Assembly: GCA_021107945.1 (NCBI GenBank)
Contig: JAIORV010000012.1
Span: 1-64,000, forward strand
Origin: Vulcanimicrobiota bacterium
Lineage (GTDB): Bacteria; Vulcanimicrobiota; JAJTBE01
Length of the DNA stretch: 64,000 nucleotides
Reading direction: 5' to 3'
The position numbers and the translations under genes were made by a program. Shown here in pieces: positions 1 to 64,000 of the stretch; the stretch's first letter is position 1; each line of letters begins with the position of its first letter. The notes beneath the pieces were generated by a model that was not told where the DNA came from, ran no database searches, and saw only the letters and a program-made list of their open reading frames with translations.

Positions 1-3000
1 AGCTTCAGGTTCTGCTTCTTCGACGGCGACTTCTTCTTTAGCCATCTCTTCAATTACTTCTTTTTCCGGTTCCGCTTCAGCTTCAGGTTCTGCTTCAGCT
101 TCTGCTTCTTCTATGGCGACTTCTTCTTTAGCCATCTCTTCAATTGCTTCTTCTTCCGGTTCCGGCTCTTCTCCGGTCTTCTCGGACATATCCTTGCCTA
201 AAATTCTCTCTATTTGCTCAAGTTTTTTCTTCAACACTTTGACTCTTTCAGGTTTGAGGTCCTTGATTTCCAGAGCGTCTTTAATAGCCTTAATTGTATT
301 ATCGTGGTCTTCAAGTTTTTCGTAAAGCAGTATGAGAGAGAGGCTGGCAGTGATGTTGTGAAGATCCATCTCGAGTGTTTTCTTGTACATTTTGATAGCC
401 GATTTGGTCTTGTCAATCTTCTCGTATGTAAATCCGAGCTCGTTGTATATCTCCGGCGCTTTCGTGAGTCGAAGCACTTTTTGATATTGAACTGTTGACA
501 GCGAGAATTTTCCAATATTTCTGTATGCCCGTGCAAGATTGAATAAATATCGCGGGTCTTTTGGTTTGAACTTTGTAAGTTTTTGCAGGAAAGGAATTGC
601 ATCTTTGTAATTATGCTCTTGCAGGTAAAGCGATACGAGCTTTTCAATGATTCGAATATCATCCGGGTCCATTTCATTCAGTTCAAGGCAAAGGTCAATC
701 AACTCCTGGCGTTGACCTGACCTCTCAAATGCTTCAATAAGTGGAATTAGTTTTTCCTTGGTTCTCTCACCTTTGACTTCGAGATATTTCTCCCAGTTAG
801 GAATAAATGTTTGCCAATCTTTCTTGATCCTGGCAATTTTTGCCATCAGCATATAAGGATCCTGTAAACCCGGTCTGAGTGAAATCAACTTTTCAATATG
901 GGCTTTTGCTTTTTCATACTTCTTTAACTCCATGAAATCGTGAATAATTTCCATTCTCCCCTGCACCTGATCATCGGAGATTGAAGGTCTCGTAACAGGC
1001 ATGGACTCGGACGCAGTTTCTTCAAAAGATGGTGTGGCTGCGGCCTCAGCTTTTTCAGTTTCCAGGGAGCCAAGATCTATAAAAAATCCCTCTTTGTTTA
1101 TTGAGGCAGTTTCAACCTCTTCTCCAACCTCCTCTTCCTCTTCCCGAGCTTTCTCCTCCTCTATTTTTCCAAGATCAAACATTTTCGTTGCTCCTGCTCC
1201 CGGGGCTTCTTCTTTTATTGCCGGAACAATCTCTTCTTCTTTTTCTTCCTCTTTTGTTTTGGAGAGTCTAGCTTTTGATAAAACAGGCTTGGCAGAGCTA
1301 CTGTCTTTTTGAGTAATCTTCATTTTCTTTTTCAAGTGCATCTTGCCAAGTTTTTCCTTGCTCTGCTCGACTTCCTCCTTCATTGAGGGAGGCGCTTCTT
1401 TTGCCGCCGGTTGAACGGCCTGCGGCTTTGGAATTTCCTCTTTCTTTTCCGCCTCTTTCATTTCCGCTTCTTTCATTTCCGCTTCAAGGTTTTGAACCAT
1501 TTTGTCCATTTTCTCAATATATTCCTGGTCATTGAAATGCTTTGCCAGTTCATGTCCCCTGCGGAATATTTCCAGGCTTTTGCCCTTATCTATATATTTC
1601 CCGACAAGTTCGCCAAGGCAATAGTAGGCTTGATAATAATCCGGCGCTCCTTCAACAATCTCCTTGAAGAGTTGTATTGCCTTCTTATCGTCTCCCTTGG
1701 CCTGTGCGGTAATGGCATGTGTAAACTTGCTCAGAATTTTTGGTTTAATTACGGGAGAAAGAACCTCTTCTCCATCCGCCTTACCTCTTGTTCTTCCCAG
1801 AGTTTTACCGAGCGCTTTCTTTTTGATTTTCGGTCTCCGTTTTTTCTTCTCCTGATGCCTTAATACGCTCATATCTTCCCTTGTCTCAACTTCTTTTTGG
1901 GCTTTTGGAATTCCAGCTTCGACAGGAACAACGAATTCCGGCTCGACGACTTCTTCTTCTTCTTGCGCCAACTCTCTAACAGACAACCCAATAATAGAAG
2001 TTCCCGACAACTCAAACAATGCATCCAGAGCGACCTGGGCTCTTTCATTATCGGGGTCATATTCAAGCAGTCTTGAGAGAGCAGTTTTTGCTCCATTTTC
2101 GCTCCCGAGTTTCAAGTAAAGATCAGTAAGGTCGAAGTAATTGTTAATATTTTCCGGTTCAATATCTAATGCTTTTTCATATTGCTCAATTGCCTGATTA
2201 ACCTTGTCACCCTTTGCAAGGGATTTGGCGAATTTGGTTCTGGCTCTGCTGTTCTCAGGATCCAGGGTTATCACTTTCTGAAATTCCTTCTCCGCCTCAT
2301 CAAACTCACCCTTTGCAGTGGAAACCTCGGCAAGACCGATGATAAGATCGAGGTCATTGGGATTGATCTTTGAAGCATATCCAAATTCGACTCTAGCTTC
2401 ATCATACTTCCTCATCTTCATCAGGGAGTAGCCTTTTTCAACCATCGCCGGAACAAATTTACAGTCAATGTCCACGGCCTGGTCGAAAAATTCAATAGCG
2501 ATCTCGGGTTTGTTACGATGGTATGAATAGACCATTCCAATTCCGTGCAACGCCTTGACATGTTTTGTCTCTTGTTTAACCGCTTTCTGGAATTCCTCAA
2601 AAGCGTAATCAATTTCATCCATACGGTAAAATGCCAGTCCCATTTCATAATGTGCTTCGGCGTTTTCAGGATTGAGTTCCGAGACTTTCTTCAATTCCGC
2701 AACGGCAATGTCATATTTTTCTTCAGCCATAAAAGTCTTTGCCATTGCGTAGTGGGCTTCAATATCGTTTGGTTTTATCTCAACTGTTTTCTGGAACATA
2801 TCCACAGCTTTATTGTAATCTCCGTTCTCGAAATAAGCTCTGCCCAGTTGGAAGAAATATGTGGCGTTATTTGGTTTCAACTCCAGGACTTTTTTGTATT
2901 CCTTGATGGCCTCCTCATTTCTTCCTGTCTTAAAATAGACAAGGCCCAGGTTGTACCTGGCAAACGAATCCTGCGGATTGAGAGATACGGCGTTGAAAAA

Positions 3001-4053
3001 GTGATTTATCGCTTTTTCATAATTTCCAACTTTTTCAAATGCCGTTCCAAGGTGATAATGTGCGTAGGCATCTGCAGGATTCATCTTTAATGAAGCTTCA
3101 AGGTGTTTAATAGCGTTATCTGCATCTCCCATTTGCAGGTAAATTGCACCCAGGCTGTAGTGTGCTTCGGCATATTTGGGTTCTATTTCAATTGATGTTT
3201 TATATTCCTGAATAGCAAAATCCGGTCTGAAAATGGATTCACAAGCCTTCGCCAGAAGGAAGTGTGCTTTTGGATCTCTTTTATTTGTATCAATCGACTT
3301 CTGAAGTTGACCAATTGCCTGTTTGAATTTTCCCTGTTTCAAATAAGCACGACCAAGAGCGAAACGTAACTTTGGGTTGGAAGGATCGGACTCCAGACCT
3401 CTCTCGTACTTTTTTACCGCGATTCCGACCATGCCCTCATCCTCAAAAATCGTACCGAGGTTGTAGAATGTCTCTGAAAATTTCGGATTTGTATCAATAG
3501 CCTTCTGGAAATTTATCTTGGCGAATTGATACTGGTCGATTTCTGCATAAATCCTTCCCGATGCGTTATATGCTTCCCAGAGATTACTGTTTAATTCCGT
3601 GGCTTTCTTTAAATGAGAAAGCGCCATCTCTTTCTTGTTAAAATATTTATAACACATACCAAGCTGATAATGAGCCCAGGCGTCATCCGGTCTTATTAAA
3701 ATAGGACGCTCGAATGTACTGAAAGCTTCCTCTCTTTTCTTGTTATAGTAAGCTTTAGTTGTGGGATCATCAAAAACTTTGTATATCTCCGAATCGATTT
3801 CATATGCTCTCTCCCAAGACTTAAGAGCCGGAGCGGTTTCATTTCCACGACAATAAACAAAACCAACGTGCAAATGAGCCTTTGCATGCCTCGGATTTTG
3901 CTTGATAGTGAATTCATACTCCTTGAACGCATCGCCAAAAGCATTATTTTCCTCATGGGCCATTGCAAGTCCAAAGTGCGCTTCGGGGTCGTCAGGATTG
4001 AGTCTTACAAGAGTTGTATATTTTTGCAGGGAATAACTCGATAACTCAGGCAT
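1..4053 (-). CDS. Giant tetratricopeptide-repeat protein (C-terminus beyond window edge)
   Basis: An uninterrupted minus-strand reading frame starts at ATG 4053 (MPELSSYSLQKYTTLVRLNP) and is still open at base 1, so at least 1351 residues are encoded. Residues 1 to about 690 are roughly twenty consecutive TPR-like units of about 34 residues, with motifs such as AHYxLG, YxxAIxxF and NP spacing. A basic patch follows (about 730-760), then a short helical block, a Glu/Lys/Ala-rich linker (about 850-1015), a second TPR block (about 1030-1270) and an acidic Glu/Ala/Pro tail in which IEEMAKEEVA recurs. No signal peptide or membrane segment is visible, so a cytoplasmic scaffold is inferred. TPR arrays bind other proteins; the partner is unknown. 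The gene is divergent from the acetyltransferase at 4197. Confidence 0.9.
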   Translation of the reverse strand, partial: MPELSSYSLQKYTTLVRLNPDDPEAHFGLAMAHEENNAFGDAFKEYEFTIKQNPRHAKAHLHVGFVYCRGNETAPALKSWERAYEIDSEIYKVFDDPTTKAYYNKKREEAFSTFERPILIRPDDAWAHYQLGMCYKYFNKKEMALSHLKKATELNSNLWEAYNASGRIYAEIDQYQFAKINFQKAIDTNPKFSETFYNLGTIFEDEGMVGIAVKKYERGLESDPSNPKLRFALGRAYLKQGKFKQAIGQLQKSIDTNKRDPKAHFLLAKACESIFRPDFAIQEYKTSIEIEPKYAEAHYSLGAIYLQMGDADNAIKHLEASLKMNPADAYAHYHLGTAFEKVGNYEKAINHFFNAVSLNPQDSFARYNLGLVYFKTGRNEEAIKEYKKVLELKPNNATYFFQLGRAYFENGDYNKAVDMFQKTVEIKPNDIEAHYAMAKTFMAEEKYDIAVAELKKVSELNPENAEAHYEMGLAFYRMDEIDYAFEEFQKAVKQETKHVKALHGIGMVYSYHRNKPEIAIEFFDQAVDIDCKFVPAMVEKGYSLMKMRKYDEARVEFGYASKINPNDLDLIIGLAEVSTAKGEFDEAEKEFQKVITLDPENSRARTKFAKSLAKGDKVNQAIEQYEKALDIEPENINNYFDLTDLYLKLGSENGAKTALSRLLEYDPDNERAQVALDALFELSGTSIIGLSVRELAQEEEEVVEPEFVVPVEAGIPKAQKEVETREDMSVLRHQEKKKRRPKIKKKALGKTLGRTRGKADGEEVLSPVIKPKILSKFTHAITAQAKGDDKKAIQLFKEIVEGAPDYYQAYYCLGELVGKYIDKGKSLEIFRRGHELAKHFNDQEYIEKMDKMVQNLEAEMKEAEMKEAEKKEEIPKPQAVQPAAKEAPPSMKEEVEQSKEKLGKMHLKKKMKITQKDSSSAKPVLSKARLSKTKEEEKEEEIVPAIKEEAPGAGATKMFDLGKIEEEKAREEEEEVGEEVETASINKEGFFIDLGSLETEKAEAAATPSFEETASESMPVTRPSISDDQVQGRMEIIHDFMELKKYEKAKAHIEKLISLRPGLQDPYMLMAKIARIKKDWQTFIPNWEKYLEVKGERTKEKLIPLIEAFERSGQRQELIDLCLELNEMDPDDIRIIEKLVSLYLQEHNYKDAIPFLQKLTKFKPKDPRYLFNLARAYRNIGKFSLSTVQYQKVLRLTKAPEIYNELGFTYEKIDKTKSAIKMYKKTLEMDLHNITASLSLILLYEKLEDHDNTIKAIKDALEIKDLKPERVKVLKKKLEQIERILGKDMSEKTGEEPEPEEEAIEEMAKEEVAIEEAEAEAEPEAEAEPEKEVIEEMAKEEVAVEEAEPEA

Positions 4054-4196
4054 TCTATCAACTCCTTCTATAGTAGGAAGTTACGTTTTCTACAAGTACA
4101 TGTTTTTTCCTTTTACTTCATTTTCCCTGTTAAAATACAAGGATTATGTGATTTATTATAAAAAATACTAGGATTCTGAATTAAGGAGGATCCTAT

Positions 4197-4736
4197 ATGA
4201 TATTTGGCAAGAATATAAACCTGTGGGCGATAGAAAAATCCGATCTTGTACAAAATTATTCCTGGGGAAATGATCCCGAACTTGTAAAATTTACAGGAAT
4301 CACTCCATTGCCAAGATCCGGGTGGGAAATTGAAAGGTGGTATGAGTCGGTCCTGGGAAATCCAAATATTTTTGTATTCTCAATCAAGTTAAATGACAGC
4401 ACATATATAGGAAACGTGGAAATCACCAACCTGGATTGGCGCAATCGCAAGGGAGAAATTGGAGTGATGATTGGAGACAAGAAAAGCCAGGGAATGGGAT
4501 TTGGAACGGAGGCAATAATGCTGATGTGCCAATTCGGCTTCGGAGAAATGAACCTGCACAAGATTTATGCCAGAATATTGGCATTTAACGAAATAGCTGT
4601 TAAAACATTTGAGAAATGCGGCTTTAAGAAAGAAGGTATTGAAAGAGACAGTTACTATTCAGGGGGTGAATACAGGGATATATTAATATTTGGAATTCTC
4701 AGGGATGAATTCAGGGAAATAGATAAAGGAAATTAG
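4197..4736 (+). CDS. GNAT family N-acetyltransferase, RimJ/RimL-like
   Basis: The 179-residue product has the GNAT fold of RimJ/RimL-type enzymes, which move an acetyl group from acetyl-CoA to an amine, often a protein N-terminus, ribosomal protein or antibiotic. The acetyl-CoA pyrophosphate loop is seen as QGMGFGTEAI near residues 100-109, followed by the usual FGEMNLHKIYARI strand-helix and NEIAVKTFEKCGFKKEG. The ATG is preceded by a strong AAGGAGG at 4183-4189, which fixes the start. Length is normal for the family. It stands alone, divergent from the TPR gene and convergent with the secretion ATPase. The substrate cannot be told from sequence. Confidence 0.9.
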   Translation: MIFGKNINLWAIEKSDLVQNYSWGNDPELVKFTGITPLPRSGWEIERWYESVLGNPNIFVFSIKLNDSTYIGNVEITNLDWRNRKGEIGVMIGDKKSQGMGFGTEAIMLMCQFGFGEMNLHKIYARILAFNEIAVKTFEKCGFKKEGIERDSYYSGGEYRDILIFGILRDEFREIDKGN

Positions 4737-4824
4737 AAAGTAAGCATCCGGTCCGGGTAACCCAGAGCAATCGCCCTGGAGAAGGCTAAAGTTCTTTGCT
4801 TCTTTGCGTTGTTTTTCTAATCCT

Positions 4825-7113
4825 CTAATTTGTGGACCCGATCTCTTGCTCCCGTACAATTTTCTTTGCGCGTTCCAGGAGTATAACTCTCCATACTTCC
4901 TCTTCCGTGGTTATTCCTTCTGCCACTTTTGCAAGGGCGTCCTCAAGGAGTGTCCTCATATTCTGGTCTTCCCGGGCTTTTTCCAGGATCCTGTCCGCAC
5001 TGGCTTCCTGCAGGAACAATTCCCTGACATCATAGGTCATCGCAAGCAGTTCAAAAACGCCGATACGTCCATGATACCCCGTATAATAACATTTGGGGCA
5101 GCCGGTTCCCTTGAGGAGATTCTTGGGATCGAACGGAACTCCATGTTGCTCCATTTCCTCGTGAAGTTTTGAAGAAAAAGCAAACGGCACACCGCAGTGG
5201 CTGCAATTTCTTCTTACAAGTCTCTGCCCCATTGTTCCGATGCATGTGGCTGTAATAAGCCTGGGGTCAACTCCCATATCCTTCAATCGGAAAAGAGTTG
5301 AAACGGCATCATTGGCGTGAATGCTTGTGAGGACCATATGACCTGTGAGAGCGGATTCCATTGCCATCGAGGCGGTAACAACATCCCTGATCTCTCCCAC
5401 CATTATAATGTCCGGATCATTTCGCACAAAAGCCCTCAGGGCAATATCAAACGTAAAATCCGCCGCAGGATTAATCTGAACCTGGGTGGCTCCACTTATT
5501 GAGTATTCCACGGGATCCTCGGCCGTGAGAATCTTCTTGCCGGGGCTGTTTAAAAGCTTTATAGCCGCATATTGCGTGGTGCTTTTACCGCTTCCCGTGG
5601 GACCGGAAATCAATATCATTCCATAGGGCATCTCAATTATACTCTTGAATCTCTGATAAGTCTTTTTTTCAAAACCAAGTTTATCAAGAGATAAATCCCG
5701 TGATTCTCTCTGTAAAACTCGAATTACAACACTTTCCCCCAGAACCGAGGGAAGAATTGCAATCCTAAGATCGAGATTGACGGAACGGATATAAATACGT
5801 CCATCCTGTGGCTTATTTGACACGTCAAGGCGCATGTTTTTACCCGACTCACCCGACAGCACTTTCACGATTGAGACTACCTTATCGTGAATGTCCCTTT
5901 CTTTTATACCGGCGAGAAGATCGTCAATAACATAGTCCTGGGTTAAAATGCCGTCGATCCGATATCTTACCTTCATGAATTTGTCCCTTGTGGGTTCAAT
6001 ATGAATATCGGATGCGCTCCTTACAAGCGCCTGCTTGATAATGGTTTCAATTAAAGGTCGGACTCCGCCCGCGGATGCATCTCCCCCAAGAGTGAAAGTA
6101 CTAAGGTCGAGAACGTCATACTGGGGAGGTTCTTCAAAAACGGTCCCTGCCTCTTCTTCCACCGATTCCGGAGACAACTCTTCCTGGCTTTCCCCCGCCT
6201 TCTGCTCCTTGCGGGAGGCCTCTTCTTTTTTCCGGATCCTGTCAGACATGTATTGAATAATTATACCAATATCATTATAAAGTGTGACATAACGGTTTTT
6301 GACCTTGCATCCAGTTGTTCTCTCCACAAAGCGAACGATACTGTTGTCTGAAGGGTCGTCCATTGCAATGGCAAGCTCCCCTTCATTCTCATAAAGAACC
6401 ATAACCCTGTGCTCAAGCATCTGCTCTTTTGAGAGCAATCCCACGCTCTCCTCTTTAAGACCGTCTCGTATTTCAAAAAGATCAATGTTGTCGTATCTTC
6501 CACTGTTAATGACGGCTTTTATCTGGAGCAAAACCTCCCGACTAACATATCGGAGTAATACCTCCTCAAGTTCCGTTATCTTACTGCCAAAAAGACTTTT
6601 TATCTTTTTGTAATCCTCCGGGGGCAGGATTCCCTGATCAAACATATATCTTGACATTAGACGATCCTGGGATATAATCTCCCTGATATCGGAAAAAAGT
6701 GTTACAAAACGCTCTCTGATTCTCGTTTCCGTAGTTTTCTCTATATATTTGACAATCTCCTTATTTGTGGGATCATCCATCGCCACGGCAAGGTAACCGT
6801 CTGTCTTATATATAATCATCGAACGGCTGTCCAGCATCTCCTCCCTGGAGATGAGACCCAGCGATTCATAATCTATCTGATCTTCAACTTCCAGCAAATC
6901 AATGCTTCCAAACTTGTCATTATGAAAAAGAGCCTTAGCAAGAAGGAGTTTATCCCTGCTGATATATTCGAAAAGAAGGTCTTCTACCTCGACCTCTTCG
7001 GTGGCAATCACGTGATTGATCCGCTTAATGTCCTGCCTGGGAATGAATCCCTGTTGCATTAAGAAATTCAGAATGGGAAGGTAAGTATTTTTAGATTTAA
7101 CATTAAAAATCAT
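4825..7113 (-). CDS. Type II secretion / type IV pilus assembly ATPase (GspE/PilB family)
   Basis: This is a hexameric cytoplasmic ATPase that powers pseudopilus or pilus assembly. The 762 residues hold two tandem N-terminal GspE-N/MshEN-type domains (about 1-150 and 150-300; both carry MLxxRxMxxY and ELAxAMDDPxxxxIV repeats), a Glu-rich linker, then the motor. Walker A GPTGSGKST lies near residue 505, the Asp-box TAEDPVEY and Walker B RNDPDIIMVGEIRD follow, and a tetracysteine zinc site (CSHC near 634, CPKC near 671) marks the GspE/PilB rather than the PilT branch. The duplicated N-domain makes it longer than a typical PilB (about 570). No other secretion or pilus genes are visible here, so the choice between GspE and PilB is open. 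Confidence 0.93.
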   Translation of the reverse strand: MIFNVKSKNTYLPILNFLMQQGFIPRQDIKRINHVIATEEVEVEDLLFEYISRDKLLLAKALFHNDKFGSIDLLEVEDQIDYESLGLISREEMLDSRSMIIYKTDGYLAVAMDDPTNKEIVKYIEKTTETRIRERFVTLFSDIREIISQDRLMSRYMFDQGILPPEDYKKIKSLFGSKITELEEVLLRYVSREVLLQIKAVINSGRYDNIDLFEIRDGLKEESVGLLSKEQMLEHRVMVLYENEGELAIAMDDPSDNSIVRFVERTTGCKVKNRYVTLYNDIGIIIQYMSDRIRKKEEASRKEQKAGESQEELSPESVEEEAGTVFEEPPQYDVLDLSTFTLGGDASAGGVRPLIETIIKQALVRSASDIHIEPTRDKFMKVRYRIDGILTQDYVIDDLLAGIKERDIHDKVVSIVKVLSGESGKNMRLDVSNKPQDGRIYIRSVNLDLRIAILPSVLGESVVIRVLQRESRDLSLDKLGFEKKTYQRFKSIIEMPYGMILISGPTGSGKSTTQYAAIKLLNSPGKKILTAEDPVEYSISGATQVQINPAADFTFDIALRAFVRNDPDIIMVGEIRDVVTASMAMESALTGHMVLTSIHANDAVSTLFRLKDMGVDPRLITATCIGTMGQRLVRRNCSHCGVPFAFSSKLHEEMEQHGVPFDPKNLLKGTGCPKCYYTGYHGRIGVFELLAMTYDVRELFLQEASADRILEKAREDQNMRTLLEDALAKVAEGITTEEEVWRVILLERAKKIVREQEIGSTN

Positions 7114-7156
7114 AATAAAACCCCCGGATTTATACTGAATATTATTATTCAGAAGA

Positions 7157-8686
7157 TCAAGGCTTCTCGGAATCCTGCTTGACCTCTTTCTTCTTTTCCT
7201 TTTTCACCAGGACTGTGACAGTCCTGTTATCCGATGTGAAATATTTTTTTGCGACTCTCATTATATCATCGGCGCTTACCATCTTCATCTTATCTCTTTC
7301 ATCAAAATTCTTCCATGAGCCTGTCCATGCCTCGGCATGTGCGAGATGCTGCGCCATTCCCATATTTGTGCTTATAATTTTTAAGTATCGTGCATCTATC
7401 TTGTTGTGGATTTTCTGTAATTCACGTTTGCCCACAGGTTTTGTTTTAAGTCTTTCAAGCTCGGCATAGATTGCCTTCTCAAGGTCCTGAGTTGTATTGG
7501 GGTTTTTAGGTGAGCCCATGACGACAAAGGCATTTGCATAACCAAATGTCCAATTCGATCCCGACACTCCAAAAGCGATATTTTTCCTGACAAGGTTCTT
7601 GTAGAATCTGCTTGTCCTTCCACTTGACAGGAGTGAAGAAATTACATCTAATACATATTGGTCAGGATGCCCGGGTTTCGGCCCATGGAACCCGATTACA
7701 ACCCTGGGCGCGGCTTCATACTTGACCTTGATTCTTCTCTCGCCCCTCTGAAGCGGCTCCTTCGCATATATGGGTTCCGGCAAAGGCTGAGCGGGTATAT
7801 TTCCGAAATATTCCTTTATGAGCTTCATTGTCTTTTCTTCATTAACATCACCTACAATCGCAATGATTGTATTCCCGGGGGAATAATATTTTCTGAAATA
7901 TTTCTCTATCTTATCCCTTCTTAATGACTCGATATCTGTTGCCCATCCCACGACATCCTGTCCGTAAGGTATTGCCACAAAAAAATGTGAAAAGAAGTTT
8001 TCGAAGAGAAGACCATTGGGATTGTTGTCCGTTCTCATTCTTCTCTCTTCATACACCACATCTCTCTCCGGGTAAAATTCCCTGAAAACAGGCTCTTTCA
8101 TCCTGTCCGACTCTATAAACATCCATAGCTCCAGCTTATTTGACGGGAGATTGCAGTAATAATCGGTTGCATCATATCCCGTGGAAGCGTTTAAACCTCT
8201 GGCGCCATGACCTTCATACAGAAAATCAAGCTCGTTCTTGCGAATATATTTTCTTTGCTCTTTCTGAAGCTTATGTACTTCATCCCACAATTTCTTTACC
8301 TTTGCTTTATCCATCTTGTGATAGTCGGAGATTCCTTTTGCCCGTTCCCTATCAATCTCATCCACCAACTTGTCGATTTTGGCCATAATAGGCTTCTCGG
8401 CCTCATAATTCCAGGTGCCGATTTTCTTTGTCCCCTTGAACATCATATGCTCCAGGAGATGTGATGCGCCGAACATGCCCGAATATTCATTGACACCCCC
8501 AACCTTGTGATAGCGATAAAGCGCCACCAAGGGAGCGTCATGTTTCTCAATAATCAATACTGTTAAACCGTTGGGTAAAACATGTTTTTTCACATCAAGC
8601 TTTACTTCTTTTGCCAGTGCCTGTGATGTGATAAATAATAAGGCAAGCAGGATAACTGCAATAACCGGTGATATTTTTCTTCTCAT
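7157..8686 (-). CDS. Exported M16 family zinc metallopeptidase (pitrilysin-like)
   Basis: M16 peptidases are clamshell zinc proteases. The inverted zinc motif HLLEH lies near residue 77 in GASHLLEHMMFKGT, and the downstream VVYEERRM near residue 210 supplies the third ligand glutamate. A hydrophobic signal peptide ending in ITSQALA (residues 1-25) points to export. A charged helical insertion of about 60 residues lies between the HxxEH helix and NASTGYDATDYY. Length 509 covers one catalytic and one partner half, as in the short bacterial M16B form. It lies 43 bases behind the secretion ATPase on the same strand and may share its transcript. The substrate is unknown. Confidence 0.93.
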   Translation of the reverse strand: MRRKISPVIAVILLALLFITSQALAKEVKLDVKKHVLPNGLTVLIIEKHDAPLVALYRYHKVGGVNEYSGMFGASHLLEHMMFKGTKKIGTWNYEAEKPIMAKIDKLVDEIDRERAKGISDYHKMDKAKVKKLWDEVHKLQKEQRKYIRKNELDFLYEGHGARGLNASTGYDATDYYCNLPSNKLELWMFIESDRMKEPVFREFYPERDVVYEERRMRTDNNPNGLLFENFFSHFFVAIPYGQDVVGWATDIESLRRDKIEKYFRKYYSPGNTIIAIVGDVNEEKTMKLIKEYFGNIPAQPLPEPIYAKEPLQRGERRIKVKYEAAPRVVIGFHGPKPGHPDQYVLDVISSLLSSGRTSRFYKNLVRKNIAFGVSGSNWTFGYANAFVVMGSPKNPNTTQDLEKAIYAELERLKTKPVGKRELQKIHNKIDARYLKIISTNMGMAQHLAHAEAWTGSWKNFDERDKMKMVSADDIMRVAKKYFTSDNRTVTVLVKKEKKKEVKQDSEKP

Positions 8687-8809
8687 TTAAAACTCAACTC
8701 CTTGAATTCCCGGAGGATTGATTGTGATATAGAGATATATAGCAATATCAAAAAAATCAGATTGAGGAAAGGTCTTACAATGGGTTTTGCAATGAGATTG
8801 TAATTCTTT

Positions 8810-10324
8810 CTAACTTCTCTTTTTCCTCTCCAGCTTAATTCCGCCGATTACAACAAAATCATCCTGAACCCGGATCTCTTCCTTTTTCGCATTTTTTGTG
8901 TCCTGAATCACTTCATTTTTTACGCTGATTGCTTTTTGAATGGTCTGTTCGGTTTCGCCTTCCTTTTTAGGGTGTAAGCAGTACAGATTTCCATCATTAC
9001 AACCGAAAATAAAATCACCCTTACTGCTGATGCAATTATTTTTGCCGATATTATATTCGCCGATTTCTGAAGGAACGGAATCTTCCCAGATAGTGTTGCC
9101 GTTGGAATCAAGTTTCGTCATCACCACATTTCTTTTATCTTCATCAGAAGTAAGCAGGTAAATTTCGTCGTTTACGACTTTGTAATCAATAAAAAGTTCA
9201 GTATATTTATCCCGTTTCCACTCAACTTTGCCTGTATCTGTATTTATTTTTACAAGACTGTAGCCCGCATTGGAGTTTTTCTTTGGGGCAACGGCGAATA
9301 ATGACTTTTCATCATTTGAGAACTGGAAACTGCGGTAATCTTCTTTAACACCCCATTTATCCCTTGACCCGACAGATTTCCCTCCTGAAAATTTAAGTGC
9401 TTTTGCCTTTAGCTTGGGCGAGCCGTGAGGATATCCATCCACATTGTATATCAACAACCCGTCTTTCCGAAAAGTCATTTCATGCACTCTGTTTTCGAGG
9501 GGAATTTTCCCGACTTTATCTCCATCAGCGGTGAAAACATGAAGCGAGGGATCATCATTATGGTAATATCCCATTGCCAAACAGATATTCCCGTCAGGTC
9601 CCTCGATCATCTGACGTTCTGAAATCACTTTATCAAATTCTTTAGTCCATTTATGCTTGTTTGTTATCGGGTCAAGAGCTACCAGAAATCCTCTGGTAAA
9701 ATGTTTTGAAGATACAAAGGCATAGTTGGCTTTATCTGTACTGATAAAATCTCTGATCTTGTGATGATGGGGGATAGATGAAAAGTCTATTGTGTTTGTT
9801 TTATTTAAACTTTCATCAAAAACTTCTATCTTTGCAGAGTTGGAATTATATAAGTAAGTAATTTTTTTATCGGGGGATTTTGCAAACATGAATCCTTGTT
9901 TATCACCAAATGGCGTAACATCAGGAAAAGCTTTTATTCCCTTATTGAAATTTATAAGTACCGGTGCTCCATAATCCTGCCTGGCATGATTTTTAAACGG
10001 AAGAACAAGCATATTATCGGAGTCCTCGGACATAGGAATTTTTATAAGGCAATTGGTTCCATCACGTCCTGATATCAGTGCTTTCCATCCGGCGGATTTT
10101 GCAAAAACGACAGGTGATAAGGATATTCCTGAACGAATTTTGGATATTTCAGAAGTCTGCTGTGATTTATCCATCAGAGCCTTTGCTATATCCGACGTGA
10201 GGTTTTTCATTTTACCGGATGATGGCTCGAACTTGTCCTCGGGTATTAAAGGTTGTTTAATATTACTGTTTGTTTTCAGGGACTGCTTTTGTATATTCTG
10301 TGATGCTGAATTTCTTATTTTCAT
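8810..10324 (-). CDS. Beta-propeller-like (PQQ/WD-type repeat) protein of unknown function
   Basis: I do not recognise a specific family. The 504 residues start with a polar, Gln/Ser/Lys-rich N-terminus without a signal peptide. From about residue 60 come repeats of about 45-50 residues resembling PQQ/quinoprotein blades, for example LVALDPITNKHKWTKEF, LVKINTDTGKVEWKRD and MTKLDSNGNTIWEDS, ending in a blade-like FGCNDGNLYCLHP. The last 60 residues are charged and finish with VVIGGIKLERKKRS. Such propellers are usually binding scaffolds. A cytoplasmic or non-classically exported product is inferred. No operon partner is obvious. Confidence 0.7.
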   Translation of the reverse strand: MKIRNSASQNIQKQSLKTNSNIKQPLIPEDKFEPSSGKMKNLTSDIAKALMDKSQQTSEISKIRSGISLSPVVFAKSAGWKALISGRDGTNCLIKIPMSEDSDNMLVLPFKNHARQDYGAPVLINFNKGIKAFPDVTPFGDKQGFMFAKSPDKKITYLYNSNSAKIEVFDESLNKTNTIDFSSIPHHHKIRDFISTDKANYAFVSSKHFTRGFLVALDPITNKHKWTKEFDKVISERQMIEGPDGNICLAMGYYHNDDPSLHVFTADGDKVGKIPLENRVHEMTFRKDGLLIYNVDGYPHGSPKLKAKALKFSGGKSVGSRDKWGVKEDYRSFQFSNDEKSLFAVAPKKNSNAGYSLVKINTDTGKVEWKRDKYTELFIDYKVVNDEIYLLTSDEDKRNVVMTKLDSNGNTIWEDSVPSEIGEYNIGKNNCISSKGDFIFGCNDGNLYCLHPKKEGETEQTIQKAISVKNEVIQDTKNAKKEEIRVQDDFVVIGGIKLERKKRS

Positions 10325-10426
10325 AATTTGTTATACCAACTTAATTGACTTAATTCGGACATTGAGGCCGTCGAAACACCCAATTACCTACCATTTTTGA
10401 ACGGAATCTTATTGTTCAATTTTTTC

Positions 10427-11743
10427 CTATTTTTTTGCCTGCTTTACCGCCTGCTCCATCGCCATCTTGACCTGATCACCAATCATCTTCACCTGGTAAA
10501 GTCTGTCCCCACCTCGTAAAATTGACTCCATTCCCGTCTCCAGGAGATTGGGATCTTCCGTTTCCGCAAAGATCAGGAGCCGGTTGACTCCATCCTCTAC
10601 ATCCTTCATTCCGATGTCAAAGTTTTCCTTGAATTGCTCAAAAGCTTCCTGAGCTTCAGAATCTCCCTTCGTTTCAGGAGGTTGAATCTTTTTCTCATCT
10701 TCACGAGCTTTAAGCATGAGACCTTTGAACCAATTGACGGTTTCGAGATATTTCTCTACCGAGATAGACCTGGTTTTCATTTTATCGACTACTTCATAAA
10801 GCTTCATCAGGTTTTGGGTCATAACATGGCCGATCTGTTTTATTCCACCCTCTTCAAGTCGAACATCAAATGTGGATTCTTCTTCCATCTGCAGAGGTGG
10901 AAAATTGTAATTGCAATTAATACAAAACCTGACACTCCTGGGATTTTCCGTGCTGCATCGAAAACAATATTTCACCTTGGGAGCTTCCCGAGCCTCCTTG
11001 AGCTTTTTTTCAAATTTCATCAGGAAATCAATGGCAACTCTCGCCTTCTCCAACCCCGCTTCTACACTTTCAAACATATGAGTGATAAAATATGTTTTTG
11101 CAAGTTTGAGTCCCTCTATTGCCCGCTTAATATTCTCTTCCACTTTTTCCTTGTTCTCTTCAAATATGGGTCTTTCATCCTGAGTAGGGTGCAGGTTCTC
11201 AATATTTGCCTGTAGATTTAATTGAATATTCAGGAACATCTCAAGTCTTTCCTTGAAAACCTCAGCCGGCAATGTTCCTTTCTTTACACAGCGGGAAATG
11301 CGTATGACATCGTTCAGATAAGGTGATTCCGAATAAACCTTTCTGCGCGACTCCTCTTCCTTCAATCGATCAAATGATGCGAAAAGATCCTCAAAAGCTT
11401 TTATGCTTTTGTCAACACCTTCCACGATATATCTATTTTCTGGCTTCTTGAAATATTTAAATATCCTTTTAATACCATGCTTTAGCTTTTCAAATTTTGT
11501 TTTTAATATATCGCTCTCTTTATTAAAGAAGTCAGTTTTTTCCTGAAATTTTGACTCTTGCTTGAACACCTGCATAAGATAATTCACGGCGCGATCAAGT
11601 TCGATAAGTTTGCTATGAAGTTCATCGGGATTTCCCACGCCTTCCAAAATTTTCTCCGCCTGCTCTATAACCCTGTTCATATGTGGAGATCTTGTCAGTT
11701 CATAATCAACACTCGCTGACTTGGAAATCGGAAATTTATCCAT
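10427..11743 (-). CDS. Coiled-coil protein with central zinc ribbon, function unknown
   Basis: The 438-residue product is mostly charged alpha helix, with likely coiled coils before and after a central zinc ribbon of the CFRC-x12-CINC type (near residues 260-280). No transmembrane segment or signal peptide is visible. Zinc ribbons in helical proteins usually mediate protein contacts; no enzyme motif is present. The ATG at 11743 is preceded by a compact hairpin (GAGGAG at 11751-11756 pairing with CTCCTC at 11762-11767) that would hide the only SD-like sequence nearby. The neighbours are other proteins of unknown role on the same strand. Confidence 0.75.
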   Translation of the reverse strand: MDKFPISKSASVDYELTRSPHMNRVIEQAEKILEGVGNPDELHSKLIELDRAVNYLMQVFKQESKFQEKTDFFNKESDILKTKFEKLKHGIKRIFKYFKKPENRYIVEGVDKSIKAFEDLFASFDRLKEEESRRKVYSESPYLNDVIRISRCVKKGTLPAEVFKERLEMFLNIQLNLQANIENLHPTQDERPIFEENKEKVEENIKRAIEGLKLAKTYFITHMFESVEAGLEKARVAIDFLMKFEKKLKEAREAPKVKYCFRCSTENPRSVRFCINCNYNFPPLQMEEESTFDVRLEEGGIKQIGHVMTQNLMKLYEVVDKMKTRSISVEKYLETVNWFKGLMLKAREDEKKIQPPETKGDSEAQEAFEQFKENFDIGMKDVEDGVNRLLIFAETEDPNLLETGMESILRGGDRLYQVKMIGDQVKMAMEQAVKQAKK

Positions 11744-11863
11744 ATGAAGTGAGGAGAAAGACTCCTCGCACCCCCTTTTGCCAAAATAATCCTTCTATAT
11801 ATTTCATCGATTTATATTTAATCCCTCTTTAAAAAACCGATGCATGATACAGTGTTATCCATC

Positions 11864-11894
11864 AAAAAAGAAGGGTGAATTTCTCACCCTTCTT
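11864..11894 (-). terminator. Intrinsic terminator of the exported repeat-protein gene
   Basis: An 11-bp perfect stem (AAGAAGGGTGA at 11868-11878 with TCACCCTTCTT at 11884-11894) has a five-base loop and, read on the minus strand, runs into a T tract (A-run at 11864-11869 on the plus strand). It lies 125 bases past the stop of the gene at 12019-13287. Confidence 0.85.
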
Positions 11895-12018
11895 GTATTT
11901 TACTTGTATTTTATAGTATTCAGACCCATCGACCTGAGGGGATCCACTTAACAAAGAATCTCTTGAACATTTGCCGGAAGGAGATCCTTCGCTTCTGAGG
12001 TGAATATCTCAATACGAA

Positions 12019-13287
12019 CTACTTCTCAAGATATTTCTTCAGAGATTCAGGTGGTGGTCCGAATGATATCACTACAACGGCAATATCCTTTTTGGATCTT
12101 GGAGTAATAAAACCTTCCAATTTAACCCAGTCGCCGATACGTATATCGGACATTTTTACTTTCTTACCTTTTCTGATGAAAACCGCTTTCTTGTGAAGCT
12201 TACAGGAAACATGTCGGCCCCCTGCGATTTTCACTGATACCCGACTTGAGTCCAATGAAAGCAATTGCCCAAGTCCGAGAACGGTCCTCTGGCCTCCGAC
12301 TTTGCCTCCGGTTTTAACAAGATAATCGAAAAGACCCGGTAATGCGTTTTCGTTAACAACTTCCAAGGCAACAGATTTCTTCTCTCTTGCCGCTTTTCCG
12401 AATGCATATACCTTAATTCCTACCAGATCTTTGGGGCTCTTGATCTTGGAAGTGCCGAACACCCATTTCGTTGATGTAATGAATGAAATCGTCTTGGCCG
12501 AGCCGCCGGCAGTCCCAATTTTTATAGTCTTTTTCTTCATGTCCATGGCGAGTACTTTTCCATGTCCGATGACGGGGCCAAATCTTTGTCTCATCGTATG
12601 AATTACATATGTAGCGGCATCCGTGATTTCAACTGCTGGAATTACAGCAGGCTTATCTTCCAGATATCCGCGCCAACGGCACCTGATATAGACTTTATCG
12701 CCTTTTTTGATGCTGGGCAGATTGCCGGGACGGTTCTTTACAGATATCTTTGTAATTTTACCCACAGAAATGGAAACACTCTTTTTATCCGCAATATTTC
12801 TTATTCTTAGTGTCTTCTTTGTCTTATTAACTTCTTCGACAGTTCCTTTGTATTCAACTTCTGTGCTTATCGAGCCGGTATAGGCCAAAAAAGCTCGGGT
12901 TTCCCATATTTCATCGACGGGTATGACTCTGCCCTCGACACTCTTGGCTATGGCTATTATGGAGTCTCCCTTTTTAAAGTCTGATATCTTAGCCCTTAAT
13001 GCAGTGGCGTCAAGTTGACCGCCGCGCTTCTTATAATAGAGCTTTGTAAGAGGAGAAACTTTCAAAATTTTTGTCTCGTTTGTCATCTTACCTTTCTTGA
13101 ACACACTGACAACTATCACGTTGGCATTGCTTCGGACTTCTGTTACTTTCCCCCGGATTGAAGGAATGTGTTTTACTTTTTTAAAGTCCTTTTCTTTGTC
13201 CTTTTCAGTTTTCTTTGCCAGGACAATCCCTGATAACAAAACAACAAGAGCTAATGATACTATTATTAACCATGCCTTTTTCTTCAT
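12019..13287 (-). CDS. Exported repeat protein, small beta-domain repeats, function unknown
   Basis: The 422-residue product begins with a clear signal peptide (MKKKAWLIIVSLALVVLLSG to VLA), so it is exported. The mature part is very lysine-rich. It contains about four degenerate units of 80-100 residues with the pattern 'V.G.V..V......I.I......K.I......T......GDxVxI....', typical of small beta-barrel repeats such as DUF5666-like or OB-like folds. Examples are IRGKVTEVRSNANVIVVSV, YKGTVEEVNKTKKTLRI and GHGKVLAMDMKKKTIKI. No catalytic motif is visible. It is a single-gene unit closed by the terminator at 11864-11894. Confidence 0.75.
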   Translation of the reverse strand: MKKKAWLIIVSLALVVLLSGIVLAKKTEKDKEKDFKKVKHIPSIRGKVTEVRSNANVIVVSVFKKGKMTNETKILKVSPLTKLYYKKRGGQLDATALRAKISDFKKGDSIIAIAKSVEGRVIPVDEIWETRAFLAYTGSISTEVEYKGTVEEVNKTKKTLRIRNIADKKSVSISVGKITKISVKNRPGNLPSIKKGDKVYIRCRWRGYLEDKPAVIPAVEITDAATYVIHTMRQRFGPVIGHGKVLAMDMKKKTIKIGTAGGSAKTISFITSTKWVFGTSKIKSPKDLVGIKVYAFGKAAREKKSVALEVVNENALPGLFDYLVKTGGKVGGQRTVLGLGQLLSLDSSRVSVKIAGGRHVSCKLHKKAVFIRKGKKVKMSDIRIGDWVKLEGFITPRSKKDIAVVVISFGPPPESLKKYLEK

Positions 13288-13994
13288 AGAAAACCTCCTT
13301 ATGCTTATAATATAGCTTTAATTGTTTTCGATAACATCACAGATAAATCCTTTTGTCATTTTTGAGTTTTGATTGTTATCGAATTCCGCTGTAAAAAAAT
13401 TCAAATTAGTTTCACTGAATGAAATAAATCATGATGGTGAGCGTCCAATTACATGAGAGGAAAATTTTATTAAGACTTTGATTTTCCAACTAACACTTTT
13501 TCGATAATCATAAAGAGTTCCCATCTGACCCCTCCCCGAAAAAGACCCTCCCGCAAAAAGGAGGGTCATTTCTTTTCCCGCTTCCCATTTTACGCAAATG
13601 TTCAGCCACTATTATTTTTACCACAGAGAGCACAGAGATAAATCGGAGAATTCTCTGCGACTGCCGTGAATAGTTACAAACTTTAAACTCCTGAAAGCAT
13701 CATCTCCCTGAAAAAAAAGGGATTATCTCTCATTGGAAATAATTCCCCTCATTAAAGATCGTATTTATTTAAACCATCCCCCACCCCAGGTTTTGGGTGG
13801 TGACTGGTCTCCCGACCGGTCCGGAAATGGCATGAATTCGAGGCTGGAAGCCTCTCCTACAGTTAGGAGTCTGAATTGTTATGTATAGTTTGTAAAATTT
13901 CTTTGCGGGAATCGTTGCGCCCTTTGCTTCTTTGCGGTTTATTAAGAAAATCACCAATAACTAAAGATGTATATAAAGAGAAGGAGTTGGAAAC
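13288..13994. repeat. Gene-free stretch with stem-loops and dispersed repeat tracts
   Basis: No coding region is supported. The stretch holds a GC-rich hairpin (13544-13551 with 13560-13567, terminator-like in both directions), a 'cacagagagcacagag'/'ctctgcg' tract at 13621-13675, the stem-loop CTGGTC-TCCC-GACCGG at 13804-13819, and the stem-loop GAGGCTGGAAGCCTC followed by TCCTAC at 13840-13860. A last 'ctttgcggtttatt...aaaatcaccaataac' tract ends before the next gene. These belong to repeat families found elsewhere in the window. Confidence 0.7.
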
Positions 13995-14696
13995 ATGTCT
14001 GAAGTCAAAATGATAGAAACCGGGATATTTAAAGCACCGCTCATCTTGCCCAAATCCCTCGAATCAAAAAAGGAAGAATTTGAACAAATTATTTTAAACG
14101 CACAGAGACGCGTAAGAAGGTTCGCAGGAAAATACGGGTGGAAAGACCTGACCGACGAGAGCTTTTTCGACGAGGTCAGAATTTTTGACGACAAGGAGAA
14201 ATTTGACAGGTTTCTTCTTGAGCTCCAGGGTATGACTATTGAAGAGGTTCTTCAAAGCGCATCGATGGACTCCGGCACGAAGATTCCCAAAACTTTCTCA
14301 GGCGGGTTGGAGAAGAGAATCCTGTTTGCGGTTTCTCCCGATTTATTTGCAATGAACTTCCCGGAAGGGATCGAGGAAGACAGTTACGAAAAACTCTTCG
14401 CTCATGAGATTGCCCACAGACTTCATGTCAGAATCCTTGACGGCGACGAGGATGCAATGGGGGCTGTCTGGTTTTTTGAGGGATTCGCAATGTATGCCGT
14501 CGATCAGTTTTCCGGCAAAATCCCCGACTTGAGCAAAGAGGAGATCCGGGAGATCCTGGAAAGCAAGAAAAGAGGAAGTTACCTGAAATACAATGCTGTT
14601 TTCAGGCATTTTGCAAAGAAATCAAGCTTGCCTGAGCTGGTAAAAAAAGCCTGTGACGAGGATTTTATAGAATGGCTTTTAGCATTGTTGAAATAG
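13995..14696 (+). CDS. Putative gluzincin zinc metallopeptidase
   Basis: The 233-residue product carries HEIAH near residue 137 and, about 20 residues later, WFFEGFAMYAVD. The HExxH helix plus a downstream W-x-x-EG glutamate is the arrangement of gluzincins (peptidase MA-like clan), where two His and the second Glu bind zinc and the first Glu is catalytic. No signal peptide is seen, so cytoplasmic action is inferred. The ATG at 13995 follows AGAAGGAG at 13979-13986. Length fits a minimal catalytic domain. Family membership below clan level and substrate are unknown. Confidence 0.8.
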   Translation: MSEVKMIETGIFKAPLILPKSLESKKEEFEQIILNAQRRVRRFAGKYGWKDLTDESFFDEVRIFDDKEKFDRFLLELQGMTIEEVLQSASMDSGTKIPKTFSGGLEKRILFAVSPDLFAMNFPEGIEEDSYEKLFAHEIAHRLHVRILDGDEDAMGAVWFFEGFAMYAVDQFSGKIPDLSKEEIREILESKKRGSYLKYNAVFRHFAKKSSLPELVKKACDEDFIEWLLALLK

Positions 14697-15024
14697 AAGA
14701 CAACGCCCTATTTATCGGAAGACGAGAATTGGGAGATGATAGGCGGGAAATGTTGGTATTAAGTAGAACAACAAAATCAAGAATGAAAGGTCATTACAGC
14801 AAAGGCATAATCAATCAAAAATGCTAGTTTTATATTGCCTGGTGGGAACCTTCTTGAAAGAAAGTTCTCAGCTTTAAGCCGCTGAAGCGGCTTGCTAAAA
14901 AGCCGCCTCCCCCTAAGCCGCTTCAGCGGCTTAACTGGGAGGAAACCCGCTTCGCATTCAGGGGGTGTGGATGGCGGCGTTTTATTTTTTTTAGGATTTT
15001 GGAACTGAAAAAGGAGCATTAAAC
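14697..15024. repeat. Intergenic region with paired GC-rich palindromes
   Basis: No gene is supported. Two self-complementary 18-mers, AAGCCGCTGAAGCGGCTT (14876-14893) and AAGCCGCTTCAGCGGCTT (14915-14932), lie 22 bases apart and can fold separately or with each other. They resemble the 'gccgctaaagcggc' block at about 48701-48714. The SD of the polymerase gene (AAAGGAG at about 15010-15016) closes the region. Confidence 0.7.
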
Positions 15025-17259
15025 ATGGACTTTTCAAACCTGCAGTTTTATCATAATAAAATATTATTTGGTCATGACGACACCAATAACATTGTCGCTG
15101 TTGAAGTTGACGCTAAAACGGAACTGTCAAAAGCGACTGTCTTTATCCGCAAGAACGGAAATGTAGAAAGCTTCAGTGAGGAATTCCAGCCCTTTGTTAT
15201 TGTGAAATCTTTGAATTATCTTATCGGTTTCAAATTCCCGTATTCCCACAAGGAATTGTCGGGGAGGAGAGATTTTAAGCATATTGTTTTTGTTCCGAAT
15301 ATGGCGATATTAAAAAAACTTCTTTCATACCTCAAATCTGTAACGGGGTCTTCATTCGGGAGTCCCAAGGCGCCATATCTGTATTATAGCGATATGGTTC
15401 ATCAGTACCTTCTACTCACGGGGAAAACTCTTTTCCAGGGAATGATGTTCGAGGATCTGCACAGGATGCAGATCGATATCGAGACATACTGCAAAAAAGG
15501 TTACGAGTTCTCCAACCCGGACAGGGAGGAAGACAGAATTATAATGATATCAATGTCCGATTCCGGTGGGTGGGAGAGGGTCATATCAGGCACGAAATAT
15601 GATGAGCCTTCCATGTTGCAGGAGATGGTAAATGAAATCCGGGATAGGGATCCCGATGTTATTGAAGGGCATAATTTTTTCAAGTTCGATCTCGATTATA
15701 TCGAGAAAAGAGCGAAACGCCATAATGTAAAGTTAAATGTGGGAAGAGACGGAAGTGTTTTAAAAAGACACAGCTCGAGGATGCATATAGCGGAGCGGAC
15801 AATCGTCTATCCCAAATACGAGATATATGGCAGACATATAACCGACACATGGCTCCTGGCGCAACTATACGACGTATCGGCAAGAGAACTGGAAAGCTAT
15901 GGATTGAAAGATGTTGCAAGGCATTTCCGTGTATCACCGCCCGACAGGACATATGTCGATCCACAGGATATAGCTTCACTTTTCGACACGAATCCGGAGA
16001 AGCTTGAAAGATACGCAATGGACGATGTGAGGGAGACAAACGCCATTAGCAAGATCCTCTCCGCACCATATTTCATGCAGACACAGATATTCCCGTTCTC
16101 ATACCAGAATGTTATAGTAAGGGGAAACGCCACGAGGATCGACTCGCTTTTCATAAGGGAATATATTTATAGGGGTTATTCAATCCCAAAGCCTCCCCGG
16201 GATAAAAAATATGCCGGTGGATATACGGATATTTTCTATCAGGGGGTTGCGCATAATGTACTTCATGTTGATGTGGCGTCGCTTTATCCCTCGATCATCC
16301 TGTCTTTTAAATATTTCCCGGAGAAAGATGACCTTAAAATATTTGAGACACTTCTGGAGGATCTCCGGGGATTCAGGCTAATGGCAAAAAAGGAGGCCAG
16401 GGAAGCAAATGATCCAGGTCAGGCGGATTTCTTCAACTCGCTCCAGACGACATTCAAGATACTCATTAATTCGTTTTATGGATATCTGGGATTCGGCTAC
16501 GGGCATTTCGCCGATTTTGAGATGGCGGAGAATGTCACCGCAAAGGGACGTGAGATACTAAAATCGATGGTAGAATGGCTTCAGGATCGAGGATGTAAAT
16601 TAATCGAGCTTGACACGGACGGGATATATTTCACTCCGCCTCCCGATATGGACACACGGAAGAATGAAGAAAAATTGGTGGAGGAGTTGAATTCCACACT
16701 TCCGGAGGGAATCAACCTTGAACTTGACGGCAGGTATAAATCAATGTTTTCATATAAGATGAAGAATTATATCCTGCTGGATTACGACGGCACAATGCTT
16801 GTTACTGGATCGGGATTGAAATCCCGAGGGCTGGAATATTTCCAGAGAAGATTTATCGAGGAGATGTTCCGACTGCTTCTAACAGATAAAAGGAAGGAAA
16901 TACAGGATCTCCTGAAATCTTATCTCCTGAAAATAATGAACCATGAATGGAATGTAAGGTGGTTCCAGAAAAGTGAAACCCTGCAGGAGTCACTTGCCAC
17001 ATACACCGAGAAAGTGGAAAATAAGAAGCGAAATCGTGCATCCGTGTATGAGCTGGCGCAGAAGTCAGGGAGAGATTACGAGGCCGGAGACCGGATATCA
17101 TATTATATTACTGGAACGAAAAAGTCAATAACCGCTTATAAGAATTGCCAATTTGCATATAAATGGGATCCGAAGAATCCCGATGAAAATGTCAAATATT
17201 ATATCGGCAAGCTAGAGAGTCTTTATAAGAAGTTTGAGAAATATGTGGAAAATGGATAA
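15025..17259 (+). CDS. Family B DNA polymerase with 3'-5' exonuclease
   Basis: The 744-residue enzyme has the full family B layout. The exonuclease motifs are DIET near residue 152, GHNFFKFDLDYI near 213, and YAMDDVRETN near 335. The polymerase motifs are A, DVASLYPSIIL near 415; B, KILINSFYGYLGF near 477; and C, LDTDGIYF near 530. The two metal-binding aspartates of A and C and the exonuclease acidic residues are all present, so replication or repair synthesis with proofreading is expected. Motif C reads DTDG, as in many archaeal enzymes, rather than the DTDS of E. coli Pol II. It stands alone between the peptidase and lgt. Confidence 0.93.
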   Translation: MDFSNLQFYHNKILFGHDDTNNIVAVEVDAKTELSKATVFIRKNGNVESFSEEFQPFVIVKSLNYLIGFKFPYSHKELSGRRDFKHIVFVPNMAILKKLLSYLKSVTGSSFGSPKAPYLYYSDMVHQYLLLTGKTLFQGMMFEDLHRMQIDIETYCKKGYEFSNPDREEDRIIMISMSDSGGWERVISGTKYDEPSMLQEMVNEIRDRDPDVIEGHNFFKFDLDYIEKRAKRHNVKLNVGRDGSVLKRHSSRMHIAERTIVYPKYEIYGRHITDTWLLAQLYDVSARELESYGLKDVARHFRVSPPDRTYVDPQDIASLFDTNPEKLERYAMDDVRETNAISKILSAPYFMQTQIFPFSYQNVIVRGNATRIDSLFIREYIYRGYSIPKPPRDKKYAGGYTDIFYQGVAHNVLHVDVASLYPSIILSFKYFPEKDDLKIFETLLEDLRGFRLMAKKEAREANDPGQADFFNSLQTTFKILINSFYGYLGFGYGHFADFEMAENVTAKGREILKSMVEWLQDRGCKLIELDTDGIYFTPPPDMDTRKNEEKLVEELNSTLPEGINLELDGRYKSMFSYKMKNYILLDYDGTMLVTGSGLKSRGLEYFQRRFIEEMFRLLLTDKRKEIQDLLKSYLLKIMNHEWNVRWFQKSETLQESLATYTEKVENKKRNRASVYELAQKSGRDYEAGDRISYYITGTKKSITAYKNCQFAYKWDPKNPDENVKYYIGKLESLYKKFEKYVENG

Positions 17260-17374
17260 TGGAGAACGGCAGATATAAATGTTTTTCGGTTATCCTCTGC
17301 GGACTCTGCGTTGAAAACCACTTGTTCGCCAGTTAAATTTCCAATTTCTAATATCTAAAAAGGGAGTTATCGAA

Positions 17375-18334
17375 TTGCACCCAATTTTATTTAAAATAGG
17401 AAGCGTTAAAATATATTCATACGGCGTTATGATGGTGCTGGGATATTTCTTTGTCCTGGGATTTGCACACTACAACGCCCGCAAAATTGATATGGATGAA
17501 AATGACGCCGTAGATCTGTCCATATTAACATTCATATCAGGGATACTGGGTTCCAGGATTATTTATATTCTCCTTAACCTGAAACAATATCACTCATTCA
17601 CGGATCTCCTCGAATTTCAGAAAGGTGGTCTTTCATGGCATGGAGGACTCCTGGGGGGAATCCTGGCAATCTTTATTTACTGCAAAATCAAGAAATATAA
17701 TCCGTTCAAAGCGCTGGATCTCCTGATGACCCCCACCATATTAGCTCTGGGAATCGGCAGGATTGGATGTTTCCTGAACGGGTGCTGTTACGGAAAGCCG
17801 ACATCCGTTCCATGGGCAATGACATTCTCCTCACACCGTCATCCCATACCGGTTCACCCCACACAATTATACGAGATGATCCTCGACTTTGCCTTGTTCT
17901 TCTTTCTTCTTTACTGGTGGAAGAAGAGAAAGTTTAACGGAGAGAATTCACTAATAATGCTTGCCCTCTACTCCGTCATAAGGTTTTTGGTGGAATTTTT
18001 CAGGTATAACAGCCCGAACCAGATGATTGTCGGAATTTCCCTGGCGCAATGGGTAAGCGTAGCCCTTTTTGTTGTCATAATTTCTGTTATAATTATTATC
18101 AGGAAGAAAATCCCGACGACACTGGAGGAGAGGGCGCAAGACGAAGAGTCGAAGGTCGGAGAATCGAAGGTCGGAGAATCGAAGGTCGGAGAATCGGAGG
18201 TCGGAGAACAGAACACGGAGGACGAAGAGTCGGAGGACCGAGAACAGAACACGGAGGACGAAGAGTCGGAGGTCGAAGAGTCGGAGGACCGAGAACAGAA
18301 CACGGAGAACGGAGAACAGGAGTCAGATCTGTAG
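17375..18334 (+). CDS. lgt: Prolipoprotein diacylglyceryl transferase with acidic repeat tail
   Basis: Lgt is an inner-membrane enzyme that moves diacylglycerol from phosphatidylglycerol to the lipobox cysteine of prolipoproteins. The core (about 1-250) shows the diagnostic GGLSWHGGLLGG near residue 87, GRIGCFLNGCCYG near 128 and HPTQLYEM, and about seven membrane segments. The start is TTG at 17375 (MHPILFKIGSVKIYSYG, a typical Lgt N-terminus) with AAGGGAG eight bases upstream. The last 70 residues are a low-complexity Glu/Ser tail (repeats of KVGES, then REQNTEDEESE) encoded by 15-bp and 30-bp DNA repeats of the intergenic GTCGGA type. Lipoproteins encoded at 55604 and 58002 are likely substrates. 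Confidence 0.95.
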   Translation: MHPILFKIGSVKIYSYGVMMVLGYFFVLGFAHYNARKIDMDENDAVDLSILTFISGILGSRIIYILLNLKQYHSFTDLLEFQKGGLSWHGGLLGGILAIFIYCKIKKYNPFKALDLLMTPTILALGIGRIGCFLNGCCYGKPTSVPWAMTFSSHRHPIPVHPTQLYEMILDFALFFFLLYWWKKRKFNGENSLIMLALYSVIRFLVEFFRYNSPNQMIVGISLAQWVSVALFVVIISVIIIIRKKIPTTLEERAQDEESKVGESKVGESKVGESEVGEQNTEDEESEDREQNTEDEESEVEESEDREQNTENGEQESDL

Positions 18335-18424
18335 GAGGGACGTCCCCGTCCCGATAAACGGATAACGCAGAACAGGAGTCAGATCTGTAGAGGGATGTCC
18401 CATCCCGATAAACGGATAACGCAG
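18315..18424. repeat. Tandem pair carrying the GGGACGTCCC-TCCTACA element
   Basis: A unit of about 55 bp (cagaacaggagtcagatctg, then a 28-bp palindromic element, then cggataacg) occurs twice in tandem. The intact element copy is at 18330-18357 and a decayed copy at 18386-18411. The first unit overlaps the end of lgt and supplies its stop codon. Confidence 0.8.
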
Positions 18425-18570
18425 AACAGATGAAGGATGACGGATCTCGCTTCCCGCTTCTCATTTCCCATTTCCCAAAAAGTGCCCTCTGTGGTGAATA
18501 AAGAAACCCTCCGCGGTCTCCGCGATCTCTGCGTTGAAAATATAGCGTTGAAAATTATCACGGTTAAATT

Positions 18571-20298
18571 ATGGCAATAGACATTCTTGCAAAATTCAGG
18601 GACTTCATTGAAATGGGTCCCTCAACACAGGAAACCCTCAAGACGTTCCTGATTAATTATTATTATATTTTTCTTAGCATACTGTTTATTTTATTGGCCG
18701 CATTCCTGGCGGCATCGGCAAGGGATATCCTCAGGGAAGCCAAAAAAATATCCGCAAAAAGCTGGTTTATTCTACTCCTCATATTCAACCTCGCCCTTAT
18801 TATCCGCTTTTTTATTTTGTCTCATCACCCCCAGGTGTTTTATGACGAGGTTACATTTATTGAGACAGCGGAGAACTACTATAGAAACGGACTCAATGTA
18901 CAAAACCACATGGGGAATTACAGGAATCAATTCCTTATATGCTCAACGGGTTGGCCCTTTCTTGTTTCTATGATCTTCAGGATAACCGGTGTAAATATAA
19001 TGGCGGCTTATTACCTCTCCGCAATGCTCTCGGTCCTTACAACTGTGCTCGTTTTCTGGACGGGAACCCTGATGTTCAAAAATGAGAATGCGGGGCTCTG
19101 GTCGGCGTTTATTTTTTGCGTATATCCCGTTTTCCTGAGGCTTTCCACTTCCTCGGCAATGGGTACGTCATCCATATTTTTCGTATTCCTGACACTCCTT
19201 GCGTTTATCCTGTATTTCAGAACCCGCTCGATTCCACTTCTGTATTTTTCGTTTTGTTCCCTGGCATATACTATAAATATCCGTCAGGAAGCTTTTATTG
19301 CCATTCTGCCGCTTTTGATCCTGTTTTTTCTCCTTTTTCATCCCGATCTGAAATCGGAATTCAAAAAACCACATATTTACATCTGCTTCCTGATTGCCGT
19401 GATATTCGCCATTCCACCGGCATCTGCAAGTTACTATGGGGTTTCCACGGGGTTTTACTATTTCTATGAATCACCTGAAGCTATGCAAAGACATATATGG
19501 CATAATGTTCAATACAACCTGACATATTGGATTGCCAACAAGATTCAACCAATTTCCATATCATTGTTGGCATTACTGGGATTTTTTATGTTCTTCAAAA
19601 AAGACAGGAGACTCTCATTCTTTTTCATGGGGTGGTTCGTGCTTCTATATATTTTCTACACAATCAACCCGTCCTGTGATTTCTCCGCCCTTATCACCCT
19701 TGATTCCTGGAGAAACGCATTCCATCTCCTGGTGCCTGTTTTACTTTTCGCCGGAGTGGGAATTGTGGTTGTATTAAATTATTTCAGACAAAATTACCCC
19801 GGAATGAGGTTGATTATATTTGTCCTGATCGTCATTTCTATAATAATGATCCCCATCTCTTCAAGGGAATTTATCGAGAAAAAGACGGTCTATGCAAGGG
19901 AAAATCTCTTTATCCGGCATTTCTCAGGAAAACTACCCGATAATTCCAGAATCATTGTGGATACCGGACTCAAGAGAAACCTCAATGAGTCATATATGTC
20001 ACTTTTTAGATATACATCCGTCGTGCCGGGAAGGTATTACGAGATATACCCGTCGAGGAAATTCTCGGAGAGAAGGCTGTTCAGAGACCTGGAAAAATGG
20101 AGTCATAAAGAGAAAAAGACCATCTTCCTTTACCTCGCCCACATTGACAACAACGACATAAACAACAGGATCGGATGGTATTTTGACACATTCAACCTGA
20201 GGATGATCGGGGGATTCGGCGCGAGAAGATATAGAAGAAGCTTTATCATATATGAAATAACCGGGATAAAGAAATTGCCTTCGTATATGAGAGATTGA
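18571..20298 (+). CDS. GT-C fold membrane glycosyltransferase (PMT/ArnT-like, GT39/GT83)
   Basis: The 575-residue protein has about eleven hydrophobic segments and, after the first two, an acidic loop motif FYDEVTFIETAENYYRNG near residue 90. This Asp-Glu loop is the catalytic signature of polyprenyl-phosphate-dependent GT-C glycosyltransferases, which move a sugar from a lipid carrier to protein or lipid A on the outer face of the membrane. The C-terminal 120 residues are soluble (IIVDTGLKRNLNESYMS onward). It sits 236 bases downstream of lgt, with repeats between. The sugar and acceptor cannot be inferred. Confidence 0.85.
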   Translation: MAIDILAKFRDFIEMGPSTQETLKTFLINYYYIFLSILFILLAAFLAASARDILREAKKISAKSWFILLLIFNLALIIRFFILSHHPQVFYDEVTFIETAENYYRNGLNVQNHMGNYRNQFLICSTGWPFLVSMIFRITGVNIMAAYYLSAMLSVLTTVLVFWTGTLMFKNENAGLWSAFIFCVYPVFLRLSTSSAMGTSSIFFVFLTLLAFILYFRTRSIPLLYFSFCSLAYTINIRQEAFIAILPLLILFFLLFHPDLKSEFKKPHIYICFLIAVIFAIPPASASYYGVSTGFYYFYESPEAMQRHIWHNVQYNLTYWIANKIQPISISLLALLGFFMFFKKDRRLSFFFMGWFVLLYIFYTINPSCDFSALITLDSWRNAFHLLVPVLLFAGVGIVVVLNYFRQNYPGMRLIIFVLIVISIIMIPISSREFIEKKTVYARENLFIRHFSGKLPDNSRIIVDTGLKRNLNESYMSLFRYTSVVPGRYYEIYPSRKFSERRLFRDLEKWSHKEKKTIFLYLAHIDNNDINNRIGWYFDTFNLRMIGGFGARRYRRSFIIYEITGIKKLPSYMRD

Positions 20299-20705
20299 AT
20301 TATTAAATCCGGATGATGCTTTTTAATTCAACGCAGAGATCGCAGAGAACTTATTATATCAAGATTTCACCGTTAATTAATCCTATCAATTTCAAAGCAT
20401 TCTCCGATATAATTTTATGCCGGCGATAAACTAACTATTTCCCGGCAAAAAACAACAATACGGTAATTATAAGATTCCAAATGCATTTTTAGGGATAAAT
20501 GCAGGATAAAAAATAATACGGAAGAATTTTTTATAATAATATAATAAATCATAAAAGAGGAAAGGTATCCGGCTTTTACAATCCATCCTCCAGTATTTGA
20601 ATTCCGGCTTCCGGTTCTTTTCCTTTGTGGTCTTTGCGGTAAAAAAAATATCACCAACAAATAGAAACAGCCTAATTCAACAAAATGATGAATATTCAGT
20701 AAGAG
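20299..20705. repeat. AT-rich intergenic region with 'gcagag' and 'ctttgcggtaaa' repeat tracts
   Basis: No coding region is supported. An inverted copy of the dispersed tract (aacgcagagatcgcagagaa) is at about 20331-20350, and a forward copy (ctttgtggtctttgcggtaaaaaaaatatcaccaac...gaaacagcct) is at 20623-20673. The centre is AT-rich without clear signals. Confidence 0.6.
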
Positions 20706-20714
20706 GTGGCAGAT

Positions 20715-21350
20715 TTGAAAGAGGAAAAATTCAAGAAATGTCCCAGATGCGAGAAGAAGATTTTGAAAAGTAAGTCAATCTGTTCTTTCTGTGGAACGGT
20801 ATTTACAGAGAAACAGATTGACAAGACCGATAAATTATTAAAGCAAACAAGCAAGAAGAAAGAACCCTGTCCCATATGCGGAAAGCCCTCTGAGGGACAG
20901 ACCGTTTGCCCAAACTGTGGGATCGAGGGAATTTGTAGTTTTCACATATACAAATTTTACAGCGGTCAGGTAAATAGCCCGGAAGGTTGTCCCAAGTGCG
21001 GGCCGAGGTGCTCCACATGCGATGCCCAGACAAGCTTGGTTGTGTTCAGGGGTAGGTCATTATGTACTCCCTGCGCCGATCACCTCCGTTCGCCAAAATT
21101 TGCCGATAAGGACAAACAGAAAGAGGACATCGAGAAAGTCAGAACAATCATCACAACAATACTTACATTTCTCGGCCTTGGCATTGGGATTTATCTCGGA
21201 GTTTATACCGACATGCATAAAGCGCTGACCGGTATCCTCAAGATTCCTGTCTTTAAGGGGATAATAGTTACAATTGTCTGGGGCCTCATGGGGCTTATAG
21301 CGGGCTCAATTCTGGCATCAATTGTCAATTTATTTATAAGAACGGATTAG
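20715..21350 (+). CDS. Multi-zinc-ribbon protein with two C-terminal membrane segments
   Basis: The product (211 residues from TTG 20715; a GTG at 20706 would add three) has four cysteine pairs of zinc-ribbon type: CPRCEKK, CSFCGTV, CPICGKP and CPNCGIE. A second cluster (CPKCGPRCSTC and CTPC) follows, then two membrane segments (about 145-165 and 185-210). TTG at 20715 is preferred because AAGAGGT at 20700-20706 lies eight bases upstream, whereas the GTG overlaps that SD. It is likely a membrane-anchored zinc-ribbon adaptor; function is unknown. Its stop overlaps the stop of ecfA2 on the other strand by three to four bases. Confidence 0.75.
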   Translation: MKEEKFKKCPRCEKKILKSKSICSFCGTVFTEKQIDKTDKLLKQTSKKKEPCPICGKPSEGQTVCPNCGIEGICSFHIYKFYSGQVNSPEGCPKCGPRCSTCDAQTSLVVFRGRSLCTPCADHLRSPKFADKDKQKEDIEKVRTIITTILTFLGLGIGIYLGVYTDMHKALTGILKIPVFKGIIVTIVWGLMGLIAGSILASIVNLFIRTD

Positions 21351-22252
21351 ATATCAGACTCTCTTTTGGATAAAAGCTTCTCTTTAATTACGCTCACCGC
21401 ATCATCAACATCCAGGACATCTTCCCTGATATCTATTCCCCGTTTTCTCAGGCGGCTCATCAGTTTCATATATGGTGGAACCCCAAGCCCCAGTTTGCGA
21501 ATCCAATCCTGTCTTTTGAAAATGTCGCCGGGCTTCCCGTCGGCGGCAACCTCACCTTTATTTATGACAATCAGGTGATCCACCATCCGCGCGATTTCCC
21601 CCATCTCATGTGTTACCATTACAAGAGTAATATCCGATTCGCCGTGGAAGCGGAGTATCAATTCCCTCAACTCATTGCACCCTTTAGGATCAAGTCCCGC
21701 CGTCGGCTCGTCAAGAACAAGAACCTTCGGCCTCATTGCAAGAACGCCGGCAAGAGCGACCCGCCGCATCTCTCCTCCGGAAAGACTAAACGGAGAGCGA
21801 TCTTTGAATTTATCGAAATCGAGACTCATCCAGGACATGGCCTCCCTGACCCGGCCGTCGATCTCTTCAGGGGACAACTCCATGTTTTTCGGACCAAAGG
21901 AAATATCCTCACATACAGTCTCTTCAAACAACTGGTACTCAGGATATTGAAATACCAATCCGACATCAAAGCATACAGGAATGTCTTTATCGGCGCCCTT
22001 ATTCTTCCGATTTTTGCCCCTGTTTTTCCGGTTAATATCCCTTCCGTCAATCAAAACTTTACCGGAGGTCGGTGAAAGAAGTCCGTTAAAATGCTGAATA
22101 AGGGTGGATTTCCCGGATCCGGTGGGACCGATAATCCCGACAAGCTCTCCTGTGTCTATGCTCATATTAATATCCCTGAGCGCCTCAAACTCGAACGGAG
22201 TTCCGGGCCCGTATGTGAAATATAAATTTTCTGTTTTGATTATTTGTGTCAT
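21347..22252 (-). CDS. ecfA2: Energy-coupling factor transporter ATPase EcfA2
   Basis: This ABC-type ATPase, with EcfA1, energises ECF vitamin and metal-ion transporters. The 301 residues show Walker A GPTGSGKST near residue 41, the Q-loop FQYPEYQLFEETV, the signature LSGGEMRRVALAG near 157, Walker B VLVLDEPTAGLD and the H-loop VTHEM. The C-terminal KRGIDIREDVLDVDD extension is typical of EcfA. It follows ecfA1 with the DUF3800 gene between. No ecfT is encoded next to it; the next gene is convergent. Confidence 0.92.
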   Translation of the reverse strand: MTQIIKTENLYFTYGPGTPFEFEALRDINMSIDTGELVGIIGPTGSGKSTLIQHFNGLLSPTSGKVLIDGRDINRKNRGKNRKNKGADKDIPVCFDVGLVFQYPEYQLFEETVCEDISFGPKNMELSPEEIDGRVREAMSWMSLDFDKFKDRSPFSLSGGEMRRVALAGVLAMRPKVLVLDEPTAGLDPKGCNELRELILRFHGESDITLVMVTHEMGEIARMVDHLIVINKGEVAADGKPGDIFKRQDWIRKLGLGVPPYMKLMSRLRKRGIDIREDVLDVDDAVSVIKEKLLSKRESDI

Positions 22253-22379
22253 AATGGTTCCTGGTCAAATTGACAAAATACAGTATCTATGATACCATTA
22301 AGTTGTACGACCGATCCGCCTGACAGGGCGGGGTAGGCCGCGCCTGTTAATTTAAGTAAGACGTAGGGTTAATTATATC

Positions 22380-23123
22380 CTACGTCTTTATTATTGATAA
22401 TTTGTCCATCAGTCTTCTTGCTAATGAAGGTTCTATTGTAAGAATATCTTTCTCCCTTTTACCATAAATAATTCGATTCATTGAAAAAGCAAGAATGTCA
22501 GAAAGCTGAATAAAGTACGAAGTCTCTGATTTTATAAAAACAACATCTTCAATTATTCCAGAGGATGGAAATTTCACTTGCTTATCATAACGTCTTGAAA
22601 ATTCTCTTATAATTTTACGAATATACTTTTCCTGGCTAGGATTATAATCAAAAAAAATCATTCCATTTTGAAATTTCTTGGATTTCCGAGATTTCTTTAA
22701 TAAATATTCATCGATTTCAATCAATAATTTTCTCCAAATTCCTTCAGTGAATAACTTGCCAATATTTCCAGGAATATTATTTCCGAACTTTCTTTCAAAT
22801 TCTCTTTTATTTTCGAAAACCACAAAGGCATTAACCATAGGATTACAGATCAAGTTTACTATATGATTATAAATCCACACTAAATCTCTATTATTTATAT
22901 TTGAAGAAAAAAACGGGCCCCTATGTGTAAAAATATCTGAACCTTTTAATTCATTAATTTGAGTCCCAAATTTCTGATAAATTGTTCTTCTGAGATTACG
23001 AACTTCCCAATAATACTCTTTCCAGAATTCACTTTCTATAGATATTCCACATAATAAAAAATAGTCTTTGCTTCCCTCTGCAAAACCTGTATCACCGGAT
23101 TCATCAACATATATTAATTCCAT
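22380..23123 (-). CDS. DUF3800 family protein
   Basis: The N-terminus MELIYVDESGDTGF is the hallmark of DUF3800, a family with an RNase H-like core whose conserved Asp-Glu/Asp residues suggest metal binding. Further conserved acidic motifs appear as IFFDYNPSQEKY and QLSDILAFSMNRIIYG near the C-terminus. ATG 23123 (247 residues) is preferred over GTG 23138 because GAGGGGG lies at the correct distance. The gene is visibly AT-richer than the flanking ecfA genes and splits an ecfA1-ecfA2 pair that is normally contiguous, which suggests later insertion. Family members are often near mobile or defence genes; no function is proven here. Confidence 0.85.
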   Translation of the reverse strand: MELIYVDESGDTGFAEGSKDYFLLCGISIESEFWKEYYWEVRNLRRTIYQKFGTQINELKGSDIFTHRGPFFSSNINNRDLVWIYNHIVNLICNPMVNAFVVFENKREFERKFGNNIPGNIGKLFTEGIWRKLLIEIDEYLLKKSRKSKKFQNGMIFFDYNPSQEKYIRKIIREFSRRYDKQVKFPSSGIIEDVVFIKSETSYFIQLSDILAFSMNRIIYGKREKDILTIEPSLARRLMDKLSIIKT

Positions 23124-23172
23124 ATAATACCCCCTCACATTGCTATTTTAAAGCAATTTTCCATATACAACT

Positions 23173-24015
23173 TTAATCCGGTGGTAAAATCGAAACCAAA
23201 CATTCCTCCATCTCATCAATCGTGAGAATATCCTCCGAAATGTCAAGGCCTTCTTTTTTTAATTTATATGCGAGCTCGGTCATCGGTGGTACATCCAGGC
23301 GGAGCTTTTTCATTTTCTCAACCTGTGAAAAAATCTCCGCAGGCTTTCCTTCCATAACCACTTTTCCCTTTTCCATCACAATGATCCTGTCGGCACTTAC
23401 CGCTTCTTCCATAGAATGCGTTATATAAATAACTGTTACTCCATCTTCTTTATTGAGCTTTTTCGCCGTTTTCAACACTTCCTGCCGGCCGTGGGGATCC
23501 AGCATTGACGTAGCTTCATCAAATATAATATACTGCGGATGCATTGCAATAATTCCTGCAATTGCAAGTCTTTGCTTCTGCCCTCCCGACAGGAGGCTTG
23601 ATGAAGCTTTTGCTTTTTCAACACCTATTCCCACAGCTTCCAACGCCATGTCAACTCTTTTTCTAATATCTTCCGGCGGTACTCCAAGATTTTCAGGTCC
23701 GAAAGCCACCTCTTCTTCAACAACGGTTGCAACCATCTGGTTGTCGGGATTCTGGAAGACCATTCCACAAAGTTTTCTGATTTCCCATATATTCTCATGA
23801 TCCCTTGTGTTTTTTCCCTCTACCATAACATCGCCCTCGCATGGGACAAGCAAAGCGTTCAGATGTTCGGCCAGGGTTGATTTTCCGCATCCGTTATGTC
23901 CAAGAACTGCAATAAATTCTCCCTTATGAATAACGGCTTCGATTCCGCAAAGTGCGTGAATCTCCGCCGCTGTTCCCTTGTTATATTCAAAATGAAGATT
24001 ACATATTTCAATCAT
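23173..24015 (-). CDS. ecfA1: Energy-coupling factor transporter ATPase EcfA1
   Basis: The 280-residue ABC ATPase has Walker [10 protein letters not shown] near residue 41, Q-loop [20 protein letters not shown], signature [14 protein letters not shown] near 140, Walker [14 protein letters not shown] and H-loop ITHSMEE. The [19 protein letters not shown] sequence is characteristic of EcfA1. Its ATG overlaps the rplQ stop (ATGA, 24012-24015), which suggests translational coupling to the end of the ribosomal operon, an order also common in Firmicutes. Confidence 0.93.
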
Positions 24016-24380
24016 GCCAATTCAAGAAAAACCATTGGAGAGGCATCACCGTGCCGTGGTCCAATTTTGATGATCCTGGTATATCCTCCCATTCTCTCTG
24101 CCTGGTCGGGTGTCTCCCTGTATTGTGGTGCAATTACATCAAACAAATCTGTTGCAGCTTCTCTGCTTTTGATAAATTTGAACACCTGCCTTTTGGCAGC
24201 GAGGTCTCCCCTCTTGGCAAGATTTATCAGATGATCAATAATCCTCTGAACTTCCTTCGCTCTTGTAAGAGTTGTTGTAATGCGTTTATGAATTATGAAA
24301 GACGTTGCAAGATTCTTGAACATACTCATACGATGACCCGTTCTCCTTCCAAGTCTCCTACTTCTTCTTTTATGTCTCAT
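24012..24380 (-). CDS. rplQ: 50S ribosomal protein L17
   Basis: The 122 residues match bacterial L17, with [20 protein letters not shown] at the N-terminus and [20 protein letters not shown] after it. It is the last ribosomal gene of the alpha cluster, 158 bases behind rpoA, and its stop overlaps the ecfA1 start. Length is normal. Confidence 0.97.
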
Positions 24381-24395
24381 TAATAAATCCTCCCA

Positions 24396-24535
24396 TGTCA
24401 GTCGCCAGATGTCAGATGTCAGGTTTCAGATATCGGAAATAGATCTTATATCCAACTTACCTTCATGTCTTCGTTGTTAATCTAACTTCCGACTTCCGGA
24501 CTCCGACTTCCGACTTCTGACTTCCAACTTCTGAT
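24396..24535. repeat. Degenerate GTCGGA/GTCAGA tandem tract inside the alpha operon
   Basis: Between rpoA and rplQ lies low-complexity DNA made of repeats such as cagatgtcagatgtcag (24405-24421) and acttccgacttccg (24484-24535), the complement of the GTCGGA motif seen in the lgt tail. It is non-coding and probably an expansion repeat within the operon transcript. Confidence 0.75.
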
Positions 24536-24538
24536 AGT

Positions 24539-25501
24539 CTATATTTCCTCTGGTTTATTTAATGCAAACCCAAATTTATCGATAATATTCTTTACTTCTT
24601 CAAGAGATTTCTGTCCGAAATTTTTCAATTTCATAAGCTCCTGCTCTTCCGATTCACGGAGATCTCTGAGAGACTTCTTGCCTGCCCTCTTCAGACAGTT
24701 CAATGACCTGACAGAGAGTCCCAGTTCGTCAATCGGTTTATCCAGAATATCATCATCTTTTTTCTCCGGTTCGATTTCAACAGGCTCTTCCGGTGGTTTG
24801 AGATCAACAAAGTATCTCAAGTAACTGTTAAGAATCTGTGCTCCCTTGCTGACAGCTTCATGTGGTGGAACCGATCCGTCGGTCCATAGCTCAAGTACTA
24901 GCTTGTCATAATTTGTTACCTGCCCCACACGAGTGTCCTCTACAATATAATTAACCTTCCTGATGGGAGAGAAGATGGAATCTATGGGTATTCTGTCAAG
25001 GATCTGCTCCTCGGTTTCATGACGGTCCGCCGGGATGTATCCTCTTCCTACTTCAATGTCCATCTCCATCTTAAGCTCTGCGCCCTCTGAATCGAGTGTC
25101 GCTATATGCTGATCCTTGTTCAGAATCTCAACTTCCGCATCCGGATTAATGTCCTCGGCCAGCACCACTCCGCCTCTTTCCATGATTACATCCTTTTTAA
25201 GGGATGCATCAAGACGCAGTGTTTTTTTCTTGTCAGTGTCAACTTTGAATCGAATTTTCTTCATATTTAATATGATAGAAGTAACATCTTCCACCACACC
25301 TTCAATTGTGGAAAATTCGTGTCTCACACTCTCAATTTTAATATGAGTTATTGCCACTCCCGGCAGTGAGGAAAGAAGAACTCTTCTGAGCGAATTACCC
25401 AGCGTTGTTCCATAACCTCTCTCGAGCGGCTCAATAACCAACTTTCCATACCTGTTATCTTTTGCTTCATTAAATTTTACCATGGGTTTAATTTCCAGCA
25501 T
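24539..25501 (-). CDS. rpoA: DNA-directed RNA polymerase subunit alpha
   Basis: The 320-residue alpha subunit has the N-terminal assembly domain (EPLERGYGTTLGNSLRRVLL near residues 27-46) and, after an acidic linker, the C-terminal domain with two helix-hairpin-helix motifs (LGLSVRSLNCLKRAGKKSLR and LKNFGQKSLEEVK) that contacts activators and UP elements. Its place between rpsD and rplQ is the standard bacterial order. Confidence 0.98.
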   Translation of the reverse strand: MLEIKPMVKFNEAKDNRYGKLVIEPLERGYGTTLGNSLRRVLLSSLPGVAITHIKIESVRHEFSTIEGVVEDVTSIILNMKKIRFKVDTDKKKTLRLDASLKKDVIMERGGVVLAEDINPDAEVEILNKDQHIATLDSEGAELKMEMDIEVGRGYIPADRHETEEQILDRIPIDSIFSPIRKVNYIVEDTRVGQVTNYDKLVLELWTDGSVPPHEAVSKGAQILNSYLRYFVDLKPPEEPVEIEPEKKDDDILDKPIDELGLSVRSLNCLKRAGKKSLRDLRESEEQELMKLKNFGQKSLEEVKNIIDKFGFALNKPEEI

Positions 25502-25524
25502 AATAGGACTCCCCCTTGTATCAA

Positions 25525-26154
25525 TTATCGGGAGTAGAATTCCACAACGAGTTTTTCGTCAACCTGAATATCGGTAAAATCTTCAGGTCCCGGAATCCTA
25601 ATTACATTCGCTTTCATCTCTTTGGGATCCAACTCTAGCCAGGTCGGAACCACCGTTGCGGTGGATTTTTCCATACCCTCACGAATAAAGGGTATATCCC
25701 TGCTTTTCTCCCTAATAGCGATTTCTTCACCCGGTTTTGTCAGATATGACGGTATATCAACTTTTCTACCTTTTACTTGCAAGTGTCCATGACACACGAG
25801 TTGGCGTGCTTGTTTCCTAGATGCCGCAAGGCCGAGACGATATATTACATTATCAAGTCTTCTCTCGAGAAGACCAAGGAAATTATCGCCTGCAACACCT
25901 TTCATCTTTTCAGCCCTTGCAAAGGTAAGCTTGAACTGTTTTTCGGTAAGTCCATATATCCTCTTTAGTTTCTGCTTTTCCCGAAGCTGAATCGCATACT
26001 GGGTAGGTTTTCTTCTTGAAAGACCATGCATTCCGGGGGGAACTCTTCTACGCTCAATTGCACATTTAGATGTGTAACATCTTTCACCCTTGAGGTAGAG
26101 TTTTACTCCCTCCCTACGGCAAAGTCTGCAAGAAGCTCCTGTATATCTTGCCAT
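25525..26154 (-). CDS. rpsD: 30S ribosomal protein S4, zinc-ligand form
   Basis: The 209-residue S4 nucleates 30S assembly on 16S rRNA. The N-terminus keeps the zinc-binding CRLCRREG...C-x5-C set, and the S4 RNA-binding domain is at RLDNVIYRLGLAASRKQARQ. It lies between rpsK and rpoA as usual. Confidence 0.98.
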   Translation of the reverse strand: MARYTGASCRLCRREGVKLYLKGERCYTSKCAIERRRVPPGMHGLSRRKPTQYAIQLREKQKLKRIYGLTEKQFKLTFARAEKMKGVAGDNFLGLLERRLDNVIYRLGLAASRKQARQLVCHGHLQVKGRKVDIPSYLTKPGEEIAIREKSRDIPFIREGMEKSTATVVPTWLELDPKEMKANVIRIPGPEDFTDIQVDEKLVVEFYSR

Positions 26155-26172
26155 TATGGAACCTCCTGTCTC

Positions 26173-26565
26173 TTAAACTCTACGTCTTTTCGGAGGTCTA
26201 CACCCGTTATGGGGAATCGGGGTGACATCCTTGATAAGACTTATTTCCAGTCCTGCCGCTTGTAGTGAGCGAATGGCGGCTTCTCTGCCCGATCCTGGGC
26301 CTTTCACATAAACTTCCACTATCCTGACTCCATTTTCCTGCGCTTTTTTTGCCACATAATCTGCGGCCATCTGCGCTGCAAACGGAGTTGACTTTTTCGA
26401 GCCTTTAAATCCCATTCCTCCCGCACTTGACCATGCCAGAGTATTCCCATTGGGGTCGGATATGGTGATTATTGTATTGTTAAAAGTGGACTGAATATGC
26501 GCAATACCCCGGGGCACATTCTTGCGCTCTTTCTTCTTTGAACGTCCCCCACTTCTTTTTGCCAT
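26173..26565 (-). CDS. rpsK: 30S ribosomal protein S11
   Basis: The 130 residues match S11 throughout: [50 protein letters not shown] and the C-terminal [18 protein letters not shown]. It forms part of the 30S platform near the mRNA exit. A stem-loop of the TCCTAC repeat family lies in the 79-base gap before it. Confidence 0.98.
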
Positions 26566-26596
26566 AACTACCTCCTCCTGTTGGAAACATAATAAA

Positions 26597-26622
26597 ATTT
26601 CGAGGTTTAAAACCTCTCCTAC
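26597..26622. repeat. TCCTAC-type stem-loop between rpsM and rpsK
   Basis: The sequence cgaggtttaaaacctctcctac forms a hairpin (GAGGTTT/AAACCTC) followed by TCCTAC, the same plan as the element at 13840-13860. It sits in the only sizeable gap between these two genes. Confidence 0.75.
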
Positions 26623-26644
26623 ATCGTCGAGATCTTACCTATTA

Positions 26645-27016
26645 CTATCTTCTCTTTCGAATTCCGATAGCTCTCTTTGGACCCTTTCGGGTTCTTGAAT
26701 TGGTGCGAGTTCGCTGACCCCTCGCCGGGAGACCTCTACGATGACGAATCCCCCTGTAACTGGAAATTTCTATGAGTCTCTTGATATTCTGAGCAATTTC
26801 CCTTCTCAGATATCCTTCTACCTTGAAATTCTTCTCAATAACTTCTCTAAGTCTTGAGATTTCTTCCTCGGTAAGATTTTTTACACGTGTATCCGCATTG
26901 ATATTTGCCATTGCTACTATTTGTCTGGCAGAGCTATGACCGATTCCAAATATATAGGTCAAAGCAACCTCAACCCTTTTATCGCGGGGTAAATCAACAC
27001 CAGCTATTCGAGCCAA
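26645..27016 (-). CDS. rpsM: 30S ribosomal protein S13
   Basis: The 123-residue S13 has the N-terminal [20 protein letters not shown] and the basic C-terminal tail [20 protein letters not shown], which reaches the decoding site and tRNAs. It follows rpmJ directly, as in most bacteria. Confidence 0.98.
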
Positions 27017-27028
27017 GTATCACACCTC

Positions 27029-27142
27029 CTATCCCTGTACCTGCTTATGTTTTGGGTTCTCACAAATTATTCGTACTTTTCTTTTGCGAATAATTATTTT
27101 GCATTTTTCACAACGTTTTTTTACTGATGGCTTAACTTTCAT
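27029..27142 (-). CDS. rpmJ: 50S ribosomal protein L36, zinc-ligand form
   Basis: A short frame from ATG 27142 to TAG 27029 encodes 37 residues starting [20 protein letters not shown], with the Cys-Cys-Cys-His zinc set (C11, C14, C27, H32) of the C+ form of L36. It sits between infA and rpsM, its canonical position. Confidence 0.97.
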
Positions 27143-27241
27143 TGACCTTACCTTCCTCATTAGAAATCAGGTACTTGTAACCGTACAGACAAAATTACTT
27201 TTTAAACGCCTGTCAGGATTATTCAACCTGCTAACTTACAA

Positions 27242-27460
27242 CTATTTATAACGATATTTGATTCTTCCTCTTGTCAGGTCATAGGGGGACAGTTCTACCG
27301 TTACCTTGTCTCCCGGAAGAATGCGAATGAAATTCATTCTTATCTTCCCTGACACATGCGCCAGAACCTTATGTCCGTTTGGAAGTTCCACACGAAACAT
27401 AGCGCTTGGTAAAGCTTCAATAACTATTCCTTCTACCTCTATTGCTTCTTCTTTTGCCAC
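27242..27460 (-). CDS. infA: Translation initiation factor IF-1
   Basis: The 72-residue OB-fold protein carries the IF-1 hallmarks: [55 protein letters not shown] and the ending YRYK. It blocks the A site during initiation. It lies between map and rpmJ as usual. Confidence 0.98.
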
Positions 27461-27486
27461 TGTCCTTCACCCCCTTTTGTTACCCT

Positions 27487-28227
27487 TCAATTATTCATCA
27501 AGTAAGAAAACTCTTTTTTCTTCAGAATTATCTCACTATCCGGAGCTGTAAGAATTAACGGTCCGTCCTGAGTAACGGCAATAGTATGCTCGAAATGTGC
27601 CGACGGTTTACCGTCAACTGTAACGAATGTCCAGCCGTCGCTCAACTCCTTCACATCATAATCTCCAATATTAATCATCGGTTCTATTGCAAAGACCAGA
27701 CCCTGTTTAAGCTTCCAATCAATAGTCCCAGGCCTTTTTTCAACAAAATTCGGCACCTGAGGTTCTTCATGAAGCTTCCTACCTACTCCATGACCTGTCA
27801 ATTTTCTTATTACCGAGTAACCGTTGGACTCCGCATGTTTCTGAACCGCAGCGGAAACATTACTGACTCTTTTCCCAACTGCCGATTCTCTTATTCCCAG
27901 ATAAAGACATTCCTCGGTCACTCGCAGAAGTTTCTTAAGCTCCGGCGTAATTTCTCCTACCGGCCATGTATAGGCGGAATCGGCATAGTAATTCTTTAAT
28001 ATGCAACCAAGATCGATACTGATAATGTCACCCTTTTTCAGCTTCCTTTCCCTTCTGGGAATGCCATGCACCACTTCCTCGTTTATGGAAGAATTTATTG
28101 TCGCCGGGTACCTGAGTCTTCCTACCTTATAGCCCTTGAACGCCGGTTTCGCTCCATTTTTCAAAAGAAACTCCTCGGCTATCCTGTCTAATTCGTATGT
28201 GCTTATACCCTCCCTTGTGGCACTCAA
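27487..28227 (-). CDS. map: Methionine aminopeptidase type I, N-terminus displaced by frameshift
   Basis: MetAP removes the initiator methionine from new proteins. The catalytic domain is complete: metal ligands in ISIDLGCILKNYYADSA (both Asp), the His of LTGHGVGRKLHEEP, and the two Glu of FAIEPMIN and FEHTIAV. The frame can only start at TTG 28227 (LSATREGISTYELD), because an in-frame TGA lies nine bases upstream. A normal MetAP N-terminus is present just upstream in another frame (28232-28288), so the gene looks damaged by a deletion of about 20 nt. Whether a shortened enzyme is made from TTG 28227 cannot be decided. Order adk-map-infA is canonical. Confidence 0.9.
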   Translation of the reverse strand: MSATREGISTYELDRIAEEFLLKNGAKPAFKGYKVGRLRYPATINSSINEEVVHGIPRRERKLKKGDIISIDLGCILKNYYADSAYTWPVGEITPELKKLLRVTEECLYLGIRESAVGKRVSNVSAAVQKHAESNGYSVIRKLTGHGVGRKLHEEPQVPNFVEKRPGTIDWKLKQGLVFAIEPMINIGDYDVKELSDGWTFVTVDGKPSAHFEHTIAVTQDGPLILTAPDSEIILKKKEFSYLMNN

Positions 28228-28231
28228 AATT

Positions 28232-28288
28232 GATCAACCCTGCTTCGCGCATTATCTGAATTTCATTTTTTGCTTTTAATATTATCAC
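28232..28288 (-). pseudogene. map: Out-of-frame N-terminal segment of map
   Basis: From GTG 28288 the minus strand reads VIILKAKNEIQIMREAGLI, the conserved start of type I MetAPs. This frame is one base away from that of the catalytic domain. Only about 22 bases separate AGLI from the GISTYELD codons, where family members have about 14 residues (42 bases). AAGGT lies seven bases before the GTG. A deletion or assembly error is the simplest reading. Confidence 0.75.
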
Positions 28289-28370
28289 AGTATTTACCTT
28301 TTTTCCTATTCCTTTGCATATATTCGCTTCACCGTAAGGTCCGTATTGACCACGGAGCCAAGAAAATTAA

Positions 28371-29021
28371 TTAGTCAATATTCAGCATCTTCATTATGCT
28401 GTTAAGTACGTCCTCTATGGGTTGTTCCCCATCGACCTCTTTTAAAATCGATGCTTTTCGGTAGTAACCTCTAAGAGGTTCAGTTTTTTCATGATACACT
28501 TCTATGCGATTCAAGATTACTTCCCTTTTGTCGTCTTTCCTGTGAATTAACTCCACATTGCAATCATCACATAGGTTATCATTTTCCGGGGGATTAAATA
28601 TGAGATGATAAATTCTCCCACATTTTGGACACGATCTGCGCTTTTCAAGTCGCTTGATTATCTCTTCCGAATGAACGTCGATTTCAACTACCGCATCCAG
28701 AGACATATTCATTTCATCCATGATTTCGTCCAGTATCTCCGCCTGGGGAACCGTCCGTGGAAATCCGTCAAGTATAAATCCCTTTTTACAATCAGTATCT
28801 AAAAGGTGTTCCTTGACTATGAGATCGGTGATGTCATCGGGTACAAGGTTTCCCTTATCAATATACAACATAGCCTTTTTTCCAAGCTCCGTTTGCTTTC
28901 GCACTGCATCCCTGAAAATAGCGCCAGTTGATATACGCGGCACGGAAAGTTTTTCGCAAAGTATTTCTACCTGTGTTCCCTTTCCGGCCCCGGGCGGACC
29001 CAGCATTACCAATCTCATCAT
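28371..29021 (-). CDS. adk: Adenylate kinase with zinc lid
   Basis: The 216-residue enzyme interconverts ATP+AMP and 2 ADP. It shows the P-loop GPPGAGKGTQ near residue 7, the AMP-binding DGFPRTVPQAE, and a zinc-binding lid with CPKCGRIYH and CDDC. It lies 6 bases behind secY, the standard spc order. Confidence 0.97.
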   Translation of the reverse strand: MMRLVMLGPPGAGKGTQVEILCEKLSVPRISTGAIFRDAVRKQTELGKKAMLYIDKGNLVPDDITDLIVKEHLLDTDCKKGFILDGFPRTVPQAEILDEIMDEMNMSLDAVVEIDVHSEEIIKRLEKRRSCPKCGRIYHLIFNPPENDNLCDDCNVELIHRKDDKREVILNRIEVYHEKTEPLRGYYRKASILKEVDGEQPIEDVLNSIMKMLNID

Positions 29022-29027
29022 TTCACC

Positions 29028-30347
29028 TCATTTCATGAATCCCTGGTAGTGTCTCATTGTCATTCTTGCTTCAATCTGTTGCATCGTGTCAAGCGCCACA
29101 CCCACTACAATCAGCAACGAAGTACTTCCGAGGTAGAAAGTTTGCACTCTTGTAAGCTGCATTACGTATGTGGGAGCGACTGCAATGAATCCCAGACTTA
29201 TAGCGGATATGAATGTTATCCTTGAAAGTATCTTTTCAAGATATTCCGCAGTAGGCCTGCCCGGCCTTATGCCGGGAATAAACCCTCCGTATTTTTTCAT
29301 ATTGTCCGCCACATCCACAATATTAAACGTGATGGCGGAGTAAAAATATGTAAAGAAGCATACCAACAGGAAATACACGGAGTTGTAAAAGAAGTGCCTT
29401 GGGTTAAAGACATTTGCGACAAAATCACGTATCATTCCCGTGAAACCCACGGCGTCCTTGGGTATAAAGCCCGTGAATGTCTGAGGAAGATGCATGATGG
29501 AAATTGCAAAGATGATTGATATAACTCCCGCATTATTCACACGGATGGGTATATAGGTACTCTGTCCTCCAAATACTTTTCGCCCTACAACCCTCTTTGC
29601 ATATTGCACCGGCACCTTTCTTTGCCCCTGAGTCAGCATGATAATACCCATTATCAGCAGGACCATTACTATGAAGAATATTCCAAGTCCTACATAATAT
29701 TCCGTTCCTCTCACGCCGGCCAATTCAAAGGTTTCCTTGATATACTTGGGGAACCTTAGTACGATTCCTGAGAAAATCAGAAGTGACACACCGTTTCCAA
29801 TTCCCTTGTCGGTCATCAATTCACCAAGCCACATTAGAAATGCGGTTCCTGCAGTAAGACTCAATATTACCGTTATCAGATACAGGTATTTCATTGGTCC
29901 CTCAGGAAGGTGAAATATTCCTTCACCTGTAGGTGACTTGTATTTGGCAAGACTCAATACCATCATACTTGACTGGAAAAGAGCGAGAACCATTGTCAGA
30001 CTTCTTACATACTGACCGAGCTTTCTCTTTCCCATATCTCCGCCTTCTTTTTGAAGCTCATGGAGCTTGGGAATAACCACTGTCAGCAATTGCATGATAA
30101 TTGAAGCGTTAATATAGGGTGTGATACCCATTGCACCGATGGCAAATTTATTGAGCGCTCCTCCCGTAAACATACCTAGAAACTGGAAAAGTGCCTTGCC
30201 CTCGAGCAAATCTTTCCAGACCTTCAGGTTTACACCGGGTACAGATATATGAACCATCAGGACAAAAATTGCGAATCCCGCACAAAGCCATAATAAACGG
30301 TTTCTTATATCTTTTATCTTTAATGCGTTAATAACAGTCTGAAGCAA
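29028..30347 (-). CDS. secY: Protein translocase subunit SecY
   Basis: The 439-residue, ten-segment channel of the Sec translocon has the conserved GITPYINASIIMQLL of the second segment, the GIGNGVSLLIF loop and a C-terminal MRHYQGFMK. It exports the signal-peptide proteins of the window. Its start abuts the rplO stop. Confidence 0.98.
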   Translation of the reverse strand: MLQTVINALKIKDIRNRLLWLCAGFAIFVLMVHISVPGVNLKVWKDLLEGKALFQFLGMFTGGALNKFAIGAMGITPYINASIIMQLLTVVIPKLHELQKEGGDMGKRKLGQYVRSLTMVLALFQSSMMVLSLAKYKSPTGEGIFHLPEGPMKYLYLITVILSLTAGTAFLMWLGELMTDKGIGNGVSLLIFSGIVLRFPKYIKETFELAGVRGTEYYVGLGIFFIVMVLLIMGIIMLTQGQRKVPVQYAKRVVGRKVFGGQSTYIPIRVNNAGVISIIFAISIMHLPQTFTGFIPKDAVGFTGMIRDFVANVFNPRHFFYNSVYFLLVCFFTYFYSAITFNIVDVADNMKKYGGFIPGIRPGRPTAEYLEKILSRITFISAISLGFIAVAPTYVMQLTRVQTFYLGSTSLLIVVGVALDTMQQIEARMTMRHYQGFMK

Positions 30348-30785
30348 TCAGATCACCTCTACTCTTCCACCGGCCTCTTCTATAGCCTTTTTTGCGTTCT
30401 TGCTGAAAGCCTGTAATTTAACAGTCATCGGCTTGCTAATTAAGCCGTCGGACAATACTTTTACAGGTTTTTTTCTGTATTTAATAAGTCCGACCTGGTA
30501 AAGAATATCCGGGTCAATAATACTTACTCCCTCGATTATATCCAGATCATCAAGACAAATAACCTGAAATTCCTTTCGGAATATGTTCGTGAATCCTCTG
30601 AATTTCGGCAATCTCATGTACCATGGAGTTTGTCCGCCTTCGAAGCCCGGTCCTTTTCCTCCACCTGAACGGCAATTTTGTCCGTTTTCACCACGGCCAC
30701 AAGTTTTACCCAGTTTGCCGCCTCTTCCAACTCTTCTTCGTCTTTTTCTCGACCCCGCTGGGGGTTTTATATCCTTGAGATTCAT
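30348..30785 (-). CDS. rplO: 50S ribosomal protein L15
   Basis: L15 of 145 residues begins MNLKDIKPPAGSRKRRRRVG and carries KTCGRGENGQNCRSGGGKGPGF. ATG 30785 is chosen because GAGGTGGG precedes it and because the longer frame would overlap rpsE. It follows rpsE by 19 bases, so there is no room for rpmD, which normally lies between them. Confidence 0.97.
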   Translation of the reverse strand: MNLKDIKPPAGSRKRRRRVGRGGKLGKTCGRGENGQNCRSGGGKGPGFEGGQTPWYMRLPKFRGFTNIFRKEFQVICLDDLDIIEGVSIIDPDILYQVGLIKYRKKPVKVLSDGLISKPMTVKLQAFSKNAKKAIEEAGGRVEVI

Positions 30786-30804
30786 TTCCCACCTCTCACT
30801 TCCA

Positions 30805-31314
30805 TCATGACAATATTTCTCTAACTGTCTTGCCACGTAGTTTTGCTACTTCCTCAACTCTTTTTAAAGATTTGAGTCCATCCAATGTGGCATATACTAT
30901 GTTGATCTGATTATCGGATCCCAGTGATTTCGTAAGAATATCCTTTACGCCTGACAACTCCACAACAGCTCTGACCGCGGCGCCCGCAATAACTCCTGTT
31001 CCTGGAGCGGCCGGTTTCATCATTATATGTGCGGCACCAAAACGTGCATTCAATTCATGAGGAATGGTCGTTCCGGTCAGGGGTATGGTGACAAGTTCTT
31101 TCTTTGCCTTTTCGATTCCCTTCCTTATGGCTTCCGGTACTTCCGACGCTTTTCCTAATCCCACGCCGACGATACCTTCCTTGTTTCCGACAACCACCAG
31201 GGCGGTGAATGAGAACCTCTTACCTCCCTTGACAACCTTGGAGACACGGTTTATCTTGACTACTCTTTCCTCCAGCTCCAATTCATTGTGATCTATTTTC
31301 ATTCCCATGTGCAT
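30805..31314 (-). CDS. rpsE: 30S ribosomal protein S5
   Basis: The 169-residue S5 has the double-stranded-RNA-binding fold with [20 protein letters not shown] and [19 protein letters not shown], then [19 protein letters not shown]. It contributes to decoding accuracy at the mRNA entry channel. ATG 31314 follows AAGGAGG by seven bases. Confidence 0.98.
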
Positions 31315-31326
31315 TGGATATCCTCC

Positions 31327-31698
31327 TTATAGTTCTAGTCCTGCTTTTCTTGCGCTATCGGCCAGGGCAGCAATAAGACCATGATACTTATTTCCGCCAC
31401 GGTCAAAAACTACCCGCTTGACATCAACCTTCATTGCATCCTCGGCGACTAAACGCCCTACAAGACCGGCCATATCCTTATTGGACATTTTTTCGTCCAT
31501 ATTTTCTTTGAACCTTTTTTGAAGAGTGTTCGAGCTTGCCAGAGTATTACCGCTGATATCATCGATCACCTGGGCATATAAATGCCTGTTGCTACGATAT
31601 ACTACCAGTCGCGGCATTTCCCCGGAGCCGAATACTTTCCTGCGGGTTCTCTTATGCCTTTTTCTACGCTGTTCGTTTCGAGATATCTTATTTATCAT
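31327..31698 (-). CDS. rplR: 50S ribosomal protein L18
   Basis: The 123-residue 5S-rRNA-binding protein shows RRKRHKRTRRKVFGSGEMPR, LVVYRSNRHLYAQVIDD and the C-terminal FDRGGNKYHGLIAALADSAR. It lies between rplF and rpsE as usual. Confidence 0.98.
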   Translation of the reverse strand: MINKISRNEQRRKRHKRTRRKVFGSGEMPRLVVYRSNRHLYAQVIDDISGNTLASSNTLQKRFKENMDEKMSNKDMAGLVGRLVAEDAMKVDVKRVVFDRGGNKYHGLIAALADSARKAGLEL

Positions 31699-31737
31699 TC
31701 TTCTCGACCCTCTCCAATTTATTGTACAGAAACATCA

Positions 31738-32277
31738 TTATGCTCCTGCCTTTCCTACTTTCCTTTGAATAACCTCATCGGAATATCTGATTCCTTTTCC
31801 CTTGTAAGGTTCCGGCCGTCTTATATCCCTGATGTCGGCAGCTACCTGCCCCACAAGATACTTGTCAATTCCCTTTACTACAATGGTATTGACACTTGGC
31901 AACTCAAATGTTATTCCTGGACGGGGTTCCACAACCACCGGGTGTGAATAACCCACATTGAGCTGAATCTTTTCTCCCAGTAATGCAGTCTTGTAACCCA
32001 CTCCGACAACTTCCAGCTTCTTGCTATATCCATCGGTTACACCTACGACCATATTCCTTATAAGAGTCCTGACCAGACCGTGAGTTGCTTTATCTTTTCT
32101 TGAATCGCCGGGCCGGGTTACCTTTAGCTGCCCATCCGAGATATCAACTTTAAATCTTTCCGGAATATTATAACTCAATTGTCCTTTTGGTCCTTTGACA
32201 GTAATCTTGCCTTCGCTAGATACATTCAAATTTACCCCTTCCGGAATTTGAACGGGCATCTTTCCAATTCTGGACAT
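31738..32277 (-). CDS. rplF: 50S ribosomal protein L6
   Basis: The 179-residue L6 has two duplicated domains: MSRIGKMPVQIPEGVNLNV at the start, KLEVVGVGYKTALLGEKIQL in the middle and the conserved GRPEPYKGKGIRY-like ending RRPEPYKGKGIRYSDE. It sits near the factor-binding site. Confidence 0.98.
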   Translation of the reverse strand: MSRIGKMPVQIPEGVNLNVSSEGKITVKGPKGQLSYNIPERFKVDISDGQLKVTRPGDSRKDKATHGLVRTLIRNMVVGVTDGYSKKLEVVGVGYKTALLGEKIQLNVGYSHPVVVEPRPGITFELPSVNTIVVKGIDKYLVGQVAADIRDIRRPEPYKGKGIRYSDEVIQRKVGKAGA

Positions 32278-32371
32278 ACAACTTTCCTCCTTATCCGAGT
32301 TGAGAGAGGTTTAAATACATATATGTAGCCGGCCCTGTCAATCTCACCGGTCTATAAACAGTTACCTCTCG

Positions 32372-32770
32372 TTACCAGACGTAAGCCAATACTTCTCCAC
32401 CGATTCCAGTTTTCTTGGCTTGCTTCCCGGTCATTACTCCACTTGGAGTCGTCATAATGACAACTCCAAGTCCTCCGAATATCCTGGGAATGTCGTTTTT
32501 ACCCACATAGACACGTCTTCCGCACTTGCTTATGCGTTTCAGTCCTGTGATGACTTTTTCTTTTTGTGCTCCATATTTCATAAAAAGTCTCAACACGCCC
32601 TGGACACCCGTATTAATCACCTGGTATTCCTTGATAAAACCTTCTTTTTTAAGAACTCCAGCAATTTGCTCTTTTATCTTGGAATCCGGTATATCTACCT
32701 GTTTCAGGTAGGCTATATTTGCATTTCTAACTCTGGTGAGCATATCCGCAATAGGATCTGTTAAAGCCAT
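32372..32770 (-). CDS. rpsH: 30S ribosomal protein S8
   Basis: S8 of 132 residues starts MALTDPIADMLTRVRNAN. ATG 32770 is preferred because GAGAAGGAGG lies upstream; the longer frame begins inside that SD. The C-terminal GGLGVVIMTTPSGVMTGKQA is the 16S-binding signature. Confidence 0.97.
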   Translation of the reverse strand: MALTDPIADMLTRVRNANIAYLKQVDIPDSKIKEQIAGVLKKEGFIKEYQVINTGVQGVLRLFMKYGAQKEKVITGLKRISKCGRRVYVGKNDIPRIFGGLGVVIMTTPSGVMTGKQAKKTGIGGEVLAYVW

Positions 32771-32801
32771 ACTGATCCTCCTTCTCAAAGATCATTTATC
32801 C

Positions 32802-32987
32802 TTACCAACTTGATTTGGTAACACCGGGAATCAAACCCCTGTGAGCAAGAGTTCGGAAACAAATTCTACACATTCCAAACTTCCGGAGATAACCCCGGGG
32901 GCGGCCGCACAACTTACACCTGTTATGCTTTCTCACCTCAAACCTAGGTTTTCTTTTCGACTTTTCGATCATAGCTTTTCTTGCCAT
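32802..32987 (-). CDS. rpsN: 30S ribosomal protein S14, type Z
   Basis: The 61-residue zinc form has [20 protein letters not shown] and the ending [16 protein letters not shown] 32987 is chosen because GGGAGG precedes it and type Z S14 is 61 residues; a longer frame to 33017 adds ten unconserved residues. Confidence 0.97.
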
Positions 32988-33097
32988 AATTTCCTCCCGG
33001 TTCTTGTTTTCATCCATTATTTTTTATTCAGTTATACCTCTGAAGATTCCACACAATTTCACGATAGAATTCCTTAGAAATCTCTATCTGACCTGTA

Positions 33098-33640
33098 TCA
33101 GTTTTTTCTGATGGGACAACCCATCCGTTTTAAAAAGTGCAGGCATTCTTCATCCGTTTTTGCCGTTGTGACAACGACGACATTCATTCCTCTGACTTTG
33201 TCAACACTATCATAGTCAATCTCCGGGAAAATAATCTGCTCTTTAAGTCCAAGAGCATAATTTCCTCTTCCATCAAATGACTTTGCGGGAAGTCCGCGGA
33301 AGTCTCTGATACGGGGAAGAACCACGTTGAATAACTTGTCAAGGAAAGCATACATTAACTTTCCTCTTAATGTGACTTTACAGCCAATTTTCATACCTTT
33401 TCTTAATTTGTAGGCCGCCACCGATTTCTTTGCTTTTGTGATGACGGGGCGTTGTCCTGTTATCGCCATTAGATCCTTCACTGCATAATCCAGATTCTTC
33501 GAGTTTACAATGGCTTCTCCAACTCCCATGCTCACAACTACTTTCTCAAGCCTGGGTACTTCCATCACATTGGAATAGTTGAATTGTTCCACTAATTTGG
33601 GTAAAACTTCGTTTTTATACTTCTCTTTAAGCCTGAACAT
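33098..33640 (-). CDS. rplE: 50S ribosomal protein L5
   Basis: The 180-residue L5 binds 5S rRNA and contacts P-site tRNA. Conserved blocks include [54 protein letters not shown] and the ending [12 protein letters not shown]. It is placed between rplX and rpsN as usual. Confidence 0.98.
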
Positions 33641-33700
33641 CGGTCTTCGGCTACCTCCTTGTTGGAACCTAAATTGTTAATTTTTTTTAGCTTCCAGTAG

Positions 33701-34018
33701 TTAAATGACCTCATTACATTTTCTACAGACTCTTTCCTTCCCATTGTTCCCAATTACCATTTTGGCTCTAATCGGAACCGAACACTGGGGACAAACAAGC
33801 ATGACTTTAGACATTGCAATTGGCATCGCCTTTTCGAGGATTCCACCCTGCGGAATCTTCGGAGGTCTTGGCTTGGTATGTTTCTTCATCACGTTTACGC
33901 CTTCTACAAGTATGGTTCCCTTGCGATGATTCAACTCAATTGCCTTTGCCCTCTTTCCTTTGTCCTTGCCGGAAAGCACTAATACTGTATCATTCTTTTT
34001 TATGTGAGCTTTTTTCAT
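33701..34018 (-). CDS. rplX: 50S ribosomal protein L24
   Basis: The 105-residue L24 has the KOW motif (VLVLSGKDKGKRAKAIELN) and the C-terminal zinc-ribbon-like pair CPQC and CRKC seen in many bacterial L24. ATG 34018 is preferred over GTG 34027 because AAAGGA lies about ten bases upstream of it. Confidence 0.96.
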   Translation of the reverse strand: MKKAHIKKNDTVLVLSGKDKGKRAKAIELNHRKGTILVEGVNVMKKHTKPRPPKIPQGGILEKAMPIAMSKVMLVCPQCSVPIRAKMVIGNNGKERVCRKCNEVI

Positions 34019-34052
34019 CTTTCTCACATCCTTTTCTGCTTTGATGGATTTA

Positions 34053-34421
34053 CTATAAGACCTCTGGCGCCAACGAAATAATTTTCATGAACTGTTTCTC
34101 TCTTAATTCCCTGGCGACCGGGCCGAAAATCCTTGTTCCACTTGGATTCATCTGTTCGTTGATAATCACCGCTGCATTATCGTCAAACTTGATATATGAT
34201 CCGTCACTGCGGTGTATTCTGTGTTTTGTTCTAACCACGACCGCCTTTACAACATCACCTTTTTTAATGGCGGAACCGGGAATGGCCGCTTTTACTGTCG
34301 CAGTAATTATGTCGCCCACTCTGGCATACCTTCGTGTTGAACCGCCCACAACTCTGATGCATAGAACTTGCCTTGCTCCGGAGTTGTCAGCCACATTCAG
34401 TCTGGTCTCTTGCTGAATCAT
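34053..34421 (-). CDS. rplN: 50S ribosomal protein L14
   Basis: The 122 residues are a near-consensus L14: [54 protein letters not shown] and [23 protein letters not shown] in order. It forms intersubunit bridge B8. Confidence 0.98.
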
Positions 34422-34447
34422 TTTATGACCTCCCTTATATGGAAGCT

Positions 34448-34498
34448 GGTAGTTAGTAGTTGTTTGTTAGTAGTTAGTAGTTAGTAGTTGGTAGTTGG
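34448..34498. repeat. AGTTAGT/AGTTGGT short tandem tract between rpsQ and rplN
   Basis: About seven copies of a 7-bp unit (agttagt with variants agttggt and tgttagt) fill the 124-base gap between rpsQ and rplN. It is non-coding, within the S10-spc transcript. Confidence 0.85.
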
Positions 34499-34545
34499 CA
34501 ACGAAGACTTTCTGACCTTCTCCTTATATACCCATCTGATTCCAA

Positions 34546-34797
34546 CTACTTTGCTTTTTCGAGAACATCAATGACCTTCCATCTTTTCCTGGCACTCAGG
34601 GGTCTTGACTCCTGAATCCTTACCCTGTCGCCGGTCTGGCATTCATTATTTTCATCATGCGCCATAAAGTTCTTCGTTTTCTTCACAATCTTCTTGTAAA
34701 TTGGATGTGCAAACTGTCTTTCGACAGTTACAACAACCGATTTATCCATTTTATCGCTTGTCACTACACCCGTTCTGATCTTACAACCGGATTTCAC
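34546..34797 (-). CDS. rpsQ: 30S ribosomal protein S17
   Basis: S17 of 83 residues ([20 protein letters not shown]) shows the conserved [19 protein letters not shown] and [23 protein letters not shown] 34797 is preferred because AAAGGGGT lies eight bases upstream and the N-terminus aligns with the family; a TTG at 34815 would add six residues. Confidence 0.95.
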
Positions 34798-34874
34798 TTC
34801 ATTTACCCCTTTCAATACGGATCCTGGAGGAAGGAAGTCAGAGGTCGGACTGCGGATTATCTATCGATCTTCCG

Positions 34875-35090
34875 CTATCCAGCTTCTGCCTTAAGTTCCC
34901 TTTCTCTTATGACCGTGTGCAATCTTGCAATTTGCCTTTTTAACTGTTGAATTCTGCTATAATCTTCAAGATGGCCTGTTGCCAATTGGAATCTAAGGTT
35001 AAATAACTCTTCCTTGGAGTCTCTTAACTTTTCCTTCAACTCCAGCGGTGTCATTTCACGCACTTTTTCAATAAATTCCTTAGTTTTCAC
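34875..35090 (-). CDS. rpmC: 50S ribosomal protein L29
   Basis: The two-helix protein at the exit tunnel starts [20 protein letters not shown] and contains [23 protein letters not shown] 35090 is favoured by the family alignment and AGGTGGT seven bases before it; ATG 35096 is an alternative. The start lies inside the 3' end of rplP, so coupling is likely. Confidence 0.93.
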
Positions 35091-35514
35091 TACCATCACC
35101 ACCTAATCTTTCACGCTCAAGAATTGTTGTTTTTATGGGTAATTTATGCGATGCCTTCCTTAGAGCTTCCTTTGCAATTGCTGAATCCACTCCCGCAACT
35201 TCAAACATAATTCTTCCGGGTTTAACAACCGCTACCCAATATTCCGGACTGCCCTTGCCACTTCCCATTCTTGTCTCGGCCGGTTTTTTCGTTATCGATT
35301 TATCGGGAAAAATACGTATCCATACTTTTCCGCCCCTCTTAATTGTACGGGTGATGGCAACTCTCGCCGCTTCTATCTGACGGTCGGTTATCCAGTGAGG
35401 TTCCAATGCCTGAAGTCCATACTCGCCGAACTCCAATGCATTACCTCTATGCGCCTTGCCTTTCATCCGACCTCTCTGGTATTTACGATATTTAGTTCTT
35501 TTCGGAGATATCAT
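35080..35514 (-). CDS. rplP: 50S ribosomal protein L16
   Basis: The 144-residue L16 begins [20 protein letters not shown] and has [20 protein letters not shown] and [20 protein letters not shown]. It organises the A-site and factor-binding region of the 50S. It overlaps rpmC by about ten bases. Confidence 0.98.
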
Positions 35515-35554
35515 TAATATCTTCCCCTTTCAAAAATGGAGATTGGATGCTTAA

Positions 35555-36214
35555 TTAGCTTTTTTTCTCAACTTTGGTTCGTTTTTCAGGAAAAACCTCA
35601 CCCGTGTATATCCAAACTTTTATCCCAATATTTCCATATGTGGTTCTAGCTTTCACTATCGCATAGTCAATATTTGCTCGAAGGGTATGGCAAGGAATTT
35701 TACCGTCGAATGTTCTTTCGGACCTGGCAATTTCTGCTCCTCCAAGTCTTCCACTACATTGTACCTTGACTCCTTTTGCTCCCGCCTTCATTGATCTGCC
35801 AACTGCTTGCTTCATTGCCCGACGAAATGATACACGACGCTCCAGCGCCTCGGCAATACTTTCGCCAACAAGTTTGGCATCAAGATCAGGATGGGACACT
35901 TCTTCGATATTAATCTTACAGGGCTTTCCTGTTAACCGTTCGAGATTTCTTCTAAGTTCATCGATACCCGCTCCTCTTTTTCCGATTACGATTCCGGGTT
36001 TTGACGTTCTTATAGTAAGATTGATGCGATCTATTCCTGGTCTTTTTATGATAATTCTTGAAATTCCGGCATGTTTTAATTTCGTATTGATAAATTTTCT
36101 GACCTTTAGATCCTGATGAAGCCACTCGCCATAGTGTTTTTCTGAAAACCATAGACTATCCCAGGTTCTTATGACGCCAATCCTGAATCCTATCGGATGT
36201 ACCTTCTGACCCAT
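35555..36214 (-). CDS. rpsC: 30S ribosomal protein S3
   Basis: The 219-residue S3 has [20 protein letters not shown], a KH domain (KPGIVIGKRGAGIDELRRNL) and the C-terminal domain GRLGGAEIARSERTFDGKIP. It lines the mRNA entry channel. Its start shares bases with the rplV stop (36214). Confidence 0.98.
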   Translation of the reverse strand: MGQKVHPIGFRIGVIRTWDSLWFSEKHYGEWLHQDLKVRKFINTKLKHAGISRIIIKRPGIDRINLTIRTSKPGIVIGKRGAGIDELRRNLERLTGKPCKINIEEVSHPDLDAKLVGESIAEALERRVSFRRAMKQAVGRSMKAGAKGVKVQCSGRLGGAEIARSERTFDGKIPCHTLRANIDYAIVKARTTYGNIGIKVWIYTGEVFPEKRTKVEKKS

Positions 36215-36636
36215 TAGATTTCATCTCCTCTCTCTTTCACGATTATGGTTATATGGCTGGTTCGCTTGCGTATCGGAGTCGCCCTTCCCATTGCCCTCGG
36301 TCTGAATCTCTTGATAACCGGGCCTCCGTCAACATATGCCTGATGTATATAAAGAGCATCGGGATCCATCTGCATATTATTTTCCGCATTCGAAACTGCC
36401 GACATCAGTACCTTCTCAATAACTCTGGCAACACGATTTGGTGTGAACCTGAGCAAACTAGCTGCCTCTTCGGTGGATTTTCCCCGGATACCGTCTATTA
36501 CCAGGCGGAGTTTCCGGGGCGCAGCTTTGACAAACTTTGCTATTGCTCTGGCTTCATTCCTGGCTTCTTTGGCGGCTTCCCTTTGCTTTCGACGCCTTAC
36601 CTTATTAGGAGTATGAGTTTTTGTCTTAGCCTCCAA
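36214..36636 (-). CDS. rplV: 50S ribosomal protein L22
   Basis: L22 of about 140 residues has the core [40 protein letters not shown] and [22 protein letters not shown] 36636 is chosen because AAGGAGG lies eight bases upstream. The frame stays open to 36729 but that part is unconserved. A basic leader ([20 protein letters not shown]) of about 25 residues precedes the normal L22 start. Confidence 0.95.
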
Positions 36637-36770
36637 CTTACTTTCCTCCTTCTGTGGATATCCTATGGATATCGGGGTCCCGGGGACTGTACCGGTTTTA
36701 ATAATCCTGCCCTGAGGATAGATAATCAATAAACGTGGTATCAGCCGGCTTTCCGTTTCCCATAATTATC

Positions 36771-37052
36771 CTATTTCAATTTTGTCCTTTTCTCTGAACC
36801 CGCATGCCCTCTGAAATACCGGGTCATTGCGAATTCTCCCAGCTTATGTCCCACCATTTGCTCGGAGATATATATAGGCACATGCCTGTGACCATTGTGA
36901 ATGGCCAGCGTGTGTCCAACCATCTCGGGCACTATAGTGGAGGAACGAGCCCAGGTTTTAACTACCTTTTTCTCATTCCGATAATTTAAAGCTTTAACCT
37001 TCTTCAATAAATCCTTATCAATATATGGACCTTTCTTGATTGACCGGGACAA
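36771..37052 (-). CDS. rpsS: 30S ribosomal protein S19
   Basis: The 93 residues are typical: [59 protein letters not shown]. It sits in the 30S head. It follows rplB by 18 bases. Confidence 0.98.
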
Positions 37053-37070
37053 ATCGACTCCTCCTTTCGT

Positions 37071-37904
37071 TTACTTCTTACCCTTGTGCCTTGAACGAAC
37101 TATTAATCTATCTGAAGCCTTCCTCTTCCTGGTACGAAGTCCTATCGCCGCTTTCCCCCAGGGAGTCGAACTTGGGCGCCCCGGCGTGGATCTTGCTTCA
37201 CCACCGCCGTGAGGATGATCGCATGGATTCATTACAACACCACGTACTTTGGGACGGCGTCCCAACCAGCGTTTTCTTCCGGCTTTGCCCACAGTGATAT
37301 TTTCATGTTCAGTGTTCCCTACCTGCCCTATTGTAGCTTTACAATCGAGCCTGATCAGTCTTACCTCACCTGAAGGCAAGCGAACATGAGCTTTATTTCC
37401 TTCTTTAGCCATCAACTGTGCTGAAGCCCCTGCGGATCTCACAAGTTGTCCACCCTTGTTTGGAGATAGTTCCAGATTATGAATCAATGTCCCCACAGGA
37501 ATATCTTTCAGATTCAGGGCGTTTCCGGCGCGAATTTCCGCATCGGGTCCCGACATCAATTGATCGCCAACCTGTACTCCCATAGGACATATGATGTATC
37601 TCTTATCGCCGTCCGCATAGAACATCAGTGCAATCCTGGCAGATCTGTTCGGGTCGTATTCTACTGAAGCGACACGGCACGGTATCCCGTCCTTGTTTCT
37701 TTTGAAATCGATAATACGATATCTCTTCTTTGCTCCACCGCCCCGATGTCTGCAAGTAAGATGGCCGTGATTGTTACGACCTGCCTTTCTTCTCTTCGGC
37801 GTAGTCAAACTTTTTTCCGGTTTCGATTTTGTTATTTCCCTGAAATCGGATACGGTCATATATCTTCGACCTGGCGATGTCGGTTTAAAATTCTTAACGG
37901 GCAT
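37071..37904 (-). CDS. rplB: 50S ribosomal protein L2
   Basis: The 277-residue L2 supports peptidyl transferase centre assembly. It has [20 protein letters not shown], the KOW-like middle domain and the C-terminal [19 protein letters not shown] with the conserved histidine. It lies between rplW and rpsS as usual. Confidence 0.98.
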
Positions 37905-37945
37905 TGTGTTTCACTCCTTCAAAAGCTGAATTCCGGGGACACAGA

Positions 37946-38290
37946 CTAAACTTCAAACGGGTTCAACCCGGCGATCTCGATTACGTCTCCCTCTTTGAGG
38001 GTAACAACAGCTTTTTTCCTGTTATTAGTGTATCCCATATGCCGCCCTCTTTTATCGAACCTGACTCTTTTCTTTCCGGGCATTTTGATTGTGCAGACAT
38101 TTACTACTGTTACTTTAAAAATGTCTTCTATAGCTTTCCTGATTTCAATCTTGTTCGCCCTACGGTCAACCTCGAAAGTGTATTGATTAAGACTTGCTTT
38201 TCCCAGGCTTTTCTCAGTTATTATCGGCCTGAAAACTATATCCCGTGAGGAGCGGATTTTTCTTACTTCTGCTAGTTTCAGCTCATCCAT
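37946..38290 (-). CDS. rplW: 50S ribosomal protein L23
   Basis: L23 at the exit tunnel is a docking site for trigger factor and SRP. The core IVFRPIITEKSLGKASLNQY, KIEIRKAIEDIFKVTVVNV and GRHMGYTNNRKKAVVTLKEG is intact. The 114 residues include about 17 extra N-terminal ones. The start abuts the rplD stop at 38290. Confidence 0.97.
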   Translation of the reverse strand: MDELKLAEVRKIRSSRDIVFRPIITEKSLGKASLNQYTFEVDRRANKIEIRKAIEDIFKVTVVNVCTIKMPGKKRVRFDKRGRHMGYTNNRKKAVVTLKEGDVIEIAGLNPFEV

Positions 38291-38913
38291 TATCCCATAA
38301 CCTCCTCTACTTTTTCAATTGCATCCTTTGTCATTACCAGATGCTTATACTTGAACAAATCGTGAATATTGATAGAATCAGTTGTAATAACCTTTACTCC
38401 GGGTATATTGGATGCTGACTTTTCAAGTGATCTGTTTTTCTGCTCGATAATGAAAAGTGCCTTTTCTTCCAGTTTCAGGTTTTTCATCATTTCTATGAAA
38501 ACTTTTGTTTTCGGAGCTTCAAACTCCAAAACATCAATTGCTATCATATCTTTATCACTAACTTTTGATGAAAGCGCACTCTTGAGCGCAAGACGTCTCA
38601 TTTTCTTTGGCATCTTTTGAGAGAAATCCCGGGGCTTCGGTCCGAATGCTTTTGCACCGCCCACCCATAACGGGGATCTTATACTGCCATGTCTTGCTCT
38701 CCCTGTACCTTTTTGGCGCCAAGGTTTCCTTCCGCCACCGCGAATCTCACCGCGTGTTTTAGTCGAAGCTGTACCTCTTCGGCGATTTGCCAACTGTCTT
38801 ATCAGCGCCTGACTTAACACCGGAATATTAGCAGGTAATCCGAATACATCTTCTGATAGAGATATAACTCCCTGCTTTTCACCTTCCATATTATAAATGT
38901 CAATCTCTGGCAT
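38290..38913 (-). CDS. rplD: 50S ribosomal protein L4
   Basis: L4 of 207 residues begins MPEIDIYNMEGEKQGVISLS and has RRRGTASTKTRGEIRGGGRK, the loop that reaches the exit tunnel, and GGAKAFGPKPRDFSQKMPKK. ATG 38913 follows AAGGAGGT at the right distance; a longer frame to 38940 is less likely. Confidence 0.97.
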   Translation of the reverse strand: MPEIDIYNMEGEKQGVISLSEDVFGLPANIPVLSQALIRQLANRRRGTASTKTRGEIRGGGRKPWRQKGTGRARHGSIRSPLWVGGAKAFGPKPRDFSQKMPKKMRRLALKSALSSKVSDKDMIAIDVLEFEAPKTKVFIEMMKNLKLEEKALFIIEQKNRSLEKSASNIPGVKVITTDSINIHDLFKYKHLVMTKDAIEKVEEVMG

Positions 38914-38991
38914 ATCTGGTACCTCCTTGTCCTGAGCCATAACTTTTAATTAAATTCTTAATCTAGATATTAAGGCAATATTTCATACTAT

Positions 38992-39753
38992 TTACTTAAT
39001 TTTCTTCTTGATGGTCTTTTTGCCCTTCGCAGCTGTCGCCTTCTTCTGAACTGCCGCGGTTCCTTTGATCTTGTGTTTTTTCTTCATTTTCCTCTTTACA
39101 GTCTCTCTAACAAAAACCAGCGACTGTTTTGAGCCGGGTATGGCACCTTTTATTAAAATTAAGTTCTTATCAGGTATAATCTTGACAACTTCAAGATTCA
39201 AAGCTGCACTTGATTTGTTACCCATATGTCCCGGGCTTTTCTTTCCCTTAAAAGTTCTTGCTGCGTCTGTTGCTCCAGCCGAACCGGGTTGACGATGTAC
39301 TTGCGAACCGTGAGATGAGCATCCTCCGCCAAAGTTCCATCTTTTCATTGCTCCTGCAAAACCTTTTCCTATGGAGGTTCCGATTACATCGACTTTTTCC
39401 CCCTCCTTGAAAATATCAACCTTGATTTCCTGTCCCGGAGTATATTCCTCTGTTGAAGCAACTCTCATCTCTTTGAGATGTTCCATGGGTTGAATATTGA
39501 ACCTATCAAATTGCCCTTTTATAGGTTTTTTAAATCTCTTTACGTTTTTCTTCTTTCCCTCAACGGTCCTCTTCATTCTCTTCTTTTTTGCAATCTCATA
39601 TCCTAATTGTACAGCATTGTAACCGTTTTTATTTTCCGTCCTTATATCAGTTACCGTACAGGGCCCCGCCTGAATAACGGTGATGGGAATTCTATTTCCC
39701 TCTGGACTGAAAATACTGGTCATTCCAAGCTTTTTACCCAGTAATCCTTTCAT
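38992..39753 (-). CDS. rplC: 50S ribosomal protein L3 with basic C-terminal extension
   Basis: L3 (253 residues) has MKGLLGKKLGMTSIFSPEGN, KGFAGAMKRWNFGGGCSSHG and HRQPGSAGATDAARTFKGKK, and helps form the peptidyl transferase centre. ATG 39753 is preferred because AAAGGA then sits nine bases upstream. The last 45 residues (rich in KKK, AAVQKKATAAKGKK) extend past the usual L3 end. Confidence 0.97.
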   Translation of the reverse strand: MKGLLGKKLGMTSIFSPEGNRIPITVIQAGPCTVTDIRTENKNGYNAVQLGYEIAKKKRMKRTVEGKKKNVKRFKKPIKGQFDRFNIQPMEHLKEMRVASTEEYTPGQEIKVDIFKEGEKVDVIGTSIGKGFAGAMKRWNFGGGCSSHGSQVHRQPGSAGATDAARTFKGKKSPGHMGNKSSAALNLEVVKIIPDKNLILIKGAIPGSKQSLVFVRETVKRKMKKKHKIKGTAAVQKKATAAKGKKTIKKKIK

Positions 39754-39892
39754 TGCTTCCATTCCTTTCAGTTACATAATATAACCTTTAAAAAACTCAT
39801 CCACACACATTGCGGGTACCGGCTTTAAAGTATCAATTATAACTCTTGCCAGTTTAACCTTTGCCGGTTCCTGAGAATGATTGGCAGTTGGA

Positions 39893-40204
39893 TCATCCCT
39901 TGATTTCTATGTCCACACCTGAGGGTAGATCCACTTTCATCAGGGCATCGGTTGTTTTCTGGGACGGATCGAAGAAAATGTCAATTAATCTTTTATGAGT
40001 GCGAATCTCAAAATGTTCTCCCGATCTCTTGTCAACATGCGGTGAACTTAGTACACAATACCTATTTCTCTCGGTCGGGAGCGGAATCGGTCCGGAAATG
40101 TCCGCGCCGGTGTTTTTCGCAATGTCAACGATTTTCTCCGCCGCTTCGTCCAGTATTTTGTAATCATAAGCTTTTAACTTGATTCTGAATTTATGTCTCG
40201 CCAT
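39893..40204 (-). CDS. rpsJ: 30S ribosomal protein S10
   Basis: The 103-residue S10 (also NusE in antitermination) has the consensus IRIKLKAYD-like start, [20 protein letters not shown] and [20 protein letters not shown]. It directly follows fusA here; tuf, usually between them, is missing. Confidence 0.98.
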
Positions 40205-40305
40205 TATTCCCTTGCTCCTTTTCGCTTCAGGCTTTTAGCCTTTGGCCTTTGACTGATTGTTAATTTCCAAATTTTCAGGCTATTTGCCAATAATCGTATA
40301 AGTCA

Positions 40306-42399
40306 TTAATAGAGTGGAATGTAATACCCGGAAATAATTGTGTCGGAGATTTTTTTCGGTATCTCGCCATAATGCGAAAACTCCATTGAATACTCCGCCC
40401 TACCCTGGGTAATACTTCTCAAATCCGTAGCGTAACCGAACATTTCTCCGAGTGGCACCGTCGCCCTCAAAAGCTGAGTGTTCGCAAAAGAAGGTTCCAT
40501 ATTTGACACCTTGCCCCTGCGAGCATTGATATCGGAGATAACTTCTCCCAGGTATTCTTCCGGTGTAACTACTTCCACTTTCATAACGGGTTCCATAAGA
40601 AAGTTATTTGCTTTCATCAGTGCATTACGGGTTCCGATTGCCGCTGCCGCCTTGAAAGCCACCTCGCTGGAATCATTTTCGCTAAATGATCCGCCGACAA
40701 GACTTGCCTTTATATCGATAACGGGATATCCTGCAAGAGTACCTGCATCAAGTGATTCCAGTACACCCTGCTCGATATCTTTCATATAGGCTTCCGGGAT
40801 TACATCGCCATTAAGGCAATTTGAAAAAGTGATATTCTTTTTCTTTTCATTGGACTCCAGCTTGATAACTACATGTCCGAAGTGATTTCTTCCACCCATC
40901 TGTCTCTCGAATTTACCTTCCGCTTCGATTGACCCCTTGAGTGACTCTTTGTATGCGACCTGTGGTTTCCCAACTCTTGCCTCAATGTTGAATTCCCTCG
41001 TAAGCCTGTCAACAATGATATCGAGATGTAATTCTCCCATTCCGGATATAATTGTCTGCCCTGTCTCCCCGTCGGTCTTTTTTCGAAAAGTAGGATCCTC
41101 ATCCTGTAACTTGCCCAGTACCTCGTCCATCTTTTCCATAGCCGCCATTGTCTTAGGCTCTATTGCTACCGATATTACAGGCTCCGGAAAATGTATGGAT
41201 TCCAGTACAATCGGGTGATCCTGGTCACATAGTGTATCACCCGTGGTTGTAAATTTGAACCCCACTGCTGCCCCAAGGTCTCCGGCGCATATTTCAGAAA
41301 TATCTTCTCTATGCTGGGCATGCATCCTTAGAATTCGCATTAGTTTTTCCTTGCGATCTCTCGTGGCGTTATAGATTCTTTTTCCAGCTTTTATCTTGCC
41401 GGAGTAAACCCGGAAATATGTAAGTTTACCCACATATTGATCCGAGGCGACCTTAAAAGCAAGTGCGGTGAAAGGCTCTTGCAAGCTTGTTTTCCTTTTA
41501 AGTGTCTTTCCCGATTTGGGGTCTCTCCCAAATACCGGCGGTACATCTACGGGGGCGGGTAAATAAGAGATGATAGCATTCAGTAATTGTTGAACACCCT
41601 TGTTTTTCAATGATGATCCACATACTACCGGCACTATCTTGCACTTAACGCAACCTTCTCTGATTCCCTTGATAATTTCCGCCTTGTCAAGCTTTTCATC
41701 GCTTAAATATTTTTCCATTAATTCTTCATTGGATTCGGCCGCTGTCTCAATCATCAGATCTCTATACTTCTTCACTCTTGCGTGATACTCTTCAGGTATA
41801 TCTCTTTCCTCAAATTCCTCTCCGAGTTCATCGAGGAAATAGATTGCCTTTTCTTCAATGAGATCAATTACTCCCTGATATTCATCTTCCGCTCCTATTG
41901 GTAATTGTACCGGAATTACTCTTGCGTTGAGCTTATCCTTCATCATACCCAGGAGTCGGTAGAAATCTGCGCCAGCTCTATCCATTTTATTGATATATGA
42001 AATCCTCGGAATTTTATATCTGTCTGCTTGTCTCCAGACAGTTTCCGACTGTGGCTGCACTCCGCCCACGCCACAGAAAATTATCACAATACCATCCAAC
42101 ACTCTCATGGATCTTTCGACTTCCATCGTAAAGTCCACATGTCCGGGCGTGTCTATAATGTTGATTATAAAATCTTTCCAGAAACAGCGAGTAACGGCGG
42201 AGGTGATTGTAATACCCCGCTCTTTTTCCTGGACCATCCAATCCATTGTGGCTGCGCCTTCATCAACTTCACCCATTCGGTGAATCCTACCGGAATAATA
42301 AAGTATTCTCTCGGTAGTCGTTGTCTTACCGGCATCGATGTGAGCAGCAAAACCGATATTTCTTATTTTCTTGAGGTCTAGGCCCTCGCTGTTTTTCAT
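40306..42399 (-). CDS. fusA: Elongation factor G
   Basis: The 697-residue translocation GTPase has the G1 loop [13 protein letters not shown], switch [18 protein letters not shown] and G4 NKMD, then domains II-V with [16 protein letters not shown] and [20 protein letters not shown]. It lies behind rpsG in the str cluster. Confidence 0.98.
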
Positions 42400-42407
42400 T
42401 AGTTAGT

Positions 42408-42878
42408 TTACCACCTGTAATGTGCGAATGCTTTGTTAGCTTCCGCCATCTTGTGAGTGTCCTCACGCTTCTTGACTGATGCTCCTATGCCCTGATATGC
42501 ATCCATTAATTCGGAGGAAAGCTTGTCTCTCATTGTTCTTCCAGGCTTTTTCCGTGCATTTTTCAGTATCCAACGGATTCCAAGAGCGACTTTTCTATCC
42601 GGTCGGACTTCCATCGGCACCTGATATGTAGCTCCACCAACTCTTCTGGGTCTTACCTCCACCATCGGCATAACATTGTCGAGCGCTTTGTTGAATACTA
42701 CCATCGGGTCTTTCTTGGTTTTGAGGGCGATTTCGTCCATGGCGCTGTAAAAAATACGTTCCGCAAGACTTTTCTTGCCCATTTTCATAATATTATCTAC
42801 AAACCTTGAGACCAACTCGCTGTGATACACCGGATCTGGCGTACGTTTTCTTTTGGTTACCGGTCCTTTTCTTGGCAT
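42408..42878 (-). CDS. rpsG: 30S ribosomal protein S7
   Basis: S7 of 156 residues begins MPRKGPVTKRKRTPDPVYHS and shows VRPRRVGGATYQVPMEVRPD. It starts 30S head assembly. ATG 42878 follows GGAGGT by six bases; the frame is open further upstream to 42992 but unconserved. Confidence 0.98.
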   Translation of the reverse strand: MPRKGPVTKRKRTPDPVYHSELVSRFVDNIMKMGKKSLAERIFYSAMDEIALKTKKDPMVVFNKALDNVMPMVEVRPRRVGGATYQVPMEVRPDRKVALGIRWILKNARKKPGRTMRDKLSSELMDAYQGIGASVKKREDTHKMAEANKAFAHYRW

Positions 42879-43027
42879 GTTTTGACCTCCTGCCGGATAA
42901 TGTTGCCTCCGGGTTGTTATCCCGTCGGACTGCTTTTCTTGATACTTCAGCCCGCACTTTAAGATTTGAAAGGCGGACAGGGGAATATGCAACCATTTAA
43001 CCTATAACGAATCCTAACGGACATTAG

Positions 43028-43447
43028 CTACTTCTTTTTCGGCCTCTTGGCACCGTATTTTGAGCGTGCCTGCATACGATCCGCAACACCAGCCGTATCA
43101 AGTGTTCCCCGGACGATATGATATCGGATACCGGGTAAATCTTTCACTCTTCCACCTCTTACAAGCACAACTGAATGCTCCTGTAAGTTGTGACCCACAC
43201 CGGGGATATATGCAGTTACTTCTATACCGTTGGTCAGACGAACACGAGCTACCTTCCTCAAAGCCGAGTTGGGCTTCTTGGGGGTCATTGTCTTGACCTG
43301 GGTACATACCCCTCTTTTTTGGGGATTTCCGGGAGTTTTGAAAGTTTTCATCTTAAGAGAGTTGTATGAAAATCTCAACGCCGGAGATTTACTCTTCGAT
43401 TTGGATGACTTTCGTCCTTTTCTTACGAGCTGATTAATGGTTGGCAT
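43028..43447 (-). CDS. rpsL: 30S ribosomal protein S12
   Basis: The 139-residue S12 acts in decoding. It has [20 protein letters not shown], the decoding-loop [20 protein letters not shown] with the usual lysine, and [20 protein letters not shown]. It is the first gene of the superoperon. Confidence 0.98.
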
Positions 43448-43739
43448 AAAAAAGTATCTCCCCTTTCAATTTCCCGGTAAATCCTGTGCGAGAAAACCAT
43501 CGGGCAGACACAATAAAAGAAGACTTATTAACTTAACTTTGGTTACTGCCTGTTTCTGACCTCCTCTCAAAATAGAAGTAAGATGTTGGAGGTTGGAAAT
43601 TATAGATTCTTCCTGTCAAGGTTCATCTTTTAAACTTCCCGACCTCGCTCCCGAGTCAGACGACAGCTCCCCTCCTTCTTTTACGTTTCCGCAATGATAT
43701 TGGCTCGCCGCGGTATTTACCGGTCTTAAATGCTTCAAT

Positions 43740-43768
43740 ATGATATCATTGCTTCATTTGATTGTCAA
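43740..43768 (-). promoter_or_regulatory. Sigma-70-type promoter of the ribosomal superoperon
   Basis: Read on the minus strand, TTGACA (43768-43763) and TATCAT (43745-43740) are separated by exactly 17 bases. Transcription would start near 43733, giving a leader of about 285 bases before rpsL. No other strong promoter was seen across the 20 kb of ribosomal genes. Confidence 0.75.
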
Positions 43769-44224
43769 GGGTCATGACCGCTTTTTTTTATGAGTTTACA
43801 AAAATTTTACATGTTCGGAACTTTCCAGGAACAAATTTTATAATATCCATTCACCGCAAAGAGCGCAGAGTCCACAGGGACAACCGGAGATAAAACATTG
43901 ATAACTCTGTGTTCTCTGGTGAATGGGGAAAGGGGAAAGGGGAGAGGAGAAAAGGGGAAGGGGAAAGGAGAAAGGGGGAATACCGAGATTCTAAGGTTTT
44001 TCGATACCCTCTTATCCTTATTCCATTTTCTATATTCCATCATCCCATTTCCATTTGTGGTCCCTGAAACAACTTGAGGGCAGGCTTTTGCGGTGAAAAA
44101 AATGTCATCAATTACCATAAACAGCCTGATGGACTGATGGAAGGTTTTCATATAAATAAAAGAGAATACTTTCATATTGTAATTGGGGATTATTCTCCGG
44201 AAAAAATAAAATGGAGGTTAGCAA
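43769..44224. repeat. Divergent intergenic region with repeat and purine-rich tracts
   Basis: Upstream of the superoperon promoter lie an 'accgcaaagagcgcagagtccacagg' tract (43851-43877), a purine-rich GGGGAAA tract (43924-43980), an AGGTTTTTCGATACCCTC block (about 43995-44012) shared with 47 kb and 50.2 kb, and a 'ctttgcggtgaaaaaaatgtcatcaatt' tract (about 44087-44114). No gene is supported. Confidence 0.65.
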
Positions 44225-44893
44225 ATGGAAGAAAAAACAACTACCGCCCATCCTATGCTCGCATTGAATGAAACCGCGCCCGACTTCAAAGCGTTGACCA
44301 CTCATGGACCCATCAGTCTTTCCGACTACGAAGGGAGTTGGGTTATTCTGTTTTCCCACCCGGCGGATTTTACACCGGTCTGCACAACAGAATTTTTGGC
44401 ATTTGCAAAAATGAACGAGGAATTTAAAAAATTGAATGTGCAATTAATCGGACTTTCAATTGACAGCGTGCATTCCCACATTGCCTGGGTGAGAAATATA
44501 GAAAAGAATTTCGGCGTCCGGATACCCTTTCCCGTTATTGCAGACCTGGATATGAAAGTGTCTAAATTATACGGAATGCTTCACCCGGGGGCAAGCAATA
44601 CATCAACGGTGAGGTGCGTATTCGTCATTGATCCCAAAAGAATACTTCGAGCCATGATCTACTACCCGCTATCAAACGGAAGAAATATGAATGAGATTTA
44701 CAGACTTGTGACAGCACTTCAAACCACGGACAAGCATCATGTCGCTACTCCGGCAAACTGGCACAGAGGCGATGATGTGATTGTGCCCCCGCCGCCCACA
44801 CAGGAGAAAGCTGAGAATCGAATGGAAGAAGGTTATGAATGTGTTGACTGGTATTTTTGCAAGAGACCACTGGAAGAAAAGGGGAAAGCTTGA
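44225..44893 (+). CDS. Peroxiredoxin, Prx6/archaeal-type
   Basis: Peroxiredoxins reduce peroxides through an active-site cysteine. The 222-residue protein has HPADFTPVCTTEF with the peroxidatic Cys near residue 52, the supporting Arg in STVRCVFVIDP, and the long C-terminal domain of the Prx6 subfamily. Two further cysteines in CVDWYFC near 206-212 match the resolving-type C-terminal pair of archaeal Prx6 proteins. ATG 44225 follows GGAGG. It is a single-gene unit ending in the terminator at 44933. Cytoplasmic. Confidence 0.95.
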   Translation: MEEKTTTAHPMLALNETAPDFKALTTHGPISLSDYEGSWVILFSHPADFTPVCTTEFLAFAKMNEEFKKLNVQLIGLSIDSVHSHIAWVRNIEKNFGVRIPFPVIADLDMKVSKLYGMLHPGASNTSTVRCVFVIDPKRILRAMIYYPLSNGRNMNEIYRLVTALQTTDKHHVATPANWHRGDDVIVPPPPTQEKAENRMEEGYECVDWYFCKRPLEEKGKA

Positions 44894-44932
44894 TAACATA
44901 AACCTTTGAACACAAACATTTTCAATTCTATC

Positions 44933-44959
44933 CCACCTTATCACAGGTGGTTTTTTTTT
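44933..44959 (+). terminator. Intrinsic terminator after the peroxiredoxin gene
   Basis: CCACCT (44933-44938) pairs with AGGTGG (44945-44950) around TATCAC and is followed by nine T residues. It lies 40 bases past the stop codon. Confidence 0.85.
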
Positions 44960-45313
44960 CGAAATCCTGAATTAAAGACAATAGAATCGTGCAAACATTG
45001 TCATTGCGAGCGTTAGCGAAGCAATCTCCTGAATTGTGTAATGGAAATAAGAACACACAAGTTTTGCAGGGGGTTTTGTATGGGGGTTGCATGGGTTTTG
45101 TAGGAGCCTTTTCCAAAGGCGACATTTTCGTTATTAGTTCTTATCTTATCGCGATTGGGAAACCGTTCCTACAATAAAGCATTATTTCCTTTAGAGATTA
45201 TTTCCTGAAAATAGCTTGAGTTGTTTTTTATTAATTAAGTCCATTTCTCCTGCGGCGAGACGCCGCAGCCACCAACATTGTTATTATGGTGGGGGGATCG
45301 TCCCGCTGCCTGA
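44960..45313. repeat. Gene-free stretch with 'tcattgcgagcg' repeat and short palindromes
   Basis: The stretch contains cattgcgagcgttagcgaagcaatctcctga at about 44999-45029, a repeat type known from intergenic DNA of many bacteria. It also has 'tgtaggagccttttccaaaggcga' (45099-45122), a stem-loop of the TCCTAC family in reverse, and 'gcgagacgccgcagccacc'. No gene is supported. Confidence 0.65.
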
Positions 45314-45976
45314 CTAAAATCCGGGTCCGACTTCCCTCGCATACTCTTCCCTGGTATCTATATCTTTCAATATTCCCGGGTCATCTATATCAACTATCTT
45401 GATCCTGTCCCGATTTTTTTGAACTGCATACCTTGCGCCCTGATCCAGGGGGGATTCTTTCAAATCATCGAATATCTCCCGGGGGAAGAATACAGGGTGT
45501 CCTTTTCTATCGCCATAGCGGGGTAGAATTAGCTTTCCGGGATTTTCAAGAGCATATTTTACTATTCTCTCATATGTCTCCCTTTCAACAAGGGGATGAT
45601 CCACAAGACAAAGGAGTATTCCCGGGCAGTCCTCATCGATTTCTCCAAGCCCGCATATAAGTGATGACAATTGCCCGTTTTCAGGCGCGGGGTTTGTAAC
45701 AACAGTGCATCCGGTAGTGTCAATCCCTTCAAGGATTCTGTCCCTGTGATACCCCAGGACTATAATTATTTTTTCTGGAGTAATTGGTATATTTTTTATC
45801 CCATCCAGGATCCTTTCAAGGAATTTTCTTCCGTCCCCGGATCCGAGAAGAGCTTTGGGGGACCCCATCCTGCTGGACTCGCCAGCGGAGAGTATTACGG
45901 CGTTATAGGTGAATTTCTTCATTACTACATCCCTCTTCATTACTACATCCCTCTTCATTACTACATCCCTCTTCAT
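45314..45976 (-). CDS. MocA-like nucleotidyltransferase (NTP_transf_3) with tandem start modules
   Basis: The core (YNAVILSAGESSRMGSPKALL) is the GxxSxRMGxxK nucleotide-binding loop of MobA/MocA-type enzymes, which attach a nucleotide to molybdopterin or related groups. LLCLVDHPLV, GHPVFFP, LDQGARYAVQ and the C-terminal ILKDIDTREEY fit the MocA/YgfJ branch. The N-terminus is MKRDVV repeated three times, encoded by an 18-bp tandem repeat, so four ATGs precede the core, each with its own SD-like AGAGGG or AAGGAG. The first ATG overlaps the permease stop (TAATG at 45978-45974), so translational coupling is likely. The true substrate is uncertain; the cobalamin riboswitch upstream makes a B12 link possible. 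Confidence 0.85.
   Translation of the reverse strand: MKRDVVMKRDVVMKRDVVMKKFTYNAVILSAGESSRMGSPKALLGSGDGRKFLERILDGIKNIPITPEKIIIVLGYHRDRILEGIDTTGCTVVTNPAPENGQLSSLICGLGEIDEDCPGILLCLVDHPLVERETYERIVKYALENPGKLILPRYGDRKGHPVFFPREIFDDLKESPLDQGARYAVQKNRDRIKIVDIDDPGILKDIDTREEYAREVGPGF
45921..45974. repeat. 18-bp tandem repeat, three copies, at the start of the MocA-like gene
   Basis: Units attactacatccctcttc occupy 45921-45938, 45939-45956 and 45957-45974. On the minus strand each unit holds an ATG and, upstream of the next ATG, AGAGGG, so each is a potential start module. Confidence 0.9.
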
Positions 45977-47001
45977 TACATCTCCTTCTTCCTCTTCCTA
46001 TTCCTCAACAGATATAGAAAGAACGGCGCTCCCATGATTGCCGTAAGGACACCCACAGGAATCTCACGGGGCGATAGAATCGATCTTGCGGCCGTATCCA
46101 CCCACATCAGGTATATTGCGCCTGCAAGTGCCGATGTGGGGATTAGAATCCTGTGATCCGCTCCCACCACACGGCGAATGACATGGGGGATCATGAGCCC
46201 CACGAACCCAATCAATCCTGCGGCGGCTACAGATGCGGCGGTGACAAGTGATGCAAATATGATAATCAAATTCCTGATCCTCTCAACTTCCACACCCAAG
46301 TGCATTGCCGATTCATCTCCCAGAGTCAGGATATTGAGCGAATGAGACAGATACATTAATCCTGTAAAACCGATAATGAAATATATAAACAACATTGTGA
46401 CCTCGCTCCAACCAGCGGATCCAGTGCTTCCCATGAGCCAGAATATAACCTCCTGCATATTCTGCTTTGCCAGGGTGAGGAGAAATGAGACCATTGCCCA
46501 GAGGAACGAGCCCACCACAACTCCTGCAAGAAGGAATGTCTCCACGGGAACCCTGCCCCCAACAACGGATATGCGATATACAATGTACATTGCCAGTATC
46601 GCGCCCACAAATGCAAGGACGGCAATTGCAGAAATTCCAAGAAGACTTCCCCTGATGTTGAACACAATGGCAAAAACTCCCCCGACAGCGGCGCCGGCGG
46701 ACGTGCCCACAATGTACGGATCAGCAAGGGGATTGCGGAGGATTCCCTGGAATGCAGAACCTGCAAGGGCAAGAGATGCCCCCACAAACGCGGCGACAAG
46801 AATCCTGGGCAAGCGAAGATCCCATACTATCGTCTCAATGGGACTTTCAAGAAGATGTTTTCCTGTCAGTTTCGCAATAATTATCTTGTTTATCTCGCCA
46901 AAGGGAATTTTCTCCGAGCCAATATGAACACAAACCCACGTTGATGCGAAGGCTATTACAAGCAGGATTGAAGTTATGAGAGCGAGTTTTTTTATTAACA
47001 A
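45976..47001 (-). CDS. BtuC/FecCD family ABC transporter permease
   Basis: The 341-residue inner-membrane protein has about nine to ten segments and the FecCD signatures RLPRILVAAFVGASLALAGS, FQGILRNPLADPYIVGTSAG and GFVGLMIPHVIRRVVGADHR with the ATPase-contact loop. This family imports vitamin B12, haem and ferric siderophores. The riboswitch about 3 kb upstream on the same strand favours cobalamin. The binding-protein gene is upstream. No cognate ABC ATPase (btuD/fecE) is present in the locus. Confidence 0.92.
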   Translation of the reverse strand: MLIKKLALITSILLVIAFASTWVCVHIGSEKIPFGEINKIIIAKLTGKHLLESPIETIVWDLRLPRILVAAFVGASLALAGSAFQGILRNPLADPYIVGTSAGAAVGGVFAIVFNIRGSLLGISAIAVLAFVGAILAMYIVYRISVVGGRVPVETFLLAGVVVGSFLWAMVSFLLTLAKQNMQEVIFWLMGSTGSAGWSEVTMLFIYFIIGFTGLMYLSHSLNILTLGDESAMHLGVEVERIRNLIIIFASLVTAASVAAAGLIGFVGLMIPHVIRRVVGADHRILIPTSALAGAIYLMWVDTAARSILSPREIPVGVLTAIMGAPFFLYLLRNRKRKKEM

Positions 47002-47043
47002 ATTATTCTCCTGGTTAATGGGAAATGGGAAATGGGAAACGGG

Positions 47044-47252
47044 AAAATACCGGGATTTCGAGGTTTTTCGATACCCTCACCTCAGTTATCCGTTCTCCAA
47101 ATCCCTTTGTGGTCTTTGTGGTCTTTTCGGTAAAAAAACACATCTGTCATTCGTTTTCCGTCAGCATTATCGGGACGAGGACGTCCCTCCTACAAATGTT
47201 TTCCTTATTTCCTTATTTCCTTAGAGGCATAATTCCTTATTCCGTTATCCGG
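47044..47252. repeat. 209-bp direct repeat, copy 1
   Basis: This block (accgggatt...cggg) is repeated at 47444-47652, exactly 400 bases away, with only a few differences. It is a mosaic of smaller families: AGGTTTTTCGATACCCTC, 'ctttgtggtctttgtggtctttt', the GACGTCCCTCCTACA element (47167-47194) and ttccttatttccttatttcc. Confidence 0.9.
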
Positions 47253-47443
47253 AAGACGCTGAAGCGTCTAAAAGCGCGGGGAGTGGGGTTGCTCCTATTC
47301 CCCCGGTTAAAACCGGGGGTTATTCTAATGGAGGTTTAAAAACCTCCACTACCCAGCTTCCGGTCTCCGTCATCATTCATTTTCTTCGTGTTCTCCGTGG
47401 CTTCGTGGTTAAAGGGAAATGGGAAAAGAGAAAAGGGAAAAGG
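47253..47443. repeat. Palindromic repeats and GGGAAA tract between the direct repeats
   Basis: This holds 'gacgctgaagcgtc' (47256-47269), CCCCCGGTTAAAACCGGGGG (47299-47318), GGAGGTTTAAAAACCTCC (47331-47348), a 'cttcgtgttctccgtggcttcgtggtt' tract, and GGGAAA repeats at 47413-47447. The same stem-loop series occurs at 48700-48798. Confidence 0.8.
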
Positions 47444-47652
47444 GAAATACCGGGATTACGAGGTTTTTCGATACTCTCACCTCAGTTATCCGTTCTCCAA
47501 ATCCCTTTGTGGTCTTTGTGGTCTTTGCGGTGAAAAAACACATCTGTCATTCGTTTTCCGTCAGCATTATCGGGACGAGGACGTCCCTCCTACAAATGTT
47601 TTCCTTATTTCCTTATTTCCTTAGAGGCATAATTCCTTATTCCATTATCCGG
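47444..47652. repeat. 209-bp direct repeat, copy 2, overlapping the end of the BtuF-like gene
   Basis: The second copy of the block at 47044. Its GACGTCCCTCCTACA element is at 47567-47594. Bases 47637-47652 lie inside the binding-protein gene and encode its last residues and stop. Confidence 0.9.
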
Positions 47653-48635
47653 GTTTCATAATCCGCTATCCGTTTGTTGGGATAAAACCAGTTATAAAGC
47701 TTCCTGCAGGCCTCGAAAAGCCTGGGTGTGGGACGAACCATTATATCGGGATTAATACTGTAAACCCGTCCGTTCTTCACCGCCCTGATATTTCTCCAGT
47801 GCTTTTCTTTGATAAAATCTTTCCTGGAGGACGTGGTTAATATTATTACATCGGGATTTCTGAGTAGAAGCGTCTCCCTGTTGATCTGTGGATAACCGGT
47901 CATATCGCCGGCAATGTTGATGCCCCCTGCATTTTCAATCGTGTAATTGATGAATGTGCCGGATCCCGCGGTCATCAAAGGGCTGTTCCAAATTTCAATA
48001 AACACCCGCGGTTTTTTCTTGTCAGGTACATTTCTTATGCGCCGGGTGATTATACCCATATTCTTTTTCATTTTGAGGAGGAGATCGGATGATTTTCTTT
48101 CTGAACCCACGGACTTGCCAATCAACTTGGTTGATTGAACAAAATTGTCATATGTATCCGATTTAACGGCAAGAACGGTGATGCCCAGATTCCTGAGTTT
48201 GCTTACATCCCTTGAATACAGAGTGGTTTCAACTATCACGAGATCAGGTCTGAGGGCAACTATTTTTTCATAGTTGAGATATATATCCCCCACTTTTTCC
48301 TTGCCTTTTGTTTCGGGGGGGTAGTCGCTGGCACTTGAGACCGCAATGATTCTACTTTCTTCCGCAAGTGATAATGTAACCTCCGTGGCGCTTGGGCCGA
48401 GGGTTATGATTCTTTTTGGACTTGAACTTAAGAGGATGTTTTGTCCGCTGATGTCAGTAATTCTGCGGGGGAATTTTGAAGATCGAGCCGTCCCTGTTGT
48501 AATAAAACATATTATTAGTATGAAGAAAAATGAAAAAAAGGAAATCACACTCATATGGGATTGAAGTATGTAACCATATGAGATGTGGGATTCTGTTATT
48601 TTTGTTGTTTTTTCTTCAGGACTTTCTTTTTTCAT
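47637..48635 (-). CDS. BtuF/FecB-like ABC substrate-binding protein
   Basis: The mature part shows the class III binding-protein pattern: PKRIITLGPSATEVTLSLAE, VGDIYLNYEKIVALRPDLVI, VLAVKSDTYDNFVQSTKLIG and later NAGGINIAGDMTGYPQINRE, followed by the ending VRPTPRLFEACRKLYNWFYP. It would capture cobalamin or a similar chelate outside the membrane for the downstream permease. A hydrophobic export segment (SFFSFFFILIICFITTGTA) starts near residue 31. The first 27 residues are unusual, so ATG 48554 may be the real start; neither has a good SD. The final codons are supplied by the 209-bp repeat. Confidence 0.88.
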   Translation of the reverse strand: MKKESPEEKTTKITESHISYGYILQSHMSVISFFSFFFILIICFITTGTARSSKFPRRITDISGQNILLSSSPKRIITLGPSATEVTLSLAEESRIIAVSSASDYPPETKGKEKVGDIYLNYEKIVALRPDLVIVETTLYSRDVSKLRNLGITVLAVKSDTYDNFVQSTKLIGKSVGSERKSSDLLLKMKKNMGIITRRIRNVPDKKKPRVFIEIWNSPLMTAGSGTFINYTIENAGGINIAGDMTGYPQINRETLLLRNPDVIILTTSSRKDFIKEKHWRNIRAVKNGRVYSINPDIMVRPTPRLFEACRKLYNWFYPNKRIADYETRIME

Positions 48636-49005
48636 GGTTGTTGACGATCTCCATAATATTGTTTATTGATGGAAATGATCCGGTTCCTATAGTCATGGAA
48701 GCCGCTAAAGCGGCTGAAGTAGTGAGGGGCGGTGGATTCCTTTCGTTCCCCCGGATGAATCCGGGGGTTATTCTCATGGAGGTTTGAAAACCTCCGCAGA
48801 CAATGTTTTCTCTCCGGTTATCCTCTGCGAACTCAGCGGTCTCTGCGTTGAAAAACCACTTGTTCGATAGTCCCAAAACCTCCGTTACCTCTGGGAGGTT
48901 TGAAAACCTCCGCAGACAATGTTTTCTCTCCGGTTATCCTCTGCGGACTCTGCGATCTCTGCGTTGAAAAACCACTTGTTCGATAGTCCCAAAACCTCCG
49001 TTACC
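48636..49005. repeat. Palindromes and a 116-bp tandem duplication between the unknown gene and the BtuF-like gene
   Basis: A stem-loop series (gccgctaaagcggc at 48701-48714, CCCCCGGATGAATCCGGGGG at 48751-48770) leads into two tandem copies of a 116-bp block at 48778-48893 and 48894-49007. Each starts with the hairpin GGAGGTTTGAAAACCTCC and contains 'ctctgcg..ctc.gcg.tctctgcgttgaaaaaccact'. The second copy reaches the stop codon of the unknown gene. Confidence 0.9.
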
Positions 49006-49887
49006 TCATTTACTGAATATAAAATGTGGCAGTCCGGTGCGGACGTATGATATCAGGCCAGGTATGTCGAACTCATCCATCTTGAACTCGACCTTCTTTC
49101 CTTTTTGACAACTCTCGATTTCAAGGGTGTTGTTAATCCCATTTAAAATAATCGCTTCTTCCTCGCTGTCACAGGCGAACAAAAACCAATCAGGCTTCCT
49201 CGGGGAGGACTTTTCCGGTCTTTTTCCCGTAAGATACTTCTTGGCAATGCGCATGTCAATCTCATCAAGTACATTAATTCCATCTTTCAGAAAATGAAAG
49301 TCATTATCAAAATCTTTGTGAGTTGAATGAAATCCGACAATTGCAAGACGATCCTCACCAAGTATCCTTAGCTTTATCGTGGCATCATTCCATCCGGCTT
49401 CTTCACCGAACGATTGAAACGAGAGTGTTATAGATATTTCACACCGGTAATATCGCTTTTCATCGGTAAAAAAGAACCAGTTCTTTACCGGGTAATGAAC
49501 TTTGCATGAACTTACCAGTTTTGTCACCTCAAGGACACCTGCCCTGTCCTCTTTCTCATGTCCGTCAAGAATCGTAGGCTCAACACCGAGGAAGTCGCCG
49601 AATATGCCGTCAAACTCCGACTGATCCAGGGGATCGGTTGATTCATTCAGATTTGATGCTTCAATCTGCGCCTCGTCGAAATAATCGAACAACCTCTCGC
49701 AGTCTTTCTTTTTCCCAAAATTGGTGATCCTCATAATTGTACGATATCTGCTTGCTTCTGAATTTATCCAGTGGTCAACCTCAACTCCGTACCAATATCG
49801 AAGAACGGTAAGGATATTGTCCAGTTCCGCAAGGGTTATTGGAACCCAGCTTTCGGGAAGTTTTTCTTCCTTTTTCCAGAATACCAA
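49006..49887 (-). CDS. Protein of unknown function under a cobalamin riboswitch
   Basis: I do not recognise this 293-residue protein. It starts at TTG 49887 (MVFWKKEEKLPESWVPITLA) with GGAGGT eight bases upstream. It has no signal peptide or membrane segment and is rich in acidic and aromatic residues, with alternating strands such as YYRCEISITLSFQSF and ATIKLRILGEDRLAIVGFHS. No metal-binding or nucleotide-binding motif is clear. It is the first gene after the cobalamin aptamer and its terminator, 18 bases past the T tract, so its expression should fall when B12 is plentiful. That suggests a role in corrinoid uptake, salvage or in a B12-independent alternative, but this is inference. Confidence 0.75.
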   Translation of the reverse strand: MVFWKKEEKLPESWVPITLAELDNILTVLRYWYGVEVDHWINSEASRYRTIMRITNFGKKKDCERLFDYFDEAQIEASNLNESTDPLDQSEFDGIFGDFLGVEPTILDGHEKEDRAGVLEVTKLVSSCKVHYPVKNWFFFTDEKRYYRCEISITLSFQSFGEEAGWNDATIKLRILGEDRLAIVGFHSTHKDFDNDFHFLKDGINVLDEIDMRIAKKYLTGKRPEKSSPRKPDWFLFACDSEEEAIILNGINNTLEIESCQKGKKVEFKMDEFDIPGLISYVRTGLPHFIFSK

Positions 49888-49905
49888 GATCTTCTACCTC
49901 CTGTA

Positions 49906-49938
49906 TTAAAAAAACCTCATCCCGGACAGGGTTGAGGT
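49906..49938 (-). terminator. Intrinsic terminator of the cobalamin riboswitch
   Basis: Read on the minus strand, ACCTCA (49938-49933) and TGAGGT (49919-49914), with inner CCC/GGG pairs, close a hairpin followed by seven T residues. It lies between the aptamer and the SD of the unknown gene, the normal place for a transcriptional riboswitch platform. Confidence 0.85.
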
Positions 49939-50135
49939 CTGAGTTTTGATTCTCGCCCCGGACCCTGACTCCGGGGTCCTCATCGAATACAGCTTTTTGG
50001 TCAGGTTTCCTGGCTTGTGGATCATTGCTTTCCGGCGCCTTCCCTCTTTCAAGGTGACATTATGCCGGATTGCTCCCCACTCACAGTGGCGGGCACCGCA
50101 TCGGATTCTAACCGACTTCCCTGTGCCTATAGCTG
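49939..50135 (-). promoter_or_regulatory. Cobalamin (adenosylcobalamin-type) riboswitch
   Basis: The minus strand carries the conserved core: GGGAAGTCGGTTAGAATCCG (around 50122-50103), then GCGGTGCCCGCCACTGTGA, GTCACC...GGGAAGGC, and the B12 box AGCCAGGAAACCTGACC at 50015-49999. Stem P1 pairs CAGCT (50135-50131) with AGCTG (49994-49990). A further strong hairpin (CCCCGGA...TCCGGGG, about 49978-49955) may give the L13 kissing partner or antiterminator. B12 binding would favour the terminator at 49906-49938 and repress the downstream unknown gene and possibly the BtuF/BtuC genes. Confidence 0.93.
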
Positions 50136-50152
50136 AAAATATTCAATTTTAA

Positions 50153-50666
50153 TTCGAGTACATTATACATTATTGGCAGGATTAATACAAGGCCGATACT
50201 TGAAAAATCAGTTGACATTGAGGGTATCGAAAAACCCTATAAATTTAGTTATTTGAAGTATTTAATTAACCACAGAGGACACAGAGAGATCAACGTTTTT
50301 TCTTTAGTTATCCTCTGCGGACTTCGCGATCTCTGCGGTGAAAAAAAAATGTCATCAATAACTGGAAACAGCTTATTTCAAATATACATTTTAATGGCAG
50401 GAAGATCCAGGGGAAATTTGGAATTAAACAGTATCTCGAATTTTTTCTGATGAATAATATTGGATGCCACTCAAATAATCGTATAATTATTCAGCCCCCT
50501 AAAATGCTTGTCTTTCTATAAGGAAGAATTTAAAATAAACTGTAAAAAATGCAAATTTTTAACCTTTGTGGTCTTTGTGGTCTTTGTGGTGAATAGATAT
50601 ACGGGAATTAACCTGAAAGGAAATCTACAGTTTTAGTAGAAATTTTAGGGGGAGAAAAAGAGGCAA
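50153..50666. repeat. Repeat-rich non-coding stretch upstream of the PTS IIB gene
   Basis: It contains an inverted AGGTTTTTCGATACCCTC copy (about 50219-50236), 'aaccacagaggacacagagag' (50269-50289), 'ctctgcggacttcgcgatctctgcggtgaaaaaaaaatgtcatcaataactggaaacagc' (about 50313-50372) and 'ctttgtggtctttgtggtctttgtggtg' (50563-50592). No gene is supported. Confidence 0.65.
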
Positions 50667-50744
50667 TACTTTTTACTCAAAACCTTTCTATTGCAGGAGA
50701 TTTAGTTAAAAAGCTTGTTTTTGCCATTTTCTAAAAATGGCTTA
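50667..50744. repeat. Hairpin-bearing dispersed element, copy 1
   Basis: The last 44 bases (tttagttaaaaagc...ggctta) contain the perfect hairpin CCATTTT-CTA-AAAATGG at 50724-50740. The block recurs in reverse at 60899-60980 with about two differences in the last 43 bases and looser similarity over 80. Confidence 0.88.
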
Positions 50745-50762
50745 AAGGAAAGGAGACCTACC

Positions 50763-51080
50763 TTGTCCTCAAAGAAAAAAATTCTGGTGGTATGCTCGTC
50801 GGGTATGTCAACCAGTCTTCTTGTCAAAGCTATGCGAAAGGCGGCCGATAAGGAAGGTTACGAGGTTGAGATTTCCTCCGCTCCGATAGTCGGCGCTGAG
50901 GATCTCATGCCTGAAACTGATGCGGTTCTTGTGGGACCACAGATGAGACATCGATTCGAGGAAATCGAGCGAATCTTTGCAGTAGCCGATGTGCCGGCGA
51001 AACTTGTGCCACCACAGGTCTATGGGCTTATGGATGGAAAGGCCGCTCTTGAGATAGCAAAAAAAATGATTATGGAGTGA
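50763..51080 (+). CDS. Orphan PTS system IIB component, lactose/cellobiose type
   Basis: The 105-residue protein has the IIB phosphocysteine loop VVCSSGMSTSLLVKAM near residue 10, VGPQMRHRF and the ending ALEIAKKM, as in cellobiose-type IIB proteins that pass phosphate to an incoming sugar. TTG 50763 is preferred because AAAGGAG lies upstream and IIB proteins start right before KKKILVVCSSG; the frame is open to 50715 but that part is encoded by the hairpin repeat. No IIA or IIC gene is nearby. Six bases separate it from a membrane-protein gene. A signalling rather than a transport role is possible. Confidence 0.88.
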   Translation: MSSKKKILVVCSSGMSTSLLVKAMRKAADKEGYEVEISSAPIVGAEDLMPETDAVLVGPQMRHRFEEIERIFAVADVPAKLVPPQVYGLMDGKAALEIAKKMIME

Positions 51081-51086
51081 TATAAA

Positions 51087-51872
51087 ATGGATACTCCCTT
51101 TCAATCAGGATGGCTAATGGGAGTGAAGTGTTTTGTATTTGCTCTTTTAGCGGTATGGCTTTATTTTAGAGTTACAAAACAAGACATATTTCTTCTTCTT
51201 GCAGGAGCACTGGGACTGAACGGAATCTTCGCGTTGATTTTCTTTTCGGGATCGAAAATACATATAATTGGAATCATCCTGAACGCAATTCCGTTTTTTG
51301 CGGTGCTTCTAATTGCTAATGGAATTTTATGCTCTAAAGCATTTTATGAAATCACGCGTCATGGAATTTTTCCGGCGGATAAGATGGTGGATCCCGATAA
51401 AGGCCTACAATTATACTTTTCCGGCATCATGGCTTTCATACTATTTTTCATGGCCAAATTTTCAATGAACGATGTTTTCAAGCATCTTGTTGAAAAAGGC
51501 GGATTAAAGCTCGACATGGCGGCATATATCATTTACTTTCTGCTGATAGCCGGTATTGCGTACCTCACACAATACGTCATCCCCTGGAAAGAGACGCCGG
51601 ACACATTCGTCACGGTAGGCATAAAACAGGAAGCTGTTGATGTATTAAGTATTACGGGTGATGTCACACTTCCCGAGAAGATCGCCGTGCCTACTCTATT
51701 TTACCTGATATTCTTCCTACTACCTTACCTTATCAAACCGGCGAATCAGAAGAGCGATACGGATATCGTCGGCCTTGTTATTATTGCCGTGCTAATAGGC
51801 TCGGTAGTATGGATTGAACTTATAAAAAAAGGCGGAAACAAGGATAAAGATAAATCAGTGAAACTGGGATAG
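51087..51872 (+). CDS. Polytopic membrane protein of unknown function
   Basis: The 261-residue product has about seven hydrophobic segments (for example VFALLAVWLYF, FLLLAGALGLNGIFALIF, IIGIILNAIPFFAVLLIANG, YIIYFLLIAGIAYL, PTLFYLIFFLLPYLI and DIVGLVIIAVLIGSVVWIEL) and a short lysine-rich cytoplasmic tail. It does not look like a PTS IIC. It follows the IIB gene by six bases, which suggests co-translation and perhaps joint action. Function unknown. Confidence 0.75.
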   Translation: MDTPFQSGWLMGVKCFVFALLAVWLYFRVTKQDIFLLLAGALGLNGIFALIFFSGSKIHIIGIILNAIPFFAVLLIANGILCSKAFYEITRHGIFPADKMVDPDKGLQLYFSGIMAFILFFMAKFSMNDVFKHLVEKGGLKLDMAAYIIYFLLIAGIAYLTQYVIPWKETPDTFVTVGIKQEAVDVLSITGDVTLPEKIAVPTLFYLIFFLLPYLIKPANQKSDTDIVGLVIIAVLIGSVVWIELIKKGGNKDKDKSVKLG

Positions 51873-51889
51873 ATCGGATAATGGACAAC

Positions 51890-52035
51890 AGACGACGGAA
51901 ACCAGAGGTCGGATCCCGGATCCCATTTCCCCTTTCTCAATTCCCATTTCCAGATATGTAGGAGGGACGTCCCCGTCCCGATAAATTGAGGACGGAAAGT
52001 GGGGAACAGATCCCGTTTCCCACTTCTCATTTCTC
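51890..52035. repeat. Intergenic mosaic: GTCGGA, TTTCCC tracts and GACGTCCCTCCTACA element
   Basis: The reverse copy of the 28-bp element lies at 51957-51983, between two pyrimidine-rich tracts (ggatcccatttcccctttctc, and 'gatcccgtttcccacttctcatttctcac'). Confidence 0.8.
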
Positions 52036-52056
52036 ACATCCTGATGGAGGATAACG

Positions 52057-52398
52057 ATGTCATATAAGCTTTTCGATTACAATATCAAGGTATTTCAGGA
52101 TAAGCGGGACGGCGATTTTGGAGCTTGTATCGAAGAAATCCCGGAAGTCTCCGCTTATGGCGAAACCGTCAATGACGCCGTTAATGAATTGAAAACCGTT
52201 TATAATTTATGGCTTGAAGACTGTCAGGAATTATGTTATCCCATTCCGGAACCCTTCAATGTGCGTGATTTCAGCGGCAAATTTGTTCTTCGTATGCCAA
52301 AGTCGCTTCATAAGTCTCTTGCGGTAAAAGCAAAAAAGGAAGGAATCAGCCTGAATCAGGAAACAATATATTGTATAAACAAGGGATTGGTTGCTTGA
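52057..52398 (+). CDS. HicB-family antitoxin-like protein, no HicA partner
   Basis: The 113-residue protein has the HicB partial-RNase-H fold (YNIKVFQDKRDGDFGACIEE, ...VSAYGETVNDAVNELKTVYN) and a C-terminal ribbon-helix-helix-like part (GKFVLRMPKSLHKSLAVKAK then EGISLNQETI). HicB proteins neutralise HicA mRNA interferases and repress their own operon. No hicA lies on either side. The 3' end is repeated in decayed form at 54540-54580. Confidence 0.88.
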   Translation: MSYKLFDYNIKVFQDKRDGDFGACIEEIPEVSAYGETVNDAVNELKTVYNLWLEDCQELCYPIPEPFNVRDFSGKFVLRMPKSLHKSLAVKAKKEGISLNQETIYCINKGLVA

Positions 52399-52513
52399 TA
52401 ATCCATTTACATTATAACCCCTCAATTCAAATCGCCAAATCAGTCTTTGATGTTCCAAATGTTCTTATCTTGTTTTTTTTGTTCTTGTATTTACTTATTC
52501 GTATCTTTTCTTA

Positions 52514-52542
52514 TTGAAATGTACTATTATGTATGATATAAT
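52514..52542 (+). promoter_or_regulatory. Sigma-70-type promoter of the HTH antitoxin/RelE pair
   Basis: TTGAAA (52514-52519) and TATAAT (52537-52542) are 17 bases apart. Initiation near 52549 would leave a leader of about 13 bases with GGAGG at its head, which supports ATG 52562 as the start codon. Confidence 0.8.
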
Positions 52543-52561
52543 ATCCCTGGAGGTGTTCACA

Positions 52562-52858
52562 ATGTTAGATGAAATTCTCACCCCGGAAGAGGTTGCCAGG
52601 GAATTAAAGATCACTACCAGGGGCGTAAAAGATTTATTGAGAGCGGGAACTCTGAATGGTTTCAAAATAGGCAGACGGTGGCGAATAAGAAAGAGTGATT
52701 TTGTGGATTTTATCTATCCCGTTGCTATTGCACCATTAAGAGAAGAAGACCTTGATGAAGAAGATAAGAAAGCTATCATAGAAGCTGAAGAAGATGTAAA
52801 GGCGGGAAGACTTTATCCACTGGCGGAAGTTATGAAAGAGTTTGGAATTTCAGCGTGA
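52562..52858 (+). CDS. Excisionase-type HTH antitoxin of a RelE pair
   Basis: The 98-residue product begins with a MerR/excisionase-like winged helix (LTPEEVARELKITTRGVKDL, LNGFKIGRRWRIRKSDFVDF, the HTH_17 pattern), which binds DNA. The C-terminal half (DEEDKKAIIEAEEDVKAGRL, YPLAEVMKEFGI) resembles the toxin-wrapping tail of RelB/ParD-like antitoxins. ATG 52562 follows GGAGG and the promoter. Its stop overlaps the toxin start (GTGA, 52855-52858), typical of coupled type II toxin-antitoxin genes. It likely represses its own promoter. Confidence 0.82.
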   Translation: MLDEILTPEEVARELKITTRGVKDLLRAGTLNGFKIGRRWRIRKSDFVDFIYPVAIAPLREEDLDEEDKKAIIEAEEDVKAGRLYPLAEVMKEFGISA

Positions 52859-53106
52859 GTATAGAACTTACAAAGAGAGCAAAGAAGGACTTAAAGAAAC
52901 CGGATGCTGTAACCAGAGAAAGAATCCTTTTAACTCTATATAAGTTTGAAATGCATCAGGAGAATATTGACTTCTCAAAGTTAAGCGACAGTTCTGACAA
53001 GTGGCGAATCCGTGTAGGTCGATGGCGTGTAGTCTTGGATAAAAATGCCAAAAGCGGAAAATGGCAAGTTCTTTATATTAAATTAAGGCCGAAGGCATAT
53101 AAATAG
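52855..53106 (+). CDS. RelE/ParE-family toxin
   Basis: The 83-residue protein matches the RelE/ParE fold: IELTKRAKKDLKKPDAVTRE, then DKWRIRVGRWRVVLDKNAKS and the final strand WQVLYIKLRPKAYK. Such toxins cut mRNA on the ribosome (RelE) or inhibit gyrase (ParE); the subtype is not clear. It starts at GTG 52855 inside the antitoxin stop. The antitoxin supplies repression. Confidence 0.85.
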   Translation: MSIELTKRAKKDLKKPDAVTRERILLTLYKFEMHQENIDFSKLSDSSDKWRIRVGRWRVVLDKNAKSGKWQVLYIKLRPKAYK

Positions 53107-53268
53107 CGCAAGATCTGCAGGTGTTAACTGAGAAGTAAATGAACACCGGTTTCCGGGGCGGCAACAACACAGAATAACCCACCCAAAACCATTAAACCTG
53201 TCAAAATAAAAATAGAATTCCTGTCCATTATAATGCAAATATCGGCGTAGTGACAGTGTTTATCAAAC

Positions 53269-53319
53269 TTGACAAATTTACCTAACAGTAATATAATATT
53301 ATTATAAATGTTAGGTAAA
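53269..53319 (+). promoter_or_regulatory. Consensus promoter with embedded inverted-repeat operator
   Basis: TTGACA (53269-53274) and TATAAT (53292-53297) are 17 bases apart, a perfect sigma-70 match. An 11-bp inverted repeat, TTTACCTAACA (53277-53287) and TGTTAGGTAAA (53309-53319), places one arm in the spacer and the other just past the start point, 32 bases centre to centre (about three helical turns). A dimeric repressor bound there would block the polymerase. The regulator is probably encoded by one of the two following genes. Confidence 0.88.
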
Positions 53320-53321
53320 CG

Positions 53322-53645
53322 GTGAGTGAAATGGATATGGTAAAGGGCGTTCTCAGGGAAGAGTTGGAACACGCAAAAAGAGCAAAGCAACGATATGAAG
53401 AGGGATTAGATGAACTTCCCCGGGGGAGCTTGCAAAAGAAGAAAATCAATGACAAAGCTTATTATTATATTGCTTATCGGAATGGAAACAAAGTTAAATT
53501 TGATTATCTGGGCAAACTGTCAGATGCTGATATAAAATCTTATCGGGAGAAGATTGAGAAACGCAAGAGATATAAGAAATTGATTAAGGATTTAGACAAA
53601 GAAATCAAATATTTGGGGAGGGTTCTTAATGTTCAGGCAGATTGA
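53322..53645 (+). CDS. Small helical protein partner of a nucleotidyltransferase
   Basis: The 107-residue product (from GTG 53322; ATG 53331 is also possible) has two charged helical parts around a beta-rich centre (DKAYYYIAYRNGNKVKFDYL, GKLSDADIKSYREKIEKRKR). The centre resembles the short wrist motif of DUF6788-type proteins. It overlaps the nucleotidyltransferase start by 17 bases and shares its promoter, an organisation typical of toxin-antitoxin-like pairs. Function is not established; it may be the repressor for the operator at 53277-53319. Confidence 0.7.
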   Translation: MSEMDMVKGVLREELEHAKRAKQRYEEGLDELPRGSLQKKKINDKAYYYIAYRNGNKVKFDYLGKLSDADIKSYREKIEKRKRYKKLIKDLDKEIKYLGRVLNVQAD

Positions 53646-54354
53646 GCTGGTTGATCATATATTGAAGGAAATGGAAATCACCGGAATTCTTCCTGATATT
53701 ATGATTGTAGGAAGTTGGTGTCTTTATTTCTATCAGTATCATTACAAAGATTCCGACCTTCCGCCGCTAAGAACAACGGACATTGATATTGATGTTAATT
53801 CCCTTCGCAAGGCAAAGATTCGGTTTAACATAGGCGGAATTCTGGAAAAATATGATTTCCGGATGGATTTTCATGGGGATGGCTCAACCAGTTTTATCCA
53901 TGCCGATCTTAAAATAGAATTCCTCGTCCCGGAAATTGGGAGACCTTCTCATGAGCCTGTCAAGATTCATGGATTCGGTATTACGGCGCAGCCCTTAAGA
54001 TGGCTTGATCTCCTTGAAAAGGAAGTTATCATTGTGGATTATAAGGGAATGCAAGTGAAGGTTCCCCATCCTGCCAGGTTTGCTGTCCATAAACTGATTA
54101 TATCTCAGCGAAGAAGCGGGAGAAATCCAAAAATCGAAAAGGACATTGTCCAGGGTCTTCAAGTGATAAGAATGTTGGTAGAATTGGGGTGGGTGGAAAA
54201 GATAACCGGGATTGTCAATATTTTGTCAAGGAAACAGAAGAAACTTATAAAGCAAGCTTTGCAAGGATCAAATGTGGAGGAGCTGACCGGACTTACCATT
54301 GCTGAATTGGAAAAGATTTTCCAATGCAGGATTTCCGCTCAAACTTTAAAGTAA
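53629..54354 (+). CDS. Nucleotidyltransferase-superfamily protein (AbiEii/MNT-like)
   Basis: The 241-residue product has the nucleotidyltransferase core: the GS loop IMIVGSWCLYFYQ near residue 28 and the paired acidic RTTDIDIDVN near 50, then IKIEFLVPE-like LKIEFLVPEIG supplying the third carboxylate. PHPARFAVHKLIISQRR is a conserved helical element of this group. Related proteins act as toxins or modifiers in type IV toxin-antitoxin and abortive-infection systems (AbiEii, MNT). The start lies in the 3' end of the small gene. I infer a toxin-antitoxin-like unit but the target is unknown. Confidence 0.8.
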   Translation: MFRQIELVDHILKEMEITGILPDIMIVGSWCLYFYQYHYKDSDLPPLRTTDIDIDVNSLRKAKIRFNIGGILEKYDFRMDFHGDGSTSFIHADLKIEFLVPEIGRPSHEPVKIHGFGITAQPLRWLDLLEKEVIIVDYKGMQVKVPHPARFAVHKLIISQRRSGRNPKIEKDIVQGLQVIRMLVELGWVEKITGIVNILSRKQKKLIKQALQGSNVEELTGLTIAELEKIFQCRISAQTLK

Positions 54355-54539
54355 AATGATCATATTCCGCTCAGAGCCTGTCCTGAACCCTTCGCTCCGC
54401 TCGAGGGCAAGCTCAGTGAAGGAATGACGCCGACAAAATGCGTAAGTCCTGATTATTAAATAAATATTGAAAGACACGAGTTTATCCTATTATCCATTAT
54501 CCTTCATCTACTACTCTCCTATTATGAGGCAATATAAGG
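54355..54539. repeat. Intergenic repeats incl. 'gcgtaagtcctgatta'
   Basis: This holds an imperfect palindromic block ('cctgaacccttcg...gaggg...agtgaaggaatgac', about 54381-54426) and TGCGTAAGTCCTGATTA at 54439-54455, the reverse of the ends of the element at 59053-59357. No gene is supported. Confidence 0.65.
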
Positions 54540-54578
54540 CAATATATTGCACAAACAAGGGATTAGCCAATCGATAAA
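54540..54578 (+). pseudogene. Remnant of a HicB 3' end
   Basis: CAATATATTG followed by a close match to aaacaagggatt repeats the end of the HicB-like gene (52364-52394). In the HicB frame it reads AIYCTNKGLANR then stop, against TIYCINKGLVA. No other part of hicB remains. Confidence 0.75.
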
Positions 54579-54593
54579 GTATTTATATTACCA

Positions 54594-55607
54594 ATGAAAC
54601 CTGATAAAACAAAACTACAAATAACGATTCTTATTACTGCTTTGCTTTTTACGGTTTTGCTTGTTTTTCTGTTTCATCGAAAACAAGATATAATTCCCGG
54701 ATGGAAGATTCCCGGGGTTGTGAATGATAAAGGGGGGAAACCTGCAACACCCTCTGGAGACAAGCTAAAAACCTGGACTGACACCAAGGTTGTTCCCGAT
54801 GGGGAATTTCCACTTTTAAAACCCCTGGATCCTAAGAAATATAAAAACCTGTCAAAAGATGAACTGCAAATATTCAATATCACCGCAAAAAGTCTTTTGA
54901 ACGAGAACAGGGCAAGGGGACGAAATAACCCCTACGTATTGCTTGATATACTCGACTTGAAAGAAGGCGACAATATCGGCGATATCGGTTGCGGTCCGGG
55001 GTATTATACATTTATCCTGGCATACAGGGTGGGTAAGAAAGTAAAGGATCCTGCAACCGGGAAGACGGTTGTGAAGCCTGTGGGAAAGAACGGCGGTTTA
55101 GTCTATGCTGTTGATTTTTACCCGCCGATGATTACTTATGTAAAATTCATGAGGGAGCATCTTGCAAAAGAGAGAAAAGTTGACTTTCAGAACATCAAAT
55201 TCATCTGTAACGAAGCCGACGGCCTTGTATATGATATCCCCGCCGACACTCTGGACTTTGCTTTTTTAAGCGAGATGCATATTTATAATCACATACCCGA
55301 TAATCCTCATCAATTCGTGACACAAGAGCAGAGAAAGAATAAGGAATATTATTTCAATATGCTCCGGGACAGGAGCGAGGATTTTACAAAAAGTATTCAC
55401 AATGCCCTAAAACCCGGAGGGTTACTCTTTATAACAGAAACTTGCGAAGTGAACAAGCCTAACCAGAGTATTCTTTATAAAGATGATGTAATCAAACTGC
55501 TTGAATCCACCGGGTTATTCAAATTTGAGAAGACTGATGACTCTTTCATGGGAGCATATCTTCTGTTCATGAAAAAAATTACTGGGGAGAAAGAAAAAAG
55601 CAAATGA
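54594..55607 (+). CDS. Membrane-anchored or exported SAM-dependent methyltransferase-like protein
   Basis: The 337 residues begin with a hydrophobic segment (ITILITALLFTVLLVFLFHR, about 9-28) followed by a Pro/Lys-rich linker. The methyltransferase motif I is seen as GDNIGDIGCGPGYYTFILAY near 125-145, motif II as VYAVDFYPPMITYV, and motif IV as TLDFAFLSEMHIYNHIPD. A late GGLLFITETCE fits the class I Rossmann fold. An N-terminal signal anchor would place the domain outside the membrane, unusual because SAM is cytoplasmic. The stop overlaps the SpoIID start (ATGA, 55604-55607). The methyl acceptor is unknown. Confidence 0.82.
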   Translation: MKPDKTKLQITILITALLFTVLLVFLFHRKQDIIPGWKIPGVVNDKGGKPATPSGDKLKTWTDTKVVPDGEFPLLKPLDPKKYKNLSKDELQIFNITAKSLLNENRARGRNNPYVLLDILDLKEGDNIGDIGCGPGYYTFILAYRVGKKVKDPATGKTVVKPVGKNGGLVYAVDFYPPMITYVKFMREHLAKERKVDFQNIKFICNEADGLVYDIPADTLDFAFLSEMHIYNHIPDNPHQFVTQEQRKNKEYYFNMLRDRSEDFTKSIHNALKPGGLLFITETCEVNKPNQSILYKDDVIKLLESTGLFKFEKTDDSFMGAYLLFMKKITGEKEKSK

Positions 55608-57808
55608 TTAATCCATCAAGGTTCAGATTCCCATCCGGAATAATAACCTATTCCGTACTGATTGTCCTGTTGGTATTTTTAAATTCCGGGTGCGCCACCA
55701 GAAAGGACAAAGCAAAACCTCCTTCTTCTTCGCCTGTTATACAGGGAAAGAAATCTCCATCGCCCCGCATTTACGATGTATTAATTGTAAAGAGCCCCGG
55801 CTCCCTGAAGTTTTTCGGATGGAAGGGAGAAAGCGATTTGAAGGGTGCGGAGTCCGCCCTCTACAGGCTTGGTGTGGATTACGCTTATGTGGAAGAGTCA
55901 GAGCTTGCAAAAGATAACATCCCCTGCAAGATCCTTCTTCTGGCTAACACACGATGTATGAGCGCGGATGCAATAGAGGGAATAAAAAAGTTCTCCAAAG
56001 AAGGCGGCAAGGTTTTCGCCACTTACATGAGCGGTTACAGGGACGAAGACAACCGCCTTCCCGGCAAGAAAAACAACTTCCTGCTGTCCGATGTCTATGG
56101 CGTTGATTTTTATCAATGGGCAAAAAGCCCGTCAAGGTGTGAATACATACTTCCCTCAAAGGCAAAAAAGCCGATACAACTGGGCAGAAACCAGTCGATG
56201 CTTATACGTCCTCATGAAGACACACAGATTCTCGCACGATGGCTTACAGCCGACAAAAAACCCGAAAGGGCGGATTCTGCAATAACCTACAACGAAAAAA
56301 CAGGCACAATTTATTGTGGCGAGGATATTTTCGCCCGGGAAAACTCCGAGAGCCCGGAAGTACTTGCATATATCGGCCAACTGATAGAAAAACTTGAGCC
56401 CGGAGTTGTTAAAAAGAAAATCGATCCACACAAAAAGATTATAAAACCTGATTTCTCAATACCGCAGAAAATTGTTAATGCCGTAAAACCTGCGGGGGAC
56501 AAGATCCTCATAGGTTTGAACACAAGGATATCCTCCATATATCTCTCATGTGAATCCGAATCGATAATAACCGCCGATTCGGGACTTTATGCCGTCAAGA
56601 GAACAGACGAGGGCGAAACATACGAGAAAAAAGCAAATGTAATCGGCATAAAGCCCGGCGGAAAAATTTATTTGATGGCCATATCCGTTCAGGGAAAGCT
56701 TCCTTATATAAATGTATATGATTCGAAAAAAAAGCTTCTCGCCCGTTGTTATTCCAAAATGAGTTATAGCGGTGTCGGGGAGAAAAGCCCGGTGAAGCTT
56801 ATTGACCTGAATCCCAACGGCACATACGATTTCCAGTCATACCGGGGCGAGGTTCAATTCATTCCCGAAAAATCAGGCAGGATAAGGGTTATGAACCTTC
56901 TGACACTTGATGAATATGTCGCCGGCGTTGTTCCCCGGGAGGTTCCGGCCTCCTACCCCAAAGAAGCGTTGAGGGCGATGGCGGTTGTGGCGAGGACATT
57001 CGCAGAAAGCAGCAGGGGAAAGCATAAAAAAGAGGGGTTTGATGTCTGCAACACGGTTCACTGCCAGGTATATGGCGGTCTCATGGGAGAGAGATTGAGC
57101 GCAAGCGAGGCCGTCGCAGACACATCCGGGGAGATAGTCGCAAGCGGAGGGTCTCCCGTTTTCACAACCTTTCACTCCACATGCGGCGGTTACGGCGCAG
57201 ATGTTTCATCCGTATGGAGCGGCAAGTCACGCCACCTTGTCGGCGGATTCGACGGACCGGGGAAATATGACAGGGATCTTTCAGATGAGAAAACATTCAG
57301 GGAATTTATCGACAATCCACCAAATTGTTATTGCAATAAATCCGGAAGGTTCAGATGGGTGGAGACTTACTCCCGTGGTGAAATGAAGAAGCTTCTTGAC
57401 GAGTCCCTGGGTTATTTCAAAGGCAGGGGTAAGATGGATGTAGGCAGGATATATTCTATGAAAATTATAGACAGGGCAAAGGATGGCAGGATGCAGGTCA
57501 TGGAAATCGTAACATCTCAGGGAACATATCATATAAAAAAGGACAGGATGAGGTGGATAACATCGGGAGGTAAGATCGGAACCGGAGGTCTGCCCAGCAC
57601 ATTGTTCTACCTGACCCCGTGGGAGACGGGAAATGAGAAAAGGGAAAAGGGAAAAGGGAAATCGGAATCGGGTTTCAAATTCACTGGCGGCGGATGGGGG
57701 CATGGTGTCGGCATGTGCCAGGAAGGGGCTCGTGGAATGGCCGAGGCCGGCAAGGATTACAGGGAGATCATCCGGCATTATTATGAGGATGTTGAGATTG
57801 AGAGGTAA
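55604..57808 (+). CDS. SpoIID/LytB-domain lipoprotein
   Basis: The 734-residue protein has a signal ending in VFLNSGC, so it is probably a lipoprotein made by Lgt. An N-terminal domain (about 45-290, VLIVKSPGSLKFFGWKGESD onward) looks like a glutamine-amidotransferase-like Rossmann unit. The C-terminal half is the SpoIID lytic transglycosylase domain: LDEYVAGVVPREVPASYPKE, ALRAMAVVARTFAESSRGKH, HSTCGGYGADVSSVWSG and GGGWGHGVGMCQEGARGMAE. It would cut denuded peptidoglycan glycan strands. A 15-residue insertion (near 675-688, ETGNEKREKGKGKSE) is encoded by a GGGAAA intergenic-type repeat. Its start is coupled to the methyltransferase gene. Confidence 0.9.
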   Translation: MINPSRFRFPSGIITYSVLIVLLVFLNSGCATRKDKAKPPSSSPVIQGKKSPSPRIYDVLIVKSPGSLKFFGWKGESDLKGAESALYRLGVDYAYVEESELAKDNIPCKILLLANTRCMSADAIEGIKKFSKEGGKVFATYMSGYRDEDNRLPGKKNNFLLSDVYGVDFYQWAKSPSRCEYILPSKAKKPIQLGRNQSMLIRPHEDTQILARWLTADKKPERADSAITYNEKTGTIYCGEDIFARENSESPEVLAYIGQLIEKLEPGVVKKKIDPHKKIIKPDFSIPQKIVNAVKPAGDKILIGLNTRISSIYLSCESESIITADSGLYAVKRTDEGETYEKKANVIGIKPGGKIYLMAISVQGKLPYINVYDSKKKLLARCYSKMSYSGVGEKSPVKLIDLNPNGTYDFQSYRGEVQFIPEKSGRIRVMNLLTLDEYVAGVVPREVPASYPKEALRAMAVVARTFAESSRGKHKKEGFDVCNTVHCQVYGGLMGERLSASEAVADTSGEIVASGGSPVFTTFHSTCGGYGADVSSVWSGKSRHLVGGFDGPGKYDRDLSDEKTFREFIDNPPNCYCNKSGRFRWVETYSRGEMKKLLDESLGYFKGRGKMDVGRIYSMKIIDRAKDGRMQVMEIVTSQGTYHIKKDRMRWITSGGKIGTGGLPSTLFYLTPWETGNEKREKGKGKSESGFKFTGGGWGHGVGMCQEGARGMAEAGKDYREIIRHYYEDVEIER

Positions 57809-58001
57809 TTATTCACCGCAGAGTTCACAGAGAGCGCAGAGTTTTAATATGACCGATGACTTGGAAGGGGTTTGAATAGTTTCTCAGGACCCATTTAACA
57901 ATATGATGGTCAGGGAAGAGAAAATTGTGGTTTGTTTTTTTTAACAGAGAAACAGTTGGGTTAATTATTAATATGAATTGTAATTTGAAAGGGGAATTGA
58001 A

Positions 58002-59048
58002 ATGAGATCAAGGACCTTCAATGTCACACTGCTCATCACCATTATTCTCATTGCATTTTTTTTCATCAACAGTTGTTCGTCGGGAAGCGGTTCCGGGAGT
58101 GCCGGGACAGAGCCGACAGTGTCCCCGACCGGCTCGCCCACAGTCACACCCACGACCTCACCAACAATCTCCCCGACACCGTCTCCCACTTCTTCACCTG
58201 GACAGTTTGCAAAGATATATGTATATATCCATATGCACAATGAAGAACCATTAGAGGGAATTTATCCCGATTTTGTCAATAACGAGGAAGAATTCAAGAA
58301 GCATCGGGCGGTATTGCTGCCGTTTGTAAATATGTTAAAAGAAGAGAATGTAATGTTCAACTACCAGTCCGATTGGAATTTTCTTCAGGCCATTGCTGCG
58401 TTCGATTCCGGTGAAGGTACCGGTGGGAAAAATATTCTCAAGTATATCAAAGACCTGGGATTTGAAGTTGACCCTCATGCCCACGAAACTTCTTACAACT
58501 ATGCTGATGTAGCCTACCTGATAAACCAGTTGGGTGTCCCCACATCAAATACCGTTGGTGGTTTTATAGCCATTCCCCCGGAGGATTCGAAAATCGAATA
58601 TTTTCAGGATCCCATTACCGGCTGGAATTATGACTATACATGGCAGGCGGAAATTCTATGGGGAGCAGGCTCTTACCATCATACCAATGACCCCTTTGTG
58701 AGCGGGGTATGGTGTCCAAAAGATAATGACAATTTCTATGAACATGATCCCACAAAGCTTCCGCATATAGGTGGGTATAACCTTGGGCATAAGGGCGTGG
58801 AGTTATTACTGGAGAAATCCCTGTCCGGGGAACTGGATCCCGAAAAAATCTATACCATTGATATCCCCCTGGGACAGATGAATTTACTCGGCGGAGGTTT
58901 TATTGAAGATCAAAGGAGACAAATCAAGAATTTGAAGGAAATGGACACAAACGGACTATTACAGTGGGTCGGAATGAAACAGGTCATTGAGATATGGCAG
59001 CAGGAATATGGATCACAACCGAATCTCCTGTTATACACGGATGAATAG
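58002..59048 (+). CDS. Lipoprotein with Thr/Pro linker and polysaccharide-deacetylase-like fold
   Basis: The 348-residue product has a signal peptide with a lipobox-like INSCSS (near residue 25), then a Ser/Gly run and about 30 residues of TVSP/TGSP/TTSP repeats, a stalk found in cell-surface proteins. The folded part (from QFAKIYVYIHMHNEE) has a HMHNEEP loop, VDPHAHETSYNYADV and YHHTNDPF, which resemble the metal-binding His/Asp spacing of the NodB polysaccharide-deacetylase/GH57-like beta-alpha barrel. I do not assign a reaction. It is preceded by no close partner; the SpoIID gene is about 190 bases upstream. Confidence 0.65.
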   Translation: MRSRTFNVTLLITIILIAFFFINSCSSGSGSGSAGTEPTVSPTGSPTVTPTTSPTISPTPSPTSSPGQFAKIYVYIHMHNEEPLEGIYPDFVNNEEEFKKHRAVLLPFVNMLKEENVMFNYQSDWNFLQAIAAFDSGEGTGGKNILKYIKDLGFEVDPHAHETSYNYADVAYLINQLGVPTSNTVGGFIAIPPEDSKIEYFQDPITGWNYDYTWQAEILWGAGSYHHTNDPFVSGVWCPKDNDNFYEHDPTKLPHIGGYNLGHKGVELLLEKSLSGELDPEKIYTIDIPLGQMNLLGGGFIEDQRRQIKNLKEMDTNGLLQWVGMKQVIEIWQQEYGSQPNLLLYTDE

Positions 59049-59052
59049 ATAT

Positions 59053-59357
59053 CAGGACTTACGCATTTCCAAGAAAGAAATGCATGAAACTGTCATCCTG
59101 AGCGGAATACGATCTAATTTACTTTAATAGGCATACCTTTCTCAGGAACGGGGCTTACATACCTCCGATGTATTAATCAGCGAAGGATCTCTATCCATGA
59201 ATAGCGATCTCTCAGGACAACATTCAGGAGATTCTTCGCTATGTGAATCCCCGTACATCAAGGAAATCCCATCCTTCAGAAAATCATCAGATTAAGGTAA
59301 CTCTCTCGTATATCGCTCAGAAGGACAAGGCTAACTCCTCATTTTGCGTAAATCCTG
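59053..59357. mobile_element. 305-bp element with 13-bp terminal inverted repeats (MITE-like)
   Basis: CAGGACTTACGCA at 59053-59065 and TGCGTAAATCCTG at 59345-59357 are inverted repeats with one mismatch. The interior has no transposase-sized frame and contains 'gtcatcctgagcg' (59092-59104) and 'ctcaggacaacattcaggagattcttcg'. Further single copies of the end lie at 59527-59541 and, reversed, at 54439-54455. Confidence 0.7.
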
Positions 59358-59899
59358 TAGATCTATATTCACCGCAAAAACCACAGAGTTTAGAAATTAG
59401 ACACAATTATATTTTTCTTTTCGTTCTTTGCAGATTTCATAGAATTTTAAATTTGATAGAATATACAGTTTTTTTTGGGCAAGCGTTTTCCTTTGCCTAT
59501 CGGGGTTGGGAAACCCCTCCTATAGTAATCAGGACTTACGCAAACGTCATTCCGAACTTGTTTCGGAATCTGAGGATAACGTCTTTGTGGCGTATTTGTG
59601 GTGATTTATGTTTGTTGTTTTGCTTGTGTAAGAAAATTGATCACATACACTCTCACAACGTATAAAAATTAAACAGTATCTAAAAACCCTATCATCACTG
59701 GCTTTCCCGAGCTTTGTGTCAAAAAAGTAAACAAAAATTCCCTTTTTTTATAATGCTCCATATTGCTCCAAAAAAACATAAAAATTTATTTATCCCAGTC
59801 CGTATGAGGATTTCCGCTGACTTTCTTTCTTTTTTATTGTGGATGGTAAGTCGTTTGCTATAGTATAAGTGAGAAACAAAAAAACGGAGGTAAAAACAA
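59358..59899. repeat. Gene-free stretch before the response regulator
   Basis: This contains 'caccgcaaaaaccacagag' (59371-59389), the stem-loop GGGGTTGGGAAACCCC followed by TCCTAT (about 59500-59521), ATCAGGACTTACGCA (59529-59543) and 'cattccgaacttgtttcggaatctgagg' (about 59549-59576). AGTATAAGTGAG near 59862 precedes the SD of the regulator; TATAGT at 59859-59864 may be a -10 box without a good -35. Confidence 0.55.
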
Positions 59900-60901
59900 A
59901 TGAGTAAAATTTTATTAATAGAAGACGAAGCGGGAATCCGCCGCACACTTACGGTAAGCTTAATGCAGGAAGGACACGAAGTTGAACCTTGCGAAAATGG
60001 ACTTTCCGGACTTGCAAAAGTTGACAATTATGTTGAAAAAGGACATAGCTTCGATGCAGTAATATTGGACATCAACCTTCCCGACATAAACGGTCTGAAA
60101 GTATTAAGATTCCTCAAAGAAAAACATCCCAACATTCCGGTAATAATGATTACCGGCTACGGTGACGAGGCAATGGCTGACGAAGTAAAAGCCAGACAGG
60201 GCGACGCTTACCTTGAGAAACCGATTGATTCAAGCAAGCTGGACAATTACTTGAAAGATCTTCTTGATCATAAGGATGAAGTACTTGGCAGAAGCAATGA
60301 TGAAAAATCTGATGAAATCTCACTTTCCACGAAGTCGGCATACGCTTTTATTAAAATCGGCGACGAGGAAGATTTTCTCCCCGTATATCAGAAACTCTAT
60401 TTTGATACAAATGTTATGTATTGTGACGCCGTGAGAGGTGTTTTCGACCTGGTTCTTCTTCTTCACGGAAAGAGTATGGAAGAATTGAAAGATATATCCG
60501 ATAACATTCAAAAGATGGACGGCGTTGATGAAGTTTATTTCTCCTCCGTGGAAAAACCCATCCTCTCCGAGGATCTTTCCAAGGTTGTCAGCGAGATGGA
60601 CAAATTCCTCATCGAGAATAACGCACCGAAGGATTTCAAAGTCGGAATGAATAACTGCCGCTGCAGTGCCTATGCATTATTGGAAATTGAACCCGGCGAT
60701 TTCGAAAAAGTCTTCCGCCAGGTATATTTTATGGACAATGTAGTTTCCTGTGACGCCATGACAGGTCCCTTCCGGATGTCACTTCTCCTCAAGGCGCCCA
60801 CCTTTGCTGAAATCGATGAAATTGTTACCGGTAAAATTGCAAGAATGGACGGCGTTCTCAGAGCATCACAACTTAATATAATGAACCTGATTGAGATGTA
60901 A
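59900..60901 (+). CDS. Response-regulator receiver domain fused to two Lrp/AsnC-type RAM-like domains
   Basis: The N-terminal 125 residues are a receiver domain: ILLIEDEAGIRRTLT, the phosphoacceptor Asp in AVILDINLPDINGL near residue 56, MITGYGDE and the conserved Lys in YLEKPID. After a linker come two similar units of about 75 residues (AYAFIKIGDEEDFLPVYQKL...KMDGVDEVYFS and AYALLEIEPGDFEKVFRQVY...RMDGVLRASQL). Each resembles the beta-alpha-beta-beta-alpha-beta RAM/AsnC ligand-binding domain. No DNA-binding domain is seen, so it may act by protein contacts or by binding a metabolite. ATG 59900 follows CGGAGG. It lies upstream of the flavoprotein genes. Confidence 0.82.
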   Translation: MSKILLIEDEAGIRRTLTVSLMQEGHEVEPCENGLSGLAKVDNYVEKGHSFDAVILDINLPDINGLKVLRFLKEKHPNIPVIMITGYGDEAMADEVKARQGDAYLEKPIDSSKLDNYLKDLLDHKDEVLGRSNDEKSDEISLSTKSAYAFIKIGDEEDFLPVYQKLYFDTNVMYCDAVRGVFDLVLLLHGKSMEELKDISDNIQKMDGVDEVYFSSVEKPILSEDLSKVVSEMDKFLIENNAPKDFKVGMNNCRCSAYALLEIEPGDFEKVFRQVYFMDNVVSCDAMTGPFRMSLLLKAPTFAEIDEIVTGKIARMDGVLRASQLNIMNLIEM

Positions 60902-60980
60902 GCCATTTTTAGAAAATGGCAAAAACAAACTTTTAACTAAAACTCCCGTAACAGAGATGTTTTAGGTGAAAAACAATGGG
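60899..60980. repeat. Hairpin-bearing dispersed element, copy 2 (reverse)
   Basis: The reverse copy of the block at 50667-50744. Its first 43 bases contain the hairpin CCATTTTTAGAAAATGG (60903-60919) and include the stop codon of the response regulator. Confidence 0.88.
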
Positions 60981-61048
60981 CAACATATAGCGGAAACAGC
61001 AAAAATGATTTTATCAAACAAACCTCTGTTTTCCGGGATGCAAGATAA

Positions 61049-61076
61049 TTATCGGGACGGGGACGTCCCTCCTACA
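61049..61076. repeat. 28-bp GGGACGTCCC-TCCTACA element
   Basis: ttatcgggacggggacgtccct then cctaca; one of six copies in the window (others at 18330, 18386, 47167, 47567 and 51957). It contains the perfect palindrome GGGACGTCCC. Confidence 0.85.
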
Positions 61077-61084
61077 GAAAAATT

Positions 61085-61114
61085 AAAAGAGGCATAAAAA
61101 TTGCCTCTTTTTTT
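61085..61114 (+). terminator. Intrinsic terminator downstream of the response regulator
   Basis: AAAAGAGGCA (61085-61094) and TGCCTCTTTT (61102-61111) form a perfect 10-bp stem with a seven-base loop and T tract. Confidence 0.9.
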
Positions 61115-61129
61115 ATTTTGTTTCAGGAA

Positions 61130-61287
61130 GGAGTTCCCATTTTATCGTAAAATGAATGCCTGGATCAATCATACGGAAATGGTTGAAAAAACTAACAATG
61201 AAAGAGGATGAAAAACGCCTCTTTTTATTATATCCCGGGGAGGAGTTCCCATTTTATCGTAAAATGAATGCCTGGATCAATCATACG
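61130..61287. repeat. Two copies of a 46-bp block within a 112-bp duplicated leader
   Basis: ggagttcccattttatcgta and the following 26 bases occur identically at 61130-61175 and 61242-61287, 112 bases apart. A GAGG...CCTCTTTTT hairpin precedes each copy (61085-61114, and a weaker one at 61203-61226). The block contains ATTTTATCGTAAAAT, a small hairpin. It lies directly before the NuoE-like gene. Confidence 0.88.
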
Positions 61288-61340
61288 AGAAGATCTGATA
61301 AAACAACGAGTTGGACTCCCGGGCAAAGGAGAGAAAATAA

Positions 61341-61865
61341 ATGGATACAATTAAGGATATGTATCAAAAGGCTGAAGCAGAGAGGGAAAGCAAGATCGTT
61401 CCCTCCGCTTTTTCCGTCGCTTTATGGAAACACAAAGGAGAAGAAGGCGCCCTGATCCCACTTTTGCAGGCGGCGCAGACACAATATTCTTACATACCCG
61501 AATCCGCCATACATCGTATATCCGCGGTTACGGACATACCCGCCAGCGAGATATATGGCGTGGTGACATTTTACACGCAATTCAAATTGACACCTCCGGG
61601 CAAATATATCATCCGGGTATGTGACGGAACGGCTTGTCATGTTAACGGTTCAATGACTATTCTAAACGTTATCACAGGAATTTTGGATGTAGAAGTTGAT
61701 GAAACCACAAAAGACGGTCTTTTCACGCTTCAACCGGTAGCGTGCCTCGGTTGTTGCTCCCTTGCGCCTGTTATGATGATTGGCGATGAGACTTACGGGC
61801 GTCTTAACCCTGGCACAATTAAGAACATTTTAAAAGCATACAGTGAGAATGAATCCAACAATTAA
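61341..61865 (+). CDS. NADH-quinone oxidoreductase NuoE / hydrogenase HydC-type [2Fe-2S] subunit
   Basis: This 174-residue thioredoxin-like ferredoxin binds one [2Fe-2S] cluster with C-x4-C (CDGTAC near residue 94-99) and C-x3-C (CLGCC near 135-139). It has AAQTQYSYIPESAIHRISAV and EIYGVVTFYTQFKLTPPGKY, typical of NuoE/HydC/HndA. It would pass electrons between flavin and a partner. ATG 61341 follows AAAGGAG. It precedes the NuoF-like gene by 27 bases, one transcript. Confidence 0.95.
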   Translation: MDTIKDMYQKAEAERESKIVPSAFSVALWKHKGEEGALIPLLQAAQTQYSYIPESAIHRISAVTDIPASEIYGVVTFYTQFKLTPPGKYIIRVCDGTACHVNGSMTILNVITGILDVEVDETTKDGLFTLQPVACLGCCSLAPVMMIGDETYGRLNPGTIKNILKAYSENESNN

Positions 61866-61892
61866 TGTCTCATAAGATAAAGGAGTATTGTT

Positions 61893-63653
61893 ATGGAAAT
61901 CCTTGTAGGAACAGGAACTTGTGGTATTTCCGCCGGCGCGCTGAAAGTTCTGGAATCTCTGAAAAAGGAGATTGGAAGCCGGGGGCTGGATATTCCCGTC
62001 AGGGAAACAGGATGTATGGGAATGTGCTACTGTGAAGTATTGGTGGAAATCAGGGATAACGGCAAATCAAGGCTTTACGGAAATGTTAATCCCAAAAAGG
62101 TTTTAAAAATAGTTGAGAAAGATTTAATCGAGGGACAACCCATAGATAAATGGATTGTCAAGGATGAAAACGAGAGGAAGGACGATTCCTTCTTCGCCCG
62201 TCAGAAAAGGATCGTGCTGAGAAACTGCGGCGATATTGATCCCTCGTCTATCGAAGATTATATCGCCAATGACGGTTACAAGGCAATTGAAAAGGTTCTC
62301 CTGGAATACAAACCCGATGATGTCATAGAAGACATTAAAAAGTCGGGACTCCGGGGACGTGGTGGGGCAGGTTTCCCCACAGGCTTAAAATGGAGCTTTG
62401 CCCAAAAAGCGCAGAGCGAAAAGAAATACATAATTTGTAACGCCGACGAGGGAGACCCGGGAGCTTTTATGGATCGATCCGTCCTGGAAGGTGATCCTCA
62501 CTCGATTCTTGAGGGAATGCTCATAGCTGCCTATGCCATCGGAGCAAGCGAGGGATATATTTATGTAAGAGCGGAATATCCCCTTGCGATTAAAAGGCTT
62601 CAAAAAGCTATAAAGGATGCAAAGGAAAAGGGTTTCCTGGGCAAAAACATCCTTGGCTCTGATTTTAGCCTAAAGCTGAAAATCAAGGAGGGAGCTGGAG
62701 CTTTTGTATGTGGCGAAGAAACAGCATTGATGGCAAGTATTGAAGGACACAGGGGAATGCCCAGGATAAGACCCCCGTTTCCCGCCAATAGCGGCTTATG
62801 GGGACATCCCACGAACATAAACAATGTGGAAACATTTGCAAATGTGCCCTGGATTATTCTGAATGGCGGAGAAGCTTATGCAAATATGGGAGTCGGCAGA
62901 TCCCGCGGCACGAAGGTTTTCGCAATAGCAGGCAAGGCAAAGAGAGCCGGCTTGATAGAAGTTGAAATGGGAATTCCATTACGGGAGATAATTTTCGATA
63001 TATGCGACGGAATCGCGAAAAATCGAAAACTCAAAGCGTTACAAATGGGAGGCCCTTCCGGCGGATGCATTCCGGTAAGCTTGATTGATACGGTTGTCGA
63101 TTATGAAAGCATAACAAAAACCGGCGCGATTATGGGATCTGGCGGAATTATTGTTATTGACGATTCCACCTGCATGGTCGAACTCGCCAGGTTTTTCCTT
63201 TCATTCACTCAGAACGAATCTTGCGGAAAATGCGTATTCTGCCGCATAGGAACAAAACGGATGCTTGAAATCCTGGAAAAAATCACAAAGGGGAAAGCTG
63301 AAATGGAGGATCTCGAAACCCTTGAATATCTGGCATACAAGGTGATGAAAACTTCCCTTTGTGGACTGGGACAGACCGCTCCGAACCCGGTTCTGACGAC
63401 CCTGAAATATTTCCGGGAGGAATACGAGGCGCATATTGCCGACAAGAAATGCCCCGCGGGACAATGTGCGGATCTTATTAGTTTCAGAATTATACCGGAA
63501 AAATGTATAGGCTGTGGCGCATGTATTCGAGCATGTCCAGTGGAGGCAATCTCCGGCGAGAAGAAACAGATTCACAAAATCAACCCGGAAAAATGCATCA
63601 AATGTGGAAAATGTCTTGACTCCTGCAAATTTGAAGCAGTGGTCGTTGAATAA
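61893..63653 (+). CDS. NuoF / HydB-type NAD(P)-binding flavoprotein with ferredoxin domains
   Basis: The 586-residue subunit has an N-terminal [2Fe-2S] thioredoxin-like part (TGTCGISAGA and TGCMGMCYC, residues 7-48). It then has the FMN/NADH core GLRGRGGAGFPTGLKWSF near 152 and NADEGDPGAFMDRSVLEGDP, an SLBB domain, and a [4Fe-4S] site (ESCGKCVFCRIGTKRM near 443). It ends in a two-cluster ferredoxin (CIGCGACIRACP and CIKCGKCLDSCK). This layout is found in HydB of electron-bifurcating [FeFe]-hydrogenases, HndC and in formate dehydrogenase-linked NuoF. The catalytic partner, such as HydA, does not follow in the next 347 bases. Cytoplasmic. Confidence 0.95.
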   Translation: MEILVGTGTCGISAGALKVLESLKKEIGSRGLDIPVRETGCMGMCYCEVLVEIRDNGKSRLYGNVNPKKVLKIVEKDLIEGQPIDKWIVKDENERKDDSFFARQKRIVLRNCGDIDPSSIEDYIANDGYKAIEKVLLEYKPDDVIEDIKKSGLRGRGGAGFPTGLKWSFAQKAQSEKKYIICNADEGDPGAFMDRSVLEGDPHSILEGMLIAAYAIGASEGYIYVRAEYPLAIKRLQKAIKDAKEKGFLGKNILGSDFSLKLKIKEGAGAFVCGEETALMASIEGHRGMPRIRPPFPANSGLWGHPTNINNVETFANVPWIILNGGEAYANMGVGRSRGTKVFAIAGKAKRAGLIEVEMGIPLREIIFDICDGIAKNRKLKALQMGGPSGGCIPVSLIDTVVDYESITKTGAIMGSGGIIVIDDSTCMVELARFFLSFTQNESCGKCVFCRIGTKRMLEILEKITKGKAEMEDLETLEYLAYKVMKTSLCGLGQTAPNPVLTTLKYFREEYEAHIADKKCPAGQCADLISFRIIPEKCIGCGACIRACPVEAISGEKKQIHKINPEKCIKCGKCLDSCKFEAVVVE

Positions 63654-64000
63654 ATATTAGCACAAAATTTTATGACTCAAAGCGATAAAATCATTTGGAG
63701 GTAAGATATAGGAAGTAGGATCAATCCGCGTTCGGTTAAGGGATTTTTGGGTAGAATTTCATTGGGTAGAATTTCATTGGGTAGAGGTTGGTCTCCCGAC
63801 CAACCTGATGAGATGATGAAACAGTCTAAATGCCTTTAACCCGGCGGGTCGGGAGACCCGCCGCTACCCAAAAAGAGTTTCGTTACATCAATAAGTTTCG
63901 TTACATCAATGAGTTTCGTTACATCAAAGAGTTTCGTTACATCAAAGAGTTTCATTACATCAATGAGGCGGATCCCGATTCCCACCTCTCATTTCCCACC
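63654..64000. repeat. Repeat-dense end of window: 15-bp tandem, two hairpins and an 18-bp array
   Basis: Three units of a 15-bp repeat starting tgggtag begin at 63748, 63763 and 63778. The hairpins GGTTGGTC-TCCC-GACCAACC (about 63786-63805) and GGCGGGTC-GGGA-GACCCGCC (63843-63862) mirror each other. Five tandem 18-bp units of gagtttcgttacatcaa type run from 63875 to 63964. A GGATCCCGATTCCCA tract ends the window. No gene is supported. Confidence 0.85.

Follow-up and report, generated by a model that had tools for sequence, protein, structure and literature searches.

On the minus strand of the 64,000-nucleotide stretch of Vulcanimicrobiota DNA analyzed here (contig JAIORV010000012.1, positions 1 to 64,000; the window), a full-length cobalamin riboswitch is followed by a 293-codon orphan gene, ORF293, and then by homologs of btuF and btuC. 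We consider it likely that this is a B12-uptake locus under an attenuating riboswitch, with its BtuD encoded elsewhere in the genome and with ORF293 as a lineage-restricted gene between the switch and btuF. Both the riboswitch and the uptake genes belong to a known kind; the orphan ORF293 is the only unexplained part.

The riboswitch and its expression platform

An Rfam scan of the window gave a single match, to RF00174, which is full length, covering all 189 model positions, and scores above the gathering cut-off of 31.5 bits (Table 1). The B12 box, GCCAGGAAACCTGACC, lies within its aligned core. The sequence-only reading had placed a cobalamin aptamer with a B12 box and a pairing P1 stem on the minus strand at 49.98-50.14 kb; the covariance model confirms the aptamer and extends it slightly beyond that interval. 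A search with the same model detected no second Cobalamin riboswitch in the rest of the 5.56-Mb genome. The P1-like stem closes the aptamer with moderate support, because 2.6% of mononucleotide shuffles equal its duplex energy (-13.5 kcal/mol). Inspection of the platform by eye did not reveal a convincing complement to the L5 loop, UUAGAAU, of the kind expected for an L5-L13 kissing loop. The locus shares with other RF00174 riboswitches the full-length match, the B12 box, the transcription-terminator platform and the place ahead of B12 uptake genes, and it differs from them in having an orphan protein as the first gene. The riboswitch is genuine and of the ordinary full-length kind.

The platform contains two mutually exclusive helices, an antiterminator and a terminator. 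As the earlier reading had it, a terminator stands directly before the Shine-Dalgarno sequence; its hairpin ends in seven T. The antiterminator is an element additional to that description. It comprises 12 pairs and consumes part of the 5' strand and the loop of the terminator, and its duplex energy, computed for the upstream stretch against the terminator strand, is equalled by 0.25% of mononucleotide shuffles. When the antiterminator is forced, the platform folds at -28.5 kcal/mol as compared with -31.7 kcal/mol for the terminated state, a gap of ~3 kcal/mol. The platform as a whole is more stable than shuffled sequences (z -2.24). A further hairpin, CCCCGGA/UCCGGGG, cannot coexist with the antiterminator. 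The assignment of the terminator is based on the folding results and not on the automatic terminator scan, in whose generic listing it is absent because its interrupted stem does not fit the scan pattern.

Because the exclusive helices, the AGGAGG sequence and the TTG start all lie downstream of the aptamer, the riboswitch very probably gates ORF293 by transcription termination; the position of the gene and the platform both support the control of ORF293 proposed earlier. When cobalamin is scarce, CCCGGA..CAGGGU would pair with ACCCUGUCCGGG, the terminator would be blocked, and the polymerase would enter ORF293 and probably continue into btuF-btuC. Binding of cobalamin would stabilize the aptamer and the P1 stem, the CCCCGGA/UCCGGGG hairpin would displace the antiterminator, and the terminator would halt transcription. 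This direction of the ligand effect, with ORF293 off at high cobalamin, is the one that the terminator architecture and established knowledge of the class would predict.

Table 1. Features of the riboswitch-ORF293-btu locus, in window coordinates
Feature	Position	Strand	Basis or remark
Cobalamin riboswitch aptamer (RF00174)	49983-50165	-	Rfam, 85.5 bits, E 1.1e-19, model positions 1-189
P1-like stem, 5' strand, TTGAATA....CAGCT with 4-nt bulge	50131-50146	-	Folding and duplex energy
P1-like stem, partner strand, AGCTGTATTCGA	49983-49994	-	Folding and duplex energy
Antiterminator, 5' strand, CCCGGAGUCAGGGU (CCCGGA..CAGGGU)	49962-49975	-	Folding, shuffles
Antiterminator, partner strand, ACCCUGUCCGGG	49921-49932	-	Folding, shuffles
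Alternative hairpin, CCCCGGA/UCCGGGG	49956-49976	-	Folding; mutually exclusive with antiterminator
Intrinsic terminator, stem GACCUCAACCC/GGGAUGAGGUU and seven U	49908-49939	-	-15.2 kcal/mol; sequence
Shine-Dalgarno sequence, AGGAGG	49897-49902	-	Sequence; 9 nt ahead of TTG start
ORF293, orphan protein, 293 aa	49006-49887	-	Codon usage; TTG start at 49887; 34 kDa, pI 5.0, no hydrophobic segment
Two tandem 116-nt intergenic repeats, ORF293-btuF gap	48773-49004		Repeat family D3
BtuF-like periplasmic binding protein	47637-48635	-	PF01497, E 4.2e-29; NCBIfam BtuF, 1.9e-32, below its cut-off
BtuC-like FecCD permease	45976-47001	-	PF01032, E 5.4e-94; best NCBIfam model BtuC, 1.3e-97, below its cut-off
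MocA/MobA-like nucleotidyltransferase, abuts btuC	45314-45976	-	PF12804, E 1e-32; TIGR03310, 1.7e-40, below its cut-off

ORF293 as an orphan gene

The in-frame codon score of ORF293 is 0.268 bits per codon as compared with 0.187-0.375 for 18 native genes of the window, values that are slightly flattered since the score was trained on these same genes; the other two forward frames across ORF293 score ~0. ORF293 thus has the coding character of the native genes. The lack of homologs, together with the position of btuF directly after the riboswitch in relatives, would also fit a locus in which ORF293 is not a gene and the riboswitch leader extends to btuF, but we regard this as very improbable given 293 unbroken codons, native usage confined to one frame and a strong Shine-Dalgarno sequence. 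ORF293 is a real gene that is restricted to its lineage, and its product is probably cytosolic because it has no hydrophobic stretch.

In agreement with the sequence-only reading, the protein belongs to no known family: no match was obtained in Pfam, NCBIfam, PHROGs, PADLOC or the PDB. No homologs were found in 149 genomes of the phylum (148 others and its own), none among plasmids or phages, and none in GTDB genomes or viral contigs by a seeded scan, which reaches close relatives only. AlphaFold models computed from the single sequence, for the whole protein and for residues 110-293, both had a pLDDT of 35-36 and were unusable. A segment of 43 residues (194-236) aligned to AF_0924 (PF22185; PDB 3dt5) with E values of 0.009 in Pfam and 0.037 in the PDB, but the score of 16.5 bits compares with a gathering value of 27 and the alignment covers only the C-terminal third of the profile; equal scores were reached by unrelated frames, one of them with five stops, and the resemblance was rejected as chance. 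Weak matches in four genomes of the phylum (G049, G003, G092 and G036; E 0.01-0.3) were likewise rejected as homologs, since the three of the four that were inspected lie in unrelated genes or unlikely frames.

Uptake genes, relatives and cobalamin physiology

Cobalamin riboswitch regulons comprise biosynthesis, B12 transport, cobalt transport and B12-independent isozymes (PMC3766115). Here, a binding protein, a FecCD permease and a MocA-like gene lie downstream on the same strand with no ABC ATPase beside them, all as read earlier. The BtuF-like protein is 36-42% identical and the BtuC-like permease 48-51% identical to their homologs in three other genomes of the phylum (G003, G004 and G017). 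No other convincing FecCD protein was found in the genome; two weaker FecCD matches, located beside ABC ATPase hits on contigs C51 and C65, look like metal-type ABC-3 permeases. The riboswitch and the best NCBIfam models, whose scores are below their equivalog cut-offs, point to cobalamin as the putative substrate of the importer.

The ATPase absent from the locus is accounted for by an unlinked gene on contig C31, whose product ranks first among the FepC/BtuD-type ATPases of the genome, is 42-46% identical to the BtuD proteins of the three relatives and is their best match among the twelve top ABC hits. The BtuCDF set is therefore complete, with btuF and btuC in the window and btuD on C31, and a transporter operating without an ATPase was rejected. 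The earlier observation that no ATPase adjoins the locus stands, but it is not a sign of an unusual transporter.

In the same three relatives (G017, G003 and G004; loci L075, L076 and L078), btuF, btuC and btuD form a compact series behind the Cobalamin riboswitch, which btuF follows without an intervening gene. The present locus shares with these the riboswitch and the BtuF and BtuC homologs, and it differs in having ORF293 first, repeats between the genes and btuD on another contig. Because btuF comes first in all three, the present arrangement is most likely derived, with ORF293 inserted and btuD relocated. Across 29 riboswitch loci of the phylum, the recognizable first genes, assigned by eye from translations without profile search, were ribonucleotide reductase-like, TonB receptor-like, btuF, btuC, ExbB/D-like and adenosyltransferase-like. 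In one further genome (G016, contig C32, 27566-35061; locus L003), a 7.5-kb segment carries four Cobalamin riboswitches, including a back-to-back pair (34640-34834 on the minus strand and 34862-35061 on the plus strand); the gene after the plus-strand member of this pair has a start that resembles the ATP-cone of a ribonucleotide reductase.

The gap between ORF293 and btuF is ~370 bp and contains repeats, and that between btuF and btuC is ~635 bp; for this reason, a single ORF293-btuF-btuC transcript is uncertain, and readthrough from ORF293 into btuF is an inference. It is possible, if doubtful, that btuF-btuC is driven by its own promoter and that ORF293 is the sole target of the riboswitch: the separating DNA is rich in repeats and includes an inverted repeat (48748-48767), but the riboswitch stands immediately ahead of btuF in the three relatives, and a crude scan listed no minus-strand promoter-like site in the gap. 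Intergenic repeats, comprising 218-nt and 116-nt direct repeats and units of the CGCAGAG/CACAAAG type, fill positions 47035-47652, 48773-49004, 50291-50345 and 50554-50602 of the window and so lie on either side of the riboswitch-ORF293 unit.

The genome (98.6% complete, in 215 contigs) yielded neither CobU nor CobS; at this completeness the absences are strong, not absolute. BtuR is clearly present, and the B12-binding domain is matched at 32 places, most of them in frames of ~450-560 aa, the typical size of B12-binding radical SAM enzymes. With no CobU or CobS found, many B12-binding proteins and a BtuR, the organism looks like a heavy cobalamin user that depends on uptake, a probable scavenger. 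The locus would thus serve B12 uptake in a bacterium that is probably unable to finish its own cobalamin synthesis. The MocA-like gene of the sequence-only reading is indeed there, but a CobY-type salvage role for it is unlikely given that CobS and CobU were not found. The start of the MocA-like gene is ambiguous because an 18-nt tandem repeat, MKRDVVMKRDVVMKRDVVMKK (45916-45979), brings an ATG with each copy. ORF293 as a stand-in adenosyltransferase was also discarded; an enzyme of the PduO type was not found, but the genome has a clear BtuR.

Possible roles of ORF293

As ORF293 is lodged between the riboswitch and btuF, its product would be made together with the uptake system at low B12. 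An uncharacterized gene under such a riboswitch is a recognized situation because there are precedents in Bacteroides, where uncharacterized genes of riboswitch-controlled btu operons were shown to encode cobamide-binding lipoproteins (PMC12751083). The present locus and the btu operons of Bacteroides thetaiotaomicron (btuG/H/J/K/L/X) have in common extra genes of unknown role in a riboswitch-controlled B12 uptake operon (PMC12751083). The accessory proteins of B. thetaiotaomicron that were shown to bind cobamides are lipoproteins, unlike ORF293. BtuX resembles ORF293 in that a signal peptide was likewise not detected (PMC12751083).

These precedents favor a new corrinoid-handling protein, such as a cytosolic B12 carrier or a loading or processing factor, that would work with BtuFC-BtuD and feed B12-dependent enzymes, as do the leading position of ORF293 behind the one Cobalamin riboswitch detected in the genome, its intact frame with native codon usage, and the richness of the genome in B12-binding domains. 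We nevertheless hold such a role to be doubtful: no relative of ORF293 was found in any of the searches even though the phylum commonly has Cobalamin riboswitches and btu genes, the Bacteroides binders are lipoproteins whereas ORF293 has no hydrophobic signal, and relatives that carry btuFCD lack ORF293 at the same place. The more specific proposal of a new family, with ORF293 as its founding member, of cytosolic proteins that handle corrinoids (e.g. carriers that load B12-binding enzymes) and are made only in B12 shortage appears unlikely. The earlier suggestion that such a first gene is a candidate for a new corrinoid uptake, salvage or B12-independent function is borne out as to its place under the riboswitch. 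That place is the one tie of ORF293 to corrinoids, and the btuF-first relatives suggest an insertion.

In our estimation, there is close to an even chance that ORF293 is a passenger: an orphan that arose recently or was acquired, came to sit between riboswitch and btuF, and owes its B12 control to position only. This reading agrees with the orphan status of ORF293, the ancestral-looking btuF-first order in the three relatives and the repeats on either side of the ORF293-riboswitch unit, but the retention of the full arrangement of attenuator, Shine-Dalgarno sequence and start, together with native codon usage, suggests that the gene is used. Since the btuF-first order suggests insertion, a new B12 function is no more likely than a passenger, and ORF293 would in our view most likely be either a passenger or a dispensable cytosolic protein made at times of starvation. 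If ORF293 does handle corrinoids, B12 uptake in this little-studied lineage would gain a cytosolic component; as a passenger, ORF293 would clearly exemplify the capture of an orphan gene by a riboswitch, relatives having kept the btuF-first order. Either way, the seemingly missing ATPase is accounted for.

Two other features of the contig may be recorded. A solitary PTS IIB-like protein and, after it, a membrane-like protein of 261 aa without a family are encoded divergently from the riboswitch unit (50715-51872, plus strand). Past 64 kb, the same contig encodes three long ankyrin-repeat proteins in a row, the largest of 975 aa (locus L052, 8619-13262).
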